A stretch of 64,000 bases of DNA from Desulfosudis oleivorans Hxd3 (GTDB taxonomy: Bacteria > Desulfobacterota > Desulfobacteria > Desulfobacterales > Desulfosudaceae), in contig NC_009943.1 of the NCBI RefSeq assembly GCF_000018405.1, forward strand, positions 2,607,001 through 2,671,000. Reading direction: 5' to 3'. The translations under genes were made by a program, and so were the position numbers. This document shows positions 1-64,000 of this stretch, piece after piece. Each line of letters begins with the position of its first letter. The stretch's first letter is position 1. The notes beneath the pieces were generated by a model that made no database searches, was not told the DNA's origin, and saw only the letters and a program-made list of their open reading frames with translations.

Positions 1-638
1 ACTTCATTGATCTTGGCCGGCACCAGGGTCTCAATCTGTTCCGTATCGCACTTTTCGTAAACGCCGTAATGTTCGAAGCCCTTGACGATGTTTAAAAACT
101 CGCTGGTCACCTTGACGATGTGCCGCTGCTGGCGGTCCGGTTTTTCATCGTCAATGTCAAACTCCAGCATATCGCCGGTCACCACGCTGGGAAAATCGTT
201 CTGTGAATAATTTTCCGACGGTACGGGAATCTCCAGCCGGGCCGCCTCGGCCATTATAACAGGGGCCAGGTTCAGAATGGTCTGGCCGAGAAACTCCCGG
301 GTGGCGGCCCCCTCTTTCTCAAAGTCCTCTGTGTTCACCAGATCATAAAACACCAGCCGGTTGGAGATGTGCTCCTGAATATATCCGCTCAGGCTCAGGT
401 AACGGACCGTGGCGGTCAGCTCCCGGTAAAAATACCAGTTCTTATTGTTCTTGGCGCCGTGAAAATCGAGAAAATCTTCCAGCAGGTGGGAAGAGGCGAT
501 CAGCTTGGAATAGAGCTTCTTAGTGAACAGGCATTCGGGATCCCGGCAGGTAGCCAGGTACTTGAAGCATTGATGATACTCACCTGAATAGACACGCAGC
601 TTTTCAAAAAAGCTGATGTTGCAGTAAGGAAGGGACAC
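1..638 (-). CDS. Conserved-looking hypothetical protein, C-terminus cut by window edge
   Basis: An open minus-strand frame runs without a stop from a GTG at 638 to the window edge, about 212 residues. The GTG is preceded by GGAGG at a spacing of 8, which decides the start. The N-terminus reads VSLPYCNISFFEKLRVYSG and is followed by a mainly helical, acidic sequence with no signal peptide and no membrane segment. Cysteines are clustered in the first 45 residues (YCN, HQCF, ATCRD, PECLF) but not in a clear zinc-finger spacing. I do not recognise the family. It lies just downstream of the RNase P RNA gene on the same strand. The codon use matches neighbouring genes, so I consider it real. Confidence 0.75.
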   Translation of the reverse strand, partial: MSLPYCNISFFEKLRVYSGEYHQCFKYLATCRDPECLFTKKLYSKLIASSHLLEDFLDFHGAKNNKNWYFYRELTATVRYLSLSGYIQEHISNRLVFYDLVNTEDFEKEGAATREFLGQTILNLAPVIMAEAARLEIPVPSENYSQNDFPSVVTGDMLEFDIDDEKPDRQQRHIVKVTSEFLNIVKGFEHYGVYEKCDTEQIETLVPAKINE

Positions 639-684
639 GCTGCTGCCTCCGGTTCGAGAACGCCACTGTCAAAAGGGATAGAAA

Positions 685-1088
685 GACGGTTGAAGCTGCG
701 CGTAAGCCGAATTCTGTGTCCGGCGCGGGTTACCCCTTGCCGGCCGACGATCATTCCTCTCGGGACGCCGGTTGCCCGACGCCTCATGCGACCTACCCGG
801 GGACTTGGACGGGCCGCCCTCAAACGTCCCCCTATTTGGTCTTGCACCGGGTGGGGTTTACCTAGCTTCCCCGGTCACCCGGGGAACTGGTGCGCTCTTA
901 CCGCACCTTTTCACCCTTACCAAAAGAGCAGCGCTCCTTTGGCGGTATCTTTTCTGTGGCACTTTCCTTCATGTCGCCATGACTTCACGTTATGAAGCAC
1001 CCTGCCCTGTGGTGTTCGGACTTTCCTCCAAAGCGGCAGGCCAATGCCTTGACCGCTTCAGCGATCGTCTGCGCAACTTCAACCGTCC
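685..1088 (-). ncRNA. rnpB: RNase P RNA, bacterial type A
   Basis: Catalytic RNA of ribonuclease P, which removes tRNA 5' leaders. Read on the minus strand, the 5' part contains the hallmark GAGGAAAGTCCGAACACC and the 3' part contains ACAGAATTCGGCTTAC. The ends pair as helix P1 (GACGGTTGAAG at the 5' end with CTTCAACCGTC at the 3' end). Internal conserved pieces GGTAAGGGTGAAAAGG and GGTAAGAGCGCACC are present. The length of about 404 nt fits type A. It follows the zinc-ribbon gene by 8 nt and is probably partly co-transcribed with it. The ends are set from the P1 pairing and could be off by a few bases. Confidence 0.97.
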
Positions 1089-1096
1089 GTAAACCA

Positions 1097-1828
1097 TTAC
1101 TCCTGTGAATTACCGTTATGATAAATGATTCTAGTGCAAAACGGACAATATTTCAATGTGGTGGAGCGGTGCAATTCGTTATAGGTCTGGGGCGGTATAT
1201 TCATGAAGCATCCCTGGCAGACGTAATTTTCCACCGCCGCCAGAACGGCGCCGGTGGGCACCCGCTTGCGGACCTGCTGGTAAGCGCCCATCAGCCCCGG
1301 AGGAACCCTGCCCCGCACCGATTGTGCCGCACTGTCGAGTTCGGCAAGCTCCTGCTCCAGTCCGGCGCGTTCCGTTTCCACCTGCGCCTCTTCTTCCGCG
1401 ATACGCTCTTTCTCCGCGTCGCAGTCCTTTCGCTCCTCCATCAGGGCCGCTTCCTCGGTCTCCACAGAAAAAAGCAGATCCAGCATCTGGTCCTCGATTT
1501 TGGCGGACTGCCGCTTGAGATCATCAATCTCCTTTAACACGGCCTGGTACTCCTTGTTGTTCTTGATGGCAAAAAGCTTGGCATCACTTTTTTTAATGGC
1601 ATCCTGCCGGCTTTTGACCTCCTGCTCCAAATCCTTGTAGGTTTTCCGCTTTTCCAGAACCCGGGCCTCTTTTTCCTGAAACCGCTGTTCCACCTCCTGT
1701 CGCGCCCTGTCCAACCGGGCCAGTCGCTCCGGCACTTGCCTTAAAACCGCGGCGACCCGGTCCTTGCTGCTCTCCGTTTCCTGAAGCGCCACCAGGACCG
1801 CCATCTCATCTCTGGTTATCTCAACCAT
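1097..1828 (-). CDS. C4-type zinc ribbon, coiled-coil protein (DUF164/zf-RING_7 family)
   Basis: A 243-residue protein. Residues about 10-180 are a long charged coiled coil rich in Glu, Lys, Arg and Gln. The C-terminus carries a four-cysteine zinc ribbon with two CxxC knuckles (YVCQGCFMNIPP and KYCPFCTRII). This is the arrangement of the CT398-like family, whose function is not firmly established; a role in nucleic-acid handling or as an adaptor is often suggested. The gene follows the Nif3-like gene by 27 bp on the same strand, a pairing seen in many bacteria, and precedes rnpB. No enzyme activity is apparent. Confidence 0.9.
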   Translation of the reverse strand: MVEITRDEMAVLVALQETESSKDRVAAVLRQVPERLARLDRARQEVEQRFQEKEARVLEKRKTYKDLEQEVKSRQDAIKKSDAKLFAIKNNKEYQAVLKEIDDLKRQSAKIEDQMLDLLFSVETEEAALMEERKDCDAEKERIAEEEAQVETERAGLEQELAELDSAAQSVRGRVPPGLMGAYQQVRKRVPTGAVLAAVENYVCQGCFMNIPPQTYNELHRSTTLKYCPFCTRIIYHNGNSQE

Positions 1829-1855
1829 TGCCTCTGTCTCCGAAACATGATGAAT

Positions 1856-2977
1856 TCATATAAAACGGCAGGGATTGCGCTGGCCGGCGTATCCGGCCAC
1901 CCGCACTTCATACCCTGCCGCTGCTGTCTCCCGGGTCAATCGATCCACCAGCAGTTCCACCACCAGGTGCTCCGTCTCGAAATGGCCCACATCAATCAGT
2001 GCCCGGCCGGCCTCAACCACCGCCATGGCGTCGTGATACTTCAGGTCGCCGCTGACAAACACGTCGGCCCCGGATGTCAGAAAATCCCTGATCAGGCTGG
2101 AGCCGGCCCCGGAACAGACGGCCACGGTTTTTACCGGCATGGCCATGTCGCCTGCCACACCGACGCGGTCCACACCGAATCGCTGCTTGACACGGCCGGC
2201 AAACACCTCCAGGGTGGAGGGTTCTACCTCACCGATACGACCCAGCCCGTGCAGGGGTTCGATGCCCCCAGCCAGGGGAAAAACGTCATAGGCCATGGTC
2301 TCGTAAGGATGGGCCTGCTTGAGGACTCGAACCACGCCGTCCAGGTCACGACGGGGCACGATGGCTTCCACCCGGACCTCTTCCACGGCAACGATCTCTC
2401 CGGTACGGCCGATAAAAGGAACGGCTCCTTCCAGGGGTTGGAACCGGCCCGTTCCACGAACGGAAAAAGAACAGCTGCTGTACCGGCCCCATGCGCCCGC
2501 CGGCGTGGCGGCCAGAGCCTCCAGCAGCCGGGCCTCGTGTTCCACCGGAACGAAAAAGGCCAGTTTGACGTGATCCGTCTGCCCTGCTCGGGAAAGCACC
2601 CTCACATTCTGAAGACCAATACATTCGGCGCACCGGTCGTTGAGGCCGCCCTCGGCGCTGTCCAGATTGGTATGGGCACTGAAGATGGAAAGACCGTGGG
2701 TGGCGGCCAGAAAGATGGCCGTTCCCGGCATGCGGGAAAAGTCAACTGACCGCGGTGGCGACAGAAACAGGGGGTGGTGGGTGATCAGCAGATCGACGTC
2801 CCGGTCACAGGCATCCCGGACCACGGCCGAAGAGGGGTCCAGGGCCACCAGCACGGTTTTCACTTCCTGGTCGAAACAGCCCGCCTGAAGCCCGCAGTTG
2901 TCCCATGTTTCCGCCAGGTCCGGCGGCGCCAGACGGTTCATGATGGCGACCATGTCGCCGACAGTGGCACGCATCAT
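1856..2977 (-). CDS. Nif3-like dinuclear metal centre protein (YbgI/YqfO family)
   Basis: A 373-residue protein of the NIF3 family, which forms toroidal hexamers with a dinuclear metal site; the in vivo reaction is unsettled. The N-terminal half has the family signatures ETWDNCGLQAG, VDLLITHHPLF (metal-binding His pair) and FSAHTNLDSAEGG. The C-terminal half ends in DVFVSGDLKYHDAM and LIDVGHFETEHLV, which supply the remaining ligands. The central insert of about 100 residues makes it the longer YqfO-like form. The start MMRATVGDMV at 2977 is chosen because AGGAG lies just upstream; the longer frame to 3031 lacks a ribosome site. It is followed by the zinc-ribbon gene. Confidence 0.93.
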   Translation of the reverse strand: MMRATVGDMVAIMNRLAPPDLAETWDNCGLQAGCFDQEVKTVLVALDPSSAVVRDACDRDVDLLITHHPLFLSPPRSVDFSRMPGTAIFLAATHGLSIFSAHTNLDSAEGGLNDRCAECIGLQNVRVLSRAGQTDHVKLAFFVPVEHEARLLEALAATPAGAWGRYSSCSFSVRGTGRFQPLEGAVPFIGRTGEIVAVEEVRVEAIVPRRDLDGVVRVLKQAHPYETMAYDVFPLAGGIEPLHGLGRIGEVEPSTLEVFAGRVKQRFGVDRVGVAGDMAMPVKTVAVCSGAGSSLIRDFLTSGADVFVSGDLKYHDAMAVVEAGRALIDVGHFETEHLVVELLVDRLTRETAAAGYEVRVAGYAGQRNPCRFI

Positions 2978-3050
2978 TTTCTCCTCCCGGACCGTGTTCC
3001 GTTTGCCTCCAACGGCCGCCGCCCGACGCACCGGCCCGCGGGAAAAGACA

Positions 3051-3081
3051 ACAAAAAAGGCGTGGTGAAAGACACCACGCC
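3051..3081 (-). terminator. Rho-independent terminator after tRNA-Met
   Basis: A perfect 9-bp stem (GGCGTGGTG 3059-3067 with CACCACGCC 3073-3081) has a 5-nt loop and, on the minus strand, is followed directly by six U residues (the A-run at 3053-3058). It sits between the tRNA and the nif3-like gene and should end the tRNA transcript. Confidence 0.85.
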
Positions 3082-3191
3082 CCTGACAGGTTCAAACCCG
3101 TCGGTTTGCCGCCAAACCGGTTGTTTGCGTCTATACCCCATCTATCTTTCGAAAACCGTTGATTCGCATTTCAGTTGCCTTGTCTCATGAG

Positions 3192-3264
3192 TGGGCCCAC
3201 CTGGGATCGAACCAGGGACCGACCGGTTATGAGCCGGTGGCTCTGCCAGCTGAGCTATGGGCCC
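3192..3264 (-). tRNA. tRNA with CAT anticodon (elongator Met, or Ile2 if lysidine-modified)
   Basis: A 73-nt cloverleaf on the minus strand with acceptor stem GGGCCCA/TGGGCCC, D arm TAGCTCAGCTGGCAGAGC, anticodon loop CTCATAA and T loop GTTCGATCC. The anticodon is CAT. G1 pairs with C72, so it is not an initiator tRNA, which has an unpaired first base. The 3' CCA is not encoded. CAT could also mark the isoleucine tRNA whose C34 is converted to lysidine; the sequence alone does not decide this. Confidence 0.95.
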
Positions 3265-3296
3265 ATTCGCCGATGCGCCTTTTCTGCGCCCTCTGT

Positions 3297-3325
3297 TGTG
3301 TAATCCTTCAGCCAGGTGTTGTCAA
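3297..3325 (-). promoter_or_regulatory. Sigma-70 promoter for the CAT tRNA
   Basis: On the minus strand a perfect -35 TTGACA (3325-3320) is followed after exactly 17 nt by TACACA (3302-3297), about 33 nt upstream of the tRNA 5' end. The -10 box is a weak match. Confidence 0.55.
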
Positions 3326-3399
3326 GCGCAAAGTCAGAAACAAATCGGCCACACCACGCCGGGTATGGCCGTTTCAGGTTCCGCAAAGCACCCATAAAA

Positions 3400-5616
<2,217 letters not shown>

Positions 5617-5647
5617 ACCGTGTAACTCCTTCAAACGCCATGGGGCC

Positions 5648-6007
5648 TTACTTTTTTGCTGTTTTGCGTTTCGCTGCCGCGGCTTTTTTCTTCGGAGCCG
5701 CCTTTTTCTTGGGCGCTGCCTTCTTGGCGGCGGCCTTCTTCTTCGGCGCTGCCTTCTTGGCGGCGGCTTTCTTCTTCGGGGCCGCCTTCTTGGCCGCAAC
5801 CTTCTTCTTCGGGGCCGCCTTTTTCTTCGGCGCTGCCTTCTTGGCGGCGGCTTTCTTCTTCGGGGCCACCTTCTTGGCCGCAACCTTCTTCTTCGGGGCC
5901 ACCTTTTTCTTCGGCGCTGCCTTCTTGGCGGCGGCCTTTTTCTTCGGTGCAGCCTTCTTGACGGCGGCCTTCTTCACTGTCTTCTTTGCAACGGCTTTTT
6001 CTGTCAT
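5648..6007 (-). CDS. Lys/Ala-rich histone H1-like protein
   Basis: A 119-residue protein made almost only of Ala, Lys, Pro and a few Val/Thr, in repeated units of the type [11 protein letters not shown]. This resembles the C-terminal tail of histone H1 and the bacterial H1-like nucleoid proteins, so DNA or RNA binding through charge is likely but not proven. Its ATG overlaps the dnaG stop codon (ATGA), showing translational coupling, and rpoD starts 31 bp downstream. The DNA is itself a degenerate tandem repeat. Position between primase and sigma factor genes is striking. I see no globular domain. Confidence 0.8.
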
Positions 6008-7845
6008 AACGCACTCTCCCCTTTTTGTTCTATGGTTAGTTTGTTCCGGACCTGCTCCTGCTTTGCCTTCAGCAGATGGTCGAGCAGATCCCCGTCACGG
6101 TTCTCCTCTGCCGCCTTGATCCTGTGGGACAGCGTATCCACATGACGCAGGCGGCTATCGACAAACTGGCCGATCAACTTACGACAGCCCGTTTCGTTCC
6201 ACATGCAAAGTTCATCCCCCACGCAAAGGGCGCTGACAATGCGCTGCAGGGATTCATCCGGCACCACGTCGACAATATCCACGGAACGGTTCTCCAGTGC
6301 CCTTCGATGGGTCACCAGAAGCGTTCCGATGGTTTTCAACCGTTCATCGGCAAACAACGATAAAACATTCCGGGATTCTATTTCAGAGATCATCTCCGGC
6401 ACGTGCAACATCATGGACAGCAGCTGGCGCTCCATGCGAAGCGACCGCCCAAACACGGATGCGGTGGTCTCTTCTTTCCGTTGATCTCCGCCTGAAGCAG
6501 ATGTGTCCACGGTAAACAGGGAGGGCCGGGCAGAGCGGCTCCGGCGGCGGGCTGCCGCCTGCCGCACCTTTTCCAGCACCGCGCTCTCTTCGATTCCCAA
6601 ACGTTCAGAAACCTCTTTCACATACAGGGACCGGGCCACGCCGTCTTCCACCGCGGCCAGGCTTTCCTCCAGGTCCGACATCACCCGAATCTTTCCTTCC
6701 AGGGAAAGGCCATGACGATTGACGGCCGATTCAAGAAGAAACGACATGGCGCCACCGGCCTTCCTTGCCAGGGCTTCGAAATCCTGTGCGCCGTTCTCGC
6801 GCACATAGGTGTCCGGATCATGGCCGGTGGGAAGCACCAGGATAAAAGGCTGAATTCCCTTTTCCCCGTTAAATATCTCGATACTGCGCTGGGCCGCCTT
6901 AATGCCCGCCGCATCCGAGTCAAACACCAGCACCGCCTTTGTCACGAACCCCTTCAACATTCTCAGGTGTTCCGCTGTCAGGGCCGTTCCCAGGGTGGCC
7001 ACCACGTTTTTAATGCCGTGGCGGTAAAGGGAGAGAAAATCCATGTATCCTTCAGTGATATAGACCGTCCCTGCCTGGCGGCACATCTGTTTGGTGTGGC
7101 TGAGCCCGTAAAGGGAGTTACTCTTGCTGTACAGGGGGGTCTCCGGGGAGTTGAGATACTTGGGAAGCGTATCATCCATTACCCGGCCGCCCAGGGCGAT
7201 CACCCGGCCGGTCAGGTCGGTGATGGGAAAGATAATCCGGTTACGAAAACGGTCATAATATCCACTGCCCTCCCTGTTCAACACAACAAGGCCGGCCTGC
7301 TCGGCCAGGGGCATGGGTATTTTGTGTTTGGAAAGAAAACGGGTAAGGGCATCCCACCCGCCGGGAGCATATCCCAGCTGAAAATCACGGACCATATCGT
7401 CCGACAGGCCCCGTTCGGCCATGTATCGCGTGGCCCGTTCACCGCCCGGCCCTTCCCTAAGGCAGGAATGGTAAAATGCCGCGGCCCGCTGCATGACCGA
7501 GAGCAACCGCTGCCGCTCGGACACATCCTTTGCTTCGCGCGATCCTTTTTCCGGCCGGGGCAGGGCAATACCGCAGCGCTTTGCCAGCAGGGCTACGGCC
7601 TCGGGGAAACCCAGCCCCTGATGTTTCATCAGAAACGTAAACACACTGCCGCCCTCGCCGCAGCCGAAACAGTGGAACATCTGCTTGTCCGGGCTGACGG
7701 TAAAAGAGGGGGTTTTTTCCGAATGAAAGGGGCACAGGCCCAGATAGTTTTTCCCCGTCTTCTTCAGCCGCACCACTTCCGAGACGATGTCGACGATATC
7801 GGCGGAGTTCTTGATGTTCGCAATGATGTCGTCAGGAATATACAA
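6004..7845 (-). CDS. dnaG: DNA primase
   Basis: A 613-residue primase making RNA primers at the replication fork. The N-terminal CHC2 zinc-binding domain has ligands C38, H41, C59 and C62 (LCPFHSEKTPSF and FHCFGCG). The catalytic core follows, with the TOPRIM motif VYITEGYMDFLSLYRHG and the DSDAAG acidic motif. The C-terminal part, weakly conserved, is the helicase-binding region. The start is a TTG at 7845, only 2 bp after the hisA stop; the following IPDDIIANIKNSADIV is the conserved DnaG start, so no better codon exists. The gene overlaps the Lys/Ala-rich gene by 4 bp. Reading order hisA > dnaG suggests coupling of translation. Confidence 0.97.
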   Translation of the reverse strand: MYIPDDIIANIKNSADIVDIVSEVVRLKKTGKNYLGLCPFHSEKTPSFTVSPDKQMFHCFGCGEGGSVFTFLMKHQGLGFPEAVALLAKRCGIALPRPEKGSREAKDVSERQRLLSVMQRAAAFYHSCLREGPGGERATRYMAERGLSDDMVRDFQLGYAPGGWDALTRFLSKHKIPMPLAEQAGLVVLNREGSGYYDRFRNRIIFPITDLTGRVIALGGRVMDDTLPKYLNSPETPLYSKSNSLYGLSHTKQMCRQAGTVYITEGYMDFLSLYRHGIKNVVATLGTALTAEHLRMLKGFVTKAVLVFDSDAAGIKAAQRSIEIFNGEKGIQPFILVLPTGHDPDTYVRENGAQDFEALARKAGGAMSFLLESAVNRHGLSLEGKIRVMSDLEESLAAVEDGVARSLYVKEVSERLGIEESAVLEKVRQAAARRRSRSARPSLFTVDTSASGGDQRKEETTASVFGRSLRMERQLLSMMLHVPEMISEIESRNVLSLFADERLKTIGTLLVTHRRALENRSVDIVDVVPDESLQRIVSALCVGDELCMWNETGCRKLIGQFVDSRLRHVDTLSHRIKAAEENRDGDLLDHLLKAKQEQVRNKLTIEQKGESAL

Positions 7846-7847
7846 TG

Positions 7848-8603
7848 TCAGCCAACGCTCTTTTGTGAGGTTGAGTCCCCGGCCGATGCCACGGCAATGG
7901 CCTCTGCCAGATCCAGGGTGCCGTCATACAGGGCCCTGCCCGTGATCACACCGGTCACGCCAAATTCTTGAATACCCAAAAGGGCCTGAATGTCGTCGAT
8001 GGTGGAAACGCCGCCGGAAGCCACCACCGGAATGGCGGTGGCCCGGGCAAACGCCTCAATGGCCGGAATGTTGGGACCCGTCCGCATTCCGTCCCTGTGA
8101 ATATCGGTAAAATTAATCGCCGCCACTCCGCACCCTTCAAACCGTGCCGCGAGATCAGCCGCGGCAATATCGGTGGTGCTGGTCCACCCTTCGGTGGCCA
8201 CTCGGCCGTCCCGGGCATCAATGCCCAGAACGATCCGGCCCGGAAACTCACGGCAGGCCGCTGTCACCAGGTCGGGGTGGTTTACCGCCGCCGACCCGAT
8301 CACGATTCTGGCAACACCCAGATCGGCGTACATCTTTACCGTGTCGATCTCCCGAATGCCGCCGCCCACCTGTACCGGAACCCCCACCCGGCGAATAAGG
8401 GCGCTGATCGCTTTCAGGTTCCGCGGGCTTTTTTCAATGGCGCCGTCCAGGTCCACCACGTGAATCAGTTCGGCGCCCGCTTCGGCCCAGCGTTCGGCCA
8501 TGGCACCCGGATCATCGGAAAACACGGTCTCCGCGTTCATGTCTCCCTGCAACAGCCGGACACACTTACCGCCCTTGATGTCCACCGCGGGAATAACCAT
8601 CAT
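7848..8603 (-). CDS. hisA: Phosphoribosylformimino-5-aminoimidazole carboxamide ribotide isomerase
   Basis: A 251-residue TIM-barrel isomerase of histidine synthesis, opening ProFAR to PRFAR. Diagnostic parts are MVIPAVDIKGGKCVRLLQGD with the first catalytic Asp (AVDIKGG), the half-barrel phosphate site VQVGGGIR, GIDARDGRVATEGW with the second catalytic Asp region, TDIHRDGM and the C-terminal phosphate site VVASGGVST. The length is normal for the family. It lies 17 bp after hisB and 2 bp before dnaG on the same strand. No other his genes except hisB are in the window. Confidence 0.97.
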   Translation of the reverse strand: MMVIPAVDIKGGKCVRLLQGDMNAETVFSDDPGAMAERWAEAGAELIHVVDLDGAIEKSPRNLKAISALIRRVGVPVQVGGGIREIDTVKMYADLGVARIVIGSAAVNHPDLVTAACREFPGRIVLGIDARDGRVATEGWTSTTDIAAADLAARFEGCGVAAINFTDIHRDGMRTGPNIPAIEAFARATAIPVVASGGVSTIDDIQALLGIQEFGVTGVITGRALYDGTLDLAEAIAVASAGDSTSQKSVG

Positions 8604-8620
8604 GTTGCTTCAACCGCCTT

Positions 8621-9208
8621 TCAGATACAGCCCTTGGTGGAAAGCGGGCCGGTTATGCGGTCATCCATGGACGTCGCCATATCCAGTGCCCTTGCCACGG
8701 CCTTGAACACGGACTCGATCACATGGTGCTCGTTCTCGCCATAGTCGACGCGGATATGCAGGGTCATGCCGCAGTTAACAGCAAAAGCCCGAAAGAACTC
8801 CTTGGCCAGCTGTACGCCAAAGCCGGTTTCCGCGGCAGGGATCGACGGAACGTTAAAAACAAGAAAGGGGCGGTTGGAAAGATCAATAACCGCGTGGGCC
8901 AGGGCCTCATCCATGGGCGTGACCGCGTACCCGTATCGCCGGATTCCCTTTCTGTCGCCAAGGGCCTTGTTTACCGAGTTTCCAAGGACAATGCCCACAT
9001 CCTCCACCGTGTGGTGGAAGTCCACGTCAATATCACCGGACGCCTGGACGGTAAGGTCGAAAAAACCGTGGGCCGCAAAAAGAGACAGCATGTGATTGAA
9101 AAAAGGAATGCCGGTGGATATGGTCTGAGTGCCTATACCATCAAGCAGAACAGTGACACTCACCTGCGTTTCCGCTGTTTGTCGCTGTACAGAAGCAGAA
9201 CGCTTCAT
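8621..9208 (-). CDS. hisB: Imidazoleglycerol-phosphate dehydratase
   Basis: A 195-residue manganese enzyme that dehydrates imidazoleglycerol phosphate in histidine synthesis. The metal-binding histidine motifs are both present: DVDFHHTVEDVGIVLG in the first half and HIRVDYGENEHHVIESVFKA in the second. FFNHMLSLFAAHGFFDL and the acidic MDEALAHAVIDLSNRP are also typical. It is the monofunctional form, without the phosphatase domain of enteric HisB. It lies 94 bp downstream of tRNA-Ala and begins the his-dnaG-rpoD run. Confidence 0.97.
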   Translation of the reverse strand: MKRSASVQRQTAETQVSVTVLLDGIGTQTISTGIPFFNHMLSLFAAHGFFDLTVQASGDIDVDFHHTVEDVGIVLGNSVNKALGDRKGIRRYGYAVTPMDEALAHAVIDLSNRPFLVFNVPSIPAAETGFGVQLAKEFFRAFAVNCGMTLHIRVDYGENEHHVIESVFKAVARALDMATSMDDRITGPLSTKGCI

Positions 9209-9302
9209 GAAAAACCCCGCGCCTTTGATTGGCTTGGTTTACGCGGAAAGCGCTGTTAACAATGCACGCCCTTTGGGCCGCCAATTTCCGCCGAATAAAA
9301 CC

Positions 9303-9378
9303 TGGTGGAGATGAGGGGGATCGAACCCCTGACCTCGGCATTGCGAACGCCGCGCTCTCCCAGCTGAGCTACATCCCC
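9303..9378 (-). tRNA. tRNA-Ala (CGC)
   Basis: A 76-nt cloverleaf including an encoded CCA end. The acceptor stem GGGGATG/CATCTCC contains the G3-U70 wobble pair that marks alanine tRNAs. The D arm is TAGCTCAGCTGGGAGAGC, the anticodon loop TTCGCAA (anticodon CGC, codon GCG) and the T loop GTTCGATCC. Confidence 0.97.
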
Positions 9379-9402
9379 GGTATGACCGTGTAAAATTTAT
9401 GA

Positions 9403-9431
9403 AAATTAACACCGGAAAGGGCGCCTGTCAA
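9403..9431 (-). promoter_or_regulatory. Sigma-70 promoter for tRNA-Ala and perhaps the his-dnaG-rpoD run
   Basis: On the minus strand a perfect TTGACA (9431-9426) is followed after 17 nt by TAATTT (9408-9403), about 25 nt upstream of the tRNA. The -35 is ideal, the -10 moderate. Confidence 0.5.
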
Positions 9432-9681
9432 GGAATAAAACCATGTCTGTTACCCCGCCCTGTTCAACCGAGATGCCCGTTCTGCCCCGGTCAAGACCCG
9501 ACCTTGTTGCACCCGTACCACTAATGCCCCGAATCGGTTGTCTCGATTTTGTTGTACTATATAAATATAAAAATTGTATGTCAAGAAAATTCCACCACAA
9601 TATATGGGGTATTTTCTCTTTTGCGTTTTTAAAGACACCACCGTCCGCGACATAAAACCAGCCTTTGCTTTCAACCAACTC

Positions 9682-9710
9682 TTGACGTCCGGGCTTGAAG
9701 CGATTAGATT
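9682..9710 (+). promoter_or_regulatory. Sigma-70 promoter candidate for the GGDEF gene
   Basis: TTGACG (9682-9687), a 17-nt spacer and TAGATT (9705-9710), about 45 nt before the start codon at 9755. Confidence 0.45.
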
Positions 9711-9754
9711 GCCCTGATTGACCGATTTTATTTTACCGAACGGCGCTACAACTC

Positions 9755-10873
9755 ATGATGGATACAGCAGCAACAGCAGACAGGCAGCAGACCCTGCGAA
9801 TACGCCGGTTCCTGATGGCCTGTGCCTCATACCTGCTGTGGGGAATCATATGCATCTGCGCCTATTACGTTGGGCTGATGCGTATCACCATGGGTGTTTT
9901 GCTTGGACTGGGGTTTCTGGCGTTCCTGGTCAACCTCGCTTTTTACGGGCTGTTTGCTTCCGGTCTGAACAGACGGCTCAAAGATCCCAGCCTGACCGCC
10001 GCGCAGATGATCAGCGGCATCCTGTGGGTCACCATCATGGGCTACTGCTCGCACACGTCATTGCGGGGGAGCTATATCGCCCTCTACCTGATCGTTTTTG
10101 TGTTCGGCGTGTTCAAGCTCCGACTGCGGACCTTTTTCGTACTCACTTTTGTTGCCGCGGGCTCATACGGGACCTCCATGCTGCTGCTGGCGGTCAATGC
10201 GCCGGACGCGGTCGACCCCCACCTTGAAATCACCCGGACGGTGCTGCTGCTGGCCGTTCTGATGTGGTTCTCGCCGCTGGGCTACTACATCTACAACCTG
10301 CGCGCCAGGGCGGTGCAGGCCAATGTGGAACTCAAAGAGGCCCTGGGCACCATTGAACAGCTGGCCGTGCATGACGAGCTGACGAACGTCTATAACCGTC
10401 GCCAGATGTTCCGCGTACTAAACCGGGAAAAAGCCTTTGCCGACCGGACGGGCATGCCCTTTGTTGCCTGCCTGATGGACCTGGATGATTTCAAGCTCAT
10501 CAACGACACCTATGGTCATCTCTCCGGCGACACCATTCTCAGGGCCTTTGCCCAGACGATCAAGCATGATATCCGACGGGAGGATTACATCTTCCGGTAC
10601 GGCGGCGAAGAGTTCCTGGTTGTTTTTACCGGGACCCGCTGTCTTGCCAACAGCGCCGACTGTGCCCAGCGGCTGCGGGCGGCAACAGCCCGCCTCGCCT
10701 TCCCCGACATTTCCGATCAGGTCCGGGTGACCATCTCCATCGGCATGACCACCTACGAGCCCGGGGAAACCATTGACAGCCTGCTCTCCAGAGCCGACGC
10801 GGCCCTTTACAAGGCCAAGAAAAACGGAAAGAACCGGGTGGAATATACTGCGCCACCCCGGCGGACACCATAA
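9755..10873 (+). CDS. Membrane-bound diguanylate cyclase (GGDEF)
   Basis: A 372-residue protein predicted to make cyclic di-GMP from two GTP. The first about 190 residues contain hydrophobic segments that look like six membrane helices (for example YLLWGIICICAYYVGLM and LIVFVFGVFKLRLRTFFVLT), a possible sensor. The C-terminal GGDEF domain has the signature RYGGEEFLVVF and the helix DELTNVYNRRQMF. RRED five residues before GGEEF fits the RxxD inhibitory site, so feedback control by product is expected. The start is ATG ATG; the ribosome site is weak. It converges with the LysR gene. Confidence 0.93.
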   Translation: MMDTAATADRQQTLRIRRFLMACASYLLWGIICICAYYVGLMRITMGVLLGLGFLAFLVNLAFYGLFASGLNRRLKDPSLTAAQMISGILWVTIMGYCSHTSLRGSYIALYLIVFVFGVFKLRLRTFFVLTFVAAGSYGTSMLLLAVNAPDAVDPHLEITRTVLLLAVLMWFSPLGYYIYNLRARAVQANVELKEALGTIEQLAVHDELTNVYNRRQMFRVLNREKAFADRTGMPFVACLMDLDDFKLINDTYGHLSGDTILRAFAQTIKHDIRREDYIFRYGGEEFLVVFTGTRCLANSADCAQRLRAATARLAFPDISDQVRVTISIGMTTYEPGETIDSLLSRADAALYKAKKNGKNRVEYTAPPRRTP

Positions 10874-10891
10874 GACAGCCGGATCAATCCT

Positions 10892-11788
10892 TCATTTTGG
10901 CCTGTCTGCTGCAATGAGGGTGCAAAATGCATTTGCCGCCGGGGACTGGCTGCGGTCCCTGAGAAAGGCCAGGTAAAACACCCGGGTCAGTTTTACGCCC
11001 CGCAGGGCCAGGGCCTTTAACATACCGGCCCGTACATCCGCGGCCACCGCCATGGAAGACAGAACAGAAACACCGATACCGCTTTTAATCCCCTGGACCA
11101 CCGCCTCGGTGCTGCCGAGCTCGGCCACCACATTCAGCCCCTCAATACCTGCTCCACGGGCCGCCAGGCTCTCTTCCAGAGCGCTTCTTGTACCCGAACC
11201 CCGCTCCCGGACAATAAAGGGCTCCTTTGCCAGATCCGCCACCGCCACCGTTTTTCTCCCGGCCCAGGGATGGGATGCCGGCACCACCACCCGCATCTCA
11301 TCGGTAAGAAACGGCTGCTGAACGATCCGCCGGTCAGCGGTCCGGCCGCCGACCACCGCCAGCTCCGCCTTTCCGGAAAGAATGTCAAAAAAAACTTTTT
11401 CCGTATCACCGACCAGAAGACAGACCGTCACCTGGGGATAGGCCCGGCGGTATGCACCGATCAGGCCCGGCAGGATATGACCGGCGGGAATGGTGCTGCC
11501 GCCGATCACCAGCCGGCCGGCTACCCGGCCCTGATAGCCGGCCATCTCCGCCTCGATCCCGTCGTACCGGGCCAGCAGATCCGAAGCCTGCCGGTACAGC
11601 AGTTCCCCTGCCGGGGTCGGTGCCACAGACCGGCCCAACCGGTCGATCAACCGGCAGCCAAAATGATCCTCCAGGTCCTTCACATGACTGCTCACCGTGG
11701 GCTGGGAAAGACGGACACCCGCCGCCGCCCTTGAAAAACTCCGCAGCTCCACCACCTTGCAGAAGACGCGCAATCGCCAGAGATCCAT
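10892..11788 (-). CDS. LysR-type regulator paired with yedF (selenium-associated LysR)
   Basis: A 298-residue LysR-type transcription factor. Residues 2-60 are the winged helix-turn-helix (LWRLRVFCKVVELRSFSRAA and LSQPTVSSHVKDLEDHFGC). The remainder is a CysB/CysL-like periplasmic-binding-protein effector domain. It is divergent from yedF with a 126-bp shared region, the usual layout for a LysR protein and its target, and in several anaerobes a regulator of this type accompanies yedF in selenium loci; that link is from family knowledge, the effector is unknown. The ATG at 11788 follows GGAGG at a spacing of 5. Confidence 0.85.
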   Translation of the reverse strand: MDLWRLRVFCKVVELRSFSRAAAGVRLSQPTVSSHVKDLEDHFGCRLIDRLGRSVAPTPAGELLYRQASDLLARYDGIEAEMAGYQGRVAGRLVIGGSTIPAGHILPGLIGAYRRAYPQVTVCLLVGDTEKVFFDILSGKAELAVVGGRTADRRIVQQPFLTDEMRVVVPASHPWAGRKTVAVADLAKEPFIVRERGSGTRSALEESLAARGAGIEGLNVVAELGSTEAVVQGIKSGIGVSVLSSMAVAADVRAGMLKALALRGVKLTRVFYLAFLRDRSQSPAANAFCTLIAADRPK

Positions 11789-11914
11789 GACCACCTCCGT
11801 TGCATAGATTTTTCAGATACGTTGCAATGACATTATTAATCCTTCCGGTTTGACAAATCAATCGGACCGGGCAATAATTATTTTTGAATGTTCCTTTCTG
11901 ACCAAGGAGATGCC

Positions 11915-12508
11915 ATGACCCCCATCGACGCCCGGAATCTGGCCTGCCCGGGACCGGTTTTAGCGGCCAAGGCCTTTATTGAGCAGAACGACCCCAACCG
12001 CATCACCATTGTGGTGGACAATGAAGCAGCCCGGCAGAATGTCGAACGTTTTCTGTCCAGCCAGGGGTACGACATGCAGGTGGAACAATCAGACGACACA
12101 TGGACCATCACCGGTATTCGCAAATCCGGCGCTGCCTTTCAGGAAGAAAAAATTCCGGTCCGGGAGCACGGGAGCGCCACCCTGGTGCTGATTTCATCGG
12201 ACCGGCTGGGCCGGGGCGACGACGACCTGGGCGAAAAACTGATGGCCAGCTTCATCAAGACCTTGGAAGAGATGGGCACCGATCTCTGGCGCCTTGTATT
12301 TGTCAACAGCGGGGTCCGGCTGACCATTGACGGTTCCGCCGTTCTGCCGGACCTTCAAAAATATGAAGCCGCGGGAACTCGACTGCTGGTCTGCGGCACC
12401 TGCCTGACCCATTTTGACCTGATGGACCGGAAGCAGGTGGGGCAGACCACCAACATGCTGGACATCGTCACCGCCATGCAACTGGCGGAAAAGGTGATCG
12501 TGATCTGA
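11915..12508 (+). CDS. yedF: Sulfurtransferase-like selenium metabolism protein YedF
   Basis: A 197-residue protein with two parts. The N-terminal TusA-like domain has the CPxP motif with Cys11 (DARNLACPGPVLAAKAFI), the persulfide or selenide carrier residue. The C-terminal part is DsrE/DsrF-like and has a CGTC pair (LLVCGTCLTHF). This fusion is the form that occurs in genomes which use selenium, where a role in selenium delivery is proposed but not proven. The ATG at 11915 follows AAGGAG. The selenoprotein peroxiredoxin lies 1.7 kb downstream, which supports the selenium connection. Confidence 0.9.
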   Translation: MTPIDARNLACPGPVLAAKAFIEQNDPNRITIVVDNEAARQNVERFLSSQGYDMQVEQSDDTWTITGIRKSGAAFQEEKIPVREHGSATLVLISSDRLGRGDDDLGEKLMASFIKTLEEMGTDLWRLVFVNSGVRLTIDGSAVLPDLQKYEAAGTRLLVCGTCLTHFDLMDRKQVGQTTNMLDIVTAMQLAEKVIVI

Positions 12509-12593
12509 CCCTTCCGCGCCTCCTCCTCCCGGCCAGCCCTTCTGCGGATGCCCGTCTGCGGCGAATTTCAAGCCGGCTGCGACGCGCAATGTG

Positions 12594-12622
12594 TTGACTC
12601 CCCCCGGGCATCATACTATAGT
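12594..12622 (+). promoter_or_regulatory. Sigma-70 promoter for the thiolase gene
   Basis: TTGACT (12594-12599), a 17-nt spacer and TATAGT (12617-12622), giving a leader of about 60 nt before the ATG at 12688. Strong match to the consensus. Confidence 0.8.
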
Positions 12623-12687
12623 GACCTTTGCGTTTTTTCGCAAAATCGAACATTTGTTATATTTTTTCTACAAAGGAGGACTGTTTA

Positions 12688-13941
12688 ATGAAAGACGTTG
12701 TTATTGTATCCGCCTGCCGGACGGCCATTGGCGCGTTCGGGGGAACGTTGAAAAACATGCATGCCTCGCGTATTGCCAGTATTGCCATGAAAGAGGCCAT
12801 CCGCCGGGCCGGTATCGACGCCGGCATCATCGATGATATCCGGTTCGGCTGCTGCCTTGACCCCACCGATTCCATGAATGTCACCCGCACCGCGGCGCTG
12901 CTGGCCGGTATTCCCGACTCCGTGCCCGCCGTTACCATCAACCGGGTCTGCATCTCCGGCATGGAGGCCACGCTCAGCGGCATGGCCATGATTCAGGCGG
13001 GCATGGCCGACGTGCTGCTGACCGGCGGCGTGGAGCATATGTCCGGAGTGCCCTACGTGGTCCAGGACGCCCGGTGGGGATGCCGCCTTCAGGACACCAC
13101 CTTTGTGGATGCCCTGATCCGGGGACTTCACTGCGGTTCGCACATCATTCCCCACCCGGAAGACGGCCCGCTCAAGACAGGCGAACTGATCGAGCGGCTG
13201 AAAGGCAAGCCCTACATCATGGGCCACACCGCTGAAATGGTGGCCGAACTTTACAACATCAGCCGTGAAGAGATGGACGAGGTGGCCCTGCGCAGCCACA
13301 ACAACGTGGAACGGGCCACAAAGGAAGGCGATTTTGCCGAAGAGATCGTGCCCGTGGAGATTCCCCAGAAAAAGGGCAAGCCGCCGGTGATCTTCGACAA
13401 GGACGAACACTTCCGGCCCGGCCTGACCATGGAGCAGCTGACCAAGCTGCCCCCGGCCTTTGTGCCCGGCATCGGCAAGGTCACGGCCGGCAACTCCTCA
13501 GGGCTCAATGACGGGGCCGCGGCCATGGTCATCATGTCCGCGGACAAGGCAAAGGAATTGGGATTAAAACCCCTGGCAAAAATCGTTGCCAGCGGACGGG
13601 GGGCCTGCCATCCGTCGGTCATGGGCATCAGCCCGGTGCCGGCGGTCAAGAACATGTTTGACAAACATCCCGACCTCTCCCTGGACGCCTTTGAGCTCAT
13701 CGAGCTCAACGAGGCCTTTGCGGCCCAGTACCTGGGGTGTGAAAAAGAGCTGGGCTTAAACCGCGAGATCACCAATGTGAACGGATCGGGCATCGGTCTG
13801 GGACACCCTGTGGGATGCACCGGCGCGCGGATCATCGTCTCCCTGATCCATGCCATGAAAAAACGGGGCAAAAGCGTGGGTATGGCCACGCTCTGCGGCG
13901 GCGGCGGCGTCTCTATGGCAACGGCCGTGGAAATGTTGTAG
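12688..13941 (+). CDS. Thiolase (acetyl-CoA C-acyltransferase family)
   Basis: A 417-residue thiolase, condensing two acyl-CoA or cleaving a 3-ketoacyl-CoA. The nucleophilic Cys is in INRVCISGMEATLSG, where the usual CGSG or CASG is CISG. The catalytic His is in NEAFAAQYLG and GHPVGCTGARI supplies the second Cys and His. The ATG at 12688 follows AAGGAGG. Its length is slightly above the usual 390 because of an insert around residues 140-185. It has its own promoter and a strong terminator, so it is a single-gene unit. Substrate chain length cannot be read from the sequence; CISG suggests a divergent subfamily. Confidence 0.93.
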   Translation: MKDVVIVSACRTAIGAFGGTLKNMHASRIASIAMKEAIRRAGIDAGIIDDIRFGCCLDPTDSMNVTRTAALLAGIPDSVPAVTINRVCISGMEATLSGMAMIQAGMADVLLTGGVEHMSGVPYVVQDARWGCRLQDTTFVDALIRGLHCGSHIIPHPEDGPLKTGELIERLKGKPYIMGHTAEMVAELYNISREEMDEVALRSHNNVERATKEGDFAEEIVPVEIPQKKGKPPVIFDKDEHFRPGLTMEQLTKLPPAFVPGIGKVTAGNSSGLNDGAAAMVIMSADKAKELGLKPLAKIVASGRGACHPSVMGISPVPAVKNMFDKHPDLSLDAFELIELNEAFAAQYLGCEKELGLNREITNVNGSGIGLGHPVGCTGARIIVSLIHAMKKRGKSVGMATLCGGGGVSMATAVEML

Positions 13942-13970
13942 TTCGAAAATTTTATTGTGTCCATTTGACC

Positions 13971-14006
13971 TCAGGCGGAACAACCAATGACCGTTGTTCC
14001 GCCTGA
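13971..14006 (+). terminator. Rho-independent terminator after the thiolase gene
   Basis: A perfect 14-bp stem (TCAGGCGGAACAAC 13971-13984 with its complement 13993-14006) and an 8-nt loop, followed by GCCTTTTACC. It begins about 30 nt after the stop codon. Confidence 0.85.
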
Positions 14007-14132
14007 GCCTTTTACCGTCTGTCGGTATCAATAAACAACGAGGGGTAGTGCCGACAGCTATTTCACATATCGGGAACAACAGGCGCCCTCTTCTTGTTGC
14101 CTGCGAGTCACCAGCCCCCAGCCCGCTTTCGA

Positions 14133-14161
14133 TTGACTCTTTTTGAAAAAATCGAAATAAT
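14133..14161 (+). promoter_or_regulatory. Sigma-70 promoter for the selenoprotein peroxiredoxin
   Basis: TTGACT (14133-14138), a 17-nt spacer and AATAAT (14156-14161), five of six bases matching in each box. The first candidate start codon is 97 nt downstream. Confidence 0.75.
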
Positions 14162-14258
14162 GGGAAAAACAGGTTCCCTGCACCGTAGCAGAAGAAGCCG
14201 GATGACCCATAACGATTCGCGATCATCGTCGGCACCCGGCGAAAAAAGGAGGTTGCAA

Positions 14259-14981
14259 ATGCCAAAAGAGGAAAAGGTAGGATGCGCCCGCCCCACCGGC
14301 GGCGTGGTAGGACAGAAAAAAACCGAGGAGAACAAAGAGACAACCGCATCACCCGCCAAGGAGGTGAGACCCATGATTCAGGTAGGAAAACCAGCCCCCG
14401 ACTTTGTAGCGCCCGCGTATCACAAAGGCAAATTCACATCCGTCAAACTTTCCGACTACCTGGGCAAATGGGTGGTGCTCTGCCTGTACCCGGGTGACTT
14501 CACCTTTGTCTGAGCGACCGAAATTGCGGCGGTCGCCGCGAACCACAAGGCCTTTCAGAAGCTGGGAGTGGAACTTTTTTCCATGAGCGTGGACAGTGTG
14601 TTTGTGCACAAGATGTGGAACGACAATGAGCTGACGAAAATGGTCAAGGGCGGTATTCCCTTTCCCATGCTCTCCGACGGCGGCGGCAAGGTCGGCACAG
14701 CCTACGGCGTCTATGATGAAGATGCCGGGGTAGAAAACCGGGGGCGGTTCATCATTGATCCGGACGGTGTGATTCAGGCTTACGAAGTGCTCACCCCGCC
14801 GGTGGGCCGGCACGTGGCCGAAACCCTGCGGCAGATTCAGGCCTTTCAACTGGTTCGAAAATCCAAAGGCAGCGAGGCCACACCCTCCGGGTGGAAGCCG
14901 GGTAAACTAACTCTCAAGCCCTCTCCTGACCTGGTCGGCAAGGTGTGGGAGGTGTGGGAGACCAAAATGGAGTCTGAGTAA
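14259..14981 (+). CDS. Selenocysteine-containing peroxiredoxin (in-frame UGA at 14511)
   Basis: AhpC/TSA-family peroxiredoxin that reduces peroxides. The reading frame stays open across a TGA at 14511-14513, placed exactly where the peroxidatic Cys belongs: [18 protein letters not shown], compared with the canonical DFTFVCPTE. Sec is residue 85 of the 240-residue long form, or 47 of a form starting at 14373. Both starts have excellent ribosome sites (AGGAGG before 14259, AAGGAGGTGA before 14373); the short form fits family length, the long form adds a Lys/Glu-rich leader with VGCARPTGG. The C-terminal resolving Cys is absent (ATPSGW instead of VCPAGW). A SECIS-like hairpin follows the UGA. 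Own promoter and terminator. Confidence 0.93.
14511..14541 (+). promoter_or_regulatory. UGA-Sec codon and bacterial SECIS-like hairpin
   Basis: The TGA at 14511 is followed 17 nt later by a GGTC loop (14531-14534) closed by TTGCGGC (14524-14530) and GCCGCGA (14535-14541), a 7-bp stem with one G-U pair. The GGUC apical loop and its distance match the E. coli fdhF SECIS, where the loop begins 18 nt after the UGA. An alternative, mutually exclusive fold pairs GCGACCG (14514-14520) with CGGTCGC (14530-14536). This element would recruit SelB with Sec-tRNA. Confidence 0.85.
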
Positions 14982-15010
14982 CACCGAATCCCGCTTTCAT
15001 GAGCCAACCG

Positions 15011-15048
15011 ACGATCCGTTGAAAGCACACATTCTTTCGACGGATCGT
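15011..15048 (+). terminator. Rho-independent terminator after the peroxiredoxin gene
   Basis: A 15-bp stem (ACGATCCGTTGAAAG 15011-15025 with CTTTCGACGGATCGT 15034-15048, one T-G pair) with an 8-nt loop, followed by TTTACTT. It starts 30 nt after the stop codon. Confidence 0.85.
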
Positions 15049-15123
15049 TTTACTTAAAGCGCCGCCCCCCTTTTTGCGGGACAAAGAGGGGCAGCGCGAG
15101 CCCCTTCAAAAAATTGCACGACC

Positions 15124-15669
15124 ATGAAAATCAGAAAACGGCTTGCCCTTTTACGTGAACAGCAGGACCTGTTAAAAAAGGGGCTGCGTAACACTCAACT
15201 GCACCGGCTCTTTGGAGAACGGATATTTTCCCACTCTCTCTGGGGATTTGAAAAGGAGGCCCTGGCCGGCGGACTTTCCCTCGGCCTTTTTATCGCCTTT
15301 ACCCCCACCATTCCCTTTCAGATGATTTTCTGCGTACTCGGCGCCATTTTCTTCCGGGTCAACCTGTTTGCCGCCCTGACCGCCTGCTGGGTGACCAACC
15401 CGCTGACAGCCCCTCCGATTTACCTGTCGGCCCACTGGCTCGGTCGCTTTCTTCTGGGCCAGTCAGAATTTCTGAAAACCATCATCTCCCTTTTCGGGTT
15501 CGGAGAAAAAATGGGCCGGCTGGTGGAACACACCGCCTACCTGTGGGCCGGTTCTCTTCTGTTTGCCATTGTCGCCGCCATCATCGGCAATCTGCTGGCC
15601 AAAAAGGGATGGGACCTGCTCCACCGGATAAAAGAAGGAAAACAGGAAGCAGAGAATAAAGCGGATTAA
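15124..15669 (+). CDS. DUF2062 membrane protein
   Basis: A 181-residue protein of the DUF2062 family. After a basic cytoplasmic N-terminus (MKIRKRLALLREQQ) come three or four hydrophobic segments, including GGLSLGLFIAFTPTIPFQMI, the family hallmark, FFRVNLFAALTACWVTNPLT and SLLFAIVAAIIGNLLA. The C-terminus is basic. Function is unknown in the family; proximity to lipid or envelope genes is common elsewhere but not here. No clear ribosome site precedes the ATG. It converges with the acyl-CoA dehydrogenase. Confidence 0.85.
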   Translation: MKIRKRLALLREQQDLLKKGLRNTQLHRLFGERIFSHSLWGFEKEALAGGLSLGLFIAFTPTIPFQMIFCVLGAIFFRVNLFAALTACWVTNPLTAPPIYLSAHWLGRFLLGQSEFLKTIISLFGFGEKMGRLVEHTAYLWAGSLLFAIVAAIIGNLLAKKGWDLLHRIKEGKQEAENKAD

Positions 15670-15683
15670 TTTTTCGCTATTTT

Positions 15684-15723
15684 CACAAAAAAAGGAAGAG
15701 GGGCGCGCAAAGCACGCCCCTCT
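15684..15723 (-). terminator. Terminator for the minus-strand acyl-CoA dehydrogenase
   Basis: The stem AGAGGGGCG (15697-15705) pairs with CGCCCCTCT (15715-15723); on the minus strand it is followed by TTCCTTTTTTTG. It lies between the convergent DUF2062 and dehydrogenase genes. Confidence 0.7.
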
Positions 15724-15732
15724 CAGGGGGGG

Positions 15733-15759
15733 ATGGTTGTGTAGGGGGTACACAACCAT
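15733..15759. repeat. Perfect 11-bp hairpin between convergent genes
   Basis: ATGGTTGTGTA (15733-15743), five G residues, then the exact complement (15749-15759). No U-run follows on either strand, so it is not a classical terminator. A second inverted repeat, CCGGTGGCCGA near 15815 with its complement near 15844, lies between it and the dehydrogenase stop; both could protect mRNA 3' ends. Confidence 0.6.
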
Positions 15760-15865
15760 TATATGAACAGCTGGCGCTGACACGGTGTGTCAGCGGGCCG
15801 GTCATTCCTTCTATCCGGTGGCCGAACCCCTTGCTGCGTTACGTCGGCCACCGGTTGTTTTCATC

Positions 15866-17683
15866 CTACTGCATGAACCCGTCTTCAGGAATCTCCATGA
15901 CAGCCGAAGTAAAGGTCTTGACACCGTCCATCTTGCCCATGGCCATGGGCAGCAGGGTCTGAATAAAGAACTGGGCGGTCTTGACCTGGCCCTGGTAGAA
16001 GGCCTCGTCCTTTTTCTTGGCGTTGCCGCTTGCCAGAGCCTTGGCCGCCACGGTGGCCCGCCACAGGTGCAGCCAGGCCATCACCACATCGCCGGTGACC
16101 TCCAGGAAGGGGGTGGCTGAACCAAAAGCATCCAGCACCTTTTCCGACATGGCGGTCTGGCCGATGGCCATGGCCACCTCACCCAGCTTGGCCGAAGCCT
16201 TTTCAACCGACTCGGCCAGCTCTTTTAAGCCATCCACGGCCTTTGCCTGGGCCACGGTGTTGCCCATCTCACCCATCAGATCCATGAGGGGCTTGCCGCC
16301 CTTCATGCCGAGCTTGCGGGCCAGCAGGTCCATGGCCTGGACCCCGTTGGTACCCTCGTAGATGCTGGTGATCTTGCAGTCGCGCACCAGCTGCTCCTGG
16401 GGATACTCCGCAATATAGCCGTAACCGCCGTATACCTGCATGCCGAGCACACACACTTCAAACCCCTTGTCCGTGCAGTATGCCTTGACCACCGGAATCA
16501 GGAACTCGATCAGGGCCTTGTACTTTTCCTTTTCATCCGACTCTTCCAGCACGCGCTCCATGTCGAAACACCGGGCAACGTAATAAAGCAGAGCCCGCAT
16601 GCCTTCAACATAGGATTTCATGACCAGCAGTTGCCGGCGTACATCCGGGTGCTTGATGATGTTGACCGACGGCGCATCGGCGTCCATGAACTTGAGAAGT
16701 TCGCGGCCCTGAATCCGCTCCTTGGCATAGGCAACCGCGTTGGCAAAAGAGGTGGCCCCCAGGGAGAAACCCTGAACACCAACACCGAAGCGGGCCTCGT
16801 TCATCATCAGGAACATGGCCTTCATGCCCTTGTTCTCCTGGCCCAGCAGGGTACCGATGCAGTTGCCCTTGCCGCCCAGGGTCAGCGAGCAGGTGGCGTT
16901 TCCGTGGATGCCCATCTTCTCTTCAATGCCGGTGCATACCACGTCGTTGAACTCGCCCAGGCTGCCGTCCGGATTGACCCGGTATTTGGGAACGATAAAC
17001 AGGGAGATGCCGCGGGTACCGGCGGGTGCACCCTCAATACGGGCCAGCACCGGATGAATAATGTTTTCCGTCATGTCATGCTCGCCCGCGGAGATGAAAA
17101 TCTTGTTACCGGTGATGGAGTAGGTGCCGTCGTCGTTCTTTTTCGCGGTGGTGGTCAGCGCACCCACGTCGGTGCCGGCATCGGGCTCGGTGAGCAGCAT
17201 GGTGCCGGCCCACTTGCCGGTATACATGTTTTTGACATAGATCTTTTTCTGCTCCTCGGTGCCCAGGGACTCAATCATCTTGGCGGCCCCGTGGGTCAGG
17301 CCGGGATACATCATGAAGGCCATGCTGGCGCCTGAGAAGAACTCGGCCGCCGCCAGGTTGAGCACGTTGGGCATGCCCTGGCCGCCGAACTCGGGATCTT
17401 CCGATGCCCCGATCCATTCGCCTTCGCAATACAGATCAAAAATCCGCTTGAAAGATTCGGGTGTCTTGACCTGGCCGTTTTCAAACACGCACCCCTTGTC
17501 CCCTTCCTCGTTGGCGGGAAGGATCTCTTTGAGTGCGAAATTCCGGGCCTCGGAAACCACCATATCAATGGTTTTCCGGTTGAAGTCGGCAAACAGTTCG
17601 TGTTTGGAAAGTTCTTCCACATTAAGCATTTCATGCAGGACAAAATCCACATCCCTGCGGCCTGAAAGTGTTCCCTGTGCCAT
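15866..17683 (-). CDS. Long-form acyl-CoA dehydrogenase (about 600 residues, with C-terminal extension)
   Basis: A 605-residue FAD-dependent acyl-CoA dehydrogenase of the long group that includes 3-methylmercaptopropionyl-CoA dehydrogenase (DmdC) and many fatty acyl-CoA dehydrogenases of sulfate reducers. An N-terminal dehydrogenase leader is followed by FAD/acyl-CoA signatures MLLTEPDAGTDVG, YSITGNKIFISAGEHD, MNEARFGVGVQGFSLG and the C-terminal GYGYIAEYPQEQLVRDCKI, where the catalytic Glu and the ITSIYEGTNGVQAMDLL signature lie. A C-terminal about 120-residue helical extension follows. Start at 17683 with AAGGAG. Two FadR-like operators overlap its transcription start, so induction by acyl-CoA is likely. 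Exact substrate unknown. Confidence 0.93.
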   Translation of the reverse strand: MAQGTLSGRRDVDFVLHEMLNVEELSKHELFADFNRKTIDMVVSEARNFALKEILPANEEGDKGCVFENGQVKTPESFKRIFDLYCEGEWIGASEDPEFGGQGMPNVLNLAAAEFFSGASMAFMMYPGLTHGAAKMIESLGTEEQKKIYVKNMYTGKWAGTMLLTEPDAGTDVGALTTTAKKNDDGTYSITGNKIFISAGEHDMTENIIHPVLARIEGAPAGTRGISLFIVPKYRVNPDGSLGEFNDVVCTGIEEKMGIHGNATCSLTLGGKGNCIGTLLGQENKGMKAMFLMMNEARFGVGVQGFSLGATSFANAVAYAKERIQGRELLKFMDADAPSVNIIKHPDVRRQLLVMKSYVEGMRALLYYVARCFDMERVLEESDEKEKYKALIEFLIPVVKAYCTDKGFEVCVLGMQVYGGYGYIAEYPQEQLVRDCKITSIYEGTNGVQAMDLLARKLGMKGGKPLMDLMGEMGNTVAQAKAVDGLKELAESVEKASAKLGEVAMAIGQTAMSEKVLDAFGSATPFLEVTGDVVMAWLHLWRATVAAKALASGNAKKKDEAFYQGQVKTAQFFIQTLLPMAMGKMDGVKTFTSAVMEIPEDGFMQ

Positions 17684-17737
17684 AACCTGTTCTCCTTTAT
17701 GATAAAAAATTATGTACCGGCACATGTGCCGTATAAA

Positions 17738-17774
17738 TGAATGAATACTCACTCAATGAATGAAGACTCATTCA
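17738..17774. promoter_or_regulatory. Two tandem FadR-type (TetR family) operators
   Basis: Box 1 is TGAATGA-ATAC-TCACTCA (17738-17755) and box 2 is TGAATGA-AGAC-TCATTCA (17757-17774), the latter a perfect 7-bp inverted repeat extending to 9 bp. Both match the Bacillus FadR consensus TGAATGA-N4-TCATTCA, box 1 with one mismatch. The centres are 19 bp apart. They lie immediately downstream of the -10 box, an ideal site for repression. Confidence 0.8.
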
Positions 17775-17803
17775 TTTTTAGCAGGGGTTTTTTCCGTTGT
17801 CAA
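17775..17803 (-). promoter_or_regulatory. Sigma-70 promoter of the long acyl-CoA dehydrogenase gene
   Basis: On the minus strand TTGACA (17803-17798), a 17-nt spacer and TAAAAA (17780-17775). The two FadR-type boxes follow directly, covering the expected start point. Confidence 0.7.
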
Positions 17804-17972
17804 GAAACCTTTAAAAATCCTTTTAGAAAATGGGCACAAAAAAAGGCCGGGTTGACCGTAAAACGAACGGGTCGCACGACCGGCTTATATAGTGCCGCCG
17901 GTTTTATGCTGTCAGAACCGGTGGAATGTGTTAAAATTCATAAAAATACAGACTTTCCAACGGACATGACCA

Positions 17973-19049
17973 TTGCCTTCCTATTTTAAAAACAAACCGG
18001 TGACGTTCAATCAACCGTCTGCCGATATAGAGCCGCCGGCCATTTATATGCCGCGCATGCAGCTTGCCATCCGGATGACCCTTGGCTTGCTGGCGGCGTT
18101 CTATTTTTTCGTTATTCCCGTTACCCCGTTTCTGCTGCCTCCCGTCGAAGTCGGCGGCGTGATCGCCGCTTTTTTCGTTTTTCATCTTGCGTGGTGGTGG
18201 CATTACCGTACCCGGGGTGTCGGGTGGGTGGGGGTCCGCCTGGCCGCATGGGTTGATATCGGGGCCGCCTTTACCGCCACGCTGATCGACCCCTTTGATA
18301 TACCGCCCACCGGCATGCTGGTGATGATCGCGGTGATGGGCAACGGCATGCAGCACGGCCTGAAGATTTTTCTGGAACAGTTTGTCGCTGTTTTACTGCT
18401 CGGCATACCCATTCTTGCCATCCGGCAATGGCTGTTTTTTCAGGAATTTTCTTTTCCTCTTGTTTTTGTGGTCCTGTTTATCGCCATCTTTCTTTATTAC
18501 AATTACCTGTTGTTCAGCCGCATCGAACGAATGAAAAAAAAGGCCCAGGTAATGTCCCGGCAGGATCCGCTGACCGGACTCTATAACCGGACCGCCTTTA
18601 TTCAGAGCGCCGCCTATCTGCTTTCGCTCCATGAACGGGAACAGACACCCCTCGTAGTGATGTTCGCGGACCTGGACAATTTTAAGGGGGTCAACGACAC
18701 AAAGGGCCACCTTTTTGGAGACCAGGTGCTTAAACTGTTTGCCCGCCTGACCGGTGAACTGCTTCGAAGATCCGACATCGTGGCCCGTTACGGCGGGGAT
18801 GAGTTTGTGTTCATGCTGGTCAACATGTCCCCCGGTGATGCCGAACAGGTGGCCGGCCGCCTGCAGGCCCGGTTTGCCCGGTGGGCTGAGCAACAGGGGG
18901 CAAAGGTGAGCGTCAGCTTCGGTATCGCCGCTGTCCCTGATGGTCTGATAGACCTGGACCGCCTGCTGCAACATGTGGACAGGGCGCTGTATGAGGCAAA
19001 AAGCCACGAAGGCAAGCAACAGGTGGTGATTGCACCGCCCCTGGCCTGA
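17973..19049 (+). CDS. Membrane-bound diguanylate cyclase (GGDEF), second copy
   Basis: A protein of up to 358 residues. The N-terminal half has about five hydrophobic segments (MTLGLLAAFYFFVIPVTPFL, VIAAFFVFHLAWWW, FPLVFVVLFIAIFLYYNYLL). The C-terminal catalytic domain carries DPLTGLYNRTAF, ADLDNFKGVNDTKGH and RYGGDEFVFML. RRSD precedes the active loop by five residues, matching the RxxD product-inhibition site. The start is uncertain: a TTG at 17973 gives the full frame, and an in-frame ATG at 18048 would still keep all membrane helices. It shares architecture but little sequence with the GGDEF protein at 9.8 kb. Confidence 0.9.
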   Translation: MPSYFKNKPVTFNQPSADIEPPAIYMPRMQLAIRMTLGLLAAFYFFVIPVTPFLLPPVEVGGVIAAFFVFHLAWWWHYRTRGVGWVGVRLAAWVDIGAAFTATLIDPFDIPPTGMLVMIAVMGNGMQHGLKIFLEQFVAVLLLGIPILAIRQWLFFQEFSFPLVFVVLFIAIFLYYNYLLFSRIERMKKKAQVMSRQDPLTGLYNRTAFIQSAAYLLSLHEREQTPLVVMFADLDNFKGVNDTKGHLFGDQVLKLFARLTGELLRRSDIVARYGGDEFVFMLVNMSPGDAEQVAGRLQARFARWAEQQGAKVSVSFGIAAVPDGLIDLDRLLQHVDRALYEAKSHEGKQQVVIAPPLA

Positions 19050-19079
19050 GACGTTTACGACCCGGCATGGAATCTGAAA

Positions 19080-19742
19080 ATGCGAAAACAAGTTGTTGAC
19101 CTTGACCGATTTGTGCGCGAACTGAAAAAAGCCAGAAAAAAGAGCCAGGCCCCGGTGATCACCCTGATCGCCAACCGGGGCGCCACCCCCTTTGAAATTC
19201 TCGCATCCACCCTGCTCTCGCTGCGAACAAAAGACGCGGTAACCGATGCCGCGGCCCGGCGCCTGCTGGCCGTGGCAAATACACCGGAACAAATCGCCGC
19301 GCTGCCGGCCCAAAAGATAGAAAAGCTGATCTACCCGGTGGGGTTTTATCCCACAAAGGCAAAACGCCTGATTGAGATCAGCCGCATTCTGCTCGAACGC
19401 CATGACGGCCGGGTACCCGACGAAATGGAGGCCCTGCTTGCCCTGCCCGGCGTGGGCCGCAAAACGGCAAACCTCGTGCTGATCGAGGGGTTCGGCAGGG
19501 ACGGCATCTGCGTGGACACCCATGTACACCGCATCAGCAACCGCACCGGCATTGTGACGACACGGACCCCGGAAGAGACCGAGTTCGCCTTGAGAAAAAC
19601 ACTTCCCAAAAAATACTGGAAACCCTACAATGAACTCCTGGTTTCATACGGCCAGACCATCTGCGTACCGGTGTCGCCCTTTTGCAGCCGGTGCCCGGTT
19701 GAAGCCGAATGCCCGAAGCAGGATGTGACCCGATCGCGATGA
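19080..19742 (+). CDS. nth: Endonuclease III
   Basis: A 220-residue base-excision repair glycosylase/AP-lyase removing oxidised pyrimidines. The helix-hairpin-helix motif is LALPGVGRKTANLVLIEGFG, with the catalytic Lys at GVGRKTA and the catalytic Asp in VDTHVHRISNRTG. Four cysteines at the C-terminus (CVPVSPFCSRCPVEAEC) bind a 4Fe-4S cluster. It has a little-conserved 20-residue N-terminus rich in Lys. It ends 14 bp before the UDP-sugar dehydrogenase gene, so the two may be co-transcribed. Confidence 0.97.
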   Translation: MRKQVVDLDRFVRELKKARKKSQAPVITLIANRGATPFEILASTLLSLRTKDAVTDAAARRLLAVANTPEQIAALPAQKIEKLIYPVGFYPTKAKRLIEISRILLERHDGRVPDEMEALLALPGVGRKTANLVLIEGFGRDGICVDTHVHRISNRTGIVTTRTPEETEFALRKTLPKKYWKPYNELLVSYGQTICVPVSPFCSRCPVEAECPKQDVTRSR

Positions 19743-19756
19743 CCAGAGGTGAAAAA

Positions 19757-21085
19757 ATGACCCGAAGCGACCGCTGCGCTGAACTGATCGCAAAGATAGA
19801 GGCCCGGACCGCCCGAATCGCGGTGATCGGCCTGGGCTATGTGGGCCTGCCCCTGGCCCTGACTTTTGCAAAAAAAGGCTTTTCCGTTCTCGGGTTTGAT
19901 ACAGACCAGGAGAAGTGCGACCACATCGCCAACGGCAGGACATATATCCGCCATATCCCCCTGGAACCGGTAAAAGACCTGATCGGAAACAAGTCCTTTG
20001 AAGCGACCAGCGATTTTTCCCGGCTGGCCGAGGCGGACTGCATTCTCATCTGCGTGCCCACGCCCCTGACCGACAAACGGGTGCCCGACCTTTCGGCCCT
20101 GGTAAACACGGCCCAGACCATTGCCCGGTTTCTGAGAAAAGGGCAGCTGGTGGTGCTGGAAAGTACCACCTACCCGGAAACCACGGAAGAAGAACTGCTC
20201 TTTCGGTTTGCCTCAAACACCATGAAACCGGGTATCGATTTTTTTCTGGCCTTTTCCCCGGAGCGGGAAGACCCGGGCAACAAAGGGTTTTCCGTTACCA
20301 ACATTCCCAAGATCGTGGGCGGCATCACCCCGGCCTGTCTGGAGGCGGCCGACACCCTTTACAGCACCATCACCCGGACCGTGCCGGTATCGTCGGCCCG
20401 GGTGGCAGAGTTTGCCAAGATCCTTGAAAACACCTTCCGGTCGGTCAACATCGCCCTGGTCAACGAACTCAAGATCCTGGCCCACCGCATGAACATCGAC
20501 ATCTTTGAAGTCATTGAAGCCGCGGCCACCAAGCCTTTCGGGTTCATGCCCTTTTACCCCGGCCCCGGCCTGGGGGGCCACTGCATTCCCATCGACCCCT
20601 TCTACCTGACCTGGAAGGCCAAGGAGTACGGCTTTGCCACCAAATTCATTGAGCTGGCCGGAGAGATCAACACCCTGATGCCCGACTATGTGGTGACAAA
20701 AACCGCCGACGCCTTAAACCGCATGGGCCGTTGCGTCCGCAACAGCACCATCCTGGTCCTGGGCGTGGCCTACAAAAAGGATGTGGATGACGACCGGGAG
20801 TCGCCGGCCTACCCTATCATGAAAAAACTCACGGATCAGGGCGCAGCCGTCAGCTACAACGATCCCTGGATTCCCCGGCTGCGGCCCACCCGCAAATATG
20901 ATTTTACCATGGCATCGGTGCCGCTGGCGCCCGAGACCCTGGCCGCTGCCGACGCCGTGCTGATCCTGGCAAACCACAGCGACTATGATATGCAGTTCAT
21001 CATCCGGCATGCCCGGCTGGTCATCGACACCCGCAACGCAACAGCCGGCATGAAGAGCGACACCTGCACCATTGTGCCGGCATAA
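19757..21085 (+). CDS. UDP-N-acetylhexosamine 6-dehydrogenase type nucleotide-sugar dehydrogenase
   Basis: A 442-residue NAD-dependent enzyme oxidising the C6 hydroxyl of a UDP-sugar to a uronate, in the WbpA/TviB/VipA branch. The Rossmann motif is AVIGLGYVGLPLALTFAKKG. The substrate segment EYR is represented by FSPEREDPGN, and the catalytic Cys is in GPGLGGHCIPIDPFYLTWKA. The C-terminal UDP-binding domain has LGVAYKKDVDDDRESPA. The ATG at 19757 follows AGAGGTGA. The product would feed cell-surface polysaccharide, though no other glycan genes lie nearby. Sugar specificity (GlcNAc against GalNAc) is inferred only from length and motif type. Confidence 0.92.
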   Translation: MTRSDRCAELIAKIEARTARIAVIGLGYVGLPLALTFAKKGFSVLGFDTDQEKCDHIANGRTYIRHIPLEPVKDLIGNKSFEATSDFSRLAEADCILICVPTPLTDKRVPDLSALVNTAQTIARFLRKGQLVVLESTTYPETTEEELLFRFASNTMKPGIDFFLAFSPEREDPGNKGFSVTNIPKIVGGITPACLEAADTLYSTITRTVPVSSARVAEFAKILENTFRSVNIALVNELKILAHRMNIDIFEVIEAAATKPFGFMPFYPGPGLGGHCIPIDPFYLTWKAKEYGFATKFIELAGEINTLMPDYVVTKTADALNRMGRCVRNSTILVLGVAYKKDVDDDRESPAYPIMKKLTDQGAAVSYNDPWIPRLRPTRKYDFTMASVPLAPETLAAADAVLILANHSDYDMQFIIRHARLVIDTRNATAGMKSDTCTIVPA

Positions 21086-21145
21086 AGATATTATCCGCCT
21101 GGCCTGTTTTTCAGCCCCTTGCGAAACCACAAAAAGGAGACGCTC

Positions 21146-21820
21146 ATGGAGTTTAAGGACGTTGTGTATGCGCGCAAAAGCATTCGAAGATTCAAACCCG
21201 ACCCGGTGTCAAAAGAGACCCTTGAAGCGGTCCTAACCGTTGCCGGCCGGGCCGCATCGGGCATGAACATTCAGCCATGGGAGTTTTTCGTGATTGCCGG
21301 ACCGGCCCTGGAATCGATCAAGCACCAGCACATTGAGAACCTGCAAAAGGGCGTGGCCCCGGCACCGGAAGCGGCCTACTCGGTCTGGCCCAACGACAGC
21401 GTGTATCGCCGGCGGCAGGTGGAGCTGGGAAAAGAGCTCTTTCGCCTGATGAACATTCAAAGAGACGACATGGCCCAGCGCATCGACTGGATCCAGCGGG
21501 GGTTCCGGTTCTTTGACGCCCCTGCGGCCATTATTCTCACCCATGACCGGGTTCTCAACGACCCCGGTCCGCTGCTGGACATGGGCGCGGTAATGCAGAT
21601 GATCTGCCTGGCCGCGGTGGAGCACGATCTTGGCACCTGCATCGAAGGCCAGGGGGTCCAGTACCCGGATGTGCTTCGCCAATTCGCCGATATTCCGGAA
21701 TCCAAGAAAATCGTCACCGCCATTGCCATCGGTTACCCGGACCCCGACTTTCCGGCCAACCGGCTGGAAAGCACACGGGAACCGGTGGATGCCCTGACAA
21801 CATGGATCGGATTTGACTGA
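21146..21820 (+). CDS. Nitroreductase-family FMN protein
   Basis: A 224-residue flavin enzyme of the nitroreductase superfamily. The FMN-binding segments are RKSIRRFKPDPVSKE at the N-terminus, AASGMNIQPWEFFVI (the ASG/N motif), and, at the C-terminus, AIGYPDPDFPANRLESTREP. The middle has LLDMGAVMQMICLAAVEHDL typical of the dimer interface. The start at 21146 is set by AAGGAG. Substrate is unknown; members reduce nitro groups, quinones or enoates. It is followed closely by pgeF (7-bp gap). Confidence 0.9.
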   Translation: MEFKDVVYARKSIRRFKPDPVSKETLEAVLTVAGRAASGMNIQPWEFFVIAGPALESIKHQHIENLQKGVAPAPEAAYSVWPNDSVYRRRQVELGKELFRLMNIQRDDMAQRIDWIQRGFRFFDAPAAIILTHDRVLNDPGPLLDMGAVMQMICLAAVEHDLGTCIEGQGVQYPDVLRQFADIPESKKIVTAIAIGYPDPDFPANRLESTREPVDALTTWIGFD

Positions 21821-21827
21821 CAGCGCC

Positions 21828-22598
21828 ATGATCCAGACCACGCAAAACAGCCTGACCTTTTTTAAGTTTTCCCACCTGGCCCGGTATCCGGGAGTGCTTC
21901 ACGGCATCTTTGCGCGGACGGGCGGCATCAGCAGCCCGCCGTTTGACAGCCTCAACATGAGCACCAGCGTGGGAGACACCCCTGAGGCCGTGGGACAGAA
22001 CCGGAGGGCCGTGGCAGCCTGTTTCGGCAACCGGCCCCTGTTCTTTTTAAACCAGGTGCACAAAACCGGCGTGCATGTCGTGGATGCGGCAGCTCCGGCG
22101 CCAAAACAGCCGGATGGAGACGCCCTTGTGACAGCAACCCCCGGCCTGCTGCTGGGCATCAAGCTGGCCGACTGCCAGGCTGTCCTGCTGTATGACCCGG
22201 TCAAAAACGTTGCGGCCAACATCCATTCCGGGTGGCGGGGCAGCGTGGCCGACATTATCGGCATAACCATAAAAACACTGACCCAACGATTCGGCGTCAA
22301 CCCCGCCGACATTCTGGCCGGCATCGGGCCGTCGCTGGGTCCCTGCTGCGCCGAGTTTGTCAATTATAAGAATGAACTGCCCCCTCCTTTCTGGAAATAC
22401 AAAGACAAAAGCAATCGGTTTGATTTCTGGCAAATCAGCCGGCATCAGCTGATGGCAGCCGGCGTGCCTGAAGCCCACATCGAAATTGCCGGTCTCTGCA
22501 CCCGGTGCCGGACCGACCTGTTTTTTTCCTATCGCGGCGAAGGCAGAACCGGCCGGTTTGCCGCGGTAATCGGCATGCCTGACAAGACGTTAAAATGA
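21828..22598 (+). CDS. pgeF: Peptidoglycan editing factor PgeF / multicopper polyphenol oxidase-like (YfiH)
   Basis: A 256-residue YfiH/DUF152 protein. Its zinc site is formed by the His in NQVHKTGVHVV, the Cys in LADCQAVLLYD and the His in IHSGWRGSVADIIG. The conserved GIGPSLGPCCAEF and CTRCRTDLFFSYRGEGRTGR are also present. In E. coli the protein cleaves faulty peptidoglycan precursors carrying L-Ser; earlier annotations call it a laccase. ATG at 21828 is chosen; an in-frame TTG at 21813 would overlap the nitroreductase stop. Confidence 0.93.
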   Translation: MIQTTQNSLTFFKFSHLARYPGVLHGIFARTGGISSPPFDSLNMSTSVGDTPEAVGQNRRAVAACFGNRPLFFLNQVHKTGVHVVDAAAPAPKQPDGDALVTATPGLLLGIKLADCQAVLLYDPVKNVAANIHSGWRGSVADIIGITIKTLTQRFGVNPADILAGIGPSLGPCCAEFVNYKNELPPPFWKYKDKSNRFDFWQISRHQLMAAGVPEAHIEIAGLCTRCRTDLFFSYRGEGRTGRFAAVIGMPDKTLK

Positions 22599-22704
22599 TT
22601 CATCTTCCGAAACAATCCCTTGGACCCTCAACCCCTTGAACCCTTGAATCCTGTGCGCCCATTAAGCAGGAAAAGGTCCAGAAAAACAAAAAAATGAGGT
22701 TAAC

Positions 22705-23577
22705 ATGACAGAAAAAGCAATCATCACCGCAGCCCTTTCCGGCGCCGCCACCTTCAAGAACAACAACCCGTCGGTGCCCTACACCCCTGCCGAGTTTGCC
22801 GAGGAGGCGGCAAAGGCGTATAAGGCCGGTGCCGCCATGGTCCATGTCCACGCCAAAACCGATGACGGGTGGCCCACCTGGGACATCGACCGCATTCGGC
22901 AGACCCACGACGCCATCAAAGACAGAACCCCGGAACTGATCGTCAACTTGAGTTCCGCGGTGGGCATGGGGGCCACGGCCGAGCAGCGCATCGCCCAGAT
23001 TGTGGCGATCAAACCGGAAATGGCCTCCCTGAACACCAACACCATGAACTTCAGCGTGCTGGACCGGAAAACCGGCGCTATCTTCGTGGACTATGTGTTT
23101 GAAAACACCTTTACCATGCTCCAGGACTTCGGCAAGGCCATGGAGGATAACCGGGTCAAGCCGGAAATTGAAATTTACGACATGGGCGGGCTGGACAACT
23201 TTTGTGCCATTGCAAAGCAGGGCTTTTTCACCGAGCCCCTTAACTTCAATTTCGTCTGGGGCGTCACCGGGGGTCAGCAGTTCCGGCCCGACACCTTCGT
23301 GGCCCTGGCCCATGCCGTGAAGTCCCTGGGCAGAAAAATAAACTTTACCACCTGTGGCGTGGCAAAAGACGAGTTTCCCGCCATCATGCAGTCAGCCCTC
23401 ATGGGGGGCCACATGCGCGTGGGCCTGGAAGACAACACCCGCCTGGCCAACGGCGAACTGGCAAAAGGCAACTATGAACTGGTGGAACAGGCCGTCAAAA
23501 TCGCCGAGGTCCTGGGCAGAACACCGGCCACGCCGGACGAGGCCCGGACCATCATGGGGCTGCGAGGGGCGGACTGA
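22705..23577 (+). CDS. Beta-keto acid cleavage enzyme (BKACE, DUF849)
   Basis: A 290-residue TIM-barrel protein of the BKACE family, which condenses a beta-keto acid with acetyl-CoA to give acetoacetate and a new acyl-CoA. The zinc-binding HVH pair is in AAMVHVHAKTDDG, followed by NLSSAVGMGATAEQR and NFVWGVTGGQQF. C-terminal GGHMRVGLEDNTRLANGELA is diagnostic for the family. 3-keto-5-aminohexanoate cleavage is the reference reaction, but many paralogues use other keto acids, so substrate is open. It ends about 105 bp before a strong bidirectional terminator. Lone gene between pgeF and the accessory island. Confidence 0.92.
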   Translation: MTEKAIITAALSGAATFKNNNPSVPYTPAEFAEEAAKAYKAGAAMVHVHAKTDDGWPTWDIDRIRQTHDAIKDRTPELIVNLSSAVGMGATAEQRIAQIVAIKPEMASLNTNTMNFSVLDRKTGAIFVDYVFENTFTMLQDFGKAMEDNRVKPEIEIYDMGGLDNFCAIAKQGFFTEPLNFNFVWGVTGGQQFRPDTFVALAHAVKSLGRKINFTTCGVAKDEFPAIMQSALMGGHMRVGLEDNTRLANGELAKGNYELVEQAVKIAEVLGRTPATPDEARTIMGLRGAD

Positions 23578-23682
23578 CCTTACCTGCCTTATGCGACGCA
23601 AGCGCCTGCGCTGCGCCGCAGGCTTCCGAATAAACCGCTTGCCTCCCTTATGAAAACGGAAGGCAAAACAAGCGCCGTATAA

Positions 23683-23716
23683 AACAAGAGGGGCGGCCGA
23701 AGCCGCCCCTCTTGTT
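23683..23716. terminator. Bidirectional terminator hairpin
   Basis: A perfect 15-bp stem (AACAAGAGGGGCGGC 23683-23697 with its complement 23702-23716) and a CGAA loop between convergent genes. It ends the BKACE gene on the plus strand and the giant secreted protein on the minus strand. The flanks are AAAA on the left and TTAGAT on the right. Confidence 0.8.
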
Positions 23717-23752
23717 AGATCGATTCAGTAGTTAATACTCCGCCGATTCAGC

Positions 23753-26700
23753 CTACTGCTGCAAGGAATCCAGAAAACATCCACCTCCTCCGCCTCCACC
23801 GCCGCCGGCGGCAGGGACAGGAACATCCTCTTTTTCCTGCGTCACGGTAAATATCTTATCGACAACGGTAATGGTGCCGGTTCGCCGTTTTGTGCCGGTA
23901 TTTTCTTCAACTACAAACGAAAACTCACCATCACCAACACCTGAGTCCCAATCGGGATAGACGGTAATCCAATCGTCGTTAGAGACTGCTATCCATGGGC
24001 AATTGGCATCAGTATTAACCGTCGCACTGTCGTGCCTGCCATCGGCATCAAAATCCATGGCGCTGGGGCTGAGGCTGTAAGAACAGACGTCTGGTATCCA
24101 AAGTACCCGATCCACCCATCCACAATCAAAACCCTCGGAGTTAGAAGTATCTTTGTCATAATTCCAGTCAACATAACATTCCTGCTGATCTATTTTATAT
24201 ACCTGTTCTTCCCAATCCACTTCGCCGGATATGCTGGCCTGGCTTGCTCCATCAATAGTAAATTCTAAATAATCGCAATTTAACTCTGAAGATACCTTCC
24301 AGTAGAAACTAAGTGTACCCGGACCGTTTAAGGTGGCCCCCATCCATGACTGAAAGGCATTTCCAATATTCCCACTCTGCGCGGCGTCACCATCATAATA
24401 GAAAATGCCATCCTGGCCGAACCAATCGGCGTGCCCACCTGTTACCAAATCGAGAGACAAGTTGTCGACAGCTTCTCCCAATGTTACAGAAGGTGCCTCA
24501 GATACACCAATACCTGAACACGCAATGGTGTCTATACCGCTGATTTCATTTGCATTCACAGTAATTGTGCCGCCGTAACTCTGGGCGGCAGTAGGAGAGA
24601 ACGTTACCGTGACATCATGATAATCTCCAGCATCAATTGTTCCGCTCCAATTGCCGCTAAAAACGGAGCTGGAATAGCTGATCCCGGAAACAGTCAATGT
24701 TTTGGTCCCACTGTTGTTGATCCGCAACGTGCTCTGGGAGTTCTGACCGATCGTTGTGTCTCCAAAAGACAGGTCTCCGGCAAGGCTGATTATGGGGAAT
24801 AACGCTGTCGTCCATTCGGCGTAAAGGATGTCGGAAGCATTGGCCGTGTATATCCCGCCCGGGGCATAGTGTGTTCCCGTGCCGCTGCTGCTTGTGTTCC
24901 ACGCTATAAAGGTATAGCCCGTTCTGGCCAGGTTGCCGGTATTTGTCTGCAAGGTCAAGGCCACATTGTGTATCTTGGTTTGTGAATCCGGAACACTGCC
25001 GCTGGTGGCGTTGTTGGCGTTGTAATTCACCGTATATGGGCCTGGAACTGTCGAGCGGAATGTAACCTGGACTGTTAACGGTTGTAAAATGTTGCTTTGC
25101 ATATAGCTATTACCCCCATACTGCACCATCATACCGTTTACAAGCCAGCTGTCTACGGTGAATCCAATGTCAGCCTCAGCCGTAAAGGTTACATCCGTTC
25201 CTTCATCCTCCCACGAGGATGTTGAAGGACTGATGGTACCGTTTCCATCTGTCTCCGGTGTAACCTGGTACTGCGCTTGCCAGTTCCAACGGAGTGTCGA
25301 GCCTTCGTAAATTTCAAAGGAAGGATAACTTGTTCCTGATCCGGTCGGGGCGCTTCCGGTTCCAGCGTATCCAGTACACATCCAACGAGTCCCATCGGAC
25401 TGATCCGCCGGAGATGCCACACTGCCGCCCGGCATCGTCTGCCCGGATACCCATGCATAAGAACCAGGTGCCGGATTTGGGCTGCCATGATCAGAGTATA
25501 TGACAAACGCACCCGCCTCTACTGTATAAAAGTCCTGGTGCGGGTTGGGGTCATCAGCGCTCCAGGCACTCCAAACGCCTGTATTGTCCTGGTAACGTAC
25601 ATGCCAATGGTAGTGCTTGTTGTTCTCCAAGACGCCCGCCGGAATCGCATGTGTTGTTCCGGATGTACTCTCAACGTAGTTGGAGTAGACAATCGCGTCA
25701 TTGTCAGTATCGCAACGGACTCGCACTTCAAACCCAGCCTGCGTTCTGCCGGGAGTACCGCTGTTGAATGCCGACCATGCAAGCGTTGGCGTCAGTGATG
25801 TCAGGATATTATCGTCCTCTGGCGCTATCGGGGTTGGCGTGTCGGGAGCATCGCTGAAGTCAATGATGGAAACAAATGTCTCCCCAGCTTTTAGCCTGAA
25901 CGAATCTGAAAGCGTAGGCTGCCCCGCCGGGCTCACATCAATCTGATAATCTGCAAAATTCTCAAATCCCGAAAGGTCGTCTCCGTCTGCCTTCCTGCCT
26001 CCAACAAAATATATCCCGGAATCTCCATTGATGCCTTTATAGTGATAGTCAACAATATTCTTATTCCATATAACATCATCGAAGTCCAACTGCAGTAAAG
26101 CATCTGGCCCACCATCTTGCGCGACAACCCACGCAATGGCGCTTTCCAACGCTTTCTCGTGCCTGTTGTCACCAACATCGTCTTCGCCGCCTGCATTTCC
26201 CGGTTCTGCAGCGCCTCCATCTGAATAATACGGATATACATCCGGCGGATCCATGAAGAAGTGCCTTATTGGCGCCCATGATTCATGCGTTTGATCTTCA
26301 ATCACTGCCATGCCGGGGCTTATTCCGCCCGCCCCAAAGCCACCAGAATGGGCATGAGGAACGTAATAAACCGGGCACCCAAGATTCTCCAAACTTGCAC
26401 TTGAACACCGGACTATTCCATCACTTGTGTTGTAATTACCCCAAGCCGCATTGTCTGTTCCTACTATTGCCAGTGTATCGGGAAGTGTTGTCAGAGAAGC
26501 CCACCCCAAGAAAATCCGCCATTGAAGTGGGGAACCAAATTCGAGATCGTGTGCCTGATTGTTGAGTAAAAAACTTACCGCATCCGCTGCATTCCCACCA
26601 TAGTGTGGCGTCCCAAGCGTGATCAACCTGTCAAGCTTACTGTATGCTTCCAAAGCATAGCGCCGCACAATCAACCCGCCATAACTGTGAGCTATCGCAT

Positions 26701-29700
26701 CGAAACAGTCGAACCCTTGGAAACCTGGACCATTCGGTTCCGCCACGAAATCCGCAAGTTGTTTGATGAGCGTTACTTTTCCAGGGACCTCAACATCAAC
26801 ACGAGGATACTTATACGACTCAGGCCCCAAGTCTACCTTTGCAGTTTCATACTCGAACTTTCGAACCGGCCTGCCGTATGTCAACTCCAGCAACAGTTCC
26901 AACTCCCCGAAGTTGCTCCCCTGTCCACTCCATCCATGAGCGAGAATAATAGGCTTTTCATCTGTAACCAGCATAGGTGATGCAGCTATTCCGTCAACTG
27001 AACCATCAATCCATTCGCTCCCAACGGGTACCCACGCCTCATCACTATACTCTTCAAGTTCCACCTGAATATAGTACTGCCCAACCGCTGGGGGCTGCCA
27101 TTCGACAATGAGATTACGGCTACCAGGCAGCGTTAAGGGTAGACCGTTATATGTTCCTTCTACCACTGGAATAGAAGCTGTGGTCTGCCCAATAAACACT
27201 CGCCCCGATTCATCTGGCGAAGATTCGTTGTAGTATGCTTTGACCTTGGCCGTTTTTGTAGCCGCAACCGAGCTTTCAACCATCACATGAATAGCAACGG
27301 TATCACCCGGCCCAAAACATCGTGAAGAATGTGCCGTCCAGCCCGAATCCTTCTGACCATCCGCATCCCAATCAATAAACGGATCATATGTATCACCTGA
27401 ACCATCAACATCGACTAAGTGCGGCAAATAGTTCTTGTCCATGAGATCGGGTAGTGTAGATGAAGAAATCGCAATTTCAGGTTTCCTACTGACAGTAACG
27501 ATCCATTCCCCCTTATTATTGTCCTCATTCGATTCGTTGCTGGTGTCGTTTACATCGACCCAGTAGGTTACGGAGTATGTTCCCTGCGTTGCGTCTGTCG
27601 GGATTGGCCAGTCGAAATTCTGGGACTGCTGCCCGCCGTCTGCCGCCAATGCACCGTAACTGGTCGATGTAAAACGGTCGTCATCGGCGTAGCTGGCGGT
27701 GTCTTTATGGGCGAAGTAATGAACTGTCCCGGCGCTGCCTGGGGCATTTCCATCGTTCCTTACTGCAAAAGAGAACTCTACCGTGTCCCCTGGGAAGTAG
27801 GTCTGACTCAGGTATCCCCCGCCCCCAATCAGGTCAGGGCCAGTCACGTCAAAGGTAACGGTTCGGCTGTCACTCTCATCCGACTCGTCGATATCGTCAT
27901 CCGCATCGGCAACGGCGGTGATGTAGTATCGTCCGGGTGTCAGGTCTGCATCAACGGTCCAAGAGATACCGTCAGGTTCTTCTTCATCGACGGCGATACC
28001 GTTGACTTCCTGAAGATTTGGCGTCCAGCCCCAGCCGATCTCTCGCCATTGTTCACCGGAGCTACGGCCAAGATAATACCGGACTTTACACCAAGTGCTT
28101 AATCCCGTATCTGCATCACCGGCGTTCTTCGTAATGGAGTTAACATCAACACTTTGGCCTGGATAACCACTTGCCTGCGACAACGTGAGACTGCTGACAA
28201 TCAGGTTCGGTTGCGGCACGGCAGTCACGTCAAAGGTAACGGTTCGGCTGTCACTCTCATCCGACTCGTCGATATCGTCATCCGCATCGGCAACGGCGGT
28301 GATGTAGTATCGTCCGGGTGTCAGGTCTGCATCAACGGTCCAAGAGATACCGTCAGGTTCTTCTTCATCGACGGCGATACCGTTGACTTCCTGAAGATTT
28401 GGCGTCCAGCCCCAGCCGATCTCTCGCCATTGTTCACCGGAGCTACGGCCAAGATAATACCGGACTTTACACCAAGTGCTTAATCCCGTATCTGCATCAC
28501 CGGCGTTCTTCGTAATGGAGTTAACATCAACACTTTGGCCTGGATAACCACTTGCCTGCGACAACGTGAGACTGCTGACAATCAGGTTCGGTTGCGGCAC
28601 GGCAGTCACGTCAAAGGTAACGGTTCGGCTGTCACTCTCATCCGACTCGTCGATATCGTCATCCGCATCGGCAACGGCGGTGATGTAGTACCGTCCGGGT
28701 GTCAGGTCTGCATCAACGGTCCAAGAGATACCGTCAGGTTCTTCTTCATCGACGGCGATACCGTTGACTTCCTGAAGATTTGGCGTCCAGCCCCAGCCGA
28801 TCTCTCGCCATTGTTCACCGGAGCTACGGCCAAGATAATACCGGACCTTACACCAAGTGCTTAATCCCGTATCTGCATCACCGGCGTTCTTCGTAATGGA
28901 GTTAACATCAACACTTTGGCCTGGATAACCACTTGCCTGCGACAACGTGAGACTGCTGATAATCAAATTCGCTTGGGGCGGATCATTGACATGAATGGAC
29001 CACACGGCATCGTCATAATCTCCCGATACATCATAAACCCTGGCGCGAAGCGTGTAATCACCAGGCGTATTAAATGTGTAGTCGCCAACATCCTTAAAAT
29101 CAGTGGTATCAATTGAACCGCCGAAACCAACGCTATCCGTATCAGTGTCGGATTCCGCCCCCGAAAGTGTCCAAACCACTTCGTCAAGATCGCCACCATC
29201 ATCTTCCCCGCGAACCGTAAATTTCTGGCTCGCTCCATATGACAGTGTAACTGAACTATCGGAAGGCGTTACCCTGCTTGCCACAGGATCAGGATCGGGA
29301 TTGTCCGCTGTAACCGCTATGGTCTCGTAATCTCCACTGTCATCATTATTCCTGACTGTGATGGTGGCCGTTTGATTGTTTGCCCACGCCATCTCGCTTC
29401 TATTTAGATAGACAGTAATCTTGATGCTACTTGAGGTGCTTCCACTGGTGCGGCTATAAGTAAGCCAATCAACGTTGTCCGTAATAGTGTAGTCCAGTGT
29501 TCCCCCGCCGTCGTTTTCAACATAAAAATACTTGGAACTATCATTGTAGTCAAAATCCAAGCTATTTCTATCAAGATCAAGATCCGGGGCTTCCATTACT
29601 ATTATCTGCCACTGGTGCGTTTCCTTCCACGAAAAGTCGGATAGTACATTTGGACGGTACATAACTTCGCCACGGACATAATAAGTTCCTGGAGAAGAAA

Positions 29701-29998
29701 ATGTACGTGTAATTTCTGGGTCGTAATACTGGTTCCCGAAGTTTGATGAATCAGATTCTAGAAAACCACTTTGGCCATATATATCTTGCGTTGAATACCA
29801 ATCGGTTCGCCATGAGTTGAATTCATTACCATAAATTCCGTTAATCCTGAAAGTATGACTTCCCGTGCTCAAATAGACTGTCTCATACTTTGAACTTCCA
29901 TACTGCTGCTCATGAGGACAGTCTGAACATAAAGCAAAAGCATTTCCTGCCATCATCAGTAGACATGCGGCAACCGCTATCTGATTAATTATCTTCAC
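23753..29998 (-). CDS. Giant secreted multidomain protein with lipase-like alpha/beta hydrolase domain
   Basis: A 2081-residue extracellular protein. Residues 1-22 are a signal peptide (QIAVAACLLMMAGNAFA). A BACON-like domain lies near 135-235 and a PKD-like one near 240-340. Three almost identical 127-residue CARDB-type adhesion repeats cover about 338-719, and a divergent fourth follows. An alpha/beta hydrolase runs from about 1010 to 1250: PIILAHGWSGQGSNFGE (oxyanion loop) and AIAHSYGGLIVRRYA (nucleophile GxSxG, Ser near 1107). C-terminal parts: an InlB-like repeat near 1656-1730, an ASPM/Hydin-like domain near 1735-1830 and a second BACON-like domain. It ends in a Gly run and GCFLDSLQQ. 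Predicted role: an adhesive lipase or esterase. Higher AT than neighbours suggests transfer. Confidence 0.88.
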   Translation of the reverse strand: MKIINQIAVAACLLMMAGNAFALCSDCPHEQQYGSSKYETVYLSTGSHTFRINGIYGNEFNSWRTDWYSTQDIYGQSGFLESDSSNFGNQYYDPEITRTFSSPGTYYVRGEVMYRPNVLSDFSWKETHQWQIIVMEAPDLDLDRNSLDFDYNDSSKYFYVENDGGGTLDYTITDNVDWLTYSRTSGSTSSSIKITVYLNRSEMAWANNQTATITVRNNDDSGDYETIAVTADNPDPDPVASRVTPSDSSVTLSYGASQKFTVRGEDDGGDLDEVVWTLSGAESDTDTDSVGFGGSIDTTDFKDVGDYTFNTPGDYTLRARVYDVSGDYDDAVWSIHVNDPPQANLIISSLTLSQASGYPGQSVDVNSITKNAGDADTGLSTWCKVRYYLGRSSGEQWREIGWGWTPNLQEVNGIAVDEEEPDGISWTVDADLTPGRYYITAVADADDDIDESDESDSRTVTFDVTAVPQPNLIVSSLTLSQASGYPGQSVDVNSITKNAGDADTGLSTWCKVRYYLGRSSGEQWREIGWGWTPNLQEVNGIAVDEEEPDGISWTVDADLTPGRYYITAVADADDDIDESDESDSRTVTFDVTAVPQPNLIVSSLTLSQASGYPGQSVDVNSITKNAGDADTGLSTWCKVRYYLGRSSGEQWREIGWGWTPNLQEVNGIAVDEEEPDGISWTVDADLTPGRYYITAVADADDDIDESDESDSRTVTFDVTGPDLIGGGGYLSQTYFPGDTVEFSFAVRNDGNAPGSAGTVHYFAHKDTASYADDDRFTSTSYGALAADGGQQSQNFDWPIPTDATQGTYSVTYWVDVNDTSNESNEDNNKGEWIVTVSRKPEIAISSSTLPDLMDKNYLPHLVDVDGSGDTYDPFIDWDADGQKDSGWTAHSSRCFGPGDTVAIHVMVESSVAATKTAKVKAYYNESSPDESGRVFIGQTTASIPVVEGTYNGLPLTLPGSRNLIVEWQPPAVGQYYIQVELEEYSDEAWVPVGSEWIDGSVDGIAASPMLVTDEKPIILAHGWSGQGSNFGELELLLELTYGRPVRKFEYETAKVDLGPESYKYPRVDVEVPGKVTLIKQLADFVAEPNGPGFQGFDCFDAIAHSYGGLIVRRYALEAYSKLDRLITLGTPHYGGNAADAVSFLLNNQAHDLEFGSPLQWRIFLGWASLTTLPDTLAIVGTDNAAWGNYNTSDGIVRCSSASLENLGCPVYYVPHAHSGGFGAGGISPGMAVIEDQTHESWAPIRHFFMDPPDVYPYYSDGGAAEPGNAGGEDDVGDNRHEKALESAIAWVVAQDGGPDALLQLDFDDVIWNKNIVDYHYKGINGDSGIYFVGGRKADGDDLSGFENFADYQIDVSPAGQPTLSDSFRLKAGETFVSIIDFSDAPDTPTPIAPEDDNILTSLTPTLAWSAFNSGTPGRTQAGFEVRVRCDTDNDAIVYSNYVESTSGTTHAIPAGVLENNKHYHWHVRYQDNTGVWSAWSADDPNPHQDFYTVEAGAFVIYSDHGSPNPAPGSYAWVSGQTMPGGSVASPADQSDGTRWMCTGYAGTGSAPTGSGTSYPSFEIYEGSTLRWNWQAQYQVTPETDGNGTISPSTSSWEDEGTDVTFTAEADIGFTVDSWLVNGMMVQYGGNSYMQSNILQPLTVQVTFRSTVPGPYTVNYNANNATSGSVPDSQTKIHNVALTLQTNTGNLARTGYTFIAWNTSSSGTGTHYAPGGIYTANASDILYAEWTTALFPIISLAGDLSFGDTTIGQNSQSTLRINNSGTKTLTVSGISYSSSVFSGNWSGTIDAGDYHDVTVTFSPTAAQSYGGTITVNANEISGIDTIACSGIGVSEAPSVTLGEAVDNLSLDLVTGGHADWFGQDGIFYYDGDAAQSGNIGNAFQSWMGATLNGPGTLSFYWKVSSELNCDYLEFTIDGASQASISGEVDWEEQVYKIDQQECYVDWNYDKDTSNSEGFDCGWVDRVLWIPDVCSYSLSPSAMDFDADGRHDSATVNTDANCPWIAVSNDDWITVYPDWDSGVGDGEFSFVVEENTGTKRRTGTITVVDKIFTVTQEKEDVPVPAAGGGGGGGGGCFLDSLQQ
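27841..28983. repeat. Three tandem 381-bp in-frame repeats (CARDB units)
   Basis: Units of 381 bp begin near 27841, 28222 and 28603 and code for 127 residues each. The DNA is almost identical; single differences such as TATCGT against TACCGT or TTTACA against CTTACA are seen mainly in the third copy. Near-identity shows recent duplication or gene conversion. Each protein unit carries CKVRYYLGRSSGEQWREIGW and WTVDADLTPGRYYITAVADA. Confidence 0.95.
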
Positions 29999-30052
29999 AA
30001 TTTAATCTCCCCATGAATTCGGATCAACTCGCTGTTGACACACTTTATACTT

Positions 30053-31006
30053 TCATTTTGCCTTATTTGGTCCCACTAATTTTTCAATTGTTTCTGTTGT
30101 ATTTGTGTCGAGTTCATTCTTGATGCCGCGAAACAACTGAACATGCTGCCGGGCTGCTGCTTTACTAAGGAGCTCAGCTTGCGCTTGTCGTTTACCAAAC
30201 CTCGGTGCCACATCAAACGCCTTTGCAATGGATTCGAGAACGGCGGGAGAAGATTTTGAGTGAATGAGAGCCTGTATGGCAGAACGGTAAAGATCAAAAT
30301 TTTTGGTGGTGTTCACAACACGATTCACAACCGGCAGTACATCTTTATCTGTTGTTGATAATGGTGGAAGTGCTGCCATAAGGGCACGGGGCTTTGTTTT
30401 CATTAGATCCTGGCTGGACGTAACGAAATCATAAAGTGTGTCAACAGCAAGGGGGTTTGTCGTGTTGCAGAGTGCAGAAACTGCTTTTGCGGCTGATTCA
30501 TCGTCTAAAAGAAGAAGTGGTGTGACAGCGCGAACAGTTTCGTCACTTTGATCTACTGTCGTAAGAACGTTGGCGAGTTTCGCACGGAAATCCGGACGAT
30601 TGGCGGCGTTGGCAATAATGTCGCGCATTTTACTGTAGGTGTTGGACGTTGCTTCTGTGCTGAACGATTGCTTTTTAATTTTATTACGGAGCACCTTCGC
30701 CAGATAGATACGGAAGGCTTCTGGCGCTTTTGTATCAGATATTAGACTTGTTAGTTCTTCTGCCGATGGCGGATTTGATTCCCAGTATTGACTAAGTTGG
30801 TGCTGCAGCCTGATTTGGGACGCGATTGTGCCAGTGCCAAAACTTGACCGTAGATTCTCAAGCAACTCGCTGCCATGATTCGTTGGTGGTGTTGAGCTAT
30901 TCGATATTTTTTGATTGCCAGCATTAGCCCCACTAATACATAGAAATATGAAAAAAACAGGAATAATACGTCTAAGATTACCTTTAAAGATTATTTTTCG
31001 TGACAT
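30053..31006 (-). CDS. Unrecognised secreted, helical protein next to the giant lipase-like gene
   Basis: A 317-residue protein. It starts MSRKIIFKGNLRRIIPVFF; residues 11-30 form a hydrophobic signal peptide or anchor (IIPVFFIFLCISGANA). The rest looks all-helical and rather repetitive, with short Ala/Leu-rich helices and many Asn/Thr, like HEAT-type repeats. I recognise no family. It lies 54 bp upstream of the giant protein on the same strand and shares its AT-rich codon use, so the two are probably co-transcribed and may act together. A lipase chaperone (Lif) would have similar size and membrane anchor, but the Lif motif RxxFDY is not visible. AGAGGGG precedes the ATG. Confidence 0.7.
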   Translation of the reverse strand: MSRKIIFKGNLRRIIPVFFIFLCISGANAGNQKISNSSTPPTNHGSELLENLRSSFGTGTIASQIRLQHQLSQYWESNPPSAEELTSLISDTKAPEAFRIYLAKVLRNKIKKQSFSTEATSNTYSKMRDIIANAANRPDFRAKLANVLTTVDQSDETVRAVTPLLLLDDESAAKAVSALCNTTNPLAVDTLYDFVTSSQDLMKTKPRALMAALPPLSTTDKDVLPVVNRVVNTTKNFDLYRSAIQALIHSKSSPAVLESIAKAFDVAPRFGKRQAQAELLSKAAARQHVQLFRGIKNELDTNTTETIEKLVGPNKAK

Positions 31007-31217
31007 GATTTTTCCCCTCTATTATGCAGTGGCAGATAAATAGTGTTTTGCATGTAGACCGACTGCTATCGTAATTTCATTCCACCGATAATTCAGAGTG
31101 CAAAATATCGATGGCACTTTCCTATACAACAGCGAAAGCAGCTAGATAAAAATTAATACTATTCATATAGCGCAATACACAACGATCAGTGGTACGAAAA
31201 TAATACCTGCGAAACGC

Positions 31218-32027
31218 TTACGTCTCATAAGTATTCGGGGGGGTAACCAGAAAGGATGCAAGATTGGCTTTTTTGCCTTTGAGGCCGAGTTTTCTGCGGA
31301 TGTTGTTGCGGTGGGCTTCGATGGTGCGGTAGGAGAGGCCCAGCATGCCGGCAATCTGCTTGGAGGTGGCGCCGGTGCGGATCAGGTTGGCCACCTGCAT
31401 CTCCATGGGGGTAAGCTGAGTGTGATTCTGCCCGATGGTGCTTGCAAACGGCGACACGATGTCTGCCAGGCTGGCTTGCAGGATTTTTAGCAACTGGTGC
31501 TGCGTTTCGGTAAGGGATGTGTTGCCCAGGGTGATCAAGAGCGGCAGAATCGTTTTTTCAACGCTGGCCAGAATATTTTCTTCAACCTGTTTTTTGTCTC
31601 TGGACAGGCGTTCCAGCAGGGTTTCAATAAGGGTGTCGACACTGTCGAGACCGGCTTTGATGCCGTTGGTTTGAGGCTGAGTTAAGGGGTTGTATTCCGT
31701 GACTACGACGAGGATCAGGTTGTTGCTGTTGTAGTGGATCAGTCGGGCATTGACCAGGAACTGGGCCGGCTGGCCATCCTTTTTTCTCAGTTCCAGAACA
31801 TGGTTGACGATCTGGCCATCTCTTTGCAGCCGTTTAATCCAGGCGGTTCTATCTTCGGGCCGGACATAAAGGCCCTGGGCGCTGGAGCCCCTTTTATCGC
31901 CGAACCACTCGTGCATGAGTGCGTTTGACGCCAGCAGCTCTCCTGAAAGGGTTGACACCCCCATGGCCACGGGCAGATGCTTGAGTATCAGATCGCTTTC
32001 GATCTTATTATCGGTCTGCTTAAACAT
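31218..32027 (-). CDS. LuxR-type regulator with N-terminal PAS-like domain
   Basis: A 269-residue regulator. Residues about 10-120 form a PAS-like sensor (VAMGVSTLSGELLASNALMH, VLELRKKDGQPAQFLVNARL). A helical linker is followed by a LuxR/GerE helix-turn-helix at about 205-262: LTPMEMQVANLIRTGATSKQ, IAGMLGLSYRTIEAHRNNIR, RKLGLKGKK. No receiver domain is present, so it is not a classical response regulator. ATG at 32027 follows AGAGG. The gene stands upstream of the two secreted-protein genes on the same strand, 211 bp before the first, making it a candidate regulator of that block. Confidence 0.88.
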   Translation of the reverse strand: MFKQTDNKIESDLILKHLPVAMGVSTLSGELLASNALMHEWFGDKRGSSAQGLYVRPEDRTAWIKRLQRDGQIVNHVLELRKKDGQPAQFLVNARLIHYNSNNLILVVVTEYNPLTQPQTNGIKAGLDSVDTLIETLLERLSRDKKQVEENILASVEKTILPLLITLGNTSLTETQHQLLKILQASLADIVSPFASTIGQNHTQLTPMEMQVANLIRTGATSKQIAGMLGLSYRTIEAHRNNIRRKLGLKGKKANLASFLVTPPNTYET

Positions 32028-32284
32028 AAGGCCTCTCGCAGTGCAGCGTGTATCCGGTTCAGACCTGGGCCCTGTATTGCAAAACAATATTCAAAAAGCA
32101 TGGTTTTCATCTTTTAGCATTTAAGACCATCAAATAAAAGCAAGAAATAAACAGTTGTATAACAAATAAACACTGTAAAAATACTTACAAAAAACTTAAT
32201 TATTATAAGTATTATGCCGCCGTGCGGTAAAAGTAACGCAGGCCCGGAGTGGCAAAAAAGAGGTGTGTGTCATTTTTATTTCAC

Positions 32285-32401
32285 GGGCCCGTGCCACCCA
32301 TTGAAGGACGTCTTTCTTTTAATGGGTGCCCGTGCCACCCAATTGAGAGCAGTTTTTCTCCACCCACTTGGCAGAGCGGTTTCTCTGTGCCCATGTCACC
32401 C
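32285..32401. repeat. Three degenerate copies of a CCCGTGCCACCC motif
   Basis: Cores begin at 32288 (CCCGTGCCACCC), 32329 (same) and 32390 (CCCATGTCACCC), 41 and 61 bp apart. The first two are also linked by CCCATT...AATGGG inverted sequence. Function unknown; resembles remnants of dispersed palindromic repeats. Confidence 0.6.
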
Positions 32402-32493
32402 GTAAACAGAGAGCGCATGGCAGTTCATAAAAAAGATTTTTAATAAAATACAGGCTGTTATCAATTTCAATAAAAACATAATAAGAACATCCT

Positions 32494-32522
32494 TTGACAA
32501 AGGCCGGGGGGTGCTGTATAGT
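32494..32522 (+). promoter_or_regulatory. Strong sigma-70 promoter of the HD-GYP regulator
   Basis: TTGACA (32494-32499), 17-nt spacer, TATAGT (32517-32522). One mismatch to consensus in total. The predicted RNA start near 32529 gives a leader of about 40 nt. Confidence 0.85.
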
Positions 32523-32569
32523 CTTAAGGATTTTTGAACATCTGCCCTATTTTTATTAAGGACATATGG

Positions 32570-33994
32570 TTGTTGATTGATTCCACGCCCACCATACTGG
32601 TCATTGACGACAGTGCCGCCATTCGCCGCCGTTTAATAAAGCTGCTGGAGCCGCTCAACGCCTCTTTTGAAGAGGCTGAAAACGGCCAGCAGGCTTGGGA
32701 CATGATTACCACCACCCGCTTTGACGTGGTGATCACCGACATCGACATGCCGGTGATGGACGGTATTGAACTGTGCCGCCGCATGCGGAACAACGAACAG
32801 ACCCGCTCCATTCCGGTGGTCGTGGTCAGCTCCCTGGATTCCGAGGAAAACATCGAAAAAGGCTTTGAAGTGGGGGCCACCTACTACATCGCCAAAAACG
32901 ATGTCTACACCGACCTGTTCAACGTGGTCGAGGAACTGCTTTCCCGAACCAAGCGCAACAGCAACCACCTGATCATGGTGGTGGACGACTCGCCCACCAT
33001 CCGGCGCATTGTCGAAAACGGCCTGACCGCCGCCGGATTCAAGGTGGTCACCGCGGAAAACGGCAGACACGCCCTTGAAGTACTCAGGGACACGCCCCCG
33101 GACCTTATTCTAAGCGACATCGACATGCCGGTGATGAACGGCCTGGAATTCTGCGAAACCATTCACGCGGACCCGGCCTTTTCCGGCATTCCGTTTATCG
33201 TGATGAGCGCCAAAAGCGACCGGGGCCACATGAACCGCATGGTGCAGCACGGCGCCGCCTCTTACGTGTGCAAGCCCTTCAACATGGACGCCCTGGTCAT
33301 TCAGATCGAAGAGACGCTGTCCAACCATTTTCTGCTGCTGCTCAAGGAAAAAGAGCGCCTGGAAACCGAGCGCAACCTGGTGATTGCCAGCATATCGGGC
33401 CTGATCTCAGCCCTTGAGGCAAGAGACCCCTATACCAAGGGCCATTCCGAGGTGGTGGGCCGAATTGTCTCCGGCATGGTGGGCCTGACCGGCGCCGGCA
33501 GACAGGAAATTCAGAGCGCCAATGTCGGGGGCCGGCTTCATGACATCGGCAAAATCGGGGTCCGGGACAGCGTGCTGCTCAAAAGCGGCCCCCTGACCGA
33601 CATTGAACTCTCCCACATCATGGAGCATCCCAGAAAGGGAACCGAGATCATTAAGAACATTCCCAGCCTTCGGGACATCATTCCCATGGTGCACTATCAT
33701 CACGAACGAATGGACGGCAACGGTTATCCCGAGGGACTGAAAGGCAGCCAGATTCCCCTGCTGGCCCGCATGACCGCCGTGGCCGACACCTACCATGCCT
33801 TGAGCAGTGACCGGCCCTACCGCATTGCCACCAACCATGACCGGGCCATGCAGATCATCTACGACGCCAAGGGCACCCAGCTCTGTCCCGACTGCGTGGA
33901 CCTGTTTATCAAATGGTGTGAAAAAAACCCCGAAGACGCCATCATCACTTCCTCCCCCTCTGTGGCACCGGGCTTTGGGCTTCACCTCTTCTGA
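32570..33994 (+). CDS. Response regulator with two receiver domains and an HD-GYP phosphodiesterase domain
   Basis: A 474-residue protein that should hydrolyse cyclic di-GMP. Receiver 1 begins TILVIDDSAAIRRRLIKLLE with the phospho-acceptor in VVITDIDMPVMDGIELC; receiver 2 begins LIMVVDDSPTIRRIVENGL with LILSDIDMPVMNGLEFCE. The HD-GYP domain has HDIGKIGVRDSVLLKSGPLT and HHERMDGNGYPEGLKG, so metal ligands and the GYP motif are intact. The start is a TTG at 32570, 7 nt after AAGGA; a TTG at 32534 lies within about 5 nt of the predicted RNA start and is less likely. It counters the two diguanylate cyclases in the window. Confidence 0.93.
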   Translation: MLIDSTPTILVIDDSAAIRRRLIKLLEPLNASFEEAENGQQAWDMITTTRFDVVITDIDMPVMDGIELCRRMRNNEQTRSIPVVVVSSLDSEENIEKGFEVGATYYIAKNDVYTDLFNVVEELLSRTKRNSNHLIMVVDDSPTIRRIVENGLTAAGFKVVTAENGRHALEVLRDTPPDLILSDIDMPVMNGLEFCETIHADPAFSGIPFIVMSAKSDRGHMNRMVQHGAASYVCKPFNMDALVIQIEETLSNHFLLLLKEKERLETERNLVIASISGLISALEARDPYTKGHSEVVGRIVSGMVGLTGAGRQEIQSANVGGRLHDIGKIGVRDSVLLKSGPLTDIELSHIMEHPRKGTEIIKNIPSLRDIIPMVHYHHERMDGNGYPEGLKGSQIPLLARMTAVADTYHALSSDRPYRIATNHDRAMQIIYDAKGTQLCPDCVDLFIKWCEKNPEDAIITSSPSVAPGFGLHLF

Positions 33995-34174
33995 TTTATC
34001 CCGAATCATTATTGTCCAAAATAGCTCCCAAAAGGACTTTTAGACTTTACAACCATCTGAATTTACGAATTCCGGAAATAAGACTGAAAACCAGGCTGTC
34101 GTTGGGGAAGCAAATTTTTTTATACACCACGGCAGGGCATTAATGGCAGGCAGCGCCCATTGCAGCGCAGCCGA

Positions 34175-34363
34175 GCGCAAATGCTTTTTTCGGGAAAAAG
34201 CGGGCAGGCTGTTTGAGCACCGCGAAGCGGGCGAGTTCCTGCCCGCGCCGAAAAAAGTGTTTGCGCGAGGGCAGCCACGCCTGTGGCGTGGCAAGCCAGA
34301 GGCCAAGCTGTCACGCCTGCGGCGTGATTCTTTTGGTACTTTTCTTGCCGCCAAGAAAAGTAC
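34175..34363. repeat. Composite MITE-like palindromic element
   Basis: Four inverted repeats follow each other. Arms of about 30 bp (34175-34208 and 34238-34266) share GCGCAAA...CTTTTTTCGG...GCGGGCAGG. Then come CCACGCC-TGT-GGCGTGG (near 34275), TCACGCC-TGC-GGCGTGA (near 34311) and a perfect 12-bp hairpin GTACTTTTCTTG (34336-34347) with its complement (34352-34363). No coding potential. Confidence 0.75.
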
Positions 34364-34416
34364 ACGGCTAAACAGGATAAGAGAGATACCCTTTAAGAGC
34401 ACTGCCGTAAAGACAA

Positions 34417-34453
34417 TTCGATTTCGATACCGATACCGATAGCGATTTCGATA
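34417..34453. repeat. Degenerate hexamer tract (GATACC/GATTTC)n
   Basis: A 37-bp tract of hexamers of the form CGATwCC/CGATTT. The same family recurs in other intergenic gaps at 38.4, 44.6, 47.5 and 49.0 kb. Confidence 0.85.
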
Positions 34454-34507
34454 AACAACCGGAAGACTGTCCTACCATGATTAAAACCGTTTTTGGACAA
34501 TAATGAT

Positions 34508-34533
34508 CCCGGATATTTCATGAAATATCCGGG
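34508..34533. repeat. 26-bp perfect palindrome, copy 1
   Basis: The left half is CCCGGATATTTCA and the right half its exact complement. A near-copy lies at 46138-46163 and a right-half copy at 54814-54827. Here it is 13 bp past the TetR stop codon, so it may stabilise or end that transcript. Confidence 0.85.
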
Positions 34534-34545
34534 TTATACCCCGCG

Positions 34546-35202
34546 TCATCGGCCCGTCATCAGCCCCTGAATACCGGCCACGGTAAAGGCCACGGCCTCG
34601 CGGCCGGCCTCAGTAATATCGTCGGCCCGGTCGTGCCACAACAGGTAATACTCGGCCACCCGCTCATAGATGCCCAGAATGCACACCGCCATCAGCTCTT
34701 CTGAACCGGCGGAAAGATAGGTTGTCCCGGTCTCTGACCGGACCCGAACAAGGGCCTTTTCAAGGTCGGAAATCAGCTTGACGTAAAGCCGCTTGCGCTC
34801 GGTCTCCACCCGGGCGCTTCGGCCGCCCGACTCCCTGAAAAAGATGGAGGCATGGCCGGGATGGGAGCGGCAGAAATCCTGGAAAAAAACAGTGCCCGCC
34901 TCCACGATCCCCTCCATGGTTCCCTGTTTTTTTAAAAACGCCTCCTGGAGCATGACACGCAGGTGAGCGCCCACCTTCTGCATCAGGCTGATCAGCAGCT
35001 CTTCCTTGTTCTTGAAATAAAAATAGACCGTGCCCACCGACACCTCGGCCGCCTCGGCGATCTCTTCCAGGCTGGTCTGGTGATACCCTTTTTTTACAAA
35101 AAGCGTTTCCGCGGCCCCCAGAATCGTTTCGTGACGCTGCTCCTTTTCCCGCTGTCGTCGCAGCGCGGTGCGCGCGGGTTTTTTTGCTCCTGTCACCGGC
35201 AT
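34546..35202 (-). CDS. TetR/AcrR-family regulator of the Atu-like cluster
   Basis: A 218-residue TetR-family repressor. A basic N-terminus is followed by the helix-turn-helix at about residues 20-65 (ETILGAAETLFVKKGYHQTS, LEEIAEAAEVSVGTVYFYF). The C-terminal ligand-binding domain is helical and includes MAVCILGIYERVAEYYLLWH, as in acyl-CoA-responsive members. It is the last gene of the cluster, 56 bp after the AtuA-like gene. ATG at 35202 is chosen because AAGGAG precedes it; an upstream TTG would overlap the previous stop codon. Likely targets: the operator at 44422-44438, and perhaps the FadR-type boxes near 17.75 kb. Confidence 0.88.
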   Translation of the reverse strand: MPVTGAKKPARTALRRQREKEQRHETILGAAETLFVKKGYHQTSLEEIAEAAEVSVGTVYFYFKNKEELLISLMQKVGAHLRVMLQEAFLKKQGTMEGIVEAGTVFFQDFCRSHPGHASIFFRESGGRSARVETERKRLYVKLISDLEKALVRVRSETGTTYLSAGSEELMAVCILGIYERVAEYYLLWHDRADDITEAGREAVAFTVAGIQGLMTGR

Positions 35203-35258
35203 TTTTTTCTGCTCCTTTCCATACTCACCCGCCAGAGCCGTTTTTACCGCCGGCACAC

Positions 35259-37019
35259 TCAATCCAGCAGGGCTGACGGTACATCGATGATCCTGGCCCG
35301 CAGGTACTCTCCCAGGGTCTTGGCCTGGGGGTCACTGCGCCAGGACGCGGCCGCACCCTCACCCAGCAGCCCCCTGATATAAAAATTAACGGCCAGCAGG
35401 TTGGCCAGCTCATACCGCTCCACCTCAAAGGGGCCGATGTCCGGCAGCAGGCTTTTCAAACATTCCGTGGTCAGAAACGTCCTCAAGAAAGCAAACGCCT
35501 CCGGGGTTTTTGCCCACACGCCCAGGTTGGCGTTGCCGCCCTTGTCGCCGGCCCGGGTGGCAAACAGCCTGCCCAGGGGAACCGGCTGCACCGGCCCGCC
35601 GAGCGGTTCGGGGAAATCAAAGACCGGGGCTGAAATTCCATCCCCGGAAACGGTGTCAACAGCTGATGCCACGATGACCGGCTGATCATCAATATAAACG
35701 GTCTGGGGAACCTGTTTTTTCCCCACCAGGGCCGGCCAGTGAAATACCGCCGGCGATTCCGGCGTGGGCGGGCTGGTCAGGGTAAACCCGGGAATACTGG
35801 CCAGGGCCAGTTCCACCACCCCGGCGGAAAACTCCCGGCCCACCAGGGCCGGGTTGTCATCCATCACCGTGATCCGCAGAAAGGCAAAGGACTCCTCGTT
35901 GGTGGGCGGGTTCGGTTTGTCCGAACGGACCAGCTGCACATGGACCGTGCCGAACCGCTCCTTTCCACCCAGGTTTTCCCACAGGGTCTGTTCCACGATG
36001 CGGGCCTTTTTTTCAATAGAAAGGCCGGTGAGTACCACGGTCATGGTGTTGCGATACCCGGACACCAGGTTAATGCACACCTTGGTGGTATCGGTGGCCG
36101 GTTCGCCCCGGACCCCGGACAGGCGGACCCGGTTGTCGCCGTCGGGCGTCAGGGTCAGGGTATCGAACCGCACCGTGACATCCGGGGTCAGGTAGGCGGG
36201 AGACCGGATTTCATACATCAGCTGGGCCGTCACCGTTCCCACGGAAACCAGGCCGCCGGTGCCTGAATGCTTGGTGATAACGGAAGACCCGTCCGCATAC
36301 ATCTCCGCCAGGGGAAACCCGATCTTTGAATAGGCGGGCACCTCGTCCATAAAGGCGTAGTTGCCGCCCGTGGCCTGGGCGCCGCACTCGATCACGTGGC
36401 CCGCCGCATAGGCCCCGGCCAGCCGGTCCCAGTCGTCTGTCGCCCAGCCGAAATGCCAGGCGCAGGGACCGGAAACCAGGGCCGCGTCCGCGACCCGGCC
36501 GCATACCACGATGTCGGCGCCGCGCTTCAGGGCCTCGGTGATGCCCCACCCGCCCAGGTAGGCGTTGGCCGAAACCGGCATGCCCCCGCCGTCGGCCAGG
36601 GCAATGCCTTTGTCCAGGTGGACAAACGGTTCCCCGGCGGCCTGCAGCTCTTTTAACCGGGGCATCAGGTCATCTCCCTCGATCCAGGCGATTTTCGGGG
36701 AGAGACCCAGTTCTTTGGCCAGTTCGGCCAGGGCCGCAGCCATGCCCCGGGGATTGAGCCCGCCGGCATTGGAGGCCACCCGAATCTTCTTTTCCAGACA
36801 CAGGCCCATGACAACCTTCATCTGTTTTAAAAAGGTGCTCACATAACCGGTTTCCGGCTTTTTCATTTTCTGCCGGAACAAAATGGCCATGGTCAGTTCG
36901 GCCAGGTAGTCGCCGGTGAGCACGTCAATCCTGCCGCCGGTGACCATCTCCTCGGCCGCCGAAAACCGGTCTCCCAGGAAACCGCTGCAATTGGCGATGA
37001 TCAAACGGTCTTTGTCCAT
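35259..37019 (-). CDS. AtuA-like protein (DUF1446, acyclic terpene utilisation family)
   Basis: A 586-residue protein of the DUF1446/AtuA family, found in terpene and branched acyl-CoA catabolic operons; the reaction is unknown. The N-terminal domain is recognised by IANCSGFLGDRFSAAEEMV, VASNAGGLNPRGMAAALAEL, RGADIVVCGRVADAALVSGP and HSGTGGLVSVGTVTAQLMYE. The C-terminal about 100 residues (PLGRLFATRAGDKGGNANLG) are the AtuA ferredoxin-fold-like domain often coded by a separate gene; here both are fused. The start at 37019 is set by AAGGAAAG. It is 33 bp after the enoyl-CoA hydratase gene. Confidence 0.9.
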   Translation of the reverse strand: MDKDRLIIANCSGFLGDRFSAAEEMVTGGRIDVLTGDYLAELTMAILFRQKMKKPETGYVSTFLKQMKVVMGLCLEKKIRVASNAGGLNPRGMAAALAELAKELGLSPKIAWIEGDDLMPRLKELQAAGEPFVHLDKGIALADGGGMPVSANAYLGGWGITEALKRGADIVVCGRVADAALVSGPCAWHFGWATDDWDRLAGAYAAGHVIECGAQATGGNYAFMDEVPAYSKIGFPLAEMYADGSSVITKHSGTGGLVSVGTVTAQLMYEIRSPAYLTPDVTVRFDTLTLTPDGDNRVRLSGVRGEPATDTTKVCINLVSGYRNTMTVVLTGLSIEKKARIVEQTLWENLGGKERFGTVHVQLVRSDKPNPPTNEESFAFLRITVMDDNPALVGREFSAGVVELALASIPGFTLTSPPTPESPAVFHWPALVGKKQVPQTVYIDDQPVIVASAVDTVSGDGISAPVFDFPEPLGGPVQPVPLGRLFATRAGDKGGNANLGVWAKTPEAFAFLRTFLTTECLKSLLPDIGPFEVERYELANLLAVNFYIRGLLGEGAAASWRSDPQAKTLGEYLRARIIDVPSALLD

Positions 37020-37052
37020 GTTTGACTTTCCTTCCACAGAATCTTCCATTGG

Positions 37053-37820
37053 CTATCTGCCCTGAAACACCGGTTTTCGCTTTTCAAGAAACGCGGTAAT
37101 CCCCTCTGCCGCATCCCCGGTGGCCATCACCTCGCCCAGCTTTGCGGAAAGATAATCCAGGGCGTCTCCCAGGTTCATCTCTTCGGCGGCAAAAAAGGCC
37201 TGTTTGCCCAGGGCCGTGCCGATGGGGCTTTTTTCACCCAGCTGCGTTACAATCTTTTCCACCTCGCCGTCCAGGGCATCATCGGCCGTCACCCGTGTGA
37301 TCATGCCCATATCCAGAGCCTGGGCCGCCGTCAGTTTTTCTCCCAGCAGCACCATCTCCATGGCCTTTTTACGCGGCACATTGCGAAAAATAAGAGCCCC
37401 GATCATCATGGGGAACAGGCCCACGTTCACTTCCGGGGTGCCGAACATGGCGCTCTGCTTCGCAACCACGATATCGCAGGCCAGCATGAAGCCGGTGCCC
37501 CCGGCCAGACAATGGCCGTTCACCCGGGCCACGGTGGGTTTGGAAAAGGCGTAGAGCCGCTTGAGCAGGCCGGCATAGGCGGCAAACACATCCTGTCCGG
37601 AACCGCCCTGGCCCGCCAGGTCAGCCCCGGAACAGAAAACCCTGTCCCCCGCGCCGGTGATCACCACAACCCGCACCGCCGGGTCGGCCTCGGCCCTGTC
37701 CAGTCCTTTAAAAAAAAGATCGATCACGCCAGGGCTGATGGCGTTTCTCCGGTCTTCCCGGCAAATGGTCAGCCACGCGGCATTCCCCCTTACCTCATAT
37801 TGCAATGCTTCATCAGACAT
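37053..37820 (-). CDS. Enoyl-CoA hydratase/isomerase family protein
   Basis: A 255-residue crotonase-fold enzyme. Oxyanion-hole glycines are in VFCSGADLAGQG and VNGHCLAGGTGFMLACDIVV. Both catalytic glutamates of true hydratases are present: FGTPEVNVGLFP (first Glu) and KKAMEMVLLG (second Glu). In an Atu or Liu pathway this step hydrates the glutaconyl-type product of the carboxylase (isohexenylglutaconyl-CoA or methylglutaconyl-CoA); that role is inferred from position between the biotin carrier gene (15 bp) and the AtuA-like gene. Confidence 0.92.
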   Translation of the reverse strand: MSDEALQYEVRGNAAWLTICREDRRNAISPGVIDLFFKGLDRAEADPAVRVVVITGAGDRVFCSGADLAGQGGSGQDVFAAYAGLLKRLYAFSKPTVARVNGHCLAGGTGFMLACDIVVAKQSAMFGTPEVNVGLFPMMIGALIFRNVPRKKAMEMVLLGEKLTAAQALDMGMITRVTADDALDGEVEKIVTQLGEKSPIGTALGKQAFFAAEEMNLGDALDYLSAKLGEVMATGDAAEGITAFLEKRKPVFQGR

Positions 37821-37835
37821 CGTCGTACCCCCGTT

Positions 37836-38360
37836 TTATTCAGCAACCTGATTTTCAGCCGCTTTTTCAATATCCACCAGGATGTGGCCGGGCGCCACTT
37901 TGTCCCCCGGCGCCGCGTGCACTCCCGTCACCACACCGTCAAAGGGCGCCTTGAGTGTGGTCTCCATCTTCATGGCCGACACCACCGCAACGGCCTGGCC
38001 CGCTGTCACGGCGTCTCCCACGCTCACCAGTATCCGCACCACAACAGCGGGCATGGGCGGGGTCACGGCATCCGGCACCTGTCCCCCTTTTTTGCGACGG
38101 GAGATCTTCTGCCCGGCCGTGTCTTCATCGTAAACCGTGTACGACCCGCCATTAATGCCAATCCATTTGCCGCTGTCTGTTGGCGCCACGCCGGCCCGTA
38201 CCTGGCAACCATCCACGGAAATCACCAGGGTGTCGGCCCCGGCCTGAACAGATGCCACCCGGTATGTGCGGCCGTCGATCCGGGCGGAAAAACAGTCTTC
38301 ACCGTCATGGTCAACGGAAACGGAAAAAACCGTTCCACCGATGTTCAATCTGTAGTCCAT
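37836..38360 (-). CDS. Biotin carboxyl carrier subunit
   Basis: A 174-residue protein with a C-terminal biotinyl domain. The biotin-accepting lysine is K131 in VVSAMKMETTLKAPF, followed by GVHAAPGDKVAPGHILVDIE. The N-terminal about 95 residues (MDYRLNIGGTVFSVSVDHDG) resemble the linker/BT region that joins biotin carboxylase and carrier domains in methylcrotonyl- and geranyl-CoA carboxylase alpha subunits. Here the alpha subunit is split: the carrier is coded 194 bp after the biotin carboxylase gene, and a hexamer repeat tract lies in between. Confidence 0.93.
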   Translation of the reverse strand: MDYRLNIGGTVFSVSVDHDGEDCFSARIDGRTYRVASVQAGADTLVISVDGCQVRAGVAPTDSGKWIGINGGSYTVYDEDTAGQKISRRKKGGQVPDAVTPPMPAVVVRILVSVGDAVTAGQAVAVVSAMKMETTLKAPFDGVVTGVHAAPGDKVAPGHILVDIEKAAENQVAE

Positions 38361-38384
38361 ATCATTCCTGTCTTAATTGATGGG

Positions 38385-38441
38385 TTTCGATTTCGATCCC
38401 GATCCCGATACCGATACCGATTTCGATCCCGATTTCGATTT
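38385..38441. repeat. Degenerate hexamer tract between the split carboxylase genes
   Basis: A 57-bp tract of CGATCC, CGATAC and CGATTT hexamers, about nine units. It lies in the 194-bp gap between the biotin carboxylase and carrier genes. Confidence 0.88.
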
Positions 38442-38554
38442 AGCGTGCAGTGTTGTATTGAATTTTCTTTCCGTCCTGGAAGGCGCAATTTTGATGTTGG
38501 CGATTTCCTTTTTTGCGGTAAATCTTGTTTTTCGAGATTCTATAAACATTCGGG

Positions 38555-40054
<1,500 letters not shown>

Positions 40055-40110
40055 AGCGAGCATACCTGTCGTTTAGTTGCCATTGGCTTTTTTCGTGGAT
40101 TATCTTTGGC

Positions 40111-40229
40111 GGCTTTGTAAAAAGTTCAAGCGCAAGGCGTCGCACGTTCCGAGGAATGAGGCGTACGGATCGTACGCCGCCGTGACGAGGGACGCAGCGC
40201 AACGCAGTTATTGGATTTTTTACGAAGCC
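40111..40229. repeat. 119-bp imperfect palindromic intergenic repeat
   Basis: The ends GGCTTTGTAAAAA and TTTTTTACGAAGCC are inverted copies, and the centre is GGCGTACG-GA-TCGTACGCC. The two halves are related along most of their length. A half copy lies at 47695-47751. It sits between two carboxylase subunit genes, and so should be in their mRNA as a long hairpin. Confidence 0.85.
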
Positions 40230-40236
40230 ACTCATA

Positions 40237-41853
40237 TTACATCCGGAAGACACCGAACCCGTAACGGTCATCCCGCAGCGGCGCGTTTAAGGCCGCTGAG
40301 ATGGCCATGCCCAGCACATCCCTTGTTTTGGCCGGATCGAGAATGCCGTCATCCCACAGGTTGGCCGTGCTGTAATAGGCGTTTCCCTCCTGCCGGGCCT
40401 TGTCAATGATGGGCTGGCGAATAAAGGCCTCCTCCTCCGGCGTCAGGGGCGGCTTGCCCAGCCGGGCGTTCTGATCGTTGGTGATGGTCACCAGCACGTC
40501 GGCGGCCTGCTGCCCCCCCATCACGCCGATCTCTGCATTGGGCCACATCCATAAGAACCGGGGAGAATAGGCCCGGCCGCACATGGCATAGTTGCCCGCC
40601 CCGAAAGAGGCGCCGGCAAGCAGGGTGAACTTGGGTACCGAGGCGGTGGCCACGGCATTGACCATCTTGTGACCGTCCTTGGTGACCCCGGTTTGTTCAT
40701 ACTGTTTTCCCACGATAAACCCGGAAATGTTCTGAACAAACACCAGCGGAATGCCCCGGTTGTCGCAGATCTGGATGAACTGGGTGGCCTTCTGGGCGCT
40801 TTGTGGAAAAAGCACACCGTTGTTGCCCAGCAGGCCCACGGGATAGCCGTGAATGTGGGCCCAGCCGCACACCAGGGTGGGGCCGTACATCTCCTTGAAC
40901 TCGATAAACTCGCTGCCGTCCACCATCCGGGCAAACACCTCCCGAATATCGTAAGGCGTGGAGATGTTGCGGGGAATGATGCCGTAAAGCTCTTTGGGAT
41001 CGTAAAGGGGCGGCGCGGGCGGCCGCAGGGTTAGCCTTGCCTTTTCCGGCCGGGGCAGGTTGGCCACGATCTCCCGCACCAGGGCAATGGCATGGGCGTC
41101 GTCCTCGGCATAATAGTCCGACACCCCGGACTGGGCGCAGTGCAGGTCAGGCCCGCCCAGTTCATCAGAGGTCACCTCTTCGCCGGTGGCGGCCAGCACC
41201 AGGGGAGGGCCGCCCAGAAAAATGGCGCCATGGCCCTTGACATGAATGATCTCGTCGGACATGGCCGCGCCATAGGCTCCGCCGGCCGTGCAGAGCCCCA
41301 TCACCGCGGTGATCTGGGGAATGGCCATCTTGGACATCATGGCCTGGTTGTAAAAGACCCGGCCCCCGTCGTCGAGATCGGGAAAAATCTCGGACTGCAA
41401 CGGCAGAAAGGCGCCGGCCGAATCCATCAGGTTGACCGCGGGCAGCCGGTTTTCCATGCAGATGGCCTGAAGCCGCAACGTCTTTTTCACGCTCATGGGA
41501 TACATGGAACCGCCCTTGATGGTGGCGTCGTTCACCGATACCACCACCTCCCGGCCGGCCACGATGCCGATACCGGCCCGAATGCCGGCGCCGTGGACCT
41601 TGCCGTCATACAGGTCTTTGGCCGCCAGAGGCGCGATTTCAAGAAACGGCGTGTTTTTGTCCAGCAGCAGATCAAGCTTTTTGTCCGCCGGCAATTTATC
41701 CACCTCTTTTAACCGGTCCATGGCCTTTGGGGACCGCTCGTGGTGGGCCCGGTCAATCTCCCTTTTCAGGTCCGCCACCAGGGACTCCATGGCCTCCCGG
41801 TTTTGGGCAAACGCCTCGGAGGTCACGTCAACGGCCGATTCAATGACAGGCAT
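40237..41853 (-). CDS. Acyl-CoA carboxylase beta (carboxyltransferase) subunit, MCC/GCC type
   Basis: A 538-residue carboxyltransferase. The N-half has IGIVAGREVVVSVNDATIKG and MDSAGAFLPLQSEIFPD; the oxyanion-hole segments are MGLCTAGGAYGAAMSDEII and, in the C-half, AGASFGAGNYAMCGRAYSPR. IGVMGGQQAADVL is also conserved. Length and the AtuA, hydratase and dehydrogenase neighbours place it with 3-methylcrotonyl-CoA or geranyl-CoA carboxylases rather than propionyl-CoA carboxylase. I cannot decide between these two from sequence alone. Second enzyme step of the cluster, transferring CO2 from biotin to a beta-methyl-branched enoyl-CoA. Confidence 0.92.
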   Translation of the reverse strand: MPVIESAVDVTSEAFAQNREAMESLVADLKREIDRAHHERSPKAMDRLKEVDKLPADKKLDLLLDKNTPFLEIAPLAAKDLYDGKVHGAGIRAGIGIVAGREVVVSVNDATIKGGSMYPMSVKKTLRLQAICMENRLPAVNLMDSAGAFLPLQSEIFPDLDDGGRVFYNQAMMSKMAIPQITAVMGLCTAGGAYGAAMSDEIIHVKGHGAIFLGGPPLVLAATGEEVTSDELGGPDLHCAQSGVSDYYAEDDAHAIALVREIVANLPRPEKARLTLRPPAPPLYDPKELYGIIPRNISTPYDIREVFARMVDGSEFIEFKEMYGPTLVCGWAHIHGYPVGLLGNNGVLFPQSAQKATQFIQICDNRGIPLVFVQNISGFIVGKQYEQTGVTKDGHKMVNAVATASVPKFTLLAGASFGAGNYAMCGRAYSPRFLWMWPNAEIGVMGGQQAADVLVTITNDQNARLGKPPLTPEEEAFIRQPIIDKARQEGNAYYSTANLWDDGILDPAKTRDVLGMAISAALNAPLRDDRYGFGVFRM

Positions 41854-41953
41854 GGTGCTTCCCTTTCTTCCAAATCAAACTCGGTAGTGAAGCAAGCGGC
41901 ACAGCCGACTCCGTCAGGCGGCAGTGTCGCAATTCGAAAAAAACGAGATTTAC

Positions 41954-42031
41954 GTCATTGCGAGCCGCAGGCGAAGCAATCTTGTCCATATGCGAAGGAG
42001 ATTGCTTCGTCGCTTCACTCCTCGCAATGAC
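41954..42031. repeat. GTCATTGCGAGG-family palindromic repeat, copy 1
   Basis: A 78-bp imperfect inverted repeat, with GTCATTGCGAGC at the left and CTCGCAATGAC at the right, and GAAGCAATCT/AGATTGCTTC-like inner arms. Further copies lie at 58717-58792 and 60882-61032. Confidence 0.88.
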
Positions 42032-42065
42032 AAAAAATTGCGACAAAGCCTCCGGGGTGTTTCCT

Positions 42066-43181
42066 CTACAATGCCGCGTCACCGATATGCATGCGGGCGA
42101 TCTCGGTGGAGGTGCCGGCGATCTGTGCGTACTTGGCCCACCGCAGGGCCGCCTGGGCCGGATGATCCGGGGCAAGCCCCTCCAGTGACAGAATGCGCAG
42201 TGCGCTGCCCGCCACCTCTTCAGCGGACTCGGAGCAGAAGACCTTGGCGCAGTCGGTAAACACCCCCGTTTCCCTCTCCTTTTCAGCGTTCAGCCAGCCG
42301 GTTTTGTAGGCCATGAGCTGGGAGGTCTCCACCAGGGTAAACATCTCGGCCAGCTTGAACCCCACCTCCTGGTAAGCGATGGCCGGTTTGCCGCCCGTGC
42401 GATGGGTCTTGGCAAACAGGGTGGCGGAAAAAAGGGCCGCGTTCATCATGCCCACGGCAGCGGCGATCAGCACCTGGTTTTCCCAAATGCGAAGGTCGGC
42501 CAGCAGTTTTTTCGCATCCACCGGTCCGATGACATGGGTTTCAGGCACCCGGCATCCGTCCAGGATCATGCGGCAGGACGATAGTTGCCCGTAGTCGCTG
42601 TTGTCCAGAACCGGATCCAGGGTCAGGCATTGCGCGCCCCTTTCCACCAGAAAGACGCCCAGCCCCTCCTCCAGACGGCCCACCACGGCAAACAGGTCGG
42701 CCGCACCACCGTTTATCACAAAGCCCTTTTCCCCGGACACAACCACCGCGCCCGCTTCTCGAACCCCCTGGGTGGCCAGGGGATCATTGACCACGTTCAT
42801 GGTTTTTTCGCAAAGGGCCACGGTGCCGATCAACTCCCCTTTTTGCAGGGGTGCAAGAAACCGGTCCTGCTGATCCTTGTTTCCGTATCCGGCCAGCAGC
42901 CGGCCCATTTGCCGAATCCCTGTTTCAAAGGCGATAAAAAAACCGGGACCGTTTCCGGACACCGCAATCATGGCCCCCATGGCGGCCGCGTCAAAAGGCG
43001 TGTCATCGCAAAGCCCGGCCTTCATGTAGTTTGTTGGCGCCAGGGCCTTTGCCAGGGCCTGCACCAGGCCGCGCCGGGCCTCGGGTGTGGTGGCCCGGCC
43101 GGCATCGGCAAGCACCTGGCCCGCGATTTTTTCTGTTTCTTCAATGGCCTGCTTTTCGGCCTGCGTGAATTCGTATTCCAT
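42066..43181 (-). CDS. Acyl-CoA dehydrogenase, second gene of the cluster
   Basis: A 371-residue flavoprotein of the acyl-CoA dehydrogenase superfamily, more divergent than its upstream neighbour. The N-terminal helical domain begins MEYEFTQAEKQAIEETEKIA. The middle beta-domain has IGTVALCEKTMNVVNDPLAT and KGFVINGGAADLFAVVGRLE, where the usual TEPxAGSD signature is altered. The C-terminal domain (IAYQEVGFKLAEMFTLVETS, FCSESAEEVAGSALRILSLE) is typical. The altered signature suggests a partner subunit or an unusual substrate. The ATG at 43181 is preceded by AGGGGG. It starts 33 bp after the upstream dehydrogenase stop. Confidence 0.85.
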   Translation of the reverse strand: MEYEFTQAEKQAIEETEKIAGQVLADAGRATTPEARRGLVQALAKALAPTNYMKAGLCDDTPFDAAAMGAMIAVSGNGPGFFIAFETGIRQMGRLLAGYGNKDQQDRFLAPLQKGELIGTVALCEKTMNVVNDPLATQGVREAGAVVVSGEKGFVINGGAADLFAVVGRLEEGLGVFLVERGAQCLTLDPVLDNSDYGQLSSCRMILDGCRVPETHVIGPVDAKKLLADLRIWENQVLIAAAVGMMNAALFSATLFAKTHRTGGKPAIAYQEVGFKLAEMFTLVETSQLMAYKTGWLNAEKERETGVFTDCAKVFCSESAEEVAGSALRILSLEGLAPDHPAQAALRWAKYAQIAGTSTEIARMHIGDAAL

Positions 43182-43213
43182 GTTTACCCCCTGATTTCGT
43201 AAACCCGCGACAT

Positions 43214-44356
43214 TTACATGAGCCGCGAAATGATCATTTTCTGAATATCCGACGTGCCTCCGCCCAGGGGCGCCAGCCGGTTGTCCCGGAACGCGCACTC
43301 CATGGCATACTCATGGCAGTAACCGTATCCGCCGTGGAGCAGCAGGGCGTCGTTGACCGGCCCCAGGCTCCAGTCGCCCACAAACAGCTTGGCCATGGCC
43401 GCGGACAGGTGGTTGAGCGGGTTCCCCTGGTTCTTGTGCCAGGCCACCCGGTAGACCAGGAGTTTCGCGCTTTCGTAAAAAATCCGCATGTTGGCCAGCT
43501 TGTGCTTGGTGGCCTGAAACTGGCCGATGGCCTTTCCGAACTGGACCCGCTTGCTCGCGTATTCGGCGCACCGGTCCAGAATGTATTTTGTGCCGCCCAC
43601 CATGGGGGCCAGCAGGGCGCTTCGGTCCCACTCCACGGTCTGCATGGCCATGAGAAAACCGTTGCCCTCTTTTCCCACAAGGTTTTCAGCCGGGATCTCG
43701 CAGTCGGAGAAAAAGAGCTCCGACGTGGGAGAGGTGCGGCACCCCATTTTCTTGAGGGGCTGGCCCGTTGAAAAGCCGGGGGTCCCCTTTTCCACGATAA
43801 AGGCGGATATTCCCTCGTGACGCTTTTCCGGGTCGGTCTTGGCATAGACCAGGGCCACGTCGGCAATGGGGCCGTTGGTGATAAACATCTTGCTGCCGTT
43901 GAGCACGTAGGTGTCGCCCTTTTTAACGGCCGTTGTCTTCAGGGAGGCCACGTCCGAACCGGCGTCCGGCTCGGTTAAGCCCATGCAGCCGACCCATTCG
44001 CCGCTGTTTAATTTCGGCAGGTATTTTTTTCGCTGGGCCTCGGTGCCGTGGGCAAAAATCGTGTCCGTGCACAAAAAGGTATGGGCCCCGTAGGAAAGGG
44101 TCAGGCCGCCGTCCACCCCGGCCTCGCCCATGGCTTCTCCGGCCAGTACCGTGGTGATCACGTCCGCGCCCTGGCCGCCATAGGCCTCGGGAAAATGGAG
44201 GCCGAGAATGCCGAACTCTCCCATCTTCCGAAACGACTCAAGATCAAATTTTCCGGCCAACTCATGCTCCTCGATCCGGGGCACGATCTCCTTTCTGGCA
44301 AACTTGATCACCTCTTTTTTGAACATCAGCTGTTCCCGGGTAAACGCGAAATCCAT
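43214..44356 (-). CDS. Acyl-CoA dehydrogenase (first gene of the Atu-like cluster)
   Basis: A 380-residue FAD enzyme with all signatures: YGGQGADVITTVLAGEAMGE, CMGLTEPDAGSDVASLKTTA, YVLNGSKMFITNGPIADVAL, RVQFGKAIGQFQATKHKLAN and the C-terminal GGYGYCHEYAMECAFRDNRL with GGTSDIQKMIISRLM. In this pathway type it would introduce the alpha,beta double bond before carboxylation, like isovaleryl-CoA or citronellyl-CoA dehydrogenase. The ATG at 44356 follows AGGAGG. It heads the run 44.4-34.5 kb and has a promoter and palindromic operator just upstream. Confidence 0.95.
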   Translation of the reverse strand: MDFAFTREQLMFKKEVIKFARKEIVPRIEEHELAGKFDLESFRKMGEFGILGLHFPEAYGGQGADVITTVLAGEAMGEAGVDGGLTLSYGAHTFLCTDTIFAHGTEAQRKKYLPKLNSGEWVGCMGLTEPDAGSDVASLKTTAVKKGDTYVLNGSKMFITNGPIADVALVYAKTDPEKRHEGISAFIVEKGTPGFSTGQPLKKMGCRTSPTSELFFSDCEIPAENLVGKEGNGFLMAMQTVEWDRSALLAPMVGGTKYILDRCAEYASKRVQFGKAIGQFQATKHKLANMRIFYESAKLLVYRVAWHKNQGNPLNHLSAAMAKLFVGDWSLGPVNDALLLHGGYGYCHEYAMECAFRDNRLAPLGGGTSDIQKMIISRLM

Positions 44357-44421
44357 GGCAAGCCTCCTGAATATAGGATGAAAAGGACTTTCCTGACGAG
44401 TTTTAATAATACAATTCATTT

Positions 44422-44438
44422 ATTGAATCTGATTCAAT
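44422..44438. promoter_or_regulatory. Palindromic operator of the Atu-like cluster
   Basis: ATTGAATC-T-GATTCAAT, a perfect 8-bp inverted repeat with one central base, overlapping the -10 box and start point of the promoter at 44436-44464. ATTCATTTATTGAAT next to it adds a second, weaker half-site pair. A TetR-family protein, most likely that coded at 34546-35202, is the expected ligand. Confidence 0.75.
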
Positions 44439-44464
44439 TTAGAAAGGTCGGGCAGGAATGTCAA
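44436..44464 (-). promoter_or_regulatory. Sigma-70 promoter of the Atu-like cluster
   Basis: On the minus strand TTGACA (44464-44459), a 17-nt spacer and TAAATT (44441-44436). The operator overlaps the -10 box. Confidence 0.75.
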
Positions 44465-44613
44465 GAAATTTTTAAGAGGGCCTTTAAAAATCGATTTTTT
44501 TTCGTTCTCAAAAAACGATTCTAATTTTCAGCGCCCGGCCAGTCGCTTTTCAACACGAAGATACGAAGGTCACAAAGAACACGAAGCAGGCGATACAGGT
44601 TCGGCAAGACTGC

Positions 44614-44697
44614 ATCGGGGTCGGGATCGGGATCGGGATCGAAAGAAATAAAGATCAAGAGTAAGAGTAAGAGTAAGATAAAAAGTAAGAGTAAGAG
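44614..44697. repeat. Two adjacent hexamer tracts, (GGGATC)n and (AGAGTA)n
   Basis: 44614-44641 is a run of ATCGGG units; 44654-44697 is a run of AGAGTA units interrupted once. The second type recurs at 50498-50565 and 55634-55652. Confidence 0.9.
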
Positions 44698-44773
44698 AGG
44701 TGGAGGCAGATAAATGAACTGACGCGATCCGGGGCTCGGGGTCGCGTTTTCGGCCCCCAGCCCCGGAATCCCT

Positions 44774-45277
44774 TTATGTCACGGTCTTGAATTTTTCCGG
44801 CGGGGCACCGCAGATCGGGCACTTGTCCGGAATCTTTCTGTCGGTCACATACCCGCACACCTGGCACACGTGATATTCGACCACCGCATCCTTGATCACG
44901 TGGAGCATGGCCCGCTCGTAGAGCTTGGCATGATAGGTCTCGGCGTCCCGGGCGTGGCCAAATGCGATGGCCGCGGCCTGCTCGCCCTCCTCTTCCGCCT
45001 GCCGGATAAACTCGGGATAAACATTTTCACTGATGGTCTTTTCCCGCTGAAAAGAGGCTTCCAGGTTGGTGTCGGTGTCTTTTACCACCACTTCTTTGGC
45101 AAGGTTTAAGTGCCGGGTGGCATGGACCCGCTCGGCTTCGGCAATGGCGCGGAACAGCAGGGCCACCTGGGGCACATCCTCCTCTGCCGCTTTCTGGGCA
45201 TAGGCCAAAAGCCGAAAATAGGCCTTGGCCTCTCCCACAAATGCTTGATACACATTCTCTCTGGTCTTGTCTTTCAC
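44774..45277 (-). CDS. Rubrerythrin
   Basis: A 167-residue peroxide-reducing non-haem iron protein of anaerobes. The N-terminal four-helix domain holds a di-iron site with FVGEAKAYFRLLAYAQKA, IAEAERVHATRHL and FGHARDAETYHAKLYERAM. The C-terminal rubredoxin-like domain has two Cys pairs (HVCQVCGYVTDRKIPDKC, PICGAPPEKF). The start is GTG at 45277 after GGAGG. It complements the Sec-peroxiredoxin in oxidative defence. A 12-bp perfect hairpin lies 47 bp upstream. Confidence 0.96.
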   Translation of the reverse strand: MKDKTRENVYQAFVGEAKAYFRLLAYAQKAAEEDVPQVALLFRAIAEAERVHATRHLNLAKEVVVKDTDTNLEASFQREKTISENVYPEFIRQAEEEGEQAAAIAFGHARDAETYHAKLYERAMLHVIKDAVVEYHVCQVCGYVTDRKIPDKCPICGAPPEKFKTVT

Positions 45278-45323
45278 TACCGCCTCCGTTTTTTTTGTTT
45301 CACACGCAACAGGTCTATAGCCG

Positions 45324-45360
45324 CTTTTTTTGCCAGCTTAGCGTTTTTTGGCAAAAAAAG
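45324..45360. repeat. 12-bp hairpin between divergent rubrerythrin and coaE
   Basis: CTTTTTTTGCCA (45324-45335) pairs perfectly with TGGCAAAAAAAG (45349-45360), with a 13-nt loop. It stands upstream of both divergent genes, so a terminator role is unlikely. It overlaps the region where a rubrerythrin promoter should lie (TTGACT on the minus strand, just upstream) and may be an operator. Confidence 0.55.
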
Positions 45361-45519
45361 TCAAGGCCGACCGGCAGTCCGCCACCGCTCCTGCCGCACA
45401 GCCACGGAAATGGTCTGGGCAGCATATTTCACTTTTCACCCCTTTGATGGGTGTGATATGATCCGGGCAAATTCGAATGGTGCCACAACCATTACAGGTA
45501 CCTGACCAAAGGAGTCTGC

Positions 45520-46137
45520 ATGCTCATTGTCGGCCTGACCGGCGGCATTGCCACGGGAAAATCTATTGTTTCCAACCGTCTGGCGGAACTGGGGGCACTG
45601 GTCGTGGACGCCGATGCCATCGCCCACGAAGTGGTTAAAAAAGAGTCCCCCGCATGGAAAGAGATTGTCGACATGTTCGGCCGGGAGTATTTGCTGCCCG
45701 ACGGTGAACTTAACCGCAAGGCCCTGGGCCGGATCATCTTTCACGATACGATCAAAAAGGAGCAGCTCAACCGCATCGTTCACCCGCGGGTATTTGAGCG
45801 CATCAGCCAGTCCATTGTCGATATCATCAACGAGTCAGAAACGCCGGATACCATCGTAATTCTGGACGTGCCCCTGCTCTACGAGTCCGGCATGTACCGA
45901 GACCTGTCCGACATTCTCGTGGTCTATGCCACGCCGGCCCAGCAGCTGGAGCGGCTGATGGCCAGGGACGATCTCACCGAGGTGGAAGCCCGGGCCCGCA
46001 TCCATTCCCAGTTGCCCATTGACGAAAAACGGGAACGGGCCGACATGGTGATCGACAACAGCGGCACCCTTGAAGAGACCATGGCCCAGGTGGACAAAAT
46101 TTTTGATCAGCTTATGTCAAAAGCGGCCAATGCATAG
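45520..46137 (+). CDS. coaE: Dephospho-CoA kinase
   Basis: A 205-residue kinase for the last step of coenzyme A synthesis. The P-loop is GLTGGIATGKSIVSNRL, followed by VVDADAIAHEVV, the dephospho-CoA lid region IVHPRVFERI, and DVPLLYESGMYRDL. C-terminal ERADMVIDNSGTLEET is typical. The length is usual. The ATG follows AAAGGAG at 8 nt. It stands in a region rich in CoA-ester enzymes, but this is a housekeeping gene. Confidence 0.97.
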   Translation: MLIVGLTGGIATGKSIVSNRLAELGALVVDADAIAHEVVKKESPAWKEIVDMFGREYLLPDGELNRKALGRIIFHDTIKKEQLNRIVHPRVFERISQSIVDIINESETPDTIVILDVPLLYESGMYRDLSDILVVYATPAQQLERLMARDDLTEVEARARIHSQLPIDEKRERADMVIDNSGTLEETMAQVDKIFDQLMSKAANA

Positions 46138-46163
46138 CCCAAATATTTCATGAAATATCCGGG
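46138..46163. repeat. Palindrome family (ATATTTCATGAAATAT core), copy 2
   Basis: This copy differs from the perfect one at 34508-34533 by two bases in its left arm (CCCAAATATTTCA). It begins at the coaE stop codon. Confidence 0.8.
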
Positions 46164-46190
46164 TTGGAATTGTCAACAATGAGGTAGGAA

Positions 46191-47474
46191 ATGATATTAA
46201 AAACAAAATACCGGCTGTCAACCATCTCCATTCTTCTGATTGCAATCTGCGCGGGGGCTGCCGTATGGATGCCCGCGTGGTCTGCCATGGACCACCAGTT
46301 CGATGTCATGGAACAGCAGATGACGGCCGAAAGCGAAATAAACGCGGCCATGGAACAGTTCGACCAGTATGAACAGAGCATTGAAGCCCAGTATGCAGCG
46401 GATGAGGCTTCCATTGAACAGACCTATGCGACCTACCAGCGGATCATCGAGGAGGAGTACCGGGCCTATGAAAAGGAGATCCTGAAAACCTGGGTCAAGG
46501 CGGAAATCAGCACGGCCAAGCGGTGGGTGGAGTACGCCCCGGATTTTCAGTCCCGCCATATCGTGGACTTTGATCAGCAGTACCTTCAGATCGACCTTAA
46601 CGTGGACGGCAAGGAGATGGAGGCCCTGATCGACACCCTGGTGGAACAGAAACTGCGGGAGATGATAACCGAAGACCAGAAAACCGCGTTTGAGCGGGAC
46701 GTGCTTTCCCAGAACATTGAAAACCGGATCACCCAGGAGTCGCCCCATGTAAAGTCGGGCGAGGTCAAGGACAGCCCGGTGCTGCTGAAAATGATCACGG
46801 GAAAGGACCACCCCACGGACCAGGAGATCGACGCGGCCGTGGCGGCTTTAAAACAGAACGCCACCATTTCCCGCACCCCGTCCAAGATGCCGGACACCGA
46901 CACGGTGAGCCTTCGGGTTTCGCTGCCGGCGGGCGGCATGCAGCGCAAGGCCATGGCGTACCGGCCCTATGTCAAATCCTATGCAAATGAACGGGGATTA
47001 AACGAGGCCCTGGTTTTTGCCGTGATTCACACGGAAAGCGCCTTCAACCCCATGGCCCGGTCCCATGTACCGGCCTACGGCCTGATGCAGATCGTTCCCC
47101 AGTCCGCCGGGCGGGATGCCGCCCAACTGCTTTTCGGCCGCCAGGTGCTGCTCTCCCCCTCCTACCTGTACAGCGAGCAGAATAACATCAATGTGGGTAC
47201 CGCTTACCTCTACATTCTTTACAACCGGTACCTTCGGGAAATTACCAACCCCACCAGCCGCATGTACTGCGCCATCGCGGCCTACAACACCGGGGCCGGC
47301 AACGTGGCCAGGGCCTTTACCGGCACCACCAGCGTGAGCCGGGCCGCGCAGGCCATCAACCGGATGTCGCCCCAGCAGGTTTACACCCACCTGATCCAGC
47401 GCCTGCCCCATCAGGAGACCCGGGACTACCTGCAACGGGTTACCAGCCGCATGACCATGTACCAGTCCATGTAA
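46191..47474 (+). CDS. Membrane-bound lytic murein transglycosylase, MltC-like
   Basis: A 427-residue peptidoglycan-cleaving enzyme. Residues 1-31 are a signal peptide (TISILLIAICAGAAVWM). Residues about 35-250 are a helical, coiled-coil-like DUF3393-type domain. The SLT catalytic domain begins near 270: FAVIHTESAFNPMARSHVPA holds the catalytic Glu, then YGLMQIVPQSAGRDAAQLLF, NINVGTAYLYILYNRYL and IAAYNTGAGNVARAF. No lipobox Cys is visible in the signal peptide, so it is probably periplasmic rather than a lipoprotein. Weak AGG precedes the ATG. Confidence 0.93.
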   Translation: MILKTKYRLSTISILLIAICAGAAVWMPAWSAMDHQFDVMEQQMTAESEINAAMEQFDQYEQSIEAQYAADEASIEQTYATYQRIIEEEYRAYEKEILKTWVKAEISTAKRWVEYAPDFQSRHIVDFDQQYLQIDLNVDGKEMEALIDTLVEQKLREMITEDQKTAFERDVLSQNIENRITQESPHVKSGEVKDSPVLLKMITGKDHPTDQEIDAAVAALKQNATISRTPSKMPDTDTVSLRVSLPAGGMQRKAMAYRPYVKSYANERGLNEALVFAVIHTESAFNPMARSHVPAYGLMQIVPQSAGRDAAQLLFGRQVLLSPSYLYSEQNNINVGTAYLYILYNRYLREITNPTSRMYCAIAAYNTGAGNVARAFTGTTSVSRAAQAINRMSPQQVYTHLIQRLPHQETRDYLQRVTSRMTMYQSM

Positions 47475-47503
47475 CGGCTTCCACCGCCTGAACCTGTTCC
47501 ACT

Positions 47504-47547
47504 CATCGAAATCGGAATCGGGATCGCTATCGGAATCGATATCGATA
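47504..47547. repeat. Degenerate hexamer tract (ATCGGA/ATCGGG)n
   Basis: A 44-bp tract of ATCGAA, ATCGGA and ATCGGG units, 30 bp after the transglycosylase stop. Confidence 0.85.
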
Positions 47548-47694
47548 CAGCCGGCCGACTGTGCCGCCAGGGTGTTTGGACACTAAGATCACGAAGATTT
47601 GGAAGAACACCAAGCCGCTTTTTCAGGCTCTGCATGGAGCCTTGCTATCGATTTTGAAAAACTTCAGACAAACACCACGGCTTCGGGATAGCGA

Positions 47695-47751
47695 TACGCC
47701 GCAGTGACGAGGGGTGCAGCGCAACGCAGATATTGGGCTTTTTACTTTGCC
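47695..47751. repeat. Half copy of the 119-bp palindromic repeat
   Basis: Its sequence TACGCCGCAGTGACGAGG followed by TGCAGCGCAACGCAG matches the right half of the element at 40111-40229. It ends at the stop codon of the M24 peptidase gene. Confidence 0.85.
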
Positions 47752-47752
47752 A

Positions 47753-48943
47753 TCAGACGATTACCACGGCCTCGGGATAGCGACCCAGCTGTTCCAGGCC
47801 GTTTTTTGTCACGATATGGGTGTTTTCAATACCCACCACGCCCCGGCCCGGGAAAATGGCCTTGGGCTCCACCGCCACCACCATGCCCTCTTCCAGCACC
47901 ATTTTCTGCCCCCGGGCCAGCACCGGGTATTCGTCCAGTTCAATGCCGACGCCGTGACCCACGAAAGGGACCCGACCGTCACCTGCGCCCATAAAATTAT
48001 CGGCATATCCAAGCTCAGCCACCCGCTCGGCAGCCAGTTCGTACACCGAGCCCGCGGTCATGCCGGGCCGGGCCGTATTTTTGACCAGTTCCTGAATCTC
48101 CAGCATGGCATCATGGGCTGCCAGCAGGTCATCGGCCAGGCTGCCAATGGCGTAGATCCGCGTGTGGTCGGACAGGTAGCCCCGAAAGCCGAAGGCCATG
48201 TCCATGAGCACCGGCTCACCGGACCGGATGGGGGCAAAGCTGCTGCCCTGGGGAAACACCGGTGTGGTGCCTACGCCGCCGGTGGGCGAGGCCAGGCTGC
48301 TGGAAACCGCCGCGGAGGCTCCGCCCATGATGTGGCCATAAAAGAGTGAGCTGTTCCAGCCCCGCATGCGAATCATGCCCTGGTGGCCGAGCCTTCTGGC
48401 TTCGGCCTCAATCAGGCCGGCCAGTTCAATCTCGGGCATACCCGGCTCCAGCACCCGGGGCACAAAGGCGGCCAGCTGGTCGGAAAGCCTTGATGCCTGC
48501 CGGATGATATCAATTTCATAAGCTGATTTTACGGCCCTTAGCGACCGCACGGCATGGGATATGTCCACAATTTCTGTATCCGGAAACTGTTCCTGAAAAT
48601 AGCGGTACATGTTGACCGGCAGCACATCCAGCTCCATGCCCAGGGTCTTTGGCGAACCGATGACGGGCGCCATCTCCTTCTGGCTGCGCAGGGCGCGGAT
48701 CTGCTCGATGGAAGACTCTTCAAAGGCCCGCTGGGCGTCTTTCTTGACCATCAGAATGGCCGGGCCGTCTGTCGGGACATGCAGAAACGCCTGCTGGGCC
48801 GTGCCGGAAAAGTAAAAGAGGTCGGCAGTCTCCATAATCAGGGCAGCGTCGATTTTTTCCTTTTCAAGCCTGTTGCGCAGCCGTTTCAGACGGGCATCAA
48901 TTTCCGACCGGGGCGTGTAGGTTTCCTGAATATCTGTTGCCAT
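47753..48943 (-). CDS. Xaa-Pro peptidase, M24 family
   Basis: A 396-residue creatinase/aminopeptidase P-fold protein. The N-terminal creatinase-N domain runs to about 150. The C-terminal metallopeptidase domain keeps all metal ligands: two Asp in VLMDMAFGFRGYLSDHTRIY, His in VPFVGHGVGIELDEYP, Glu in VVAVEPKAIFPG and Glu in VVGIENTHIV. It should cleave N-terminal residues before proline or related substrates. The ATG at 48943 follows GGAGA. An M24 gene beside a thiolase is common in sulfate reducers but its role there is unclear. Confidence 0.92.
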   Translation of the reverse strand: MATDIQETYTPRSEIDARLKRLRNRLEKEKIDAALIMETADLFYFSGTAQQAFLHVPTDGPAILMVKKDAQRAFEESSIEQIRALRSQKEMAPVIGSPKTLGMELDVLPVNMYRYFQEQFPDTEIVDISHAVRSLRAVKSAYEIDIIRQASRLSDQLAAFVPRVLEPGMPEIELAGLIEAEARRLGHQGMIRMRGWNSSLFYGHIMGGASAAVSSSLASPTGGVGTTPVFPQGSSFAPIRSGEPVLMDMAFGFRGYLSDHTRIYAIGSLADDLLAAHDAMLEIQELVKNTARPGMTAGSVYELAAERVAELGYADNFMGAGDGRVPFVGHGVGIELDEYPVLARGQKMVLEEGMVVAVEPKAIFPGRGVVGIENTHIVTKNGLEQLGRYPEAVVIV

Positions 48944-49265
48944 ATCATTCTCCATCCATCGCAATCGAAATCGGGATCGGGATCGACTGCGGCTGACATA
49001 AGCGACAAAACCATTACAACACAAAGCCCAAAAAACCGTAAAGCTGCTTCGTGATCTTCGTGTTAAAAAGCGGCCGGCCAACGATGTCGGCAAGATGTTT
49101 CAACACGAAGATCACGAAGCTTTAAAAGAGCACGAAGAAATTTTGCGGGCTTTGCACTGCGCCGTTTTTGCGGATCGTTTTTGACGCAGATGGTTTGAAT
49201 CTGGAACACCATCTTCGCCATCTTCCTGATCTTCGTATTCTTCGTGGTGAGTCACTTATAAGGCA
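48944..49265. repeat. Intergenic region of hexamer and CACGAAG-type repeats
   Basis: 322 bp without a gene. 48958-48986 is an ATCGAAATCGGG tract. 49050-49068, 49095-49137 and 49213-49252 carry repeated ACACGAAGATCACGAAG or its complement. Relatives are at 44552-44587 and 47576-47612. Confidence 0.8.
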
Positions 49266-50444
49266 TCAATCCCTTTTCACAATCAGGGCCACGGCCTCAC
49301 CGCCGCCCAGGCAGAGAGAGGCCAGCCCGGTTTTCGCCTTACGCCGGGCCATTTCATACAGCAGGGTCACCAGCACCCGGCACCCGCTGGCGCCGATGGG
49401 ATGGCCCAGGGCCACGCTGCCGCCGTTGACGTTGACCTTTGCCGGGTCAAGGCCCAGTTCCCGGATCACGCCCACGGTGGAGCCGGAAAAGGCCTCGTTG
49501 ATCTCAAACAGGTCGATGTCGCCCATGGCAAGGCCTTCCTTTTTTAAACACTTGGGAATGGCCCACACCGGTGCCATCAGCACGTATTTCATGTCAATAC
49601 CGTAAGATGCCTGAGCTCCGATCACGGCCAAAGGTTTGCACCCGAATTCTGCCGCCTTTTCCCTGGACATCACCACCACTGCGGCGGCGCCATCACTGAT
49701 CACCGAGGCATTGCCCGCCGTGCCCACGCCGTCTTTCTTAAAGGCCGGTTTCATGCGGGCCAGGGTTTCGTAGGAAGTTTCCTGGGGGCACTCGTCAGTG
49801 GAAAAGAGCACGGTCTCCCCTTTTCTGCCCATCACCGGCACCGGCACAATCTCATCGGCAAACCGGCCCGATGTCACGGCATCCAGTGACCGGCGATAGG
49901 TCTCTGCCGCGTACCGGTCCTGATCCTCCCGGCTGACAGCATATTTTTCCGAGCACAGCTCATTGGATATGCCCATGTGAAAGTCGTTGACCACGTCCCA
50001 CAGCCCGTCATGCACCATGTGGTCCTGAATGGCGCCCGGCCCCATGCGGTAGCCGAAACGGGCCTTTTCAAGGTAATAAGGCGCCATGCTCATGGTCTCC
50101 ATGCCGCCGGCCACCACCACATCGGCATCTCCTACGGCAATGGCCTGGGCCGCCAGCATCACGGCCTTTAGGCCCGACCCGCACACCTTGTTCACGGTGA
50201 CACATTCAGCCTCCCAGGGCAGGCCCGACTGAACCGCCGCCTGTCTGGCCGGATTCTGGCCGTACCCGCAGGGCAGCACCATGCCCATAATCACCTCGTT
50301 GACCGCTGCCGCATCAATGCCGGCCCGGTCCACAGCCTCCTGAATCACAATAGCACCCAGCCGGGTGGCGCCAACCCCGGCCAAAGCGCCGTTAAACGCG
50401 CCCAGCGGGGTGCGCACCGCACTGACAATCACCGCTTCTCTCAT
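49266..50444 (-). CDS. Acetyl-CoA C-acetyltransferase (thiolase)
   Basis: A 392-residue classical thiolase. The nucleophilic Cys is in TVNKVCGSGLKAVMLA, the catalytic His in INEAFSGSTVGVI/GGSVALGHPIGASGCRV, and the last Cys in TGLASLCLGGGEAVAL. NEAFS in place of NEAFA is a small deviation. It should form or cleave acetoacetyl-CoA and related ketoacyl-CoA. The ATG at 50444 follows GGAGGTTG. It is downstream of icmF on the same strand (143-bp gap with a repeat) and likely serves the same carbon flow. Confidence 0.95.
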   Translation of the reverse strand: MREAVIVSAVRTPLGAFNGALAGVGATRLGAIVIQEAVDRAGIDAAAVNEVIMGMVLPCGYGQNPARQAAVQSGLPWEAECVTVNKVCGSGLKAVMLAAQAIAVGDADVVVAGGMETMSMAPYYLEKARFGYRMGPGAIQDHMVHDGLWDVVNDFHMGISNELCSEKYAVSREDQDRYAAETYRRSLDAVTSGRFADEIVPVPVMGRKGETVLFSTDECPQETSYETLARMKPAFKKDGVGTAGNASVISDGAAAVVVMSREKAAEFGCKPLAVIGAQASYGIDMKYVLMAPVWAIPKCLKKEGLAMGDIDLFEINEAFSGSTVGVIRELGLDPAKVNVNGGSVALGHPIGASGCRVLVTLLYEMARRKAKTGLASLCLGGGEAVALIVKRD

Positions 50445-50497
50445 GGAAACAACCTCCACAGTTCTGTTTATGGTCTACCTGCTGGAATCTGTATCTC

Positions 50498-50565
50498 ATC
50501 TTACTCTTACTCTTAATCTTACTCTTGATCGACAAGATTTCAACCGCAAGATCAAGAGTAAGATT
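50498..50565. repeat. AGAGTA tract folded as an inverted repeat
   Basis: A run of TCTTAC units (50498-50530) is followed by a short opposite-strand copy. ATCTTACTCTTGATC (50516-50530) pairs exactly with GATCAAGAGTAAGAT (50550-50564), giving a 15-bp stem in the icmF-thiolase gap. Confidence 0.88.
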
Positions 50566-50587
50566 GAGTCGTTACGTTCTTCCAGTC

Positions 50588-53500
50588 TTACATCCCTCTC
50601 CTGTATTGCCCCCCCACCCGGTACAACGTCTGCGTGATCTGGCCCAGAGAACAACACCGCACCGTCTCCATCAGGCGGGCGAAAATATTTTCCCCGGAAA
50701 GAACGGTCTGCTTCAACTCTTCTAAAGCCTGTTCCGACCGGTTGGCGTTCTTTTTGTGAAAGGCGGCCAGGCGCCGAAGCTGGGACCGCTTTTCCGCCTC
50801 CGTGGCCCTGGCCAGCACCAGGGGGCCGGTCTCGCCGCCGTCCGCGCTGTCTGGCCGCAGGAAAGTATTGACCCCCACCACCGGCAGTTCTCCGGTATGC
50901 TTGAGCCGTTCATAGTGCATGGACTCTTCCTGAATGCGGCTGCGCTGGTACCCGGTTTCCATGGCACCCAGAACCCCGCCCCGGGCCGTGATCCGGTCGA
51001 ATTCCATCAGCACCGCCTCTTCCACCAGCTTTGTCAGCTCTTCCACGATAAAGCTGCCCTGGTTGGGGTTCTCGTTTTTGGCCAGCCCCCATTCCCGGTT
51101 GATGATCTGCTGAATGGCCAGGGCCCGGCGTACCGATTCGTCGCTGGGCGTAGTAATGGCCTCGTCATAAGCGTTGGTGTGAAGGCTGTTGCAGTTATCG
51201 TAGATGGCGCACAGGGCCTGAAGCGTGGTGCGGATATCGTTGAACTGAATCTCCCGGCTGTGCAGGGACCGGCCCGATGTCTGAATATGGTACTTGAGCA
51301 TGCGGGACCGCTCGGCAGCCCCGTATTTTTCCTTCAAGGCCACGGCCCAGATGCGGCGGGCCACACGGCCGATCACCGTGTATTCCGGGTCCATGCCGTT
51401 GGAAAAGAAGAATGAAAAATTGGGGGCAAAATTGTCGATGTCCATGCCCCGTGAAAGGTAATACTCCAGGTAGGTAAACCCGTTGGCCAGGGTAAAGGCC
51501 AGCTGGGTGATGGGGTTGGCACCGGCCTCGGCAATATGATAGCCGGACACCGAAACAGAATAGAAGTTTCGCACACGGTTTTTGATGAAAAAGTCCTGAA
51601 TGTCGCCCATCATTTTAAGCGCGAACGCCACGGAAAAAATGCAGGTATTCTGACCCTGGTCCTCTTTTAAAATGTCGGCCTGGACCGTCCCCCGAATGGT
51701 GGAAAGCACGTGCTTGACGATGTCGATCCGCTCAACGGCCGACAGCTTTCTTTTCTTTTTTGCCTCGGCCTTTTCCACCTGCTGATCAATGGCGGCATTA
51801 AAAAACATGGCCAGCATGATCGGGGCCGGGCCGTTGATGGTCATGGAAACCGATGTGTTGGGCGCGCACAGGTCAAACCCGTCATAAAGGGTCTTTACGT
51901 CCTCCAGCGAGCATACGCTCACCCCGGAGGTGCCCACCTTGCCGTAGATGTCGGGCCGCTTTTCCGGGTCGTAACCGTACAGGGTCACTGAATCAAAGGC
52001 CGTGGAAAGCCGCTTGGCCTCTGAATTTTCCGACAGCAGCTTAAAGCGCCGGTTGGTCCGGGCCGGGTCCCCTTCACCGGCAAACATGCGGGTGGGGTCT
52101 TCTTCGGACCGTTTAAGGGGGTAGACCCCGGCCGTGTAAGGAAACCGGCCCGGCAGATTCTCCTGGCGCATCCATTGATACCGCTGGCCCGGATCGGCAA
52201 AGTCGGGCAGGGATACTCTGGGAACAGGCGTGCCGGACAGGGACCGGCAATAAAGCGGGGCTTTGATCTCGCGTCCTCTGACACTGTAGACCATTTCGCC
52301 GCTGTCGTGATGGGCCCGCATCTCGTCCCACTGCTTCATCAGGCCCAGCGTTTCAGCCGTCACCTTTTTCCTGGCATCGGCCAGGGTCTTGTCCAGGGCC
52401 CTGGCCGATGGTTTGTCGCCTTCGGCGGCCAGGCGCTGTTTTACCTCCTCAAGGTGCCAGCACGCCCTTAGGGCGTCGGCCTGGTCCGCAGTGCGGCCGT
52501 GGTAGGCCCGCACCGTGTCGGCAATCTCGGAAAGATAGCGGACCCGTTCCGGCGGCACGATAATAGACCTGGCCCCGGAAGTGGTTACAACGGGCCGGGT
52601 CAGAGACGATGTCCAGTTTACCCCGGTTTTCTGGCAAATGGCGTCCAGCAGGCCGTGATACAGGGCCGTGACCCCTTCATCGTTGAACCGGGCCGCCATG
52701 GTGCCGAACACCGGCATGGTTTCCACCGGTAAATCAAAGGACTTGCGATTACGCTGAAGCTGCTTGCGAACGTCCCGAAGGGCGTCCTCGGACCCCTGCT
52801 TGTCAAATTTATTGATGGCCACAATATCGGCAAAGTCCAGCATGTCGATTTTCTCAAGCTGGGAAGCGGCCCCGAATTCGCTGGTCATCACGTAAAGCGA
52901 CACATCCACCAGGTCATGAATGCGGGAGTCCCCCTGGCCGATGCCCGCGGTTTCCACCATCACCAGGTCAAACCCGGCGGCCTTGACAATATGAATGATG
53001 TCGGCCATGGCCGGGGGCAGCTCGGTCGCGGACGCCCGTGTGGCCAGGCTGCGCATGTAGACACGGGAATCGGTGATGGCGTTCATGCGAATCCGGTCTC
53101 CCAGCAACGCCCCGCCGCTCTTGCGCCGGGAGGGGTCCACGCAGAGGACCGCCACGCGAAGCTTTTTCGTGTCCATCAGAAACCGCAGGATCAGCTCATC
53201 GGTGAGAGACGATTTTCCCGCGCCACCGGTACCGGTAATGCCCACCACCGGCACCCGGCGCTCCCGGGCCTGAGCCGCCAGGAGCCTTTTGGCCGTCTTG
53301 GCCAGGCCGCCGGATTGCGGGCTTTTAAGGCCGGCCCGGGTAATCATTCGGGCCACTTCCAGGGGACGGTCAACGGACAGGTGTGACAGGTCCACCTTTT
53401 TCCGGCCCACCGTGACAAAATCAAGCTGCCGTACCATGTGGTTGATCATGCCCTGCAAGCCCATATTCGCCCCGTCGTCGGGTGAATATATCTTTGTCAC

Positions 53501-53848
53501 ACCGCAGGCCTCCAGTTCGCGAATTTCGTCGGGCACGATCACGCCGCCGCCGCCGCCGAACACCTTTATATGGGCCGCATCCTTCTCTTTCAGCAGCTCG
53601 AGAATGTATTTAAAAAACTCCATGTGACCGCCCTGGTAGCTGGAAACGGCAATGCCATGGGCATCCTCGGCAACAGCCGCGTCCACGATTTCAGTGGCCG
53701 AGCGGTTGTGACCCAGGTGAATCACCTCCACCCCGGTGTCCTGAAGCATGCGGCGCATGATGTTGATGGCCGCGTCATGGCCGTCAAACAGGGAGGTGGC
53801 GGTCACCACCCGGACGGCGTGTTTCGGCTTATAGGTCGACTGATCCAT
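50588..53848 (-). CDS. icmF: Fused isobutyryl-CoA mutase (IcmF)
   Basis: A 1086-residue adenosylcobalamin-dependent mutase that interconverts isobutyryl-CoA and n-butyryl-CoA (some also pivalyl/isovaleryl-CoA). Residues 10-140 are the cobalamin-binding domain with the lower ligand His24 (LFDGHDAAINI) and VSSYQGGHMEFF. Residues about 195-480 are the MeaB-like GTPase chaperone: Walker A GITGTGGAGKSS, residues 203-214, and AINKFDKQGSEDALRD. The remainder is the mutase barrel: GKVGTSGVSVCSLEDVK, VSMTINGPAPIMLAMFFNAA, RGTVQADILKEDQGQNTCIF, SVSGYHIAEAGANPITQLAF. It follows the TetR gene by 3 bp. Confidence 0.97.
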   Translation of the reverse strand: MDQSTYKPKHAVRVVTATSLFDGHDAAINIMRRMLQDTGVEVIHLGHNRSATEIVDAAVAEDAHGIAVSSYQGGHMEFFKYILELLKEKDAAHIKVFGGGGGVIVPDEIRELEACGVTKIYSPDDGANMGLQGMINHMVRQLDFVTVGRKKVDLSHLSVDRPLEVARMITRAGLKSPQSGGLAKTAKRLLAAQARERRVPVVGITGTGGAGKSSLTDELILRFLMDTKKLRVAVLCVDPSRRKSGGALLGDRIRMNAITDSRVYMRSLATRASATELPPAMADIIHIVKAAGFDLVMVETAGIGQGDSRIHDLVDVSLYVMTSEFGAASQLEKIDMLDFADIVAINKFDKQGSEDALRDVRKQLQRNRKSFDLPVETMPVFGTMAARFNDEGVTALYHGLLDAICQKTGVNWTSSLTRPVVTTSGARSIIVPPERVRYLSEIADTVRAYHGRTADQADALRACWHLEEVKQRLAAEGDKPSARALDKTLADARKKVTAETLGLMKQWDEMRAHHDSGEMVYSVRGREIKAPLYCRSLSGTPVPRVSLPDFADPGQRYQWMRQENLPGRFPYTAGVYPLKRSEEDPTRMFAGEGDPARTNRRFKLLSENSEAKRLSTAFDSVTLYGYDPEKRPDIYGKVGTSGVSVCSLEDVKTLYDGFDLCAPNTSVSMTINGPAPIMLAMFFNAAIDQQVEKAEAKKKRKLSAVERIDIVKHVLSTIRGTVQADILKEDQGQNTCIFSVAFALKMMGDIQDFFIKNRVRNFYSVSVSGYHIAEAGANPITQLAFTLANGFTYLEYYLSRGMDIDNFAPNFSFFFSNGMDPEYTVIGRVARRIWAVALKEKYGAAERSRMLKYHIQTSGRSLHSREIQFNDIRTTLQALCAIYDNCNSLHTNAYDEAITTPSDESVRRALAIQQIINREWGLAKNENPNQGSFIVEELTKLVEEAVLMEFDRITARGGVLGAMETGYQRSRIQEESMHYERLKHTGELPVVGVNTFLRPDSADGGETGPLVLARATEAEKRSQLRRLAAFHKKNANRSEQALEELKQTVLSGENIFARLMETVRCCSLGQITQTLYRVGGQYRRGM

Positions 53849-53851
53849 GAC

Positions 53852-54520
53852 TTATTTCCCCTTGTTGATGGAATTGTGAAAATTTTCGGAAATCGCGCCC
53901 AGAATATTTCGAATCTGAAACTCGGTGTACTCGGCAAGAGAGTAGTGCTTCAGGTAAAACCAGCGGCGAAAAGCCCAGGCATGGCCCAGCACAGCGATGT
54001 TGTGGGCCGCCAGATCAATCTGCCGGGCGTCGATGCCGACAAACTGCTCCTTGGCGATCACGTCTTCCAGCAGTTGCCGGAAACGGCCGGTGACCCGGAT
54101 TTCATTGTCCAGCACCCTTTTTTTCCACTTGTCTGAAAGAAACTGGGTCACCTGGTAGATCAGCACAATGTGGTCGCTCATGGTGTCGCACACGGCAAAA
54201 TAACCGCGCACCGCGTCCCGCAGCATATCCGGTCCGGGCACCTGGTCCGATACCACCCGGGTCACGGCCTTCTCCATCTCCGCGTGAATGGCGTCGCACA
54301 CCAGGTAAAGCACATCCTCCTTGGTGGAGACATACTCATACAGGCTGCCGATGGAAAACCCGGTGGCTTTGGCGATCTGGCGGGTGGTGGTGTTGTGGTA
54401 CCCGTTTTTTACAAACAGGGCCACGGAAGCGTCCACGATCTGCCGCCGCCTTCTTTCCACCAGGGCCGGGTCCTTGACCTGGGTGGGAACGTCGTGATGC
54501 GTACCGGTTGCGGCCTTCAC
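53852..54520 (-). CDS. TetR-family regulator in an operon with icmF
   Basis: A 222-residue repressor. The helix-turn-helix covers about residues 24-70 (QIVDASVALFVKNGYHNTTT, RQIAKATGFSIGSLYEYVST). The effector domain is helical with VLIYQVTQFLSDKWKKRVLD and HAWAFRRWFYLKHYSLAEYT, similar to LiuQ/FadR-like acyl-CoA sensors. It is 3 bp before icmF. An 18-bp inverted repeat lies just upstream, so it most likely represses its own operon. Confidence 0.9.
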   Translation of the reverse strand: MKAATGTHHDVPTQVKDPALVERRRRQIVDASVALFVKNGYHNTTTRQIAKATGFSIGSLYEYVSTKEDVLYLVCDAIHAEMEKAVTRVVSDQVPGPDMLRDAVRGYFAVCDTMSDHIVLIYQVTQFLSDKWKKRVLDNEIRVTGRFRQLLEDVIAKEQFVGIDARQIDLAAHNIAVLGHAWAFRRWFYLKHYSLAEYTEFQIRNILGAISENFHNSINKGK

Positions 54521-54568
54521 CTCGCCTCTTCCTTTCTTCTACTCTTCTTGTCTTCTTTTCACCCTTAT

Positions 54569-54586
54569 ACTGAGCGAGCGCTCAGT
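54569..54586. promoter_or_regulatory. Operator of the TetR-icmF operon
   Basis: ACTGAGCG-AG-CGCTCAGT, perfect 8-bp arms. It is 9 nt downstream of the -10 box at 54601-54596 and covers the expected start of transcription. Confidence 0.8.
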
Positions 54587-54595
54587 CATGACGGA

Positions 54596-54625
54596 ATCCT
54601 ACCCCACCCCCAAGCCGGTTGTCAA
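54596..54625 (-). promoter_or_regulatory. Sigma-70 promoter of the TetR-icmF operon
   Basis: On the minus strand TTGACA (54625-54620), 18-nt spacer, TAGGAT (54601-54596). Confidence 0.65.
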
Positions 54626-54883
54626 GAAAATCGTTGTCATTAACCGGGGTATTTCATCCTTCAGGCGAGTCTCCTTGACCGCAGCTGCTGTGTTGCTCCG
54701 GCATTCGCGGATATACGGTAGGGGCGCACCTTGTGTTCGCCCTTTGATGGGCAACCACAGGGAGTTGCCTACATGTTCATGCCCGAGCCTTGGATCTGCA
54801 GCCAAATCAACTCGTGAAATATCCGGGCCTATCTCCAACCCTTTGCCGCCCTCTTGTCTTTTTTGAAAAAACTTGACTTTTAA

Positions 54884-54914
54884 AAATAACACTGTTAACT
54901 TAACATTGTTATTT
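54884..54914. promoter_or_regulatory. 31-bp palindromic operator of the SCP2-glycyl-radical locus
   Basis: A 15-bp arm AAATAACACTGTTAA, a central C, and the opposite arm TTAACATTGTTATTT; 14 of 15 positions pair. It lies 15 bp before the TetR start codon and overlaps the predicted promoter (TTGACT at 54873-54878). Confidence 0.85.
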
Positions 54915-54929
54915 AAACGCGGAGGCCCC

Positions 54930-55601
54930 ATGCCCAAAGCAGCCAGAACACCCCAGGAAGTGGAACAGACCCGTGAGCGGATTCTGGACACGGCCCTTGA
55001 CATCATCATCAAGGACGGTTTTGAAAACTTAAGCCTGCGCAAGATCGCCTCCCGCCTGGGCGTGACCCCCACCACCCTTTACAACTACTATTCCAATAAA
55101 GATGAACTCAACCTGATGATCCGGGTGCGGGGCTTTGAAAAACTTTTTGCCCTGCTGACAAAACAGGCCGGCCCCCATTCCGACATTGAGGCCCGGTTCG
55201 GCGCCATGATCCGTGGCTACGTAACGTTCGGCCTGACCTATCCCAGCTACTACGACCTCATGTTCAACCTGCACACACCCAAGTACCTCGACTATGTGGG
55301 CACCGACATTGAGCCCCTGGCCCATCATGAAAAGCAGACCGCCTTAAAATGCCTGGCCCTTTTTATCGAGCCCCTGGAAGCCTATATTCCGGGAAAGGGA
55401 GTGAAAAGGGACCGGTTTATCCTTCACCAGGTGGTGCGATTCTGGTCCGACCTCCATGGCCTGATCACCCTTCACAACAGCCGGCTTTTTCATGAAGTGA
55501 TCGATACTGTGGACACGTTTATCAAACAGCGCACCACCGAACTGATTGACACGCTGCTGCAACTCAAACAGCGCGTGGATACCGGTGAAGCACTGTTCTG
55601 A
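54930..55601 (+). CDS. TetR-family regulator of the glycyl-radical locus
   Basis: A 223-residue repressor. The N-terminal helix-turn-helix is RILDTALDIIIKDGFENLSL followed by RKIASRLGVTPTTLYNYYSN. The effector domain has FGLTYPSYYDLMFNLHTPKY, the TetR_C_13/WHG-like pattern. The start at 54930 is set by GGAGG nine bases upstream. It is the first gene of a plus-strand series with the SCP2-glycyl radical enzyme 100 bp downstream and sits under a 31-bp palindrome; autorepression and control of the series are likely. The ligand is unknown. Confidence 0.9.
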   Translation: MPKAARTPQEVEQTRERILDTALDIIIKDGFENLSLRKIASRLGVTPTTLYNYYSNKDELNLMIRVRGFEKLFALLTKQAGPHSDIEARFGAMIRGYVTFGLTYPSYYDLMFNLHTPKYLDYVGTDIEPLAHHEKQTALKCLALFIEPLEAYIPGKGVKRDRFILHQVVRFWSDLHGLITLHNSRLFHEVIDTVDTFIKQRTTELIDTLLQLKQRVDTGEALF

Positions 55602-55633
55602 TGGGTTTGTAACAGGACCGGAAGAGAAAACGG

Positions 55634-55652
55634 GAGTAAGAGTAAGACTAAG
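55634..55652. repeat. Short AGAGTA-type hexamer tract
   Basis: GAGTAAGAGTAAGACTAAG, three units, in the gap between the TetR and glycyl radical genes. Confidence 0.75.
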
Positions 55653-55701
55653 AAACGCAGACAGGTGATGGAAACCACCATTTTTCAATTGGAGACATAC
55701 A

Positions 55702-58665
55702 ATGAATGCAAACCGTAAAGGCATGACCAATATGCTGGCCAACCTGTTTTTCCGGTTTTTTGCCGCCAACTTCAACCTTCGGCCCGCGTTGAACCGTTAC
55801 CTTTCGTGCGATGACGGGCCCATCAATTTTACCTTCGGCATTCGCACCGAAAGCGGCAGCGTGGAACAGGCTGTTCAGTTTGAAAACGGCCGAGTCCGTG
55901 TACTGAAAAAAATGCCGGAAAAACCCGACGCTCAACTGGTGTTTGTGGACGAAGCCGCGGTAAAGGAGGCGGCCACCCAGCCCCCCAACAAGCTGATGCT
56001 GGCCCTGATGGAAAACCGCATGGTCACCCGGGGCAACCTGGGCTACCTCCAGCTGATGAACTTTTACCTGTCGCTGCTGTTAAAAAAGGTACAGGTGGGA
56101 AAGCTGCAAAAAGAGGCCAAACGGGAAAAGCGGGATTACGATCCAGCCGAAGCGTCTCAGAAAAGCATTAACAAAAAAAACAAAGACCGGCTGTCGGCCA
56201 CGGCCACGGACCCCGGGGTCCGGTTTCTTGCCGACCCCTACCTGGCGGATTACAGCCTGGACGACTTTCCCCGGCTCAAAACCTTTCTGGATATTCATTT
56301 AAAGACCCGACCCGCCCTCTGCCACGAGCGGCCCGAAATCCTGACCCGGTGGTACAGGGAAAATGGTTTTGAAACCGACAAAAACGGCGAGCCCTGGGTG
56401 GCCGAGATTCGCCAGGCCCATGCCTTAAAATACCTGATGGAAAACCGCAAACCCCTCATTCGGGAAAACGACCTGGTGGCTGGCACCACCACCGCCCAAG
56501 AGATCGGCGTGGTGCTCTACCCGGACGCCCACGGCACCATGATCTGGGGTGAACTGCTTACCGCCCCCCACAGGCCCTTAAACCCCTACGACGTTTCCCC
56601 GAACACCATTGACGTGCTGCACAACTCCGTGTTTCCCTTCTGGCTGAACCGCAATTTCCGCGAATGGGTGCGGGACAACAAAGGCTATCCTGACTGTCAG
56701 AAACTCGACGAGCGGTTTGCCGCCTGCTTTTTGTGGAAAACCGTGGCCCTTTCCCACACCATTCTTGATTACCCGACCCTGCTCTCTCTGGGCACAAAAG
56801 GCATCATGGCCCAAATCGACGCCGAGATTGGCCGCACCAGCGAGGCGGACGCGGAAAAGCACACCACCCTGCGGGCCATGAAGCTGACCCTGGAGGGCAT
56901 CAACGCCTACGCGAAAAACCTGGCCGCTGAAGCCCACCGGCTGGCAGGCATGGAAAAAGACCCGGCCCGCAAAAAAGAGCTGGTCCGGCTGGCCGACATC
57001 TGCCGAAAGGTGCCGGAAAACCCGGCCGCCACCCTGGATGAAGCGATCAACGCCATCTGGATCGTCTGGGTGGGGGTTCACATGGAAAACACCAACGCCG
57101 GTTTTTCCCTGGGCCGCATGGACCAGTGGCTGCAACCCTATTTTGAGGCGGACATGGCAGCCCTGAAAAACGAAAACGAACAGAAGGACTATATCCGCCG
57201 CGCCATCGAGCTTGTCGGGTGCTTCTACATGCGATGCACCGACCACCTGCCCCTGATTCCGGACATCGGCAACTACCTGTTCGGCGGCAGCTCATCGGAC
57301 CAGGCCATCACCCTGGGCGGGGTGACCCCGGACGGCGAGGACGCGGTCAACGACATGACCTACATCTTTTTAAAGGTCACGGAGATGCTCTCCATTCGGG
57401 ACCCCAACGTCAATGCCCGGTACAACCGCGAAAAAAACAGCGACGCTTATCTTGCGCGGCTCTGCGAGGTGAACCTGAACACCGCGGCCACCCCCTCCAT
57501 TCACAATGACGAGGCGGTCATGGCCTCGCTGGCCGAATTCAACTACCCGGCCGAGCACCTGCGGGACTGGGCCGCCACCGGGTGCGTGGAGCCCACCCTT
57601 TCCGGCCGTCACATCGGCCACACCAACTGCATGATGTTCAACATGGTGGCGGCCCTTGAAATGGCCTTGAACAACGGGCGCCACCCCCTGATGCGCTGGG
57701 ACCTGGGCCCCAAAACAGGGGACGTGACCACCGGCCATTTCAAGGATTTTGAATCGTTTTTCGAGGCCTTTGCAACCCAGCTTGGATTTCTGGCCGACCA
57801 GACCTGCGAGTACAACAACCTGCTGGGCCAGGCCCACCAGACAATCCGGCCCACGCCATACATCTCGGCCCTGATCCAGGGCCCGAAAGAAAAAGGCAGG
57901 GATGTCACCAAAGGCGGGGCCCTTTACAACTCGTCAGGCGTGGCCTGCATCGGTCTTGCCGACATCACCGACTCCATGATGGTGATCAAGAAACTGGTGT
58001 TCGACGGCAAGCAGGTCTCCTTTGGCGATCTTCACCGGGCCCTGGCCGCCAATTTTGAAAACGAACCGGCCCTGCTGGCGATCATCAAAAACAAAATTCC
58101 CCTGTTCGGGTCCGGCGACAAAGAGGCCCTGGCCATGGCCAACCGCATCATCCGGCTGGCCCACGACATTTTCGGGGCCCACACCAACTACCGGGGCGGC
58201 CCCTATACCGCGGGGTTCTGGTCCATGTCCAACCACGTGGCCTTCGGCACCCTGACCGGAGCACTGCCGTCGGGACGACTGGCCGGCAAGGCCTTTACAC
58301 CGGGCCTGACCCCTGAACCCCATTCTTCCCCCAGTATTTTAGACAACCTGCGCGACGTGGCCGGCCTGGACCCCACCGCCATGAACAACAACATCGCCTT
58401 TAACGTCAAGGTGGTGCCGGCGCCGGGCGAGTCCCATGCCCAGACCGTCAACACCCTCTGCTCCTATACCAAGGCCTATACCGGCCTGGGCGGCATGCAG
58501 ATGCAACTCAACGTGGTGTCGTCGGACACGCTGCGCGACGCCATGGAACACCCGGAAAACTACCAGAACCTGCTGGTGCGCATATCGGGATACAACGCCT
58601 ATTTTGTCTCGCTGAACCGGGAGATGCAGATAGAGCTGATTGAACGGGCTGAATTCGGCATGTGA
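55702..58665 (+). CDS. Glycyl radical enzyme with N-terminal SCP2-like lipid-binding domain
   Basis: A 987-residue enzyme. Residues about 10-115 look like an SCP2 sterol-carrier domain (INFTFGIRTESGSVEQAVQF, NGRVRVLKKMPEKPDAQLVF, NRMVTRGNLGYLQLMNFY). A basic linker leads to a complete pyruvate-formate-lyase-like barrel from about 165. The active-site thiol is Cys628 in DWAATGCVEPTLSGR; GCVEP with its Glu base is typical of diol dehydratase and choline lyase types. The glycyl radical site is Gly963 in VRISGYNAYFVSL. ENTNAGFSLGRMDQWLQPYF is also conserved. An activase follows. Known members are usually 780-900 residues without SCP2. A hydrophobic substrate and an elimination reaction are inferred. 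Start ATG after GGAGA. Confidence 0.92.
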   Translation: MNANRKGMTNMLANLFFRFFAANFNLRPALNRYLSCDDGPINFTFGIRTESGSVEQAVQFENGRVRVLKKMPEKPDAQLVFVDEAAVKEAATQPPNKLMLALMENRMVTRGNLGYLQLMNFYLSLLLKKVQVGKLQKEAKREKRDYDPAEASQKSINKKNKDRLSATATDPGVRFLADPYLADYSLDDFPRLKTFLDIHLKTRPALCHERPEILTRWYRENGFETDKNGEPWVAEIRQAHALKYLMENRKPLIRENDLVAGTTTAQEIGVVLYPDAHGTMIWGELLTAPHRPLNPYDVSPNTIDVLHNSVFPFWLNRNFREWVRDNKGYPDCQKLDERFAACFLWKTVALSHTILDYPTLLSLGTKGIMAQIDAEIGRTSEADAEKHTTLRAMKLTLEGINAYAKNLAAEAHRLAGMEKDPARKKELVRLADICRKVPENPAATLDEAINAIWIVWVGVHMENTNAGFSLGRMDQWLQPYFEADMAALKNENEQKDYIRRAIELVGCFYMRCTDHLPLIPDIGNYLFGGSSSDQAITLGGVTPDGEDAVNDMTYIFLKVTEMLSIRDPNVNARYNREKNSDAYLARLCEVNLNTAATPSIHNDEAVMASLAEFNYPAEHLRDWAATGCVEPTLSGRHIGHTNCMMFNMVAALEMALNNGRHPLMRWDLGPKTGDVTTGHFKDFESFFEAFATQLGFLADQTCEYNNLLGQAHQTIRPTPYISALIQGPKEKGRDVTKGGALYNSSGVACIGLADITDSMMVIKKLVFDGKQVSFGDLHRALAANFENEPALLAIIKNKIPLFGSGDKEALAMANRIIRLAHDIFGAHTNYRGGPYTAGFWSMSNHVAFGTLTGALPSGRLAGKAFTPGLTPEPHSSPSILDNLRDVAGLDPTAMNNNIAFNVKVVPAPGESHAQTVNTLCSYTKAYTGLGGMQMQLNVVSSDTLRDAMEHPENYQNLLVRISGYNAYFVSLNREMQIELIERAEFGM

Positions 58666-58716
58666 CAAGGGAAAAGTAAACAGGTCTGCAATTGCGAGGA
58701 GCAAGACGTTTCTCCC

Positions 58717-58792
58717 GTCATTGCGAGGAGCGTAGCGACGAAGCAATCTCCTTCGCATAGGTTCAAGATTGCTTCGCTGCGCTCGCAATGAC
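58717..58792. repeat. GTCATTGCGAGG-family palindromic repeat, copy 2
   Basis: A 76-bp element with left end GTCATTGCGAGGAGCG and right end CTCGCAATGAC. A truncated left-end copy (ATTGCGAGGAGC) begins at 58691. It occupies the gap between the glycyl radical enzyme and its activase. Confidence 0.9.
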
Positions 58793-58848
58793 ATTTCATA
58801 GACTTACAATGGCGTTTTAGCGGGTCTGACAACAATGATGGAGATTCC

Positions 58849-59772
58849 ATGACAAACACACAAACTCCATTGGTCCTGGATATCAAGGGCAACAGCCTGG
58901 ATGACGGGCCGGGCATCCGGTCGGTGATCTTTTTCAAAGGATGCCCGCTTTCCTGTGTCTGGTGCCACAATCCGGAAAGCAAAAAAGCCGGACCTGAAAT
59001 TGCCTTTGATAAAGGCCGGTGCATCGACTGCGGCGCCTGCAGGGAAACCTGCCCGGAGCAGGCCCTGTCAAAAGCCAACCCTTTTTACATTGACAGAAAG
59101 AGATGCACCCTCTGCTTTGCGTGTGTCGCCGCCTGTCCCTCCGGCGCCCTGGAACAGGTGGGCAAAGAGATGCCGGTCACCGACATCCTTGAACAGGTGC
59201 TGCCGGACAAACCGTTTTTTGACGCATCCGGCGGCGGGGTCACCCTGTCCGGTGGCGAGCCCACGCTGTTTATGGACTTTACCGCCGACCTGCTGACAGC
59301 CATCAAACGCGAAGACATTCACACCCTGGTAGAGACCTGCGGCCTGTTTGACGCAGAACGTTTCGTGACGATGCTCTACCCCATGCTCGACACCATCTAC
59401 TTTGATATAAAGATTATCGACCCAACGGCCCACAAAACCTATTGCGGCGTTCCCAACGACCGGATTCTGGCCAACTTTGCAACCCTGTTTGCGCGGGCCC
59501 CAAAAGACGGAAAAACCCTTCTGCCCCGAACCCCCCTGATTCCGGGCATCACCGACACCGAAAAAAACATCACCGATATTGCCGCGTTTCTGAAAAAACT
59601 GGGCGTCACCCAGTCGGCCCTGCTTGCCTACAACCCTTTGTGGCATGACAAAACCGACAAGATCGGCACACCCGACCCTTATAAAACCGACAAGGCCATG
59701 ACCGCCTTTGCCGACAACAGCGTGCTTGAAAAAAGCAGAAAAATTTTTGCCGAAGCCGGCATTGAAACATAA
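58849..59772 (+). CDS. Glycyl radical enzyme activase (radical SAM)
   Basis: A 307-residue S-adenosylmethionine radical enzyme that installs the glycyl radical. The radical-SAM cluster binds C32, C36 and C39 (FFKGCPLSCVWCHNPES). Two ferredoxin-type 4Fe-4S sites follow: GRCIDCGACRETCPEQA (C58, C61, C64, C68) and RCTLCFACVAACPSGA (C86, C89, C92, C96). The SAM-binding VTLSGGEPTLFMDF and ETCGLFDAERF follow. The extra clusters place it with activases of dehydratase- and synthase-type glycyl radical enzymes, not PflA. The ATG follows GGAG. Its substrate must be the enzyme 183 bp upstream. Confidence 0.96.
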   Translation: MTNTQTPLVLDIKGNSLDDGPGIRSVIFFKGCPLSCVWCHNPESKKAGPEIAFDKGRCIDCGACRETCPEQALSKANPFYIDRKRCTLCFACVAACPSGALEQVGKEMPVTDILEQVLPDKPFFDASGGGVTLSGGEPTLFMDFTADLLTAIKREDIHTLVETCGLFDAERFVTMLYPMLDTIYFDIKIIDPTAHKTYCGVPNDRILANFATLFARAPKDGKTLLPRTPLIPGITDTEKNITDIAAFLKKLGVTQSALLAYNPLWHDKTDKIGTPDPYKTDKAMTAFADNSVLEKSRKIFAEAGIET

Positions 59773-59831
59773 GAGGAACGCTTTGCGCCTTTGCGGTGAA
59801 TTATAATTTTGCCAAACAAAAGAGGAACACC

Positions 59832-60842
59832 ATGAACAGTTCAAAACAGATGGCCCAGCCCGTGCTGGTGACCGGGGCCACCGGCTTTATCGGCAGCCAG
59901 GTGGTTCACAAGCTGCTGGAGCAGGATATGGCGGTCAAGGCACTGGTGCTGCCGGACGAAGCCCTGCCCGCTGCCTGGGGCGACCGGGTGGAAGTGGTAC
60001 GGGGCGGCATCTCGGAGTCCGGGGCTGTGGCAAAGGCCGTTTCCGGAGCCGGGACCATCATTCATCTGGCCGCGGTGGTGTCGGACTGGGGGGATGAAAA
60101 AAAATACTGGGAGTTTACCGTGGAGGGCAGCCGCCTGGTGTTTGAACAGGCCGCAAAAACCGGAGCCCGGGTGGTGCTGGTCTCCAGTGTGGTGGTGTAC
60201 GGCGACAATGTCCGCAAGCAAGTGTGTCACGAAGATGTGGGTTACGGAAAAACCTTTGGCCCTTACAGCCGCACCAAGCAGGCCCAGGAAAAGCTGGCAT
60301 GGGAGTACCACAGGAAAAAGAACCTGGCCCTGACCGTGGTGCGGCCCGGCAATGTCTACGGACCGCGTTCCGGCCCCTGGCTTCATGACGTGGTCAATGT
60401 TTTACGCAGCGGCGCGCCGGGTCTTATCTCCGGCGGCAACATGAACGCCGGCCTTGCCTACGTGGACAACGTGGCCGACCTGTTCCTCCTGGCCGGGGCC
60501 AGTGACACGGCCCTGGGCCGGGCCTACAACGCCGCCGACGGAACTAAAGTCACCTGGCGCCGTTATTTTGAGGACATCGCCGCCATGATCGGCGCGAAAA
60601 AACCGGGATCCGTACCCCGGCCGGCGGCGGCCCTGAGCGCCTTTGTATTTGAAAAAACATGGAAGCTCTTCGGCATTCAGAAACGGCCGCCCGTGACCCG
60701 GGACGCTCTGAACCTGGTGGGATCGGACAACCGCTTTCCCATTGACCGGGCCAGGAAAGAACTGGGCTATGCGCCAAAGGTCTCTTATGAAGAGGGGCTG
60801 AAGCGGATTCGGGAGTATATTGATAAGGAAAGTATCCGATAA
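59832..60842 (+). CDS. Extended short-chain dehydrogenase / epimerase, 3-beta-HSD-like
   Basis: A 336-residue NAD(P)-dependent enzyme of the extended SDR group. The Rossmann motif is VLVTGATGFIGSQVVHKLLE, the active-site Tyr-Lys pair is in YSRTKQAQEKLAWEYHR, and VVRPGNVYGPRSGPWL and ALNLVGSDNRFPIDRARKEL complete the pattern. The combination resembles 3-beta-hydroxysteroid dehydrogenase/isomerase-like members acting on hydrophobic alcohols. GAGG precedes the ATG at 59832. Lies 59 bp after the activase stop. Confidence 0.9.
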   Translation: MNSSKQMAQPVLVTGATGFIGSQVVHKLLEQDMAVKALVLPDEALPAAWGDRVEVVRGGISESGAVAKAVSGAGTIIHLAAVVSDWGDEKKYWEFTVEGSRLVFEQAAKTGARVVLVSSVVVYGDNVRKQVCHEDVGYGKTFGPYSRTKQAQEKLAWEYHRKKNLALTVVRPGNVYGPRSGPWLHDVVNVLRSGAPGLISGGNMNAGLAYVDNVADLFLLAGASDTALGRAYNAADGTKVTWRRYFEDIAAMIGAKKPGSVPRPAAALSAFVFEKTWKLFGIQKRPPVTRDALNLVGSDNRFPIDRARKELGYAPKVSYEEGLKRIREYIDKESIR

Positions 60843-61159
60843 AGGAACGAAAATGGGCGGCAAACGATTGGGCAGGAGATTGTTTCGCCTTCAGCAATGA
60901 CATCGTTTTTCCCGTCATTGCGAGGAGCGAAGCGACGAAGCAATCTTCTTCGCATCTGTTCAAGATTGCTTCGCCTTTGGCTCGCAATGACACAGGCATG
61001 TTAAAGATTGCTTCGCTGCGCTCGCAATGACATGCCTTCGACTCATAATGACGGATGTAGGCGTCATTATGAGCGCCCGCAGGGCGCGCGGCAATCCTGT
61101 TCGGGCTGCTGAACCTTTACGACGGCGACGCTGAAACTTACAACACAAGGGGGAAAACC
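60843..61159. other. Intergenic gap filled with palindromic repeats
   Basis: 317 bp without a gene between two dehydrogenase genes of the series. Most of it is the repeat array at 60882-61032. The remaining 61035-61159 has a GC-rich stretch (GAGCGCCCGCAGGGCGCGCGG) and the ribosome site AAGGGGG of the next gene; no promoter was evident. Confidence 0.6.
60882..61032. repeat. GTCATTGCGAGG-family repeats, clustered copies
   Basis: A full copy at 60914-60991 (GTCATTGCGAGGAGCG to CTCGCAATGAC) is flanked by a degenerate right-end copy at 60882-60903 and another right-end copy at 61004-61031 (AGATTGCTTCGCTGCGCTCG). Confidence 0.9.
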
Positions 61160-62002
61160 ATGACAACCTTCTTCTTCAATAAACTGGCCTTTATCACCGG
61201 CGGCTCCAGCGGCATCGGCCTTGAGACCGCCCTGATGCTGGCCGATCGCGGATGCAGCATGGTGCTGTTTGCCAGGGGACAGGCCGGCCTGGACAAGGCC
61301 CGCCAGGCCGTCGCAGACAGGGCTGTTGACGCCAACCAGAAGTTCGATACCGTGTCCATGGATGTGGCGGACAACACCGACGTGGCGCAAAAGATAAACG
61401 ACGCGGTGGAGCGGTTCGGCACGCCCGACATCCTGATCAACAGCGCGGGCGTGGGAGACGGCAACTATTTTGAAAACATCACCTATGAGCAGTTCGACCG
61501 GGTGATGAAGATCAATGTGTACGGCACCCGCAACACCATCAGCGCGGTGCTGCCCCACATGAAGAAAAAGAGAAGCGGCCACATCGTCAACCTGGCCTCT
61601 GAGGCCGGCCTGATCGGCATTTTCGGCTACAGCCTGTACAGCACCTCAAAGTACGCCCTGGTGGGCTTTTCCGAATGTATTCGCGCCGAGTTCAAGCGCC
61701 ACAACATTCGCGTCACCGTGGTCTGCCCGCCGGAGGTCAAAACCCCCTTTATCGACGAAGAGGCCAAAACCATGCCGCCGGAGGGCAAGGCGGTCAAGCG
61801 CATGGCAGGCCTGCTGGAACCGGAACACGTGGCAAAAACCATTGTAAAGGCCATTGAGCGCAACCGCTTTCTGGTGGTGCCCGGCCTGGCCGCCAAATTC
61901 ATGTACTTTCAGCACCGCATCAGCAACGGCCTGCTGACCCGCACCCCCTCGGACTGGATCGTGGCTCTTGCGGCCCGCATGGCGGCAAAAAACAGACGGT
62001 AA
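61160..62002 (+). CDS. Classical short-chain dehydrogenase, KDSR-like
   Basis: A 280-residue SDR. The nucleotide motif is AFITGGSSGIGLETALMLAD, with NSAGVGDG, the catalytic Ser in IVNLASEAGLIGIFGYS and the Tyr-Lys in YSLYSTSKYALVGFSECI. The arrangement and the C-terminal hydrophobic helix (FLVVPGLAAKFMYFQHRISN) resemble 3-ketodihydrosphingosine reductase and related membrane-lipid SDRs. AAGGGGG precedes the ATG. It closes the plus-strand series that starts with the TetR gene; participation in the same pathway is inferred from direction and lipid-type homology. Confidence 0.9.
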   Translation: MTTFFFNKLAFITGGSSGIGLETALMLADRGCSMVLFARGQAGLDKARQAVADRAVDANQKFDTVSMDVADNTDVAQKINDAVERFGTPDILINSAGVGDGNYFENITYEQFDRVMKINVYGTRNTISAVLPHMKKKRSGHIVNLASEAGLIGIFGYSLYSTSKYALVGFSECIRAEFKRHNIRVTVVCPPEVKTPFIDEEAKTMPPEGKAVKRMAGLLEPEHVAKTIVKAIERNRFLVVPGLAAKFMYFQHRISNGLLTRTPSDWIVALAARMAAKNRR

Positions 62003-62012
62003 AAACAGGGAA

Positions 62013-63023
62013 TCAGGCAGACAGCAGGGCAAAGGTGGTGTCCAGCATGCGATTGGCATAGCCCCACTCGTTGTCGAACCAGGCCAGAACGGAAACCCCG
62101 GTGGTGCCAGCAACCCGGGTCTGGGAGCCGTCAATGACGGCCGAGTGGGGGTCGTGGTTGAAGTCGCAGGAGACCAGGGGCAGTTCGGTGTATCCCAGAA
62201 TACCGGCGAGCGGGCCGGTGGCGCCTGTCGCAAAGATTTCGTTGACCGTTGCGGCCTCGGTTTTTGTTTTGACATGAGCCGTGAGCTGCATGGCTGACAC
62301 GTTGGTGGTGGGCACGCGCAGGGCAATGGCCTGGAACCGGCCGGCCAGCCGGGGCAGGAGCCGGTCAATGCCGCTGGGTAGCTCGGTGTTGACCGGAATC
62401 ACCGACTGGCCGGAGCTTCGGGACTTGCGCAGGTCCCGGTTGTGATAAGCGTCGATCACCGGCTGGTCGTTCATGATGGAATGGATGGTGGTGATCATGC
62501 CGTGGTCAATGCCCAGGGCCCGGTCCAGCACGTCGATCACCGGAACAATGCAATTGGAGGTGCACGAGGCGTTGGAAATGACAGTATGGTCCTTTTTAAG
62601 GGAGGTATGGTTGATACCGTAAACGACAATGGCGTCCGCGTTTTCCGCCGGGCAGGAAAAAACCACCTTTTTGGCCCCGCTTTTTAAATGCCCTTCGGCC
62701 GTGGCCCGGTCGATAAAGCTGCCCGTACACTCCAGCACCGCGTCCACGCCCAGCTTCGCCCAAGGCAGGGCCGCCGGATTTTTTTCAAAAGAGACCTCAA
62801 TGGGATCGTCATTCACATAAAGGGTGGCCCCCTCATGAACGACACGGCCGGCAAAACGGCCATGGGTGGAGTCAAACCGGGTCAGATGGGCAATGGAATC
62901 CATGTTGGACAGATCGTTGATGCCCACCACGGCCATGTCCGCCCTGCGGCCCGACTCATACAGGGCCCGCAACACGCAGCGTCCGATTCTTCCATACCCG
63001 TTGATGGCAATGCGAAACGGCAT
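62013..63023 (-). CDS. Glyceraldehyde-3-phosphate / erythrose-4-phosphate dehydrogenase family
   Basis: A 336-residue NAD-dependent phosphorylating dehydrogenase. The Rossmann start is FRIAINGYGRIGRCVLRALY, the catalytic Cys is in VISNASCTSNCIVPVI, and the catalytic His in ITTIHSIMNDQPVIDAYHNR. IHSxMNDQ and SGQSVIPVNTELPSGIDRLL resemble erythrose-4-phosphate dehydrogenase (Epd) rather than standard GapA. The C-terminal WFDNEWGYANRM is universal. Glycolytic or pyridoxal-precursor role cannot be separated by sequence. ATG at 63023 follows AAAGGAGA. Converges with the KDSR-like gene, 10 bp apart. Confidence 0.93.
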   Translation of the reverse strand: MPFRIAINGYGRIGRCVLRALYESGRRADMAVVGINDLSNMDSIAHLTRFDSTHGRFAGRVVHEGATLYVNDDPIEVSFEKNPAALPWAKLGVDAVLECTGSFIDRATAEGHLKSGAKKVVFSCPAENADAIVVYGINHTSLKKDHTVISNASCTSNCIVPVIDVLDRALGIDHGMITTIHSIMNDQPVIDAYHNRDLRKSRSSGQSVIPVNTELPSGIDRLLPRLAGRFQAIALRVPTTNVSAMQLTAHVKTKTEAATVNEIFATGATGPLAGILGYTELPLVSCDFNHDPHSAVIDGSQTRVAGTTGVSVLAWFDNEWGYANRMLDTTFALLSA

Positions 63024-63113
63024 ACGTTCTCCTTTAAAAATGGTTCCTTTATACAGGCTTTGTGCCGGACTTGCAAGACGGCTGCCGGTGAAAAAAAGTG
63101 ATGTTTCCGGCGC

Positions 63114-63142
63114 TTGCATCTTTTTTTCACATGTACTATGCT
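63114..63142 (+). promoter_or_regulatory. Sigma-70 promoter candidate for the zinc-ribbon protein
   Basis: TTGCAT (63114-63119), a 17-nt spacer and TATGCT (63137-63142), 60 bp before the ATG at 63203. Confidence 0.5.
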
Positions 63143-63202
63143 TCTGTTAACAAAACCTGAACGGATAAACAAAATGCCCGAACAGATACAAGGAGGGGCG
63201 CA

Positions 63203-63736
63203 ATGGAACACATCGACCTGGAAAAAGGCAGAATACAGCACGAAGACCAATGGCTGTCGGCCGAAGAGCTGGCCGAAAAAATTCAGGAGAAAATAAAGTC
63301 CGGCGACATGAAAATCGCCAAACTGGCCGGGCTTTTAGAAGAGCTCAACACCGCCATGGAGTCGATTCATGTGCTGGAGGCCAGGATCACCATCTCAAAA
63401 GATCAGTATGAGAAACTGGTGGCAAAGGGCGGCGAGGATGACAACGAGAGTGTGCGGCAGGCCGTGCTGGCCTTTATTGAGGAGAAAACCCGGCCCAATC
63501 CGCCGGACATTGACTTTATTCCGGTGGGAGACGAGCCCCTGGCCATGGAGCCGACCGATAACGCTCCGCCGGCAAAGGGGAAGACGGTTACCATCAACTG
63601 TTCCAAGTGCAACAGCCCCATTGAGATCGACACGGAAAACATGCCCTCCGAGATTCGGTGCCCCAGTTGCAACGCCCGGGGCATGCTCAAGACCTACAAG
63701 AACAAGCCGCAGTTCAAGGACCGGTATGCGGGGTAG
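63203..63736 (+). CDS. Hypothetical protein with C-terminal zinc ribbon
   Basis: A 177-residue soluble protein. Residues 1-100 are charged and helical (LSAEELAEKIQEKIKSGDMK, LAGLLEELNTAMESIHVLEA); a Pro/Asp-rich linker follows. Residues about 130-160 form a CxxC-CxxC zinc ribbon (TINCSKCNSPIEID and EIRCPSCNARGML). I do not recognise a named family; such ribbons bind nucleic acid or protein partners. AAGGAGGGG precedes the ATG. It is convergent with the methionine aminopeptidase gene with a 2-bp gap. Confidence 0.8.
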   Translation: MEHIDLEKGRIQHEDQWLSAEELAEKIQEKIKSGDMKIAKLAGLLEELNTAMESIHVLEARITISKDQYEKLVAKGGEDDNESVRQAVLAFIEEKTRPNPPDIDFIPVGDEPLAMEPTDNAPPAKGKTVTINCSKCNSPIEIDTENMPSEIRCPSCNARGMLKTYKNKPQFKDRYAG

Positions 63737-63738
63737 GG

Positions 63739-64000
63739 TCAGAGGTCAAAGGGGGTCAGGCTTTCAAAGCCGTCGGAGGTGACCACCAGGGTCTGTTCGA
63801 ACTGGGCCGACAGGGAGCCGTCGGCGGTGACCGCGGTCCAGCCGTCCGGCAGCACACGAATCCCCTTGGCGCCCAGGTTGATCATGGGTTCAATGGTAAA
63901 GACCATGCCCGGCACCAGTACCACGCCCTCCCCCCTTCTCCCGTAGTGGGGCACCTGGGGCGGCTCGTGAAAATCGAACCCCACGCCGTGGCCCACGAAC
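63739..64000 (-). CDS. map: Methionine aminopeptidase type I, C-terminal part (cut by window edge)
   Basis: The last about 87 residues of a type I methionine aminopeptidase, which removes N-terminal Met from new proteins. The metal-ligand His is in FVGHGVGFDFHEPPQVPHY, the first Glu in VLVPGMVFTIEPMINLGAKG and the second Glu in SAQFEQTLVVT. The frame is open to the window edge, so the start lies outside. The C-terminus TSDGFESLTPFDL is normal. Confidence 0.93.
   Translation of the reverse strand, partial: FVGHGVGFDFHEPPQVPHYGRRGEGVVLVPGMVFTIEPMINLGAKGIRVLPDGWTAVTADGSLSAQFEQTLVVTSDGFESLTPFDL

Follow-up and report, generated by a model that had tools for sequence, protein, structure and literature searches.

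Peroxiredoxins containing selenocysteine (Sec) constitute an established family (PMC13188914, PMC1794560, PMC9312934; cited, like the other papers below, from excerpts). In PrxU of Eubacterium acidaminophilum, Sec replaces the peroxidatic Cys (Sohling et al., 2001), as it does in the protein treated here. The selenocysteine peroxiredoxin of Desulfococcus multivorans, a close relative, is split into two locus tags, dmul_C20060/70 (PMC5109826), and the excerpt, on whose description the likeness rests, mentions neither a tail nor an internal start. A peroxiredoxin atlas distinguishes classes by the presence and position of the resolving Cys (PMC5302317). The same family as in our window is described by the NCBIfam model NF040737 (PrxU, thioredoxin-dependent peroxiredoxin), the name of which refers neither to an internal start nor to a relocated resolving Cys. 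Its profile spans the region of the N-terminal tail discussed below, so that the extension itself was already known to curators. Sec of the E. acidaminophilum protein is reportedly located at about residue 47, and the protein would accordingly be without this tail.

The window, i.e., the whole stretch of 64,000 nucleotides that was analyzed, corresponds to C1:2607001-2671000 of the genome of the non-pathogenic sulfate reducer Desulfosudis oleivorans Hxd3, which consists of a single contig (C1) of 3,944,167 bases. The features on which the following comparison relies are, in window positions:

10892..11794, minus strand: neighboring gene for a selenium-metabolism-associated LysR regulator (NF040786, 281.7 bits, cut-off 250)
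11888..12508, plus strand: neighboring gene yedF, selenium metabolism (TIGR03527, 219.8 bits, cut-off 110)
14245..14249, plus strand: Shine-Dalgarno sequence GGAGG of the long start ATG 14259 (duplex of -12.3 kcal/mol in the window)
14259..14981, plus strand: prxU coding sequence, long form, 240 amino acids, stop codon TAA included (NF040737 match)
14280..14303, plus strand: tail motif GCARPTGG with Cys9 (codon 14283-14285), the proposed resolving Cys (conservation)
14313..14372, left end approximate, plus strand: hypervariable linker of about 20 codons (sequence comparison)
14360..14364, plus strand: internal Shine-Dalgarno sequence GGAGG within the linker (AAGGAGGT, Lys-Glu-Val; conservation)
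14373..14375, plus strand: internal ATG (Met39), from which the proposed 202-amino-acid short form would be translated (conservation)
14511..14513, plus strand: TGA, selenocysteine codon at the peroxidatic position, U85 (frame reading, family conservation)
14524..14541, plus strand: SECIS hairpin with a 7-bp stem and the loop GGTC at 14531-14534 (pairing and covariation)
14877..14894, approximate, plus strand: EATPSG(W) segment with Thr at the place of the C-terminal resolving Cys of Prx1/AhpC (alignment)

The window furthermore contains an RNase P RNA of class A (688-1080) and tRNA genes at 3192-3264 and 9306-9378, all on the minus strand.

A first-pass annotation had proposed a peroxiredoxin gene that is open on both sides of an in-frame TGA and would be cut in two by automated gene callers. 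Reading of the frame bears this out: TGA 14511-14513 is the single interruption of a frame of 240 amino acids, in which it becomes residue U85 when translated, and a standard ORF listing indeed gives two pieces, 14094-14513 and 14568-14981. The peroxiredoxin identity is corroborated by the equivalog model NF040737, which matches with 417.9 bits (cut-off 270) and aligns residues 6-237 with positions 1-233 of its 233 positions, and Pfam matches were obtained for AhpC-TSA (130.1 bits) and 1-cysPrx_C (35.4 bits). The active site, PGDFTFVU, fits the Prx1/AhpC motif PxxxTxx(C/U), and the closest solved relatives by sequence are Prx1/AhpC-type enzymes. An AlphaFold2 model built on 43 sequences, tail-less relatives included (monomer, Sec as Cys), reached a mean pLDDT of 88.7 and a pTM of 0.82. 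The best Foldseek matches in the PDB are likewise Prx1/AhpC proteins (5zte, TM-score by target 0.88-0.93 for the first six chains; 1n8j, 0.94), and PrxU of the window is predicted to have the Prx1/AhpC fold. In the same model, pLDDT is 50-59 for residues 1-30 and 85-98 for the ten-residue blocks from residue 41 on; in monomer models with Sec modeled as Cys, which do not bear on contacts between tail and active site, the tail is of low confidence and shows no contact with Sec85. An AlphaFold2 run on 35 tail-bearing sequences alone was set aside (mean pLDDT 59.5).

Judged by its sequence, the gene almost certainly encodes a selenocysteine peroxiredoxin, a further member of the known selenoprotein family PrxU. 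The initial reading is right but incomplete, as the enzyme departs from a plain 2-Cys peroxiredoxin by more than the inserted Sec. While the predicted fold and the Pxxx(T)xx(C/U) active site are shared with typical 2-Cys Prx1/AhpC enzymes (1n8j, 5zte, 1qmv), PrxU of the window is devoid of the C-terminal resolving Cys and carries a Cys-bearing N-terminal tail. The tail, the missing C-terminal Cys and the second start at 14373 were absent from the first-pass annotation.

Relatives were drawn from two sets. The closest set consists of the window gene and the best 80 of 345 loci in genome contigs, and the second set of 80 loci (L107-L186) from 395 sampled genomes of the phylum, 130 of which contain a PrxU match over the cut-off. 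The first active-site pattern was fitted by 67 of these 80 loci and not by the other 13, of which twelve were added by alignment and one (L166), which ends at a contig end, was excluded, giving 160 genes. Cultured organisms with a tail-bearing prxU include Desulfatitalea alkaliphila. One record (L021), metagenome-assembled and titled Bordetella parapertussis, carries a prxU that groups with those of anaerobes, and its name looks wrong.

TGA occupies the peroxidatic codon in all 81 genes of the closest set and in 149 of the 160 family genes (window included), which stem from many phyla; the other eleven have a Cys codon at this place, in agreement with the earlier proposal that TGA stands in for the peroxidatic Cys. 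Among the first 148 genes the numbers are 139 TGA and 9 Cys codons, among the 12 loci added later 10 and 2. The hairpin that follows the TGA covaries above chance and is a SECIS element. Its stem is formed by 14524-14530 and 14535-14541, with one T-G pair, and begins after 10 bases, while the loop begins after 17 bases, exactly the distance noted earlier for a GGUC loop. All seven pairs are formed in 103 of 133 distinct TGA-bearing genes, six in 23, five in 4 and three in 3. The test for covariation was limited to three pairs, variation in the other four being too small: pair +17/+26 is formed in 133 of the 133 genes (shuffle mean 91.1), +14/+29 in 122 (55.7) and +15/+28 in 123 (76.5), and for each pair none of 1000 shuffles scored as high. 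AGTT (64) and GGTC (62) together account for 126 of the 133 loops. In nine Cys-coding relatives, two to six of the seven pairs are formed. The Rfam model SECIS_1 (RF00031) is uninformative, since it matched neither in the own genome nor in any of 14 control genomes.

The genome contains selA (597.3 bits), selB (373.7 bits) and selD (374.4 bits), each over the curated cut-off, as well as a gene for tRNA-Sec (selC; 75.1 bits, over cut-off) with a UCA anticodon according to ARAGORN; selD itself has one in-frame TGA. A lack of Sec machinery, named in the first-pass annotation as an argument against its reading, can thus be discounted, and the nearby yedF and its LysR partner are both upheld by family models. 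Given this strong sequence evidence, UGA 14511-14513 would be decoded as Sec with the aid of the downstream SECIS, SelB and tRNA-Sec. Table 1 of PMC2702500 gives 0 selenocysteine-containing proteins for the Desulfococcus oleovorans Hxd3 genome; set against selA-D, prxU and the TGA within selD, this likely reflects an annotation gap. Two further AhpC/TSA-domain frames with one in-frame TGA each, C1:3038566-3038871 (plus strand) and C1:1571864-1572157 (minus strand), are candidate selenoproteins. A second tRNA-Sec-like gene (L002, C1:3561047-3561140, minus strand; Rfam 54.7, cut-off 47; UCA anticodon) differs from the canonical selC (L001) in that its discriminator base is U and its end pair is mismatched. 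Predicted tRNA-Sec without G73 are regarded as probably not functional (PMC5330540).

With regard to the resolving residue, the window protein reads EATPSGW where Prx1/AhpC proteins have EVCPAGW, i.e., Thr replaces the C-terminal resolving Cys. At the other end of the protein, the literal motif GCARPTGG is present in 81 of the 81 genes of the closest set, followed in 118 genes by a freely varying linker of 17-26 codons. Parsimony on the core tree counted 0, 0 and 38 changes for the three bases of the tail Cys codon and 0, 0 and 61 for those of the Gly codon at +6 from it; as far as can be read from codons, the tail is translated and under selection at the protein level. The tail motif, written as a degenerate DNA pattern, matched solely prxU in the own genome and is therefore not a tag shared with other proteins there.

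The tail is present in 119 of the 160 genes. Of these, 115 are without a scored C-terminal Cys, two have the canonical one (L176, L185) and two a VC variant (L173, L175), so that the canonical residue is absent from 117 of 119 tail-bearing genes and occurs together with the tail only in the two genes named; 109 of 118 tail-bearing genes have no Cys anywhere past the Sec/Cys site. The 41 tail-less genes, on the other hand, comprise 19 with the canonical Cys, 11 with AC or VC, 6 with a shifted PCGW and 5 with none, i.e., a C-terminal Cys of some kind is found in 36 of 41. Two genes nested within the tail clade (L128 and L129; 96% SH-aLRT, 6-row set) have lost the tail and feature EACPAGW. Together with these two genes, the distribution is as expected if the tail Cys serves in place of its C-terminal counterpart, although it amounts to 3 state changes on the tree and 2-3 independent pairs, for which the sign test gives p 0.5 and significance is unreachable. 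Five tail-less genes without a scored C-terminal Cys (L136, L146, L150, L153 and the very divergent L169) indicate that a resolving Cys is not strictly needed. L169, a Sec-containing relative, has an N-terminal LGAC-type segment and is perhaps a lipoprotein form. On balance, we lean toward the view that the tail Cys is the resolving residue, moved from the C-terminus.

The linker ends with Lys-Glu-Val or the like, followed by two or three residues and then Met39 (AAGGAGGT at the DNA level). The internal ATG follows 8 nt after GGAGG and matches the start of tail-less relatives. Statistics on this site refer to the 118 tail-bearing genes among the first 148 (112 distinct around the site; L178 left out). 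The internal ATG is present in 118 of 118, with 0 changes at its three bases by parsimony on the core tree. Exact GGAGG precedes it in 100 of the 118 genes as compared to 22.9 expected from synonymous recoding with each gene's own codon use, a test that counts related genes as independent. In the 18 genes lacking exact GGAGG the four-base core is kept in all but L171; re-choosing the internal Met among close Met residues by Shine-Dalgarno context raised the number with the core from 114 to 117 and left exact GGAGG at 100 of 118. The same cores contain 602 other in-frame ATGs; GGAGG precedes 8 of them and the four-base core 71, and for none does pairing with the anti-Shine-Dalgarno sequence reach the level of the median internal site.

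Parsimony, which takes relatedness into account, albeit on a core tree with many weak forks, yielded 24, 12, 10, 9, 5, 4 and 10 changes at sites -15 to -9. The mean for linker sites -45 to -16 is 42.2, with 40 or more at wobble sites; this linker minimum of 40 compares with 10 changes at -13 and 4 at -10, the wobble sites of the Shine-Dalgarno sequence. Conservation of the internal GGAGG is therefore not explained by relatedness. Among the 112 distinct genes the motif starts at -13 in 82, at -16 in 7 and at -10 in 5, while at any one position from -61 to -28 it occurs in at most one. The gap to the ATG is 8 nt in 87 of the 100 genes with GGAGG, and the three reading frames of the motif are represented by 97, 2 and 1 genes. 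Within the divergent tail clade it is found in 13 of 15 genes. In the 20 genes with low third-position GC, codon -4 is GAG in 15 and GAA in one, as opposed to 99 vs. 226 in the rest of the same genes. As judged from these comparisons, the internal Shine-Dalgarno sequence and start codon are conserved as nucleotides.

The long start is preceded by GGAGG in 96 of 117 genes, and median pairing is practically the same at both sites (-11.6 kcal/mol for the long start, -11.65 kcal/mol for the internal one). Two equally equipped starts point to two products, and the short form is probably produced; of the two isoforms, one would carry the Cys tail and the other lack it. Of 29 tail-less genes in which a suitable Met exists, 27 show GGAGG at the corresponding start; in the simplest history, an old start would have remained active when the tail was acquired upstream of it. 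The four tail-less genes L136, L146, L150 and L153, all without a scored C-terminal Cys, stem from four genomes with one genus code. Three of these genomes (G207, G230, G367) also have a match covering the profile from position 1 or 2, and for the fourth (G183) no full-profile second match is listed. By sequence, the four genes look like the proposed short form as a separate gene, as if split off by duplication.

Several other explanations have to be weighed against this picture. That the TGA is a true stop, the gene being a pseudogene or the codon a sequencing error, has next to no probability: nothing speaks for it beyond the stop codon itself, Sec genes are present in the genome, and the same codon is TGA in nearly the whole family across many phyla, accompanied by a covarying SECIS. 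Conservation among relatives, both in the closest set and in the 160 genes, rules out a one-off error, and this candidate was rejected. A real, if not the favored, possibility is that the tail Cys does not resolve, that Sec85 is resolved by Cys75 or an outside thiol, and that the tail is a docking site for a reductase, metal or partner. Cys75, located 10 residues before Sec, occurs at exact spacing in 114 of 118 tail-bearing but only 9 of 30 tail-less genes and thus accompanies the tail, which makes it a rival resolving partner; moreover, four tail-less genes do without both tail and C-terminal Cys, and ARPTGG around the tail Cys is conserved beyond the needs of a bare resolving Cys. However, Cys75 also co-occurs with the canonical C-terminal Cys, namely in 6 of 16 tail-less CPA genes, and sits in a core strand (residues 71-76) of the AlphaFold2 model, and tail loss in L128 and L129 coincides with a C-terminal Cys.

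For the second start, it is conceivable but unlikely that PrxU is a single-product gene in which the internal Shine-Dalgarno sequence and Met are relics of the ancestral start and the short form is unimportant. The match of the internal site to the start of tail-less genes is what a relic origin would predict. A relic should decay, though; neighboring linker sites show 29-60 changes each, the wobble sites of the motif 10 and 4, and the ATG none, and in three genes GGAGG has been kept in another reading frame. Shine-Dalgarno-like motifs within coding regions have been proposed to slow ribosomes. Such motifs are depleted in coding regions (PMC5100845). An action of the internal motif on elongating ribosomes rather than on initiation, as a pause ahead of the Sec codon or in aid of folding, would draw on the slowing proposal but is very improbable, as the ATG that follows the motif at initiation spacing is invariant and would be superfluous for a pause signal.

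Returning to a PrxU with two starts and a resolving tail, we propose that one mRNA is translated from ATG 14259 into the tailed form and from ATG 14373, with its own conserved Shine-Dalgarno sequence, into a tail-less form without the resolving Cys. By analogy with the family, Sec85 would attack the peroxide and become a selenenic acid. Cys9 at the tip of the flexible tail, proposed as partner because the C-terminal resolving Cys is missing, would then form a selenenylsulfide with Sec85, either within one subunit or across to the partner subunit, and a thioredoxin-like reductant would open this bond. Depending on the ratio of long to short form, more or fewer subunits of an oligomer would be resolved internally, the others being dependent on an outside thiol. 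No gene partner is conserved near prxU in more than 11 of the 81 loci, many of which are shortened, so that the gene neighborhood does not name the reductant. Recurring neighbors in these loci are a pyridine nucleotide-disulphide oxidoreductase with a rhodanese domain (11), a FUR-family regulator (10) and a NifU-like protein (7), which are few, but fitting peroxide stress.

Pairs of N-terminal proteoforms in Salmonella resemble our proposal in that two in-frame starts give a long and a truncated product (PMC11005335). According to the excerpt, those pairs were shown by ribosome profiling, while the prxU case is one of sequence conservation across many phyla, and in contrast to them the truncation in prxU removes a presumed catalytic residue. 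Mixed Prx1-type oligomers occur in eukaryotes (PMC13038412), and together with in-frame alternative starts this makes mixed oligomers of long and short PrxU subunits plausible. In the open-access literature searched, a phrase search for a peroxiredoxin with an N-terminal resolving Cys found none, and no text on an internal start or a relocated resolving Cys in PrxU was found. Reviews include the N-terminus among the possible locations of the resolving Cys, so that the location alone may not be new.

Taken as a whole, the model of a selenoperoxiredoxin in which a tail Cys resolves Sec and dual starts give tailed and tail-less forms appears rather likely in its overall direction, as far as sequences can tell; that both new parts, the short form and resolution by the tail Cys, hold together is put forward more tentatively. 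The Sec peroxiredoxin itself is already known. If true, a peroxiredoxin with its resolving Cys shifted to an N-terminal tail would be new, as would dual initiation making subunits with and without the resolving Cys from one gene. The locus is also a clear example of a start signal conserved within a coding sequence; such signals go unreported by annotation pipelines. It may be, although we would not yet call it probable, that this widespread selenoperoxiredoxin is made in self-resolving and non-resolving forms from one gene, with translation setting the resolving share in the oligomer; the peroxidase would then be tuned at the level of translation, toward thioredoxin-type cycling or toward reliance on an outside thiol.
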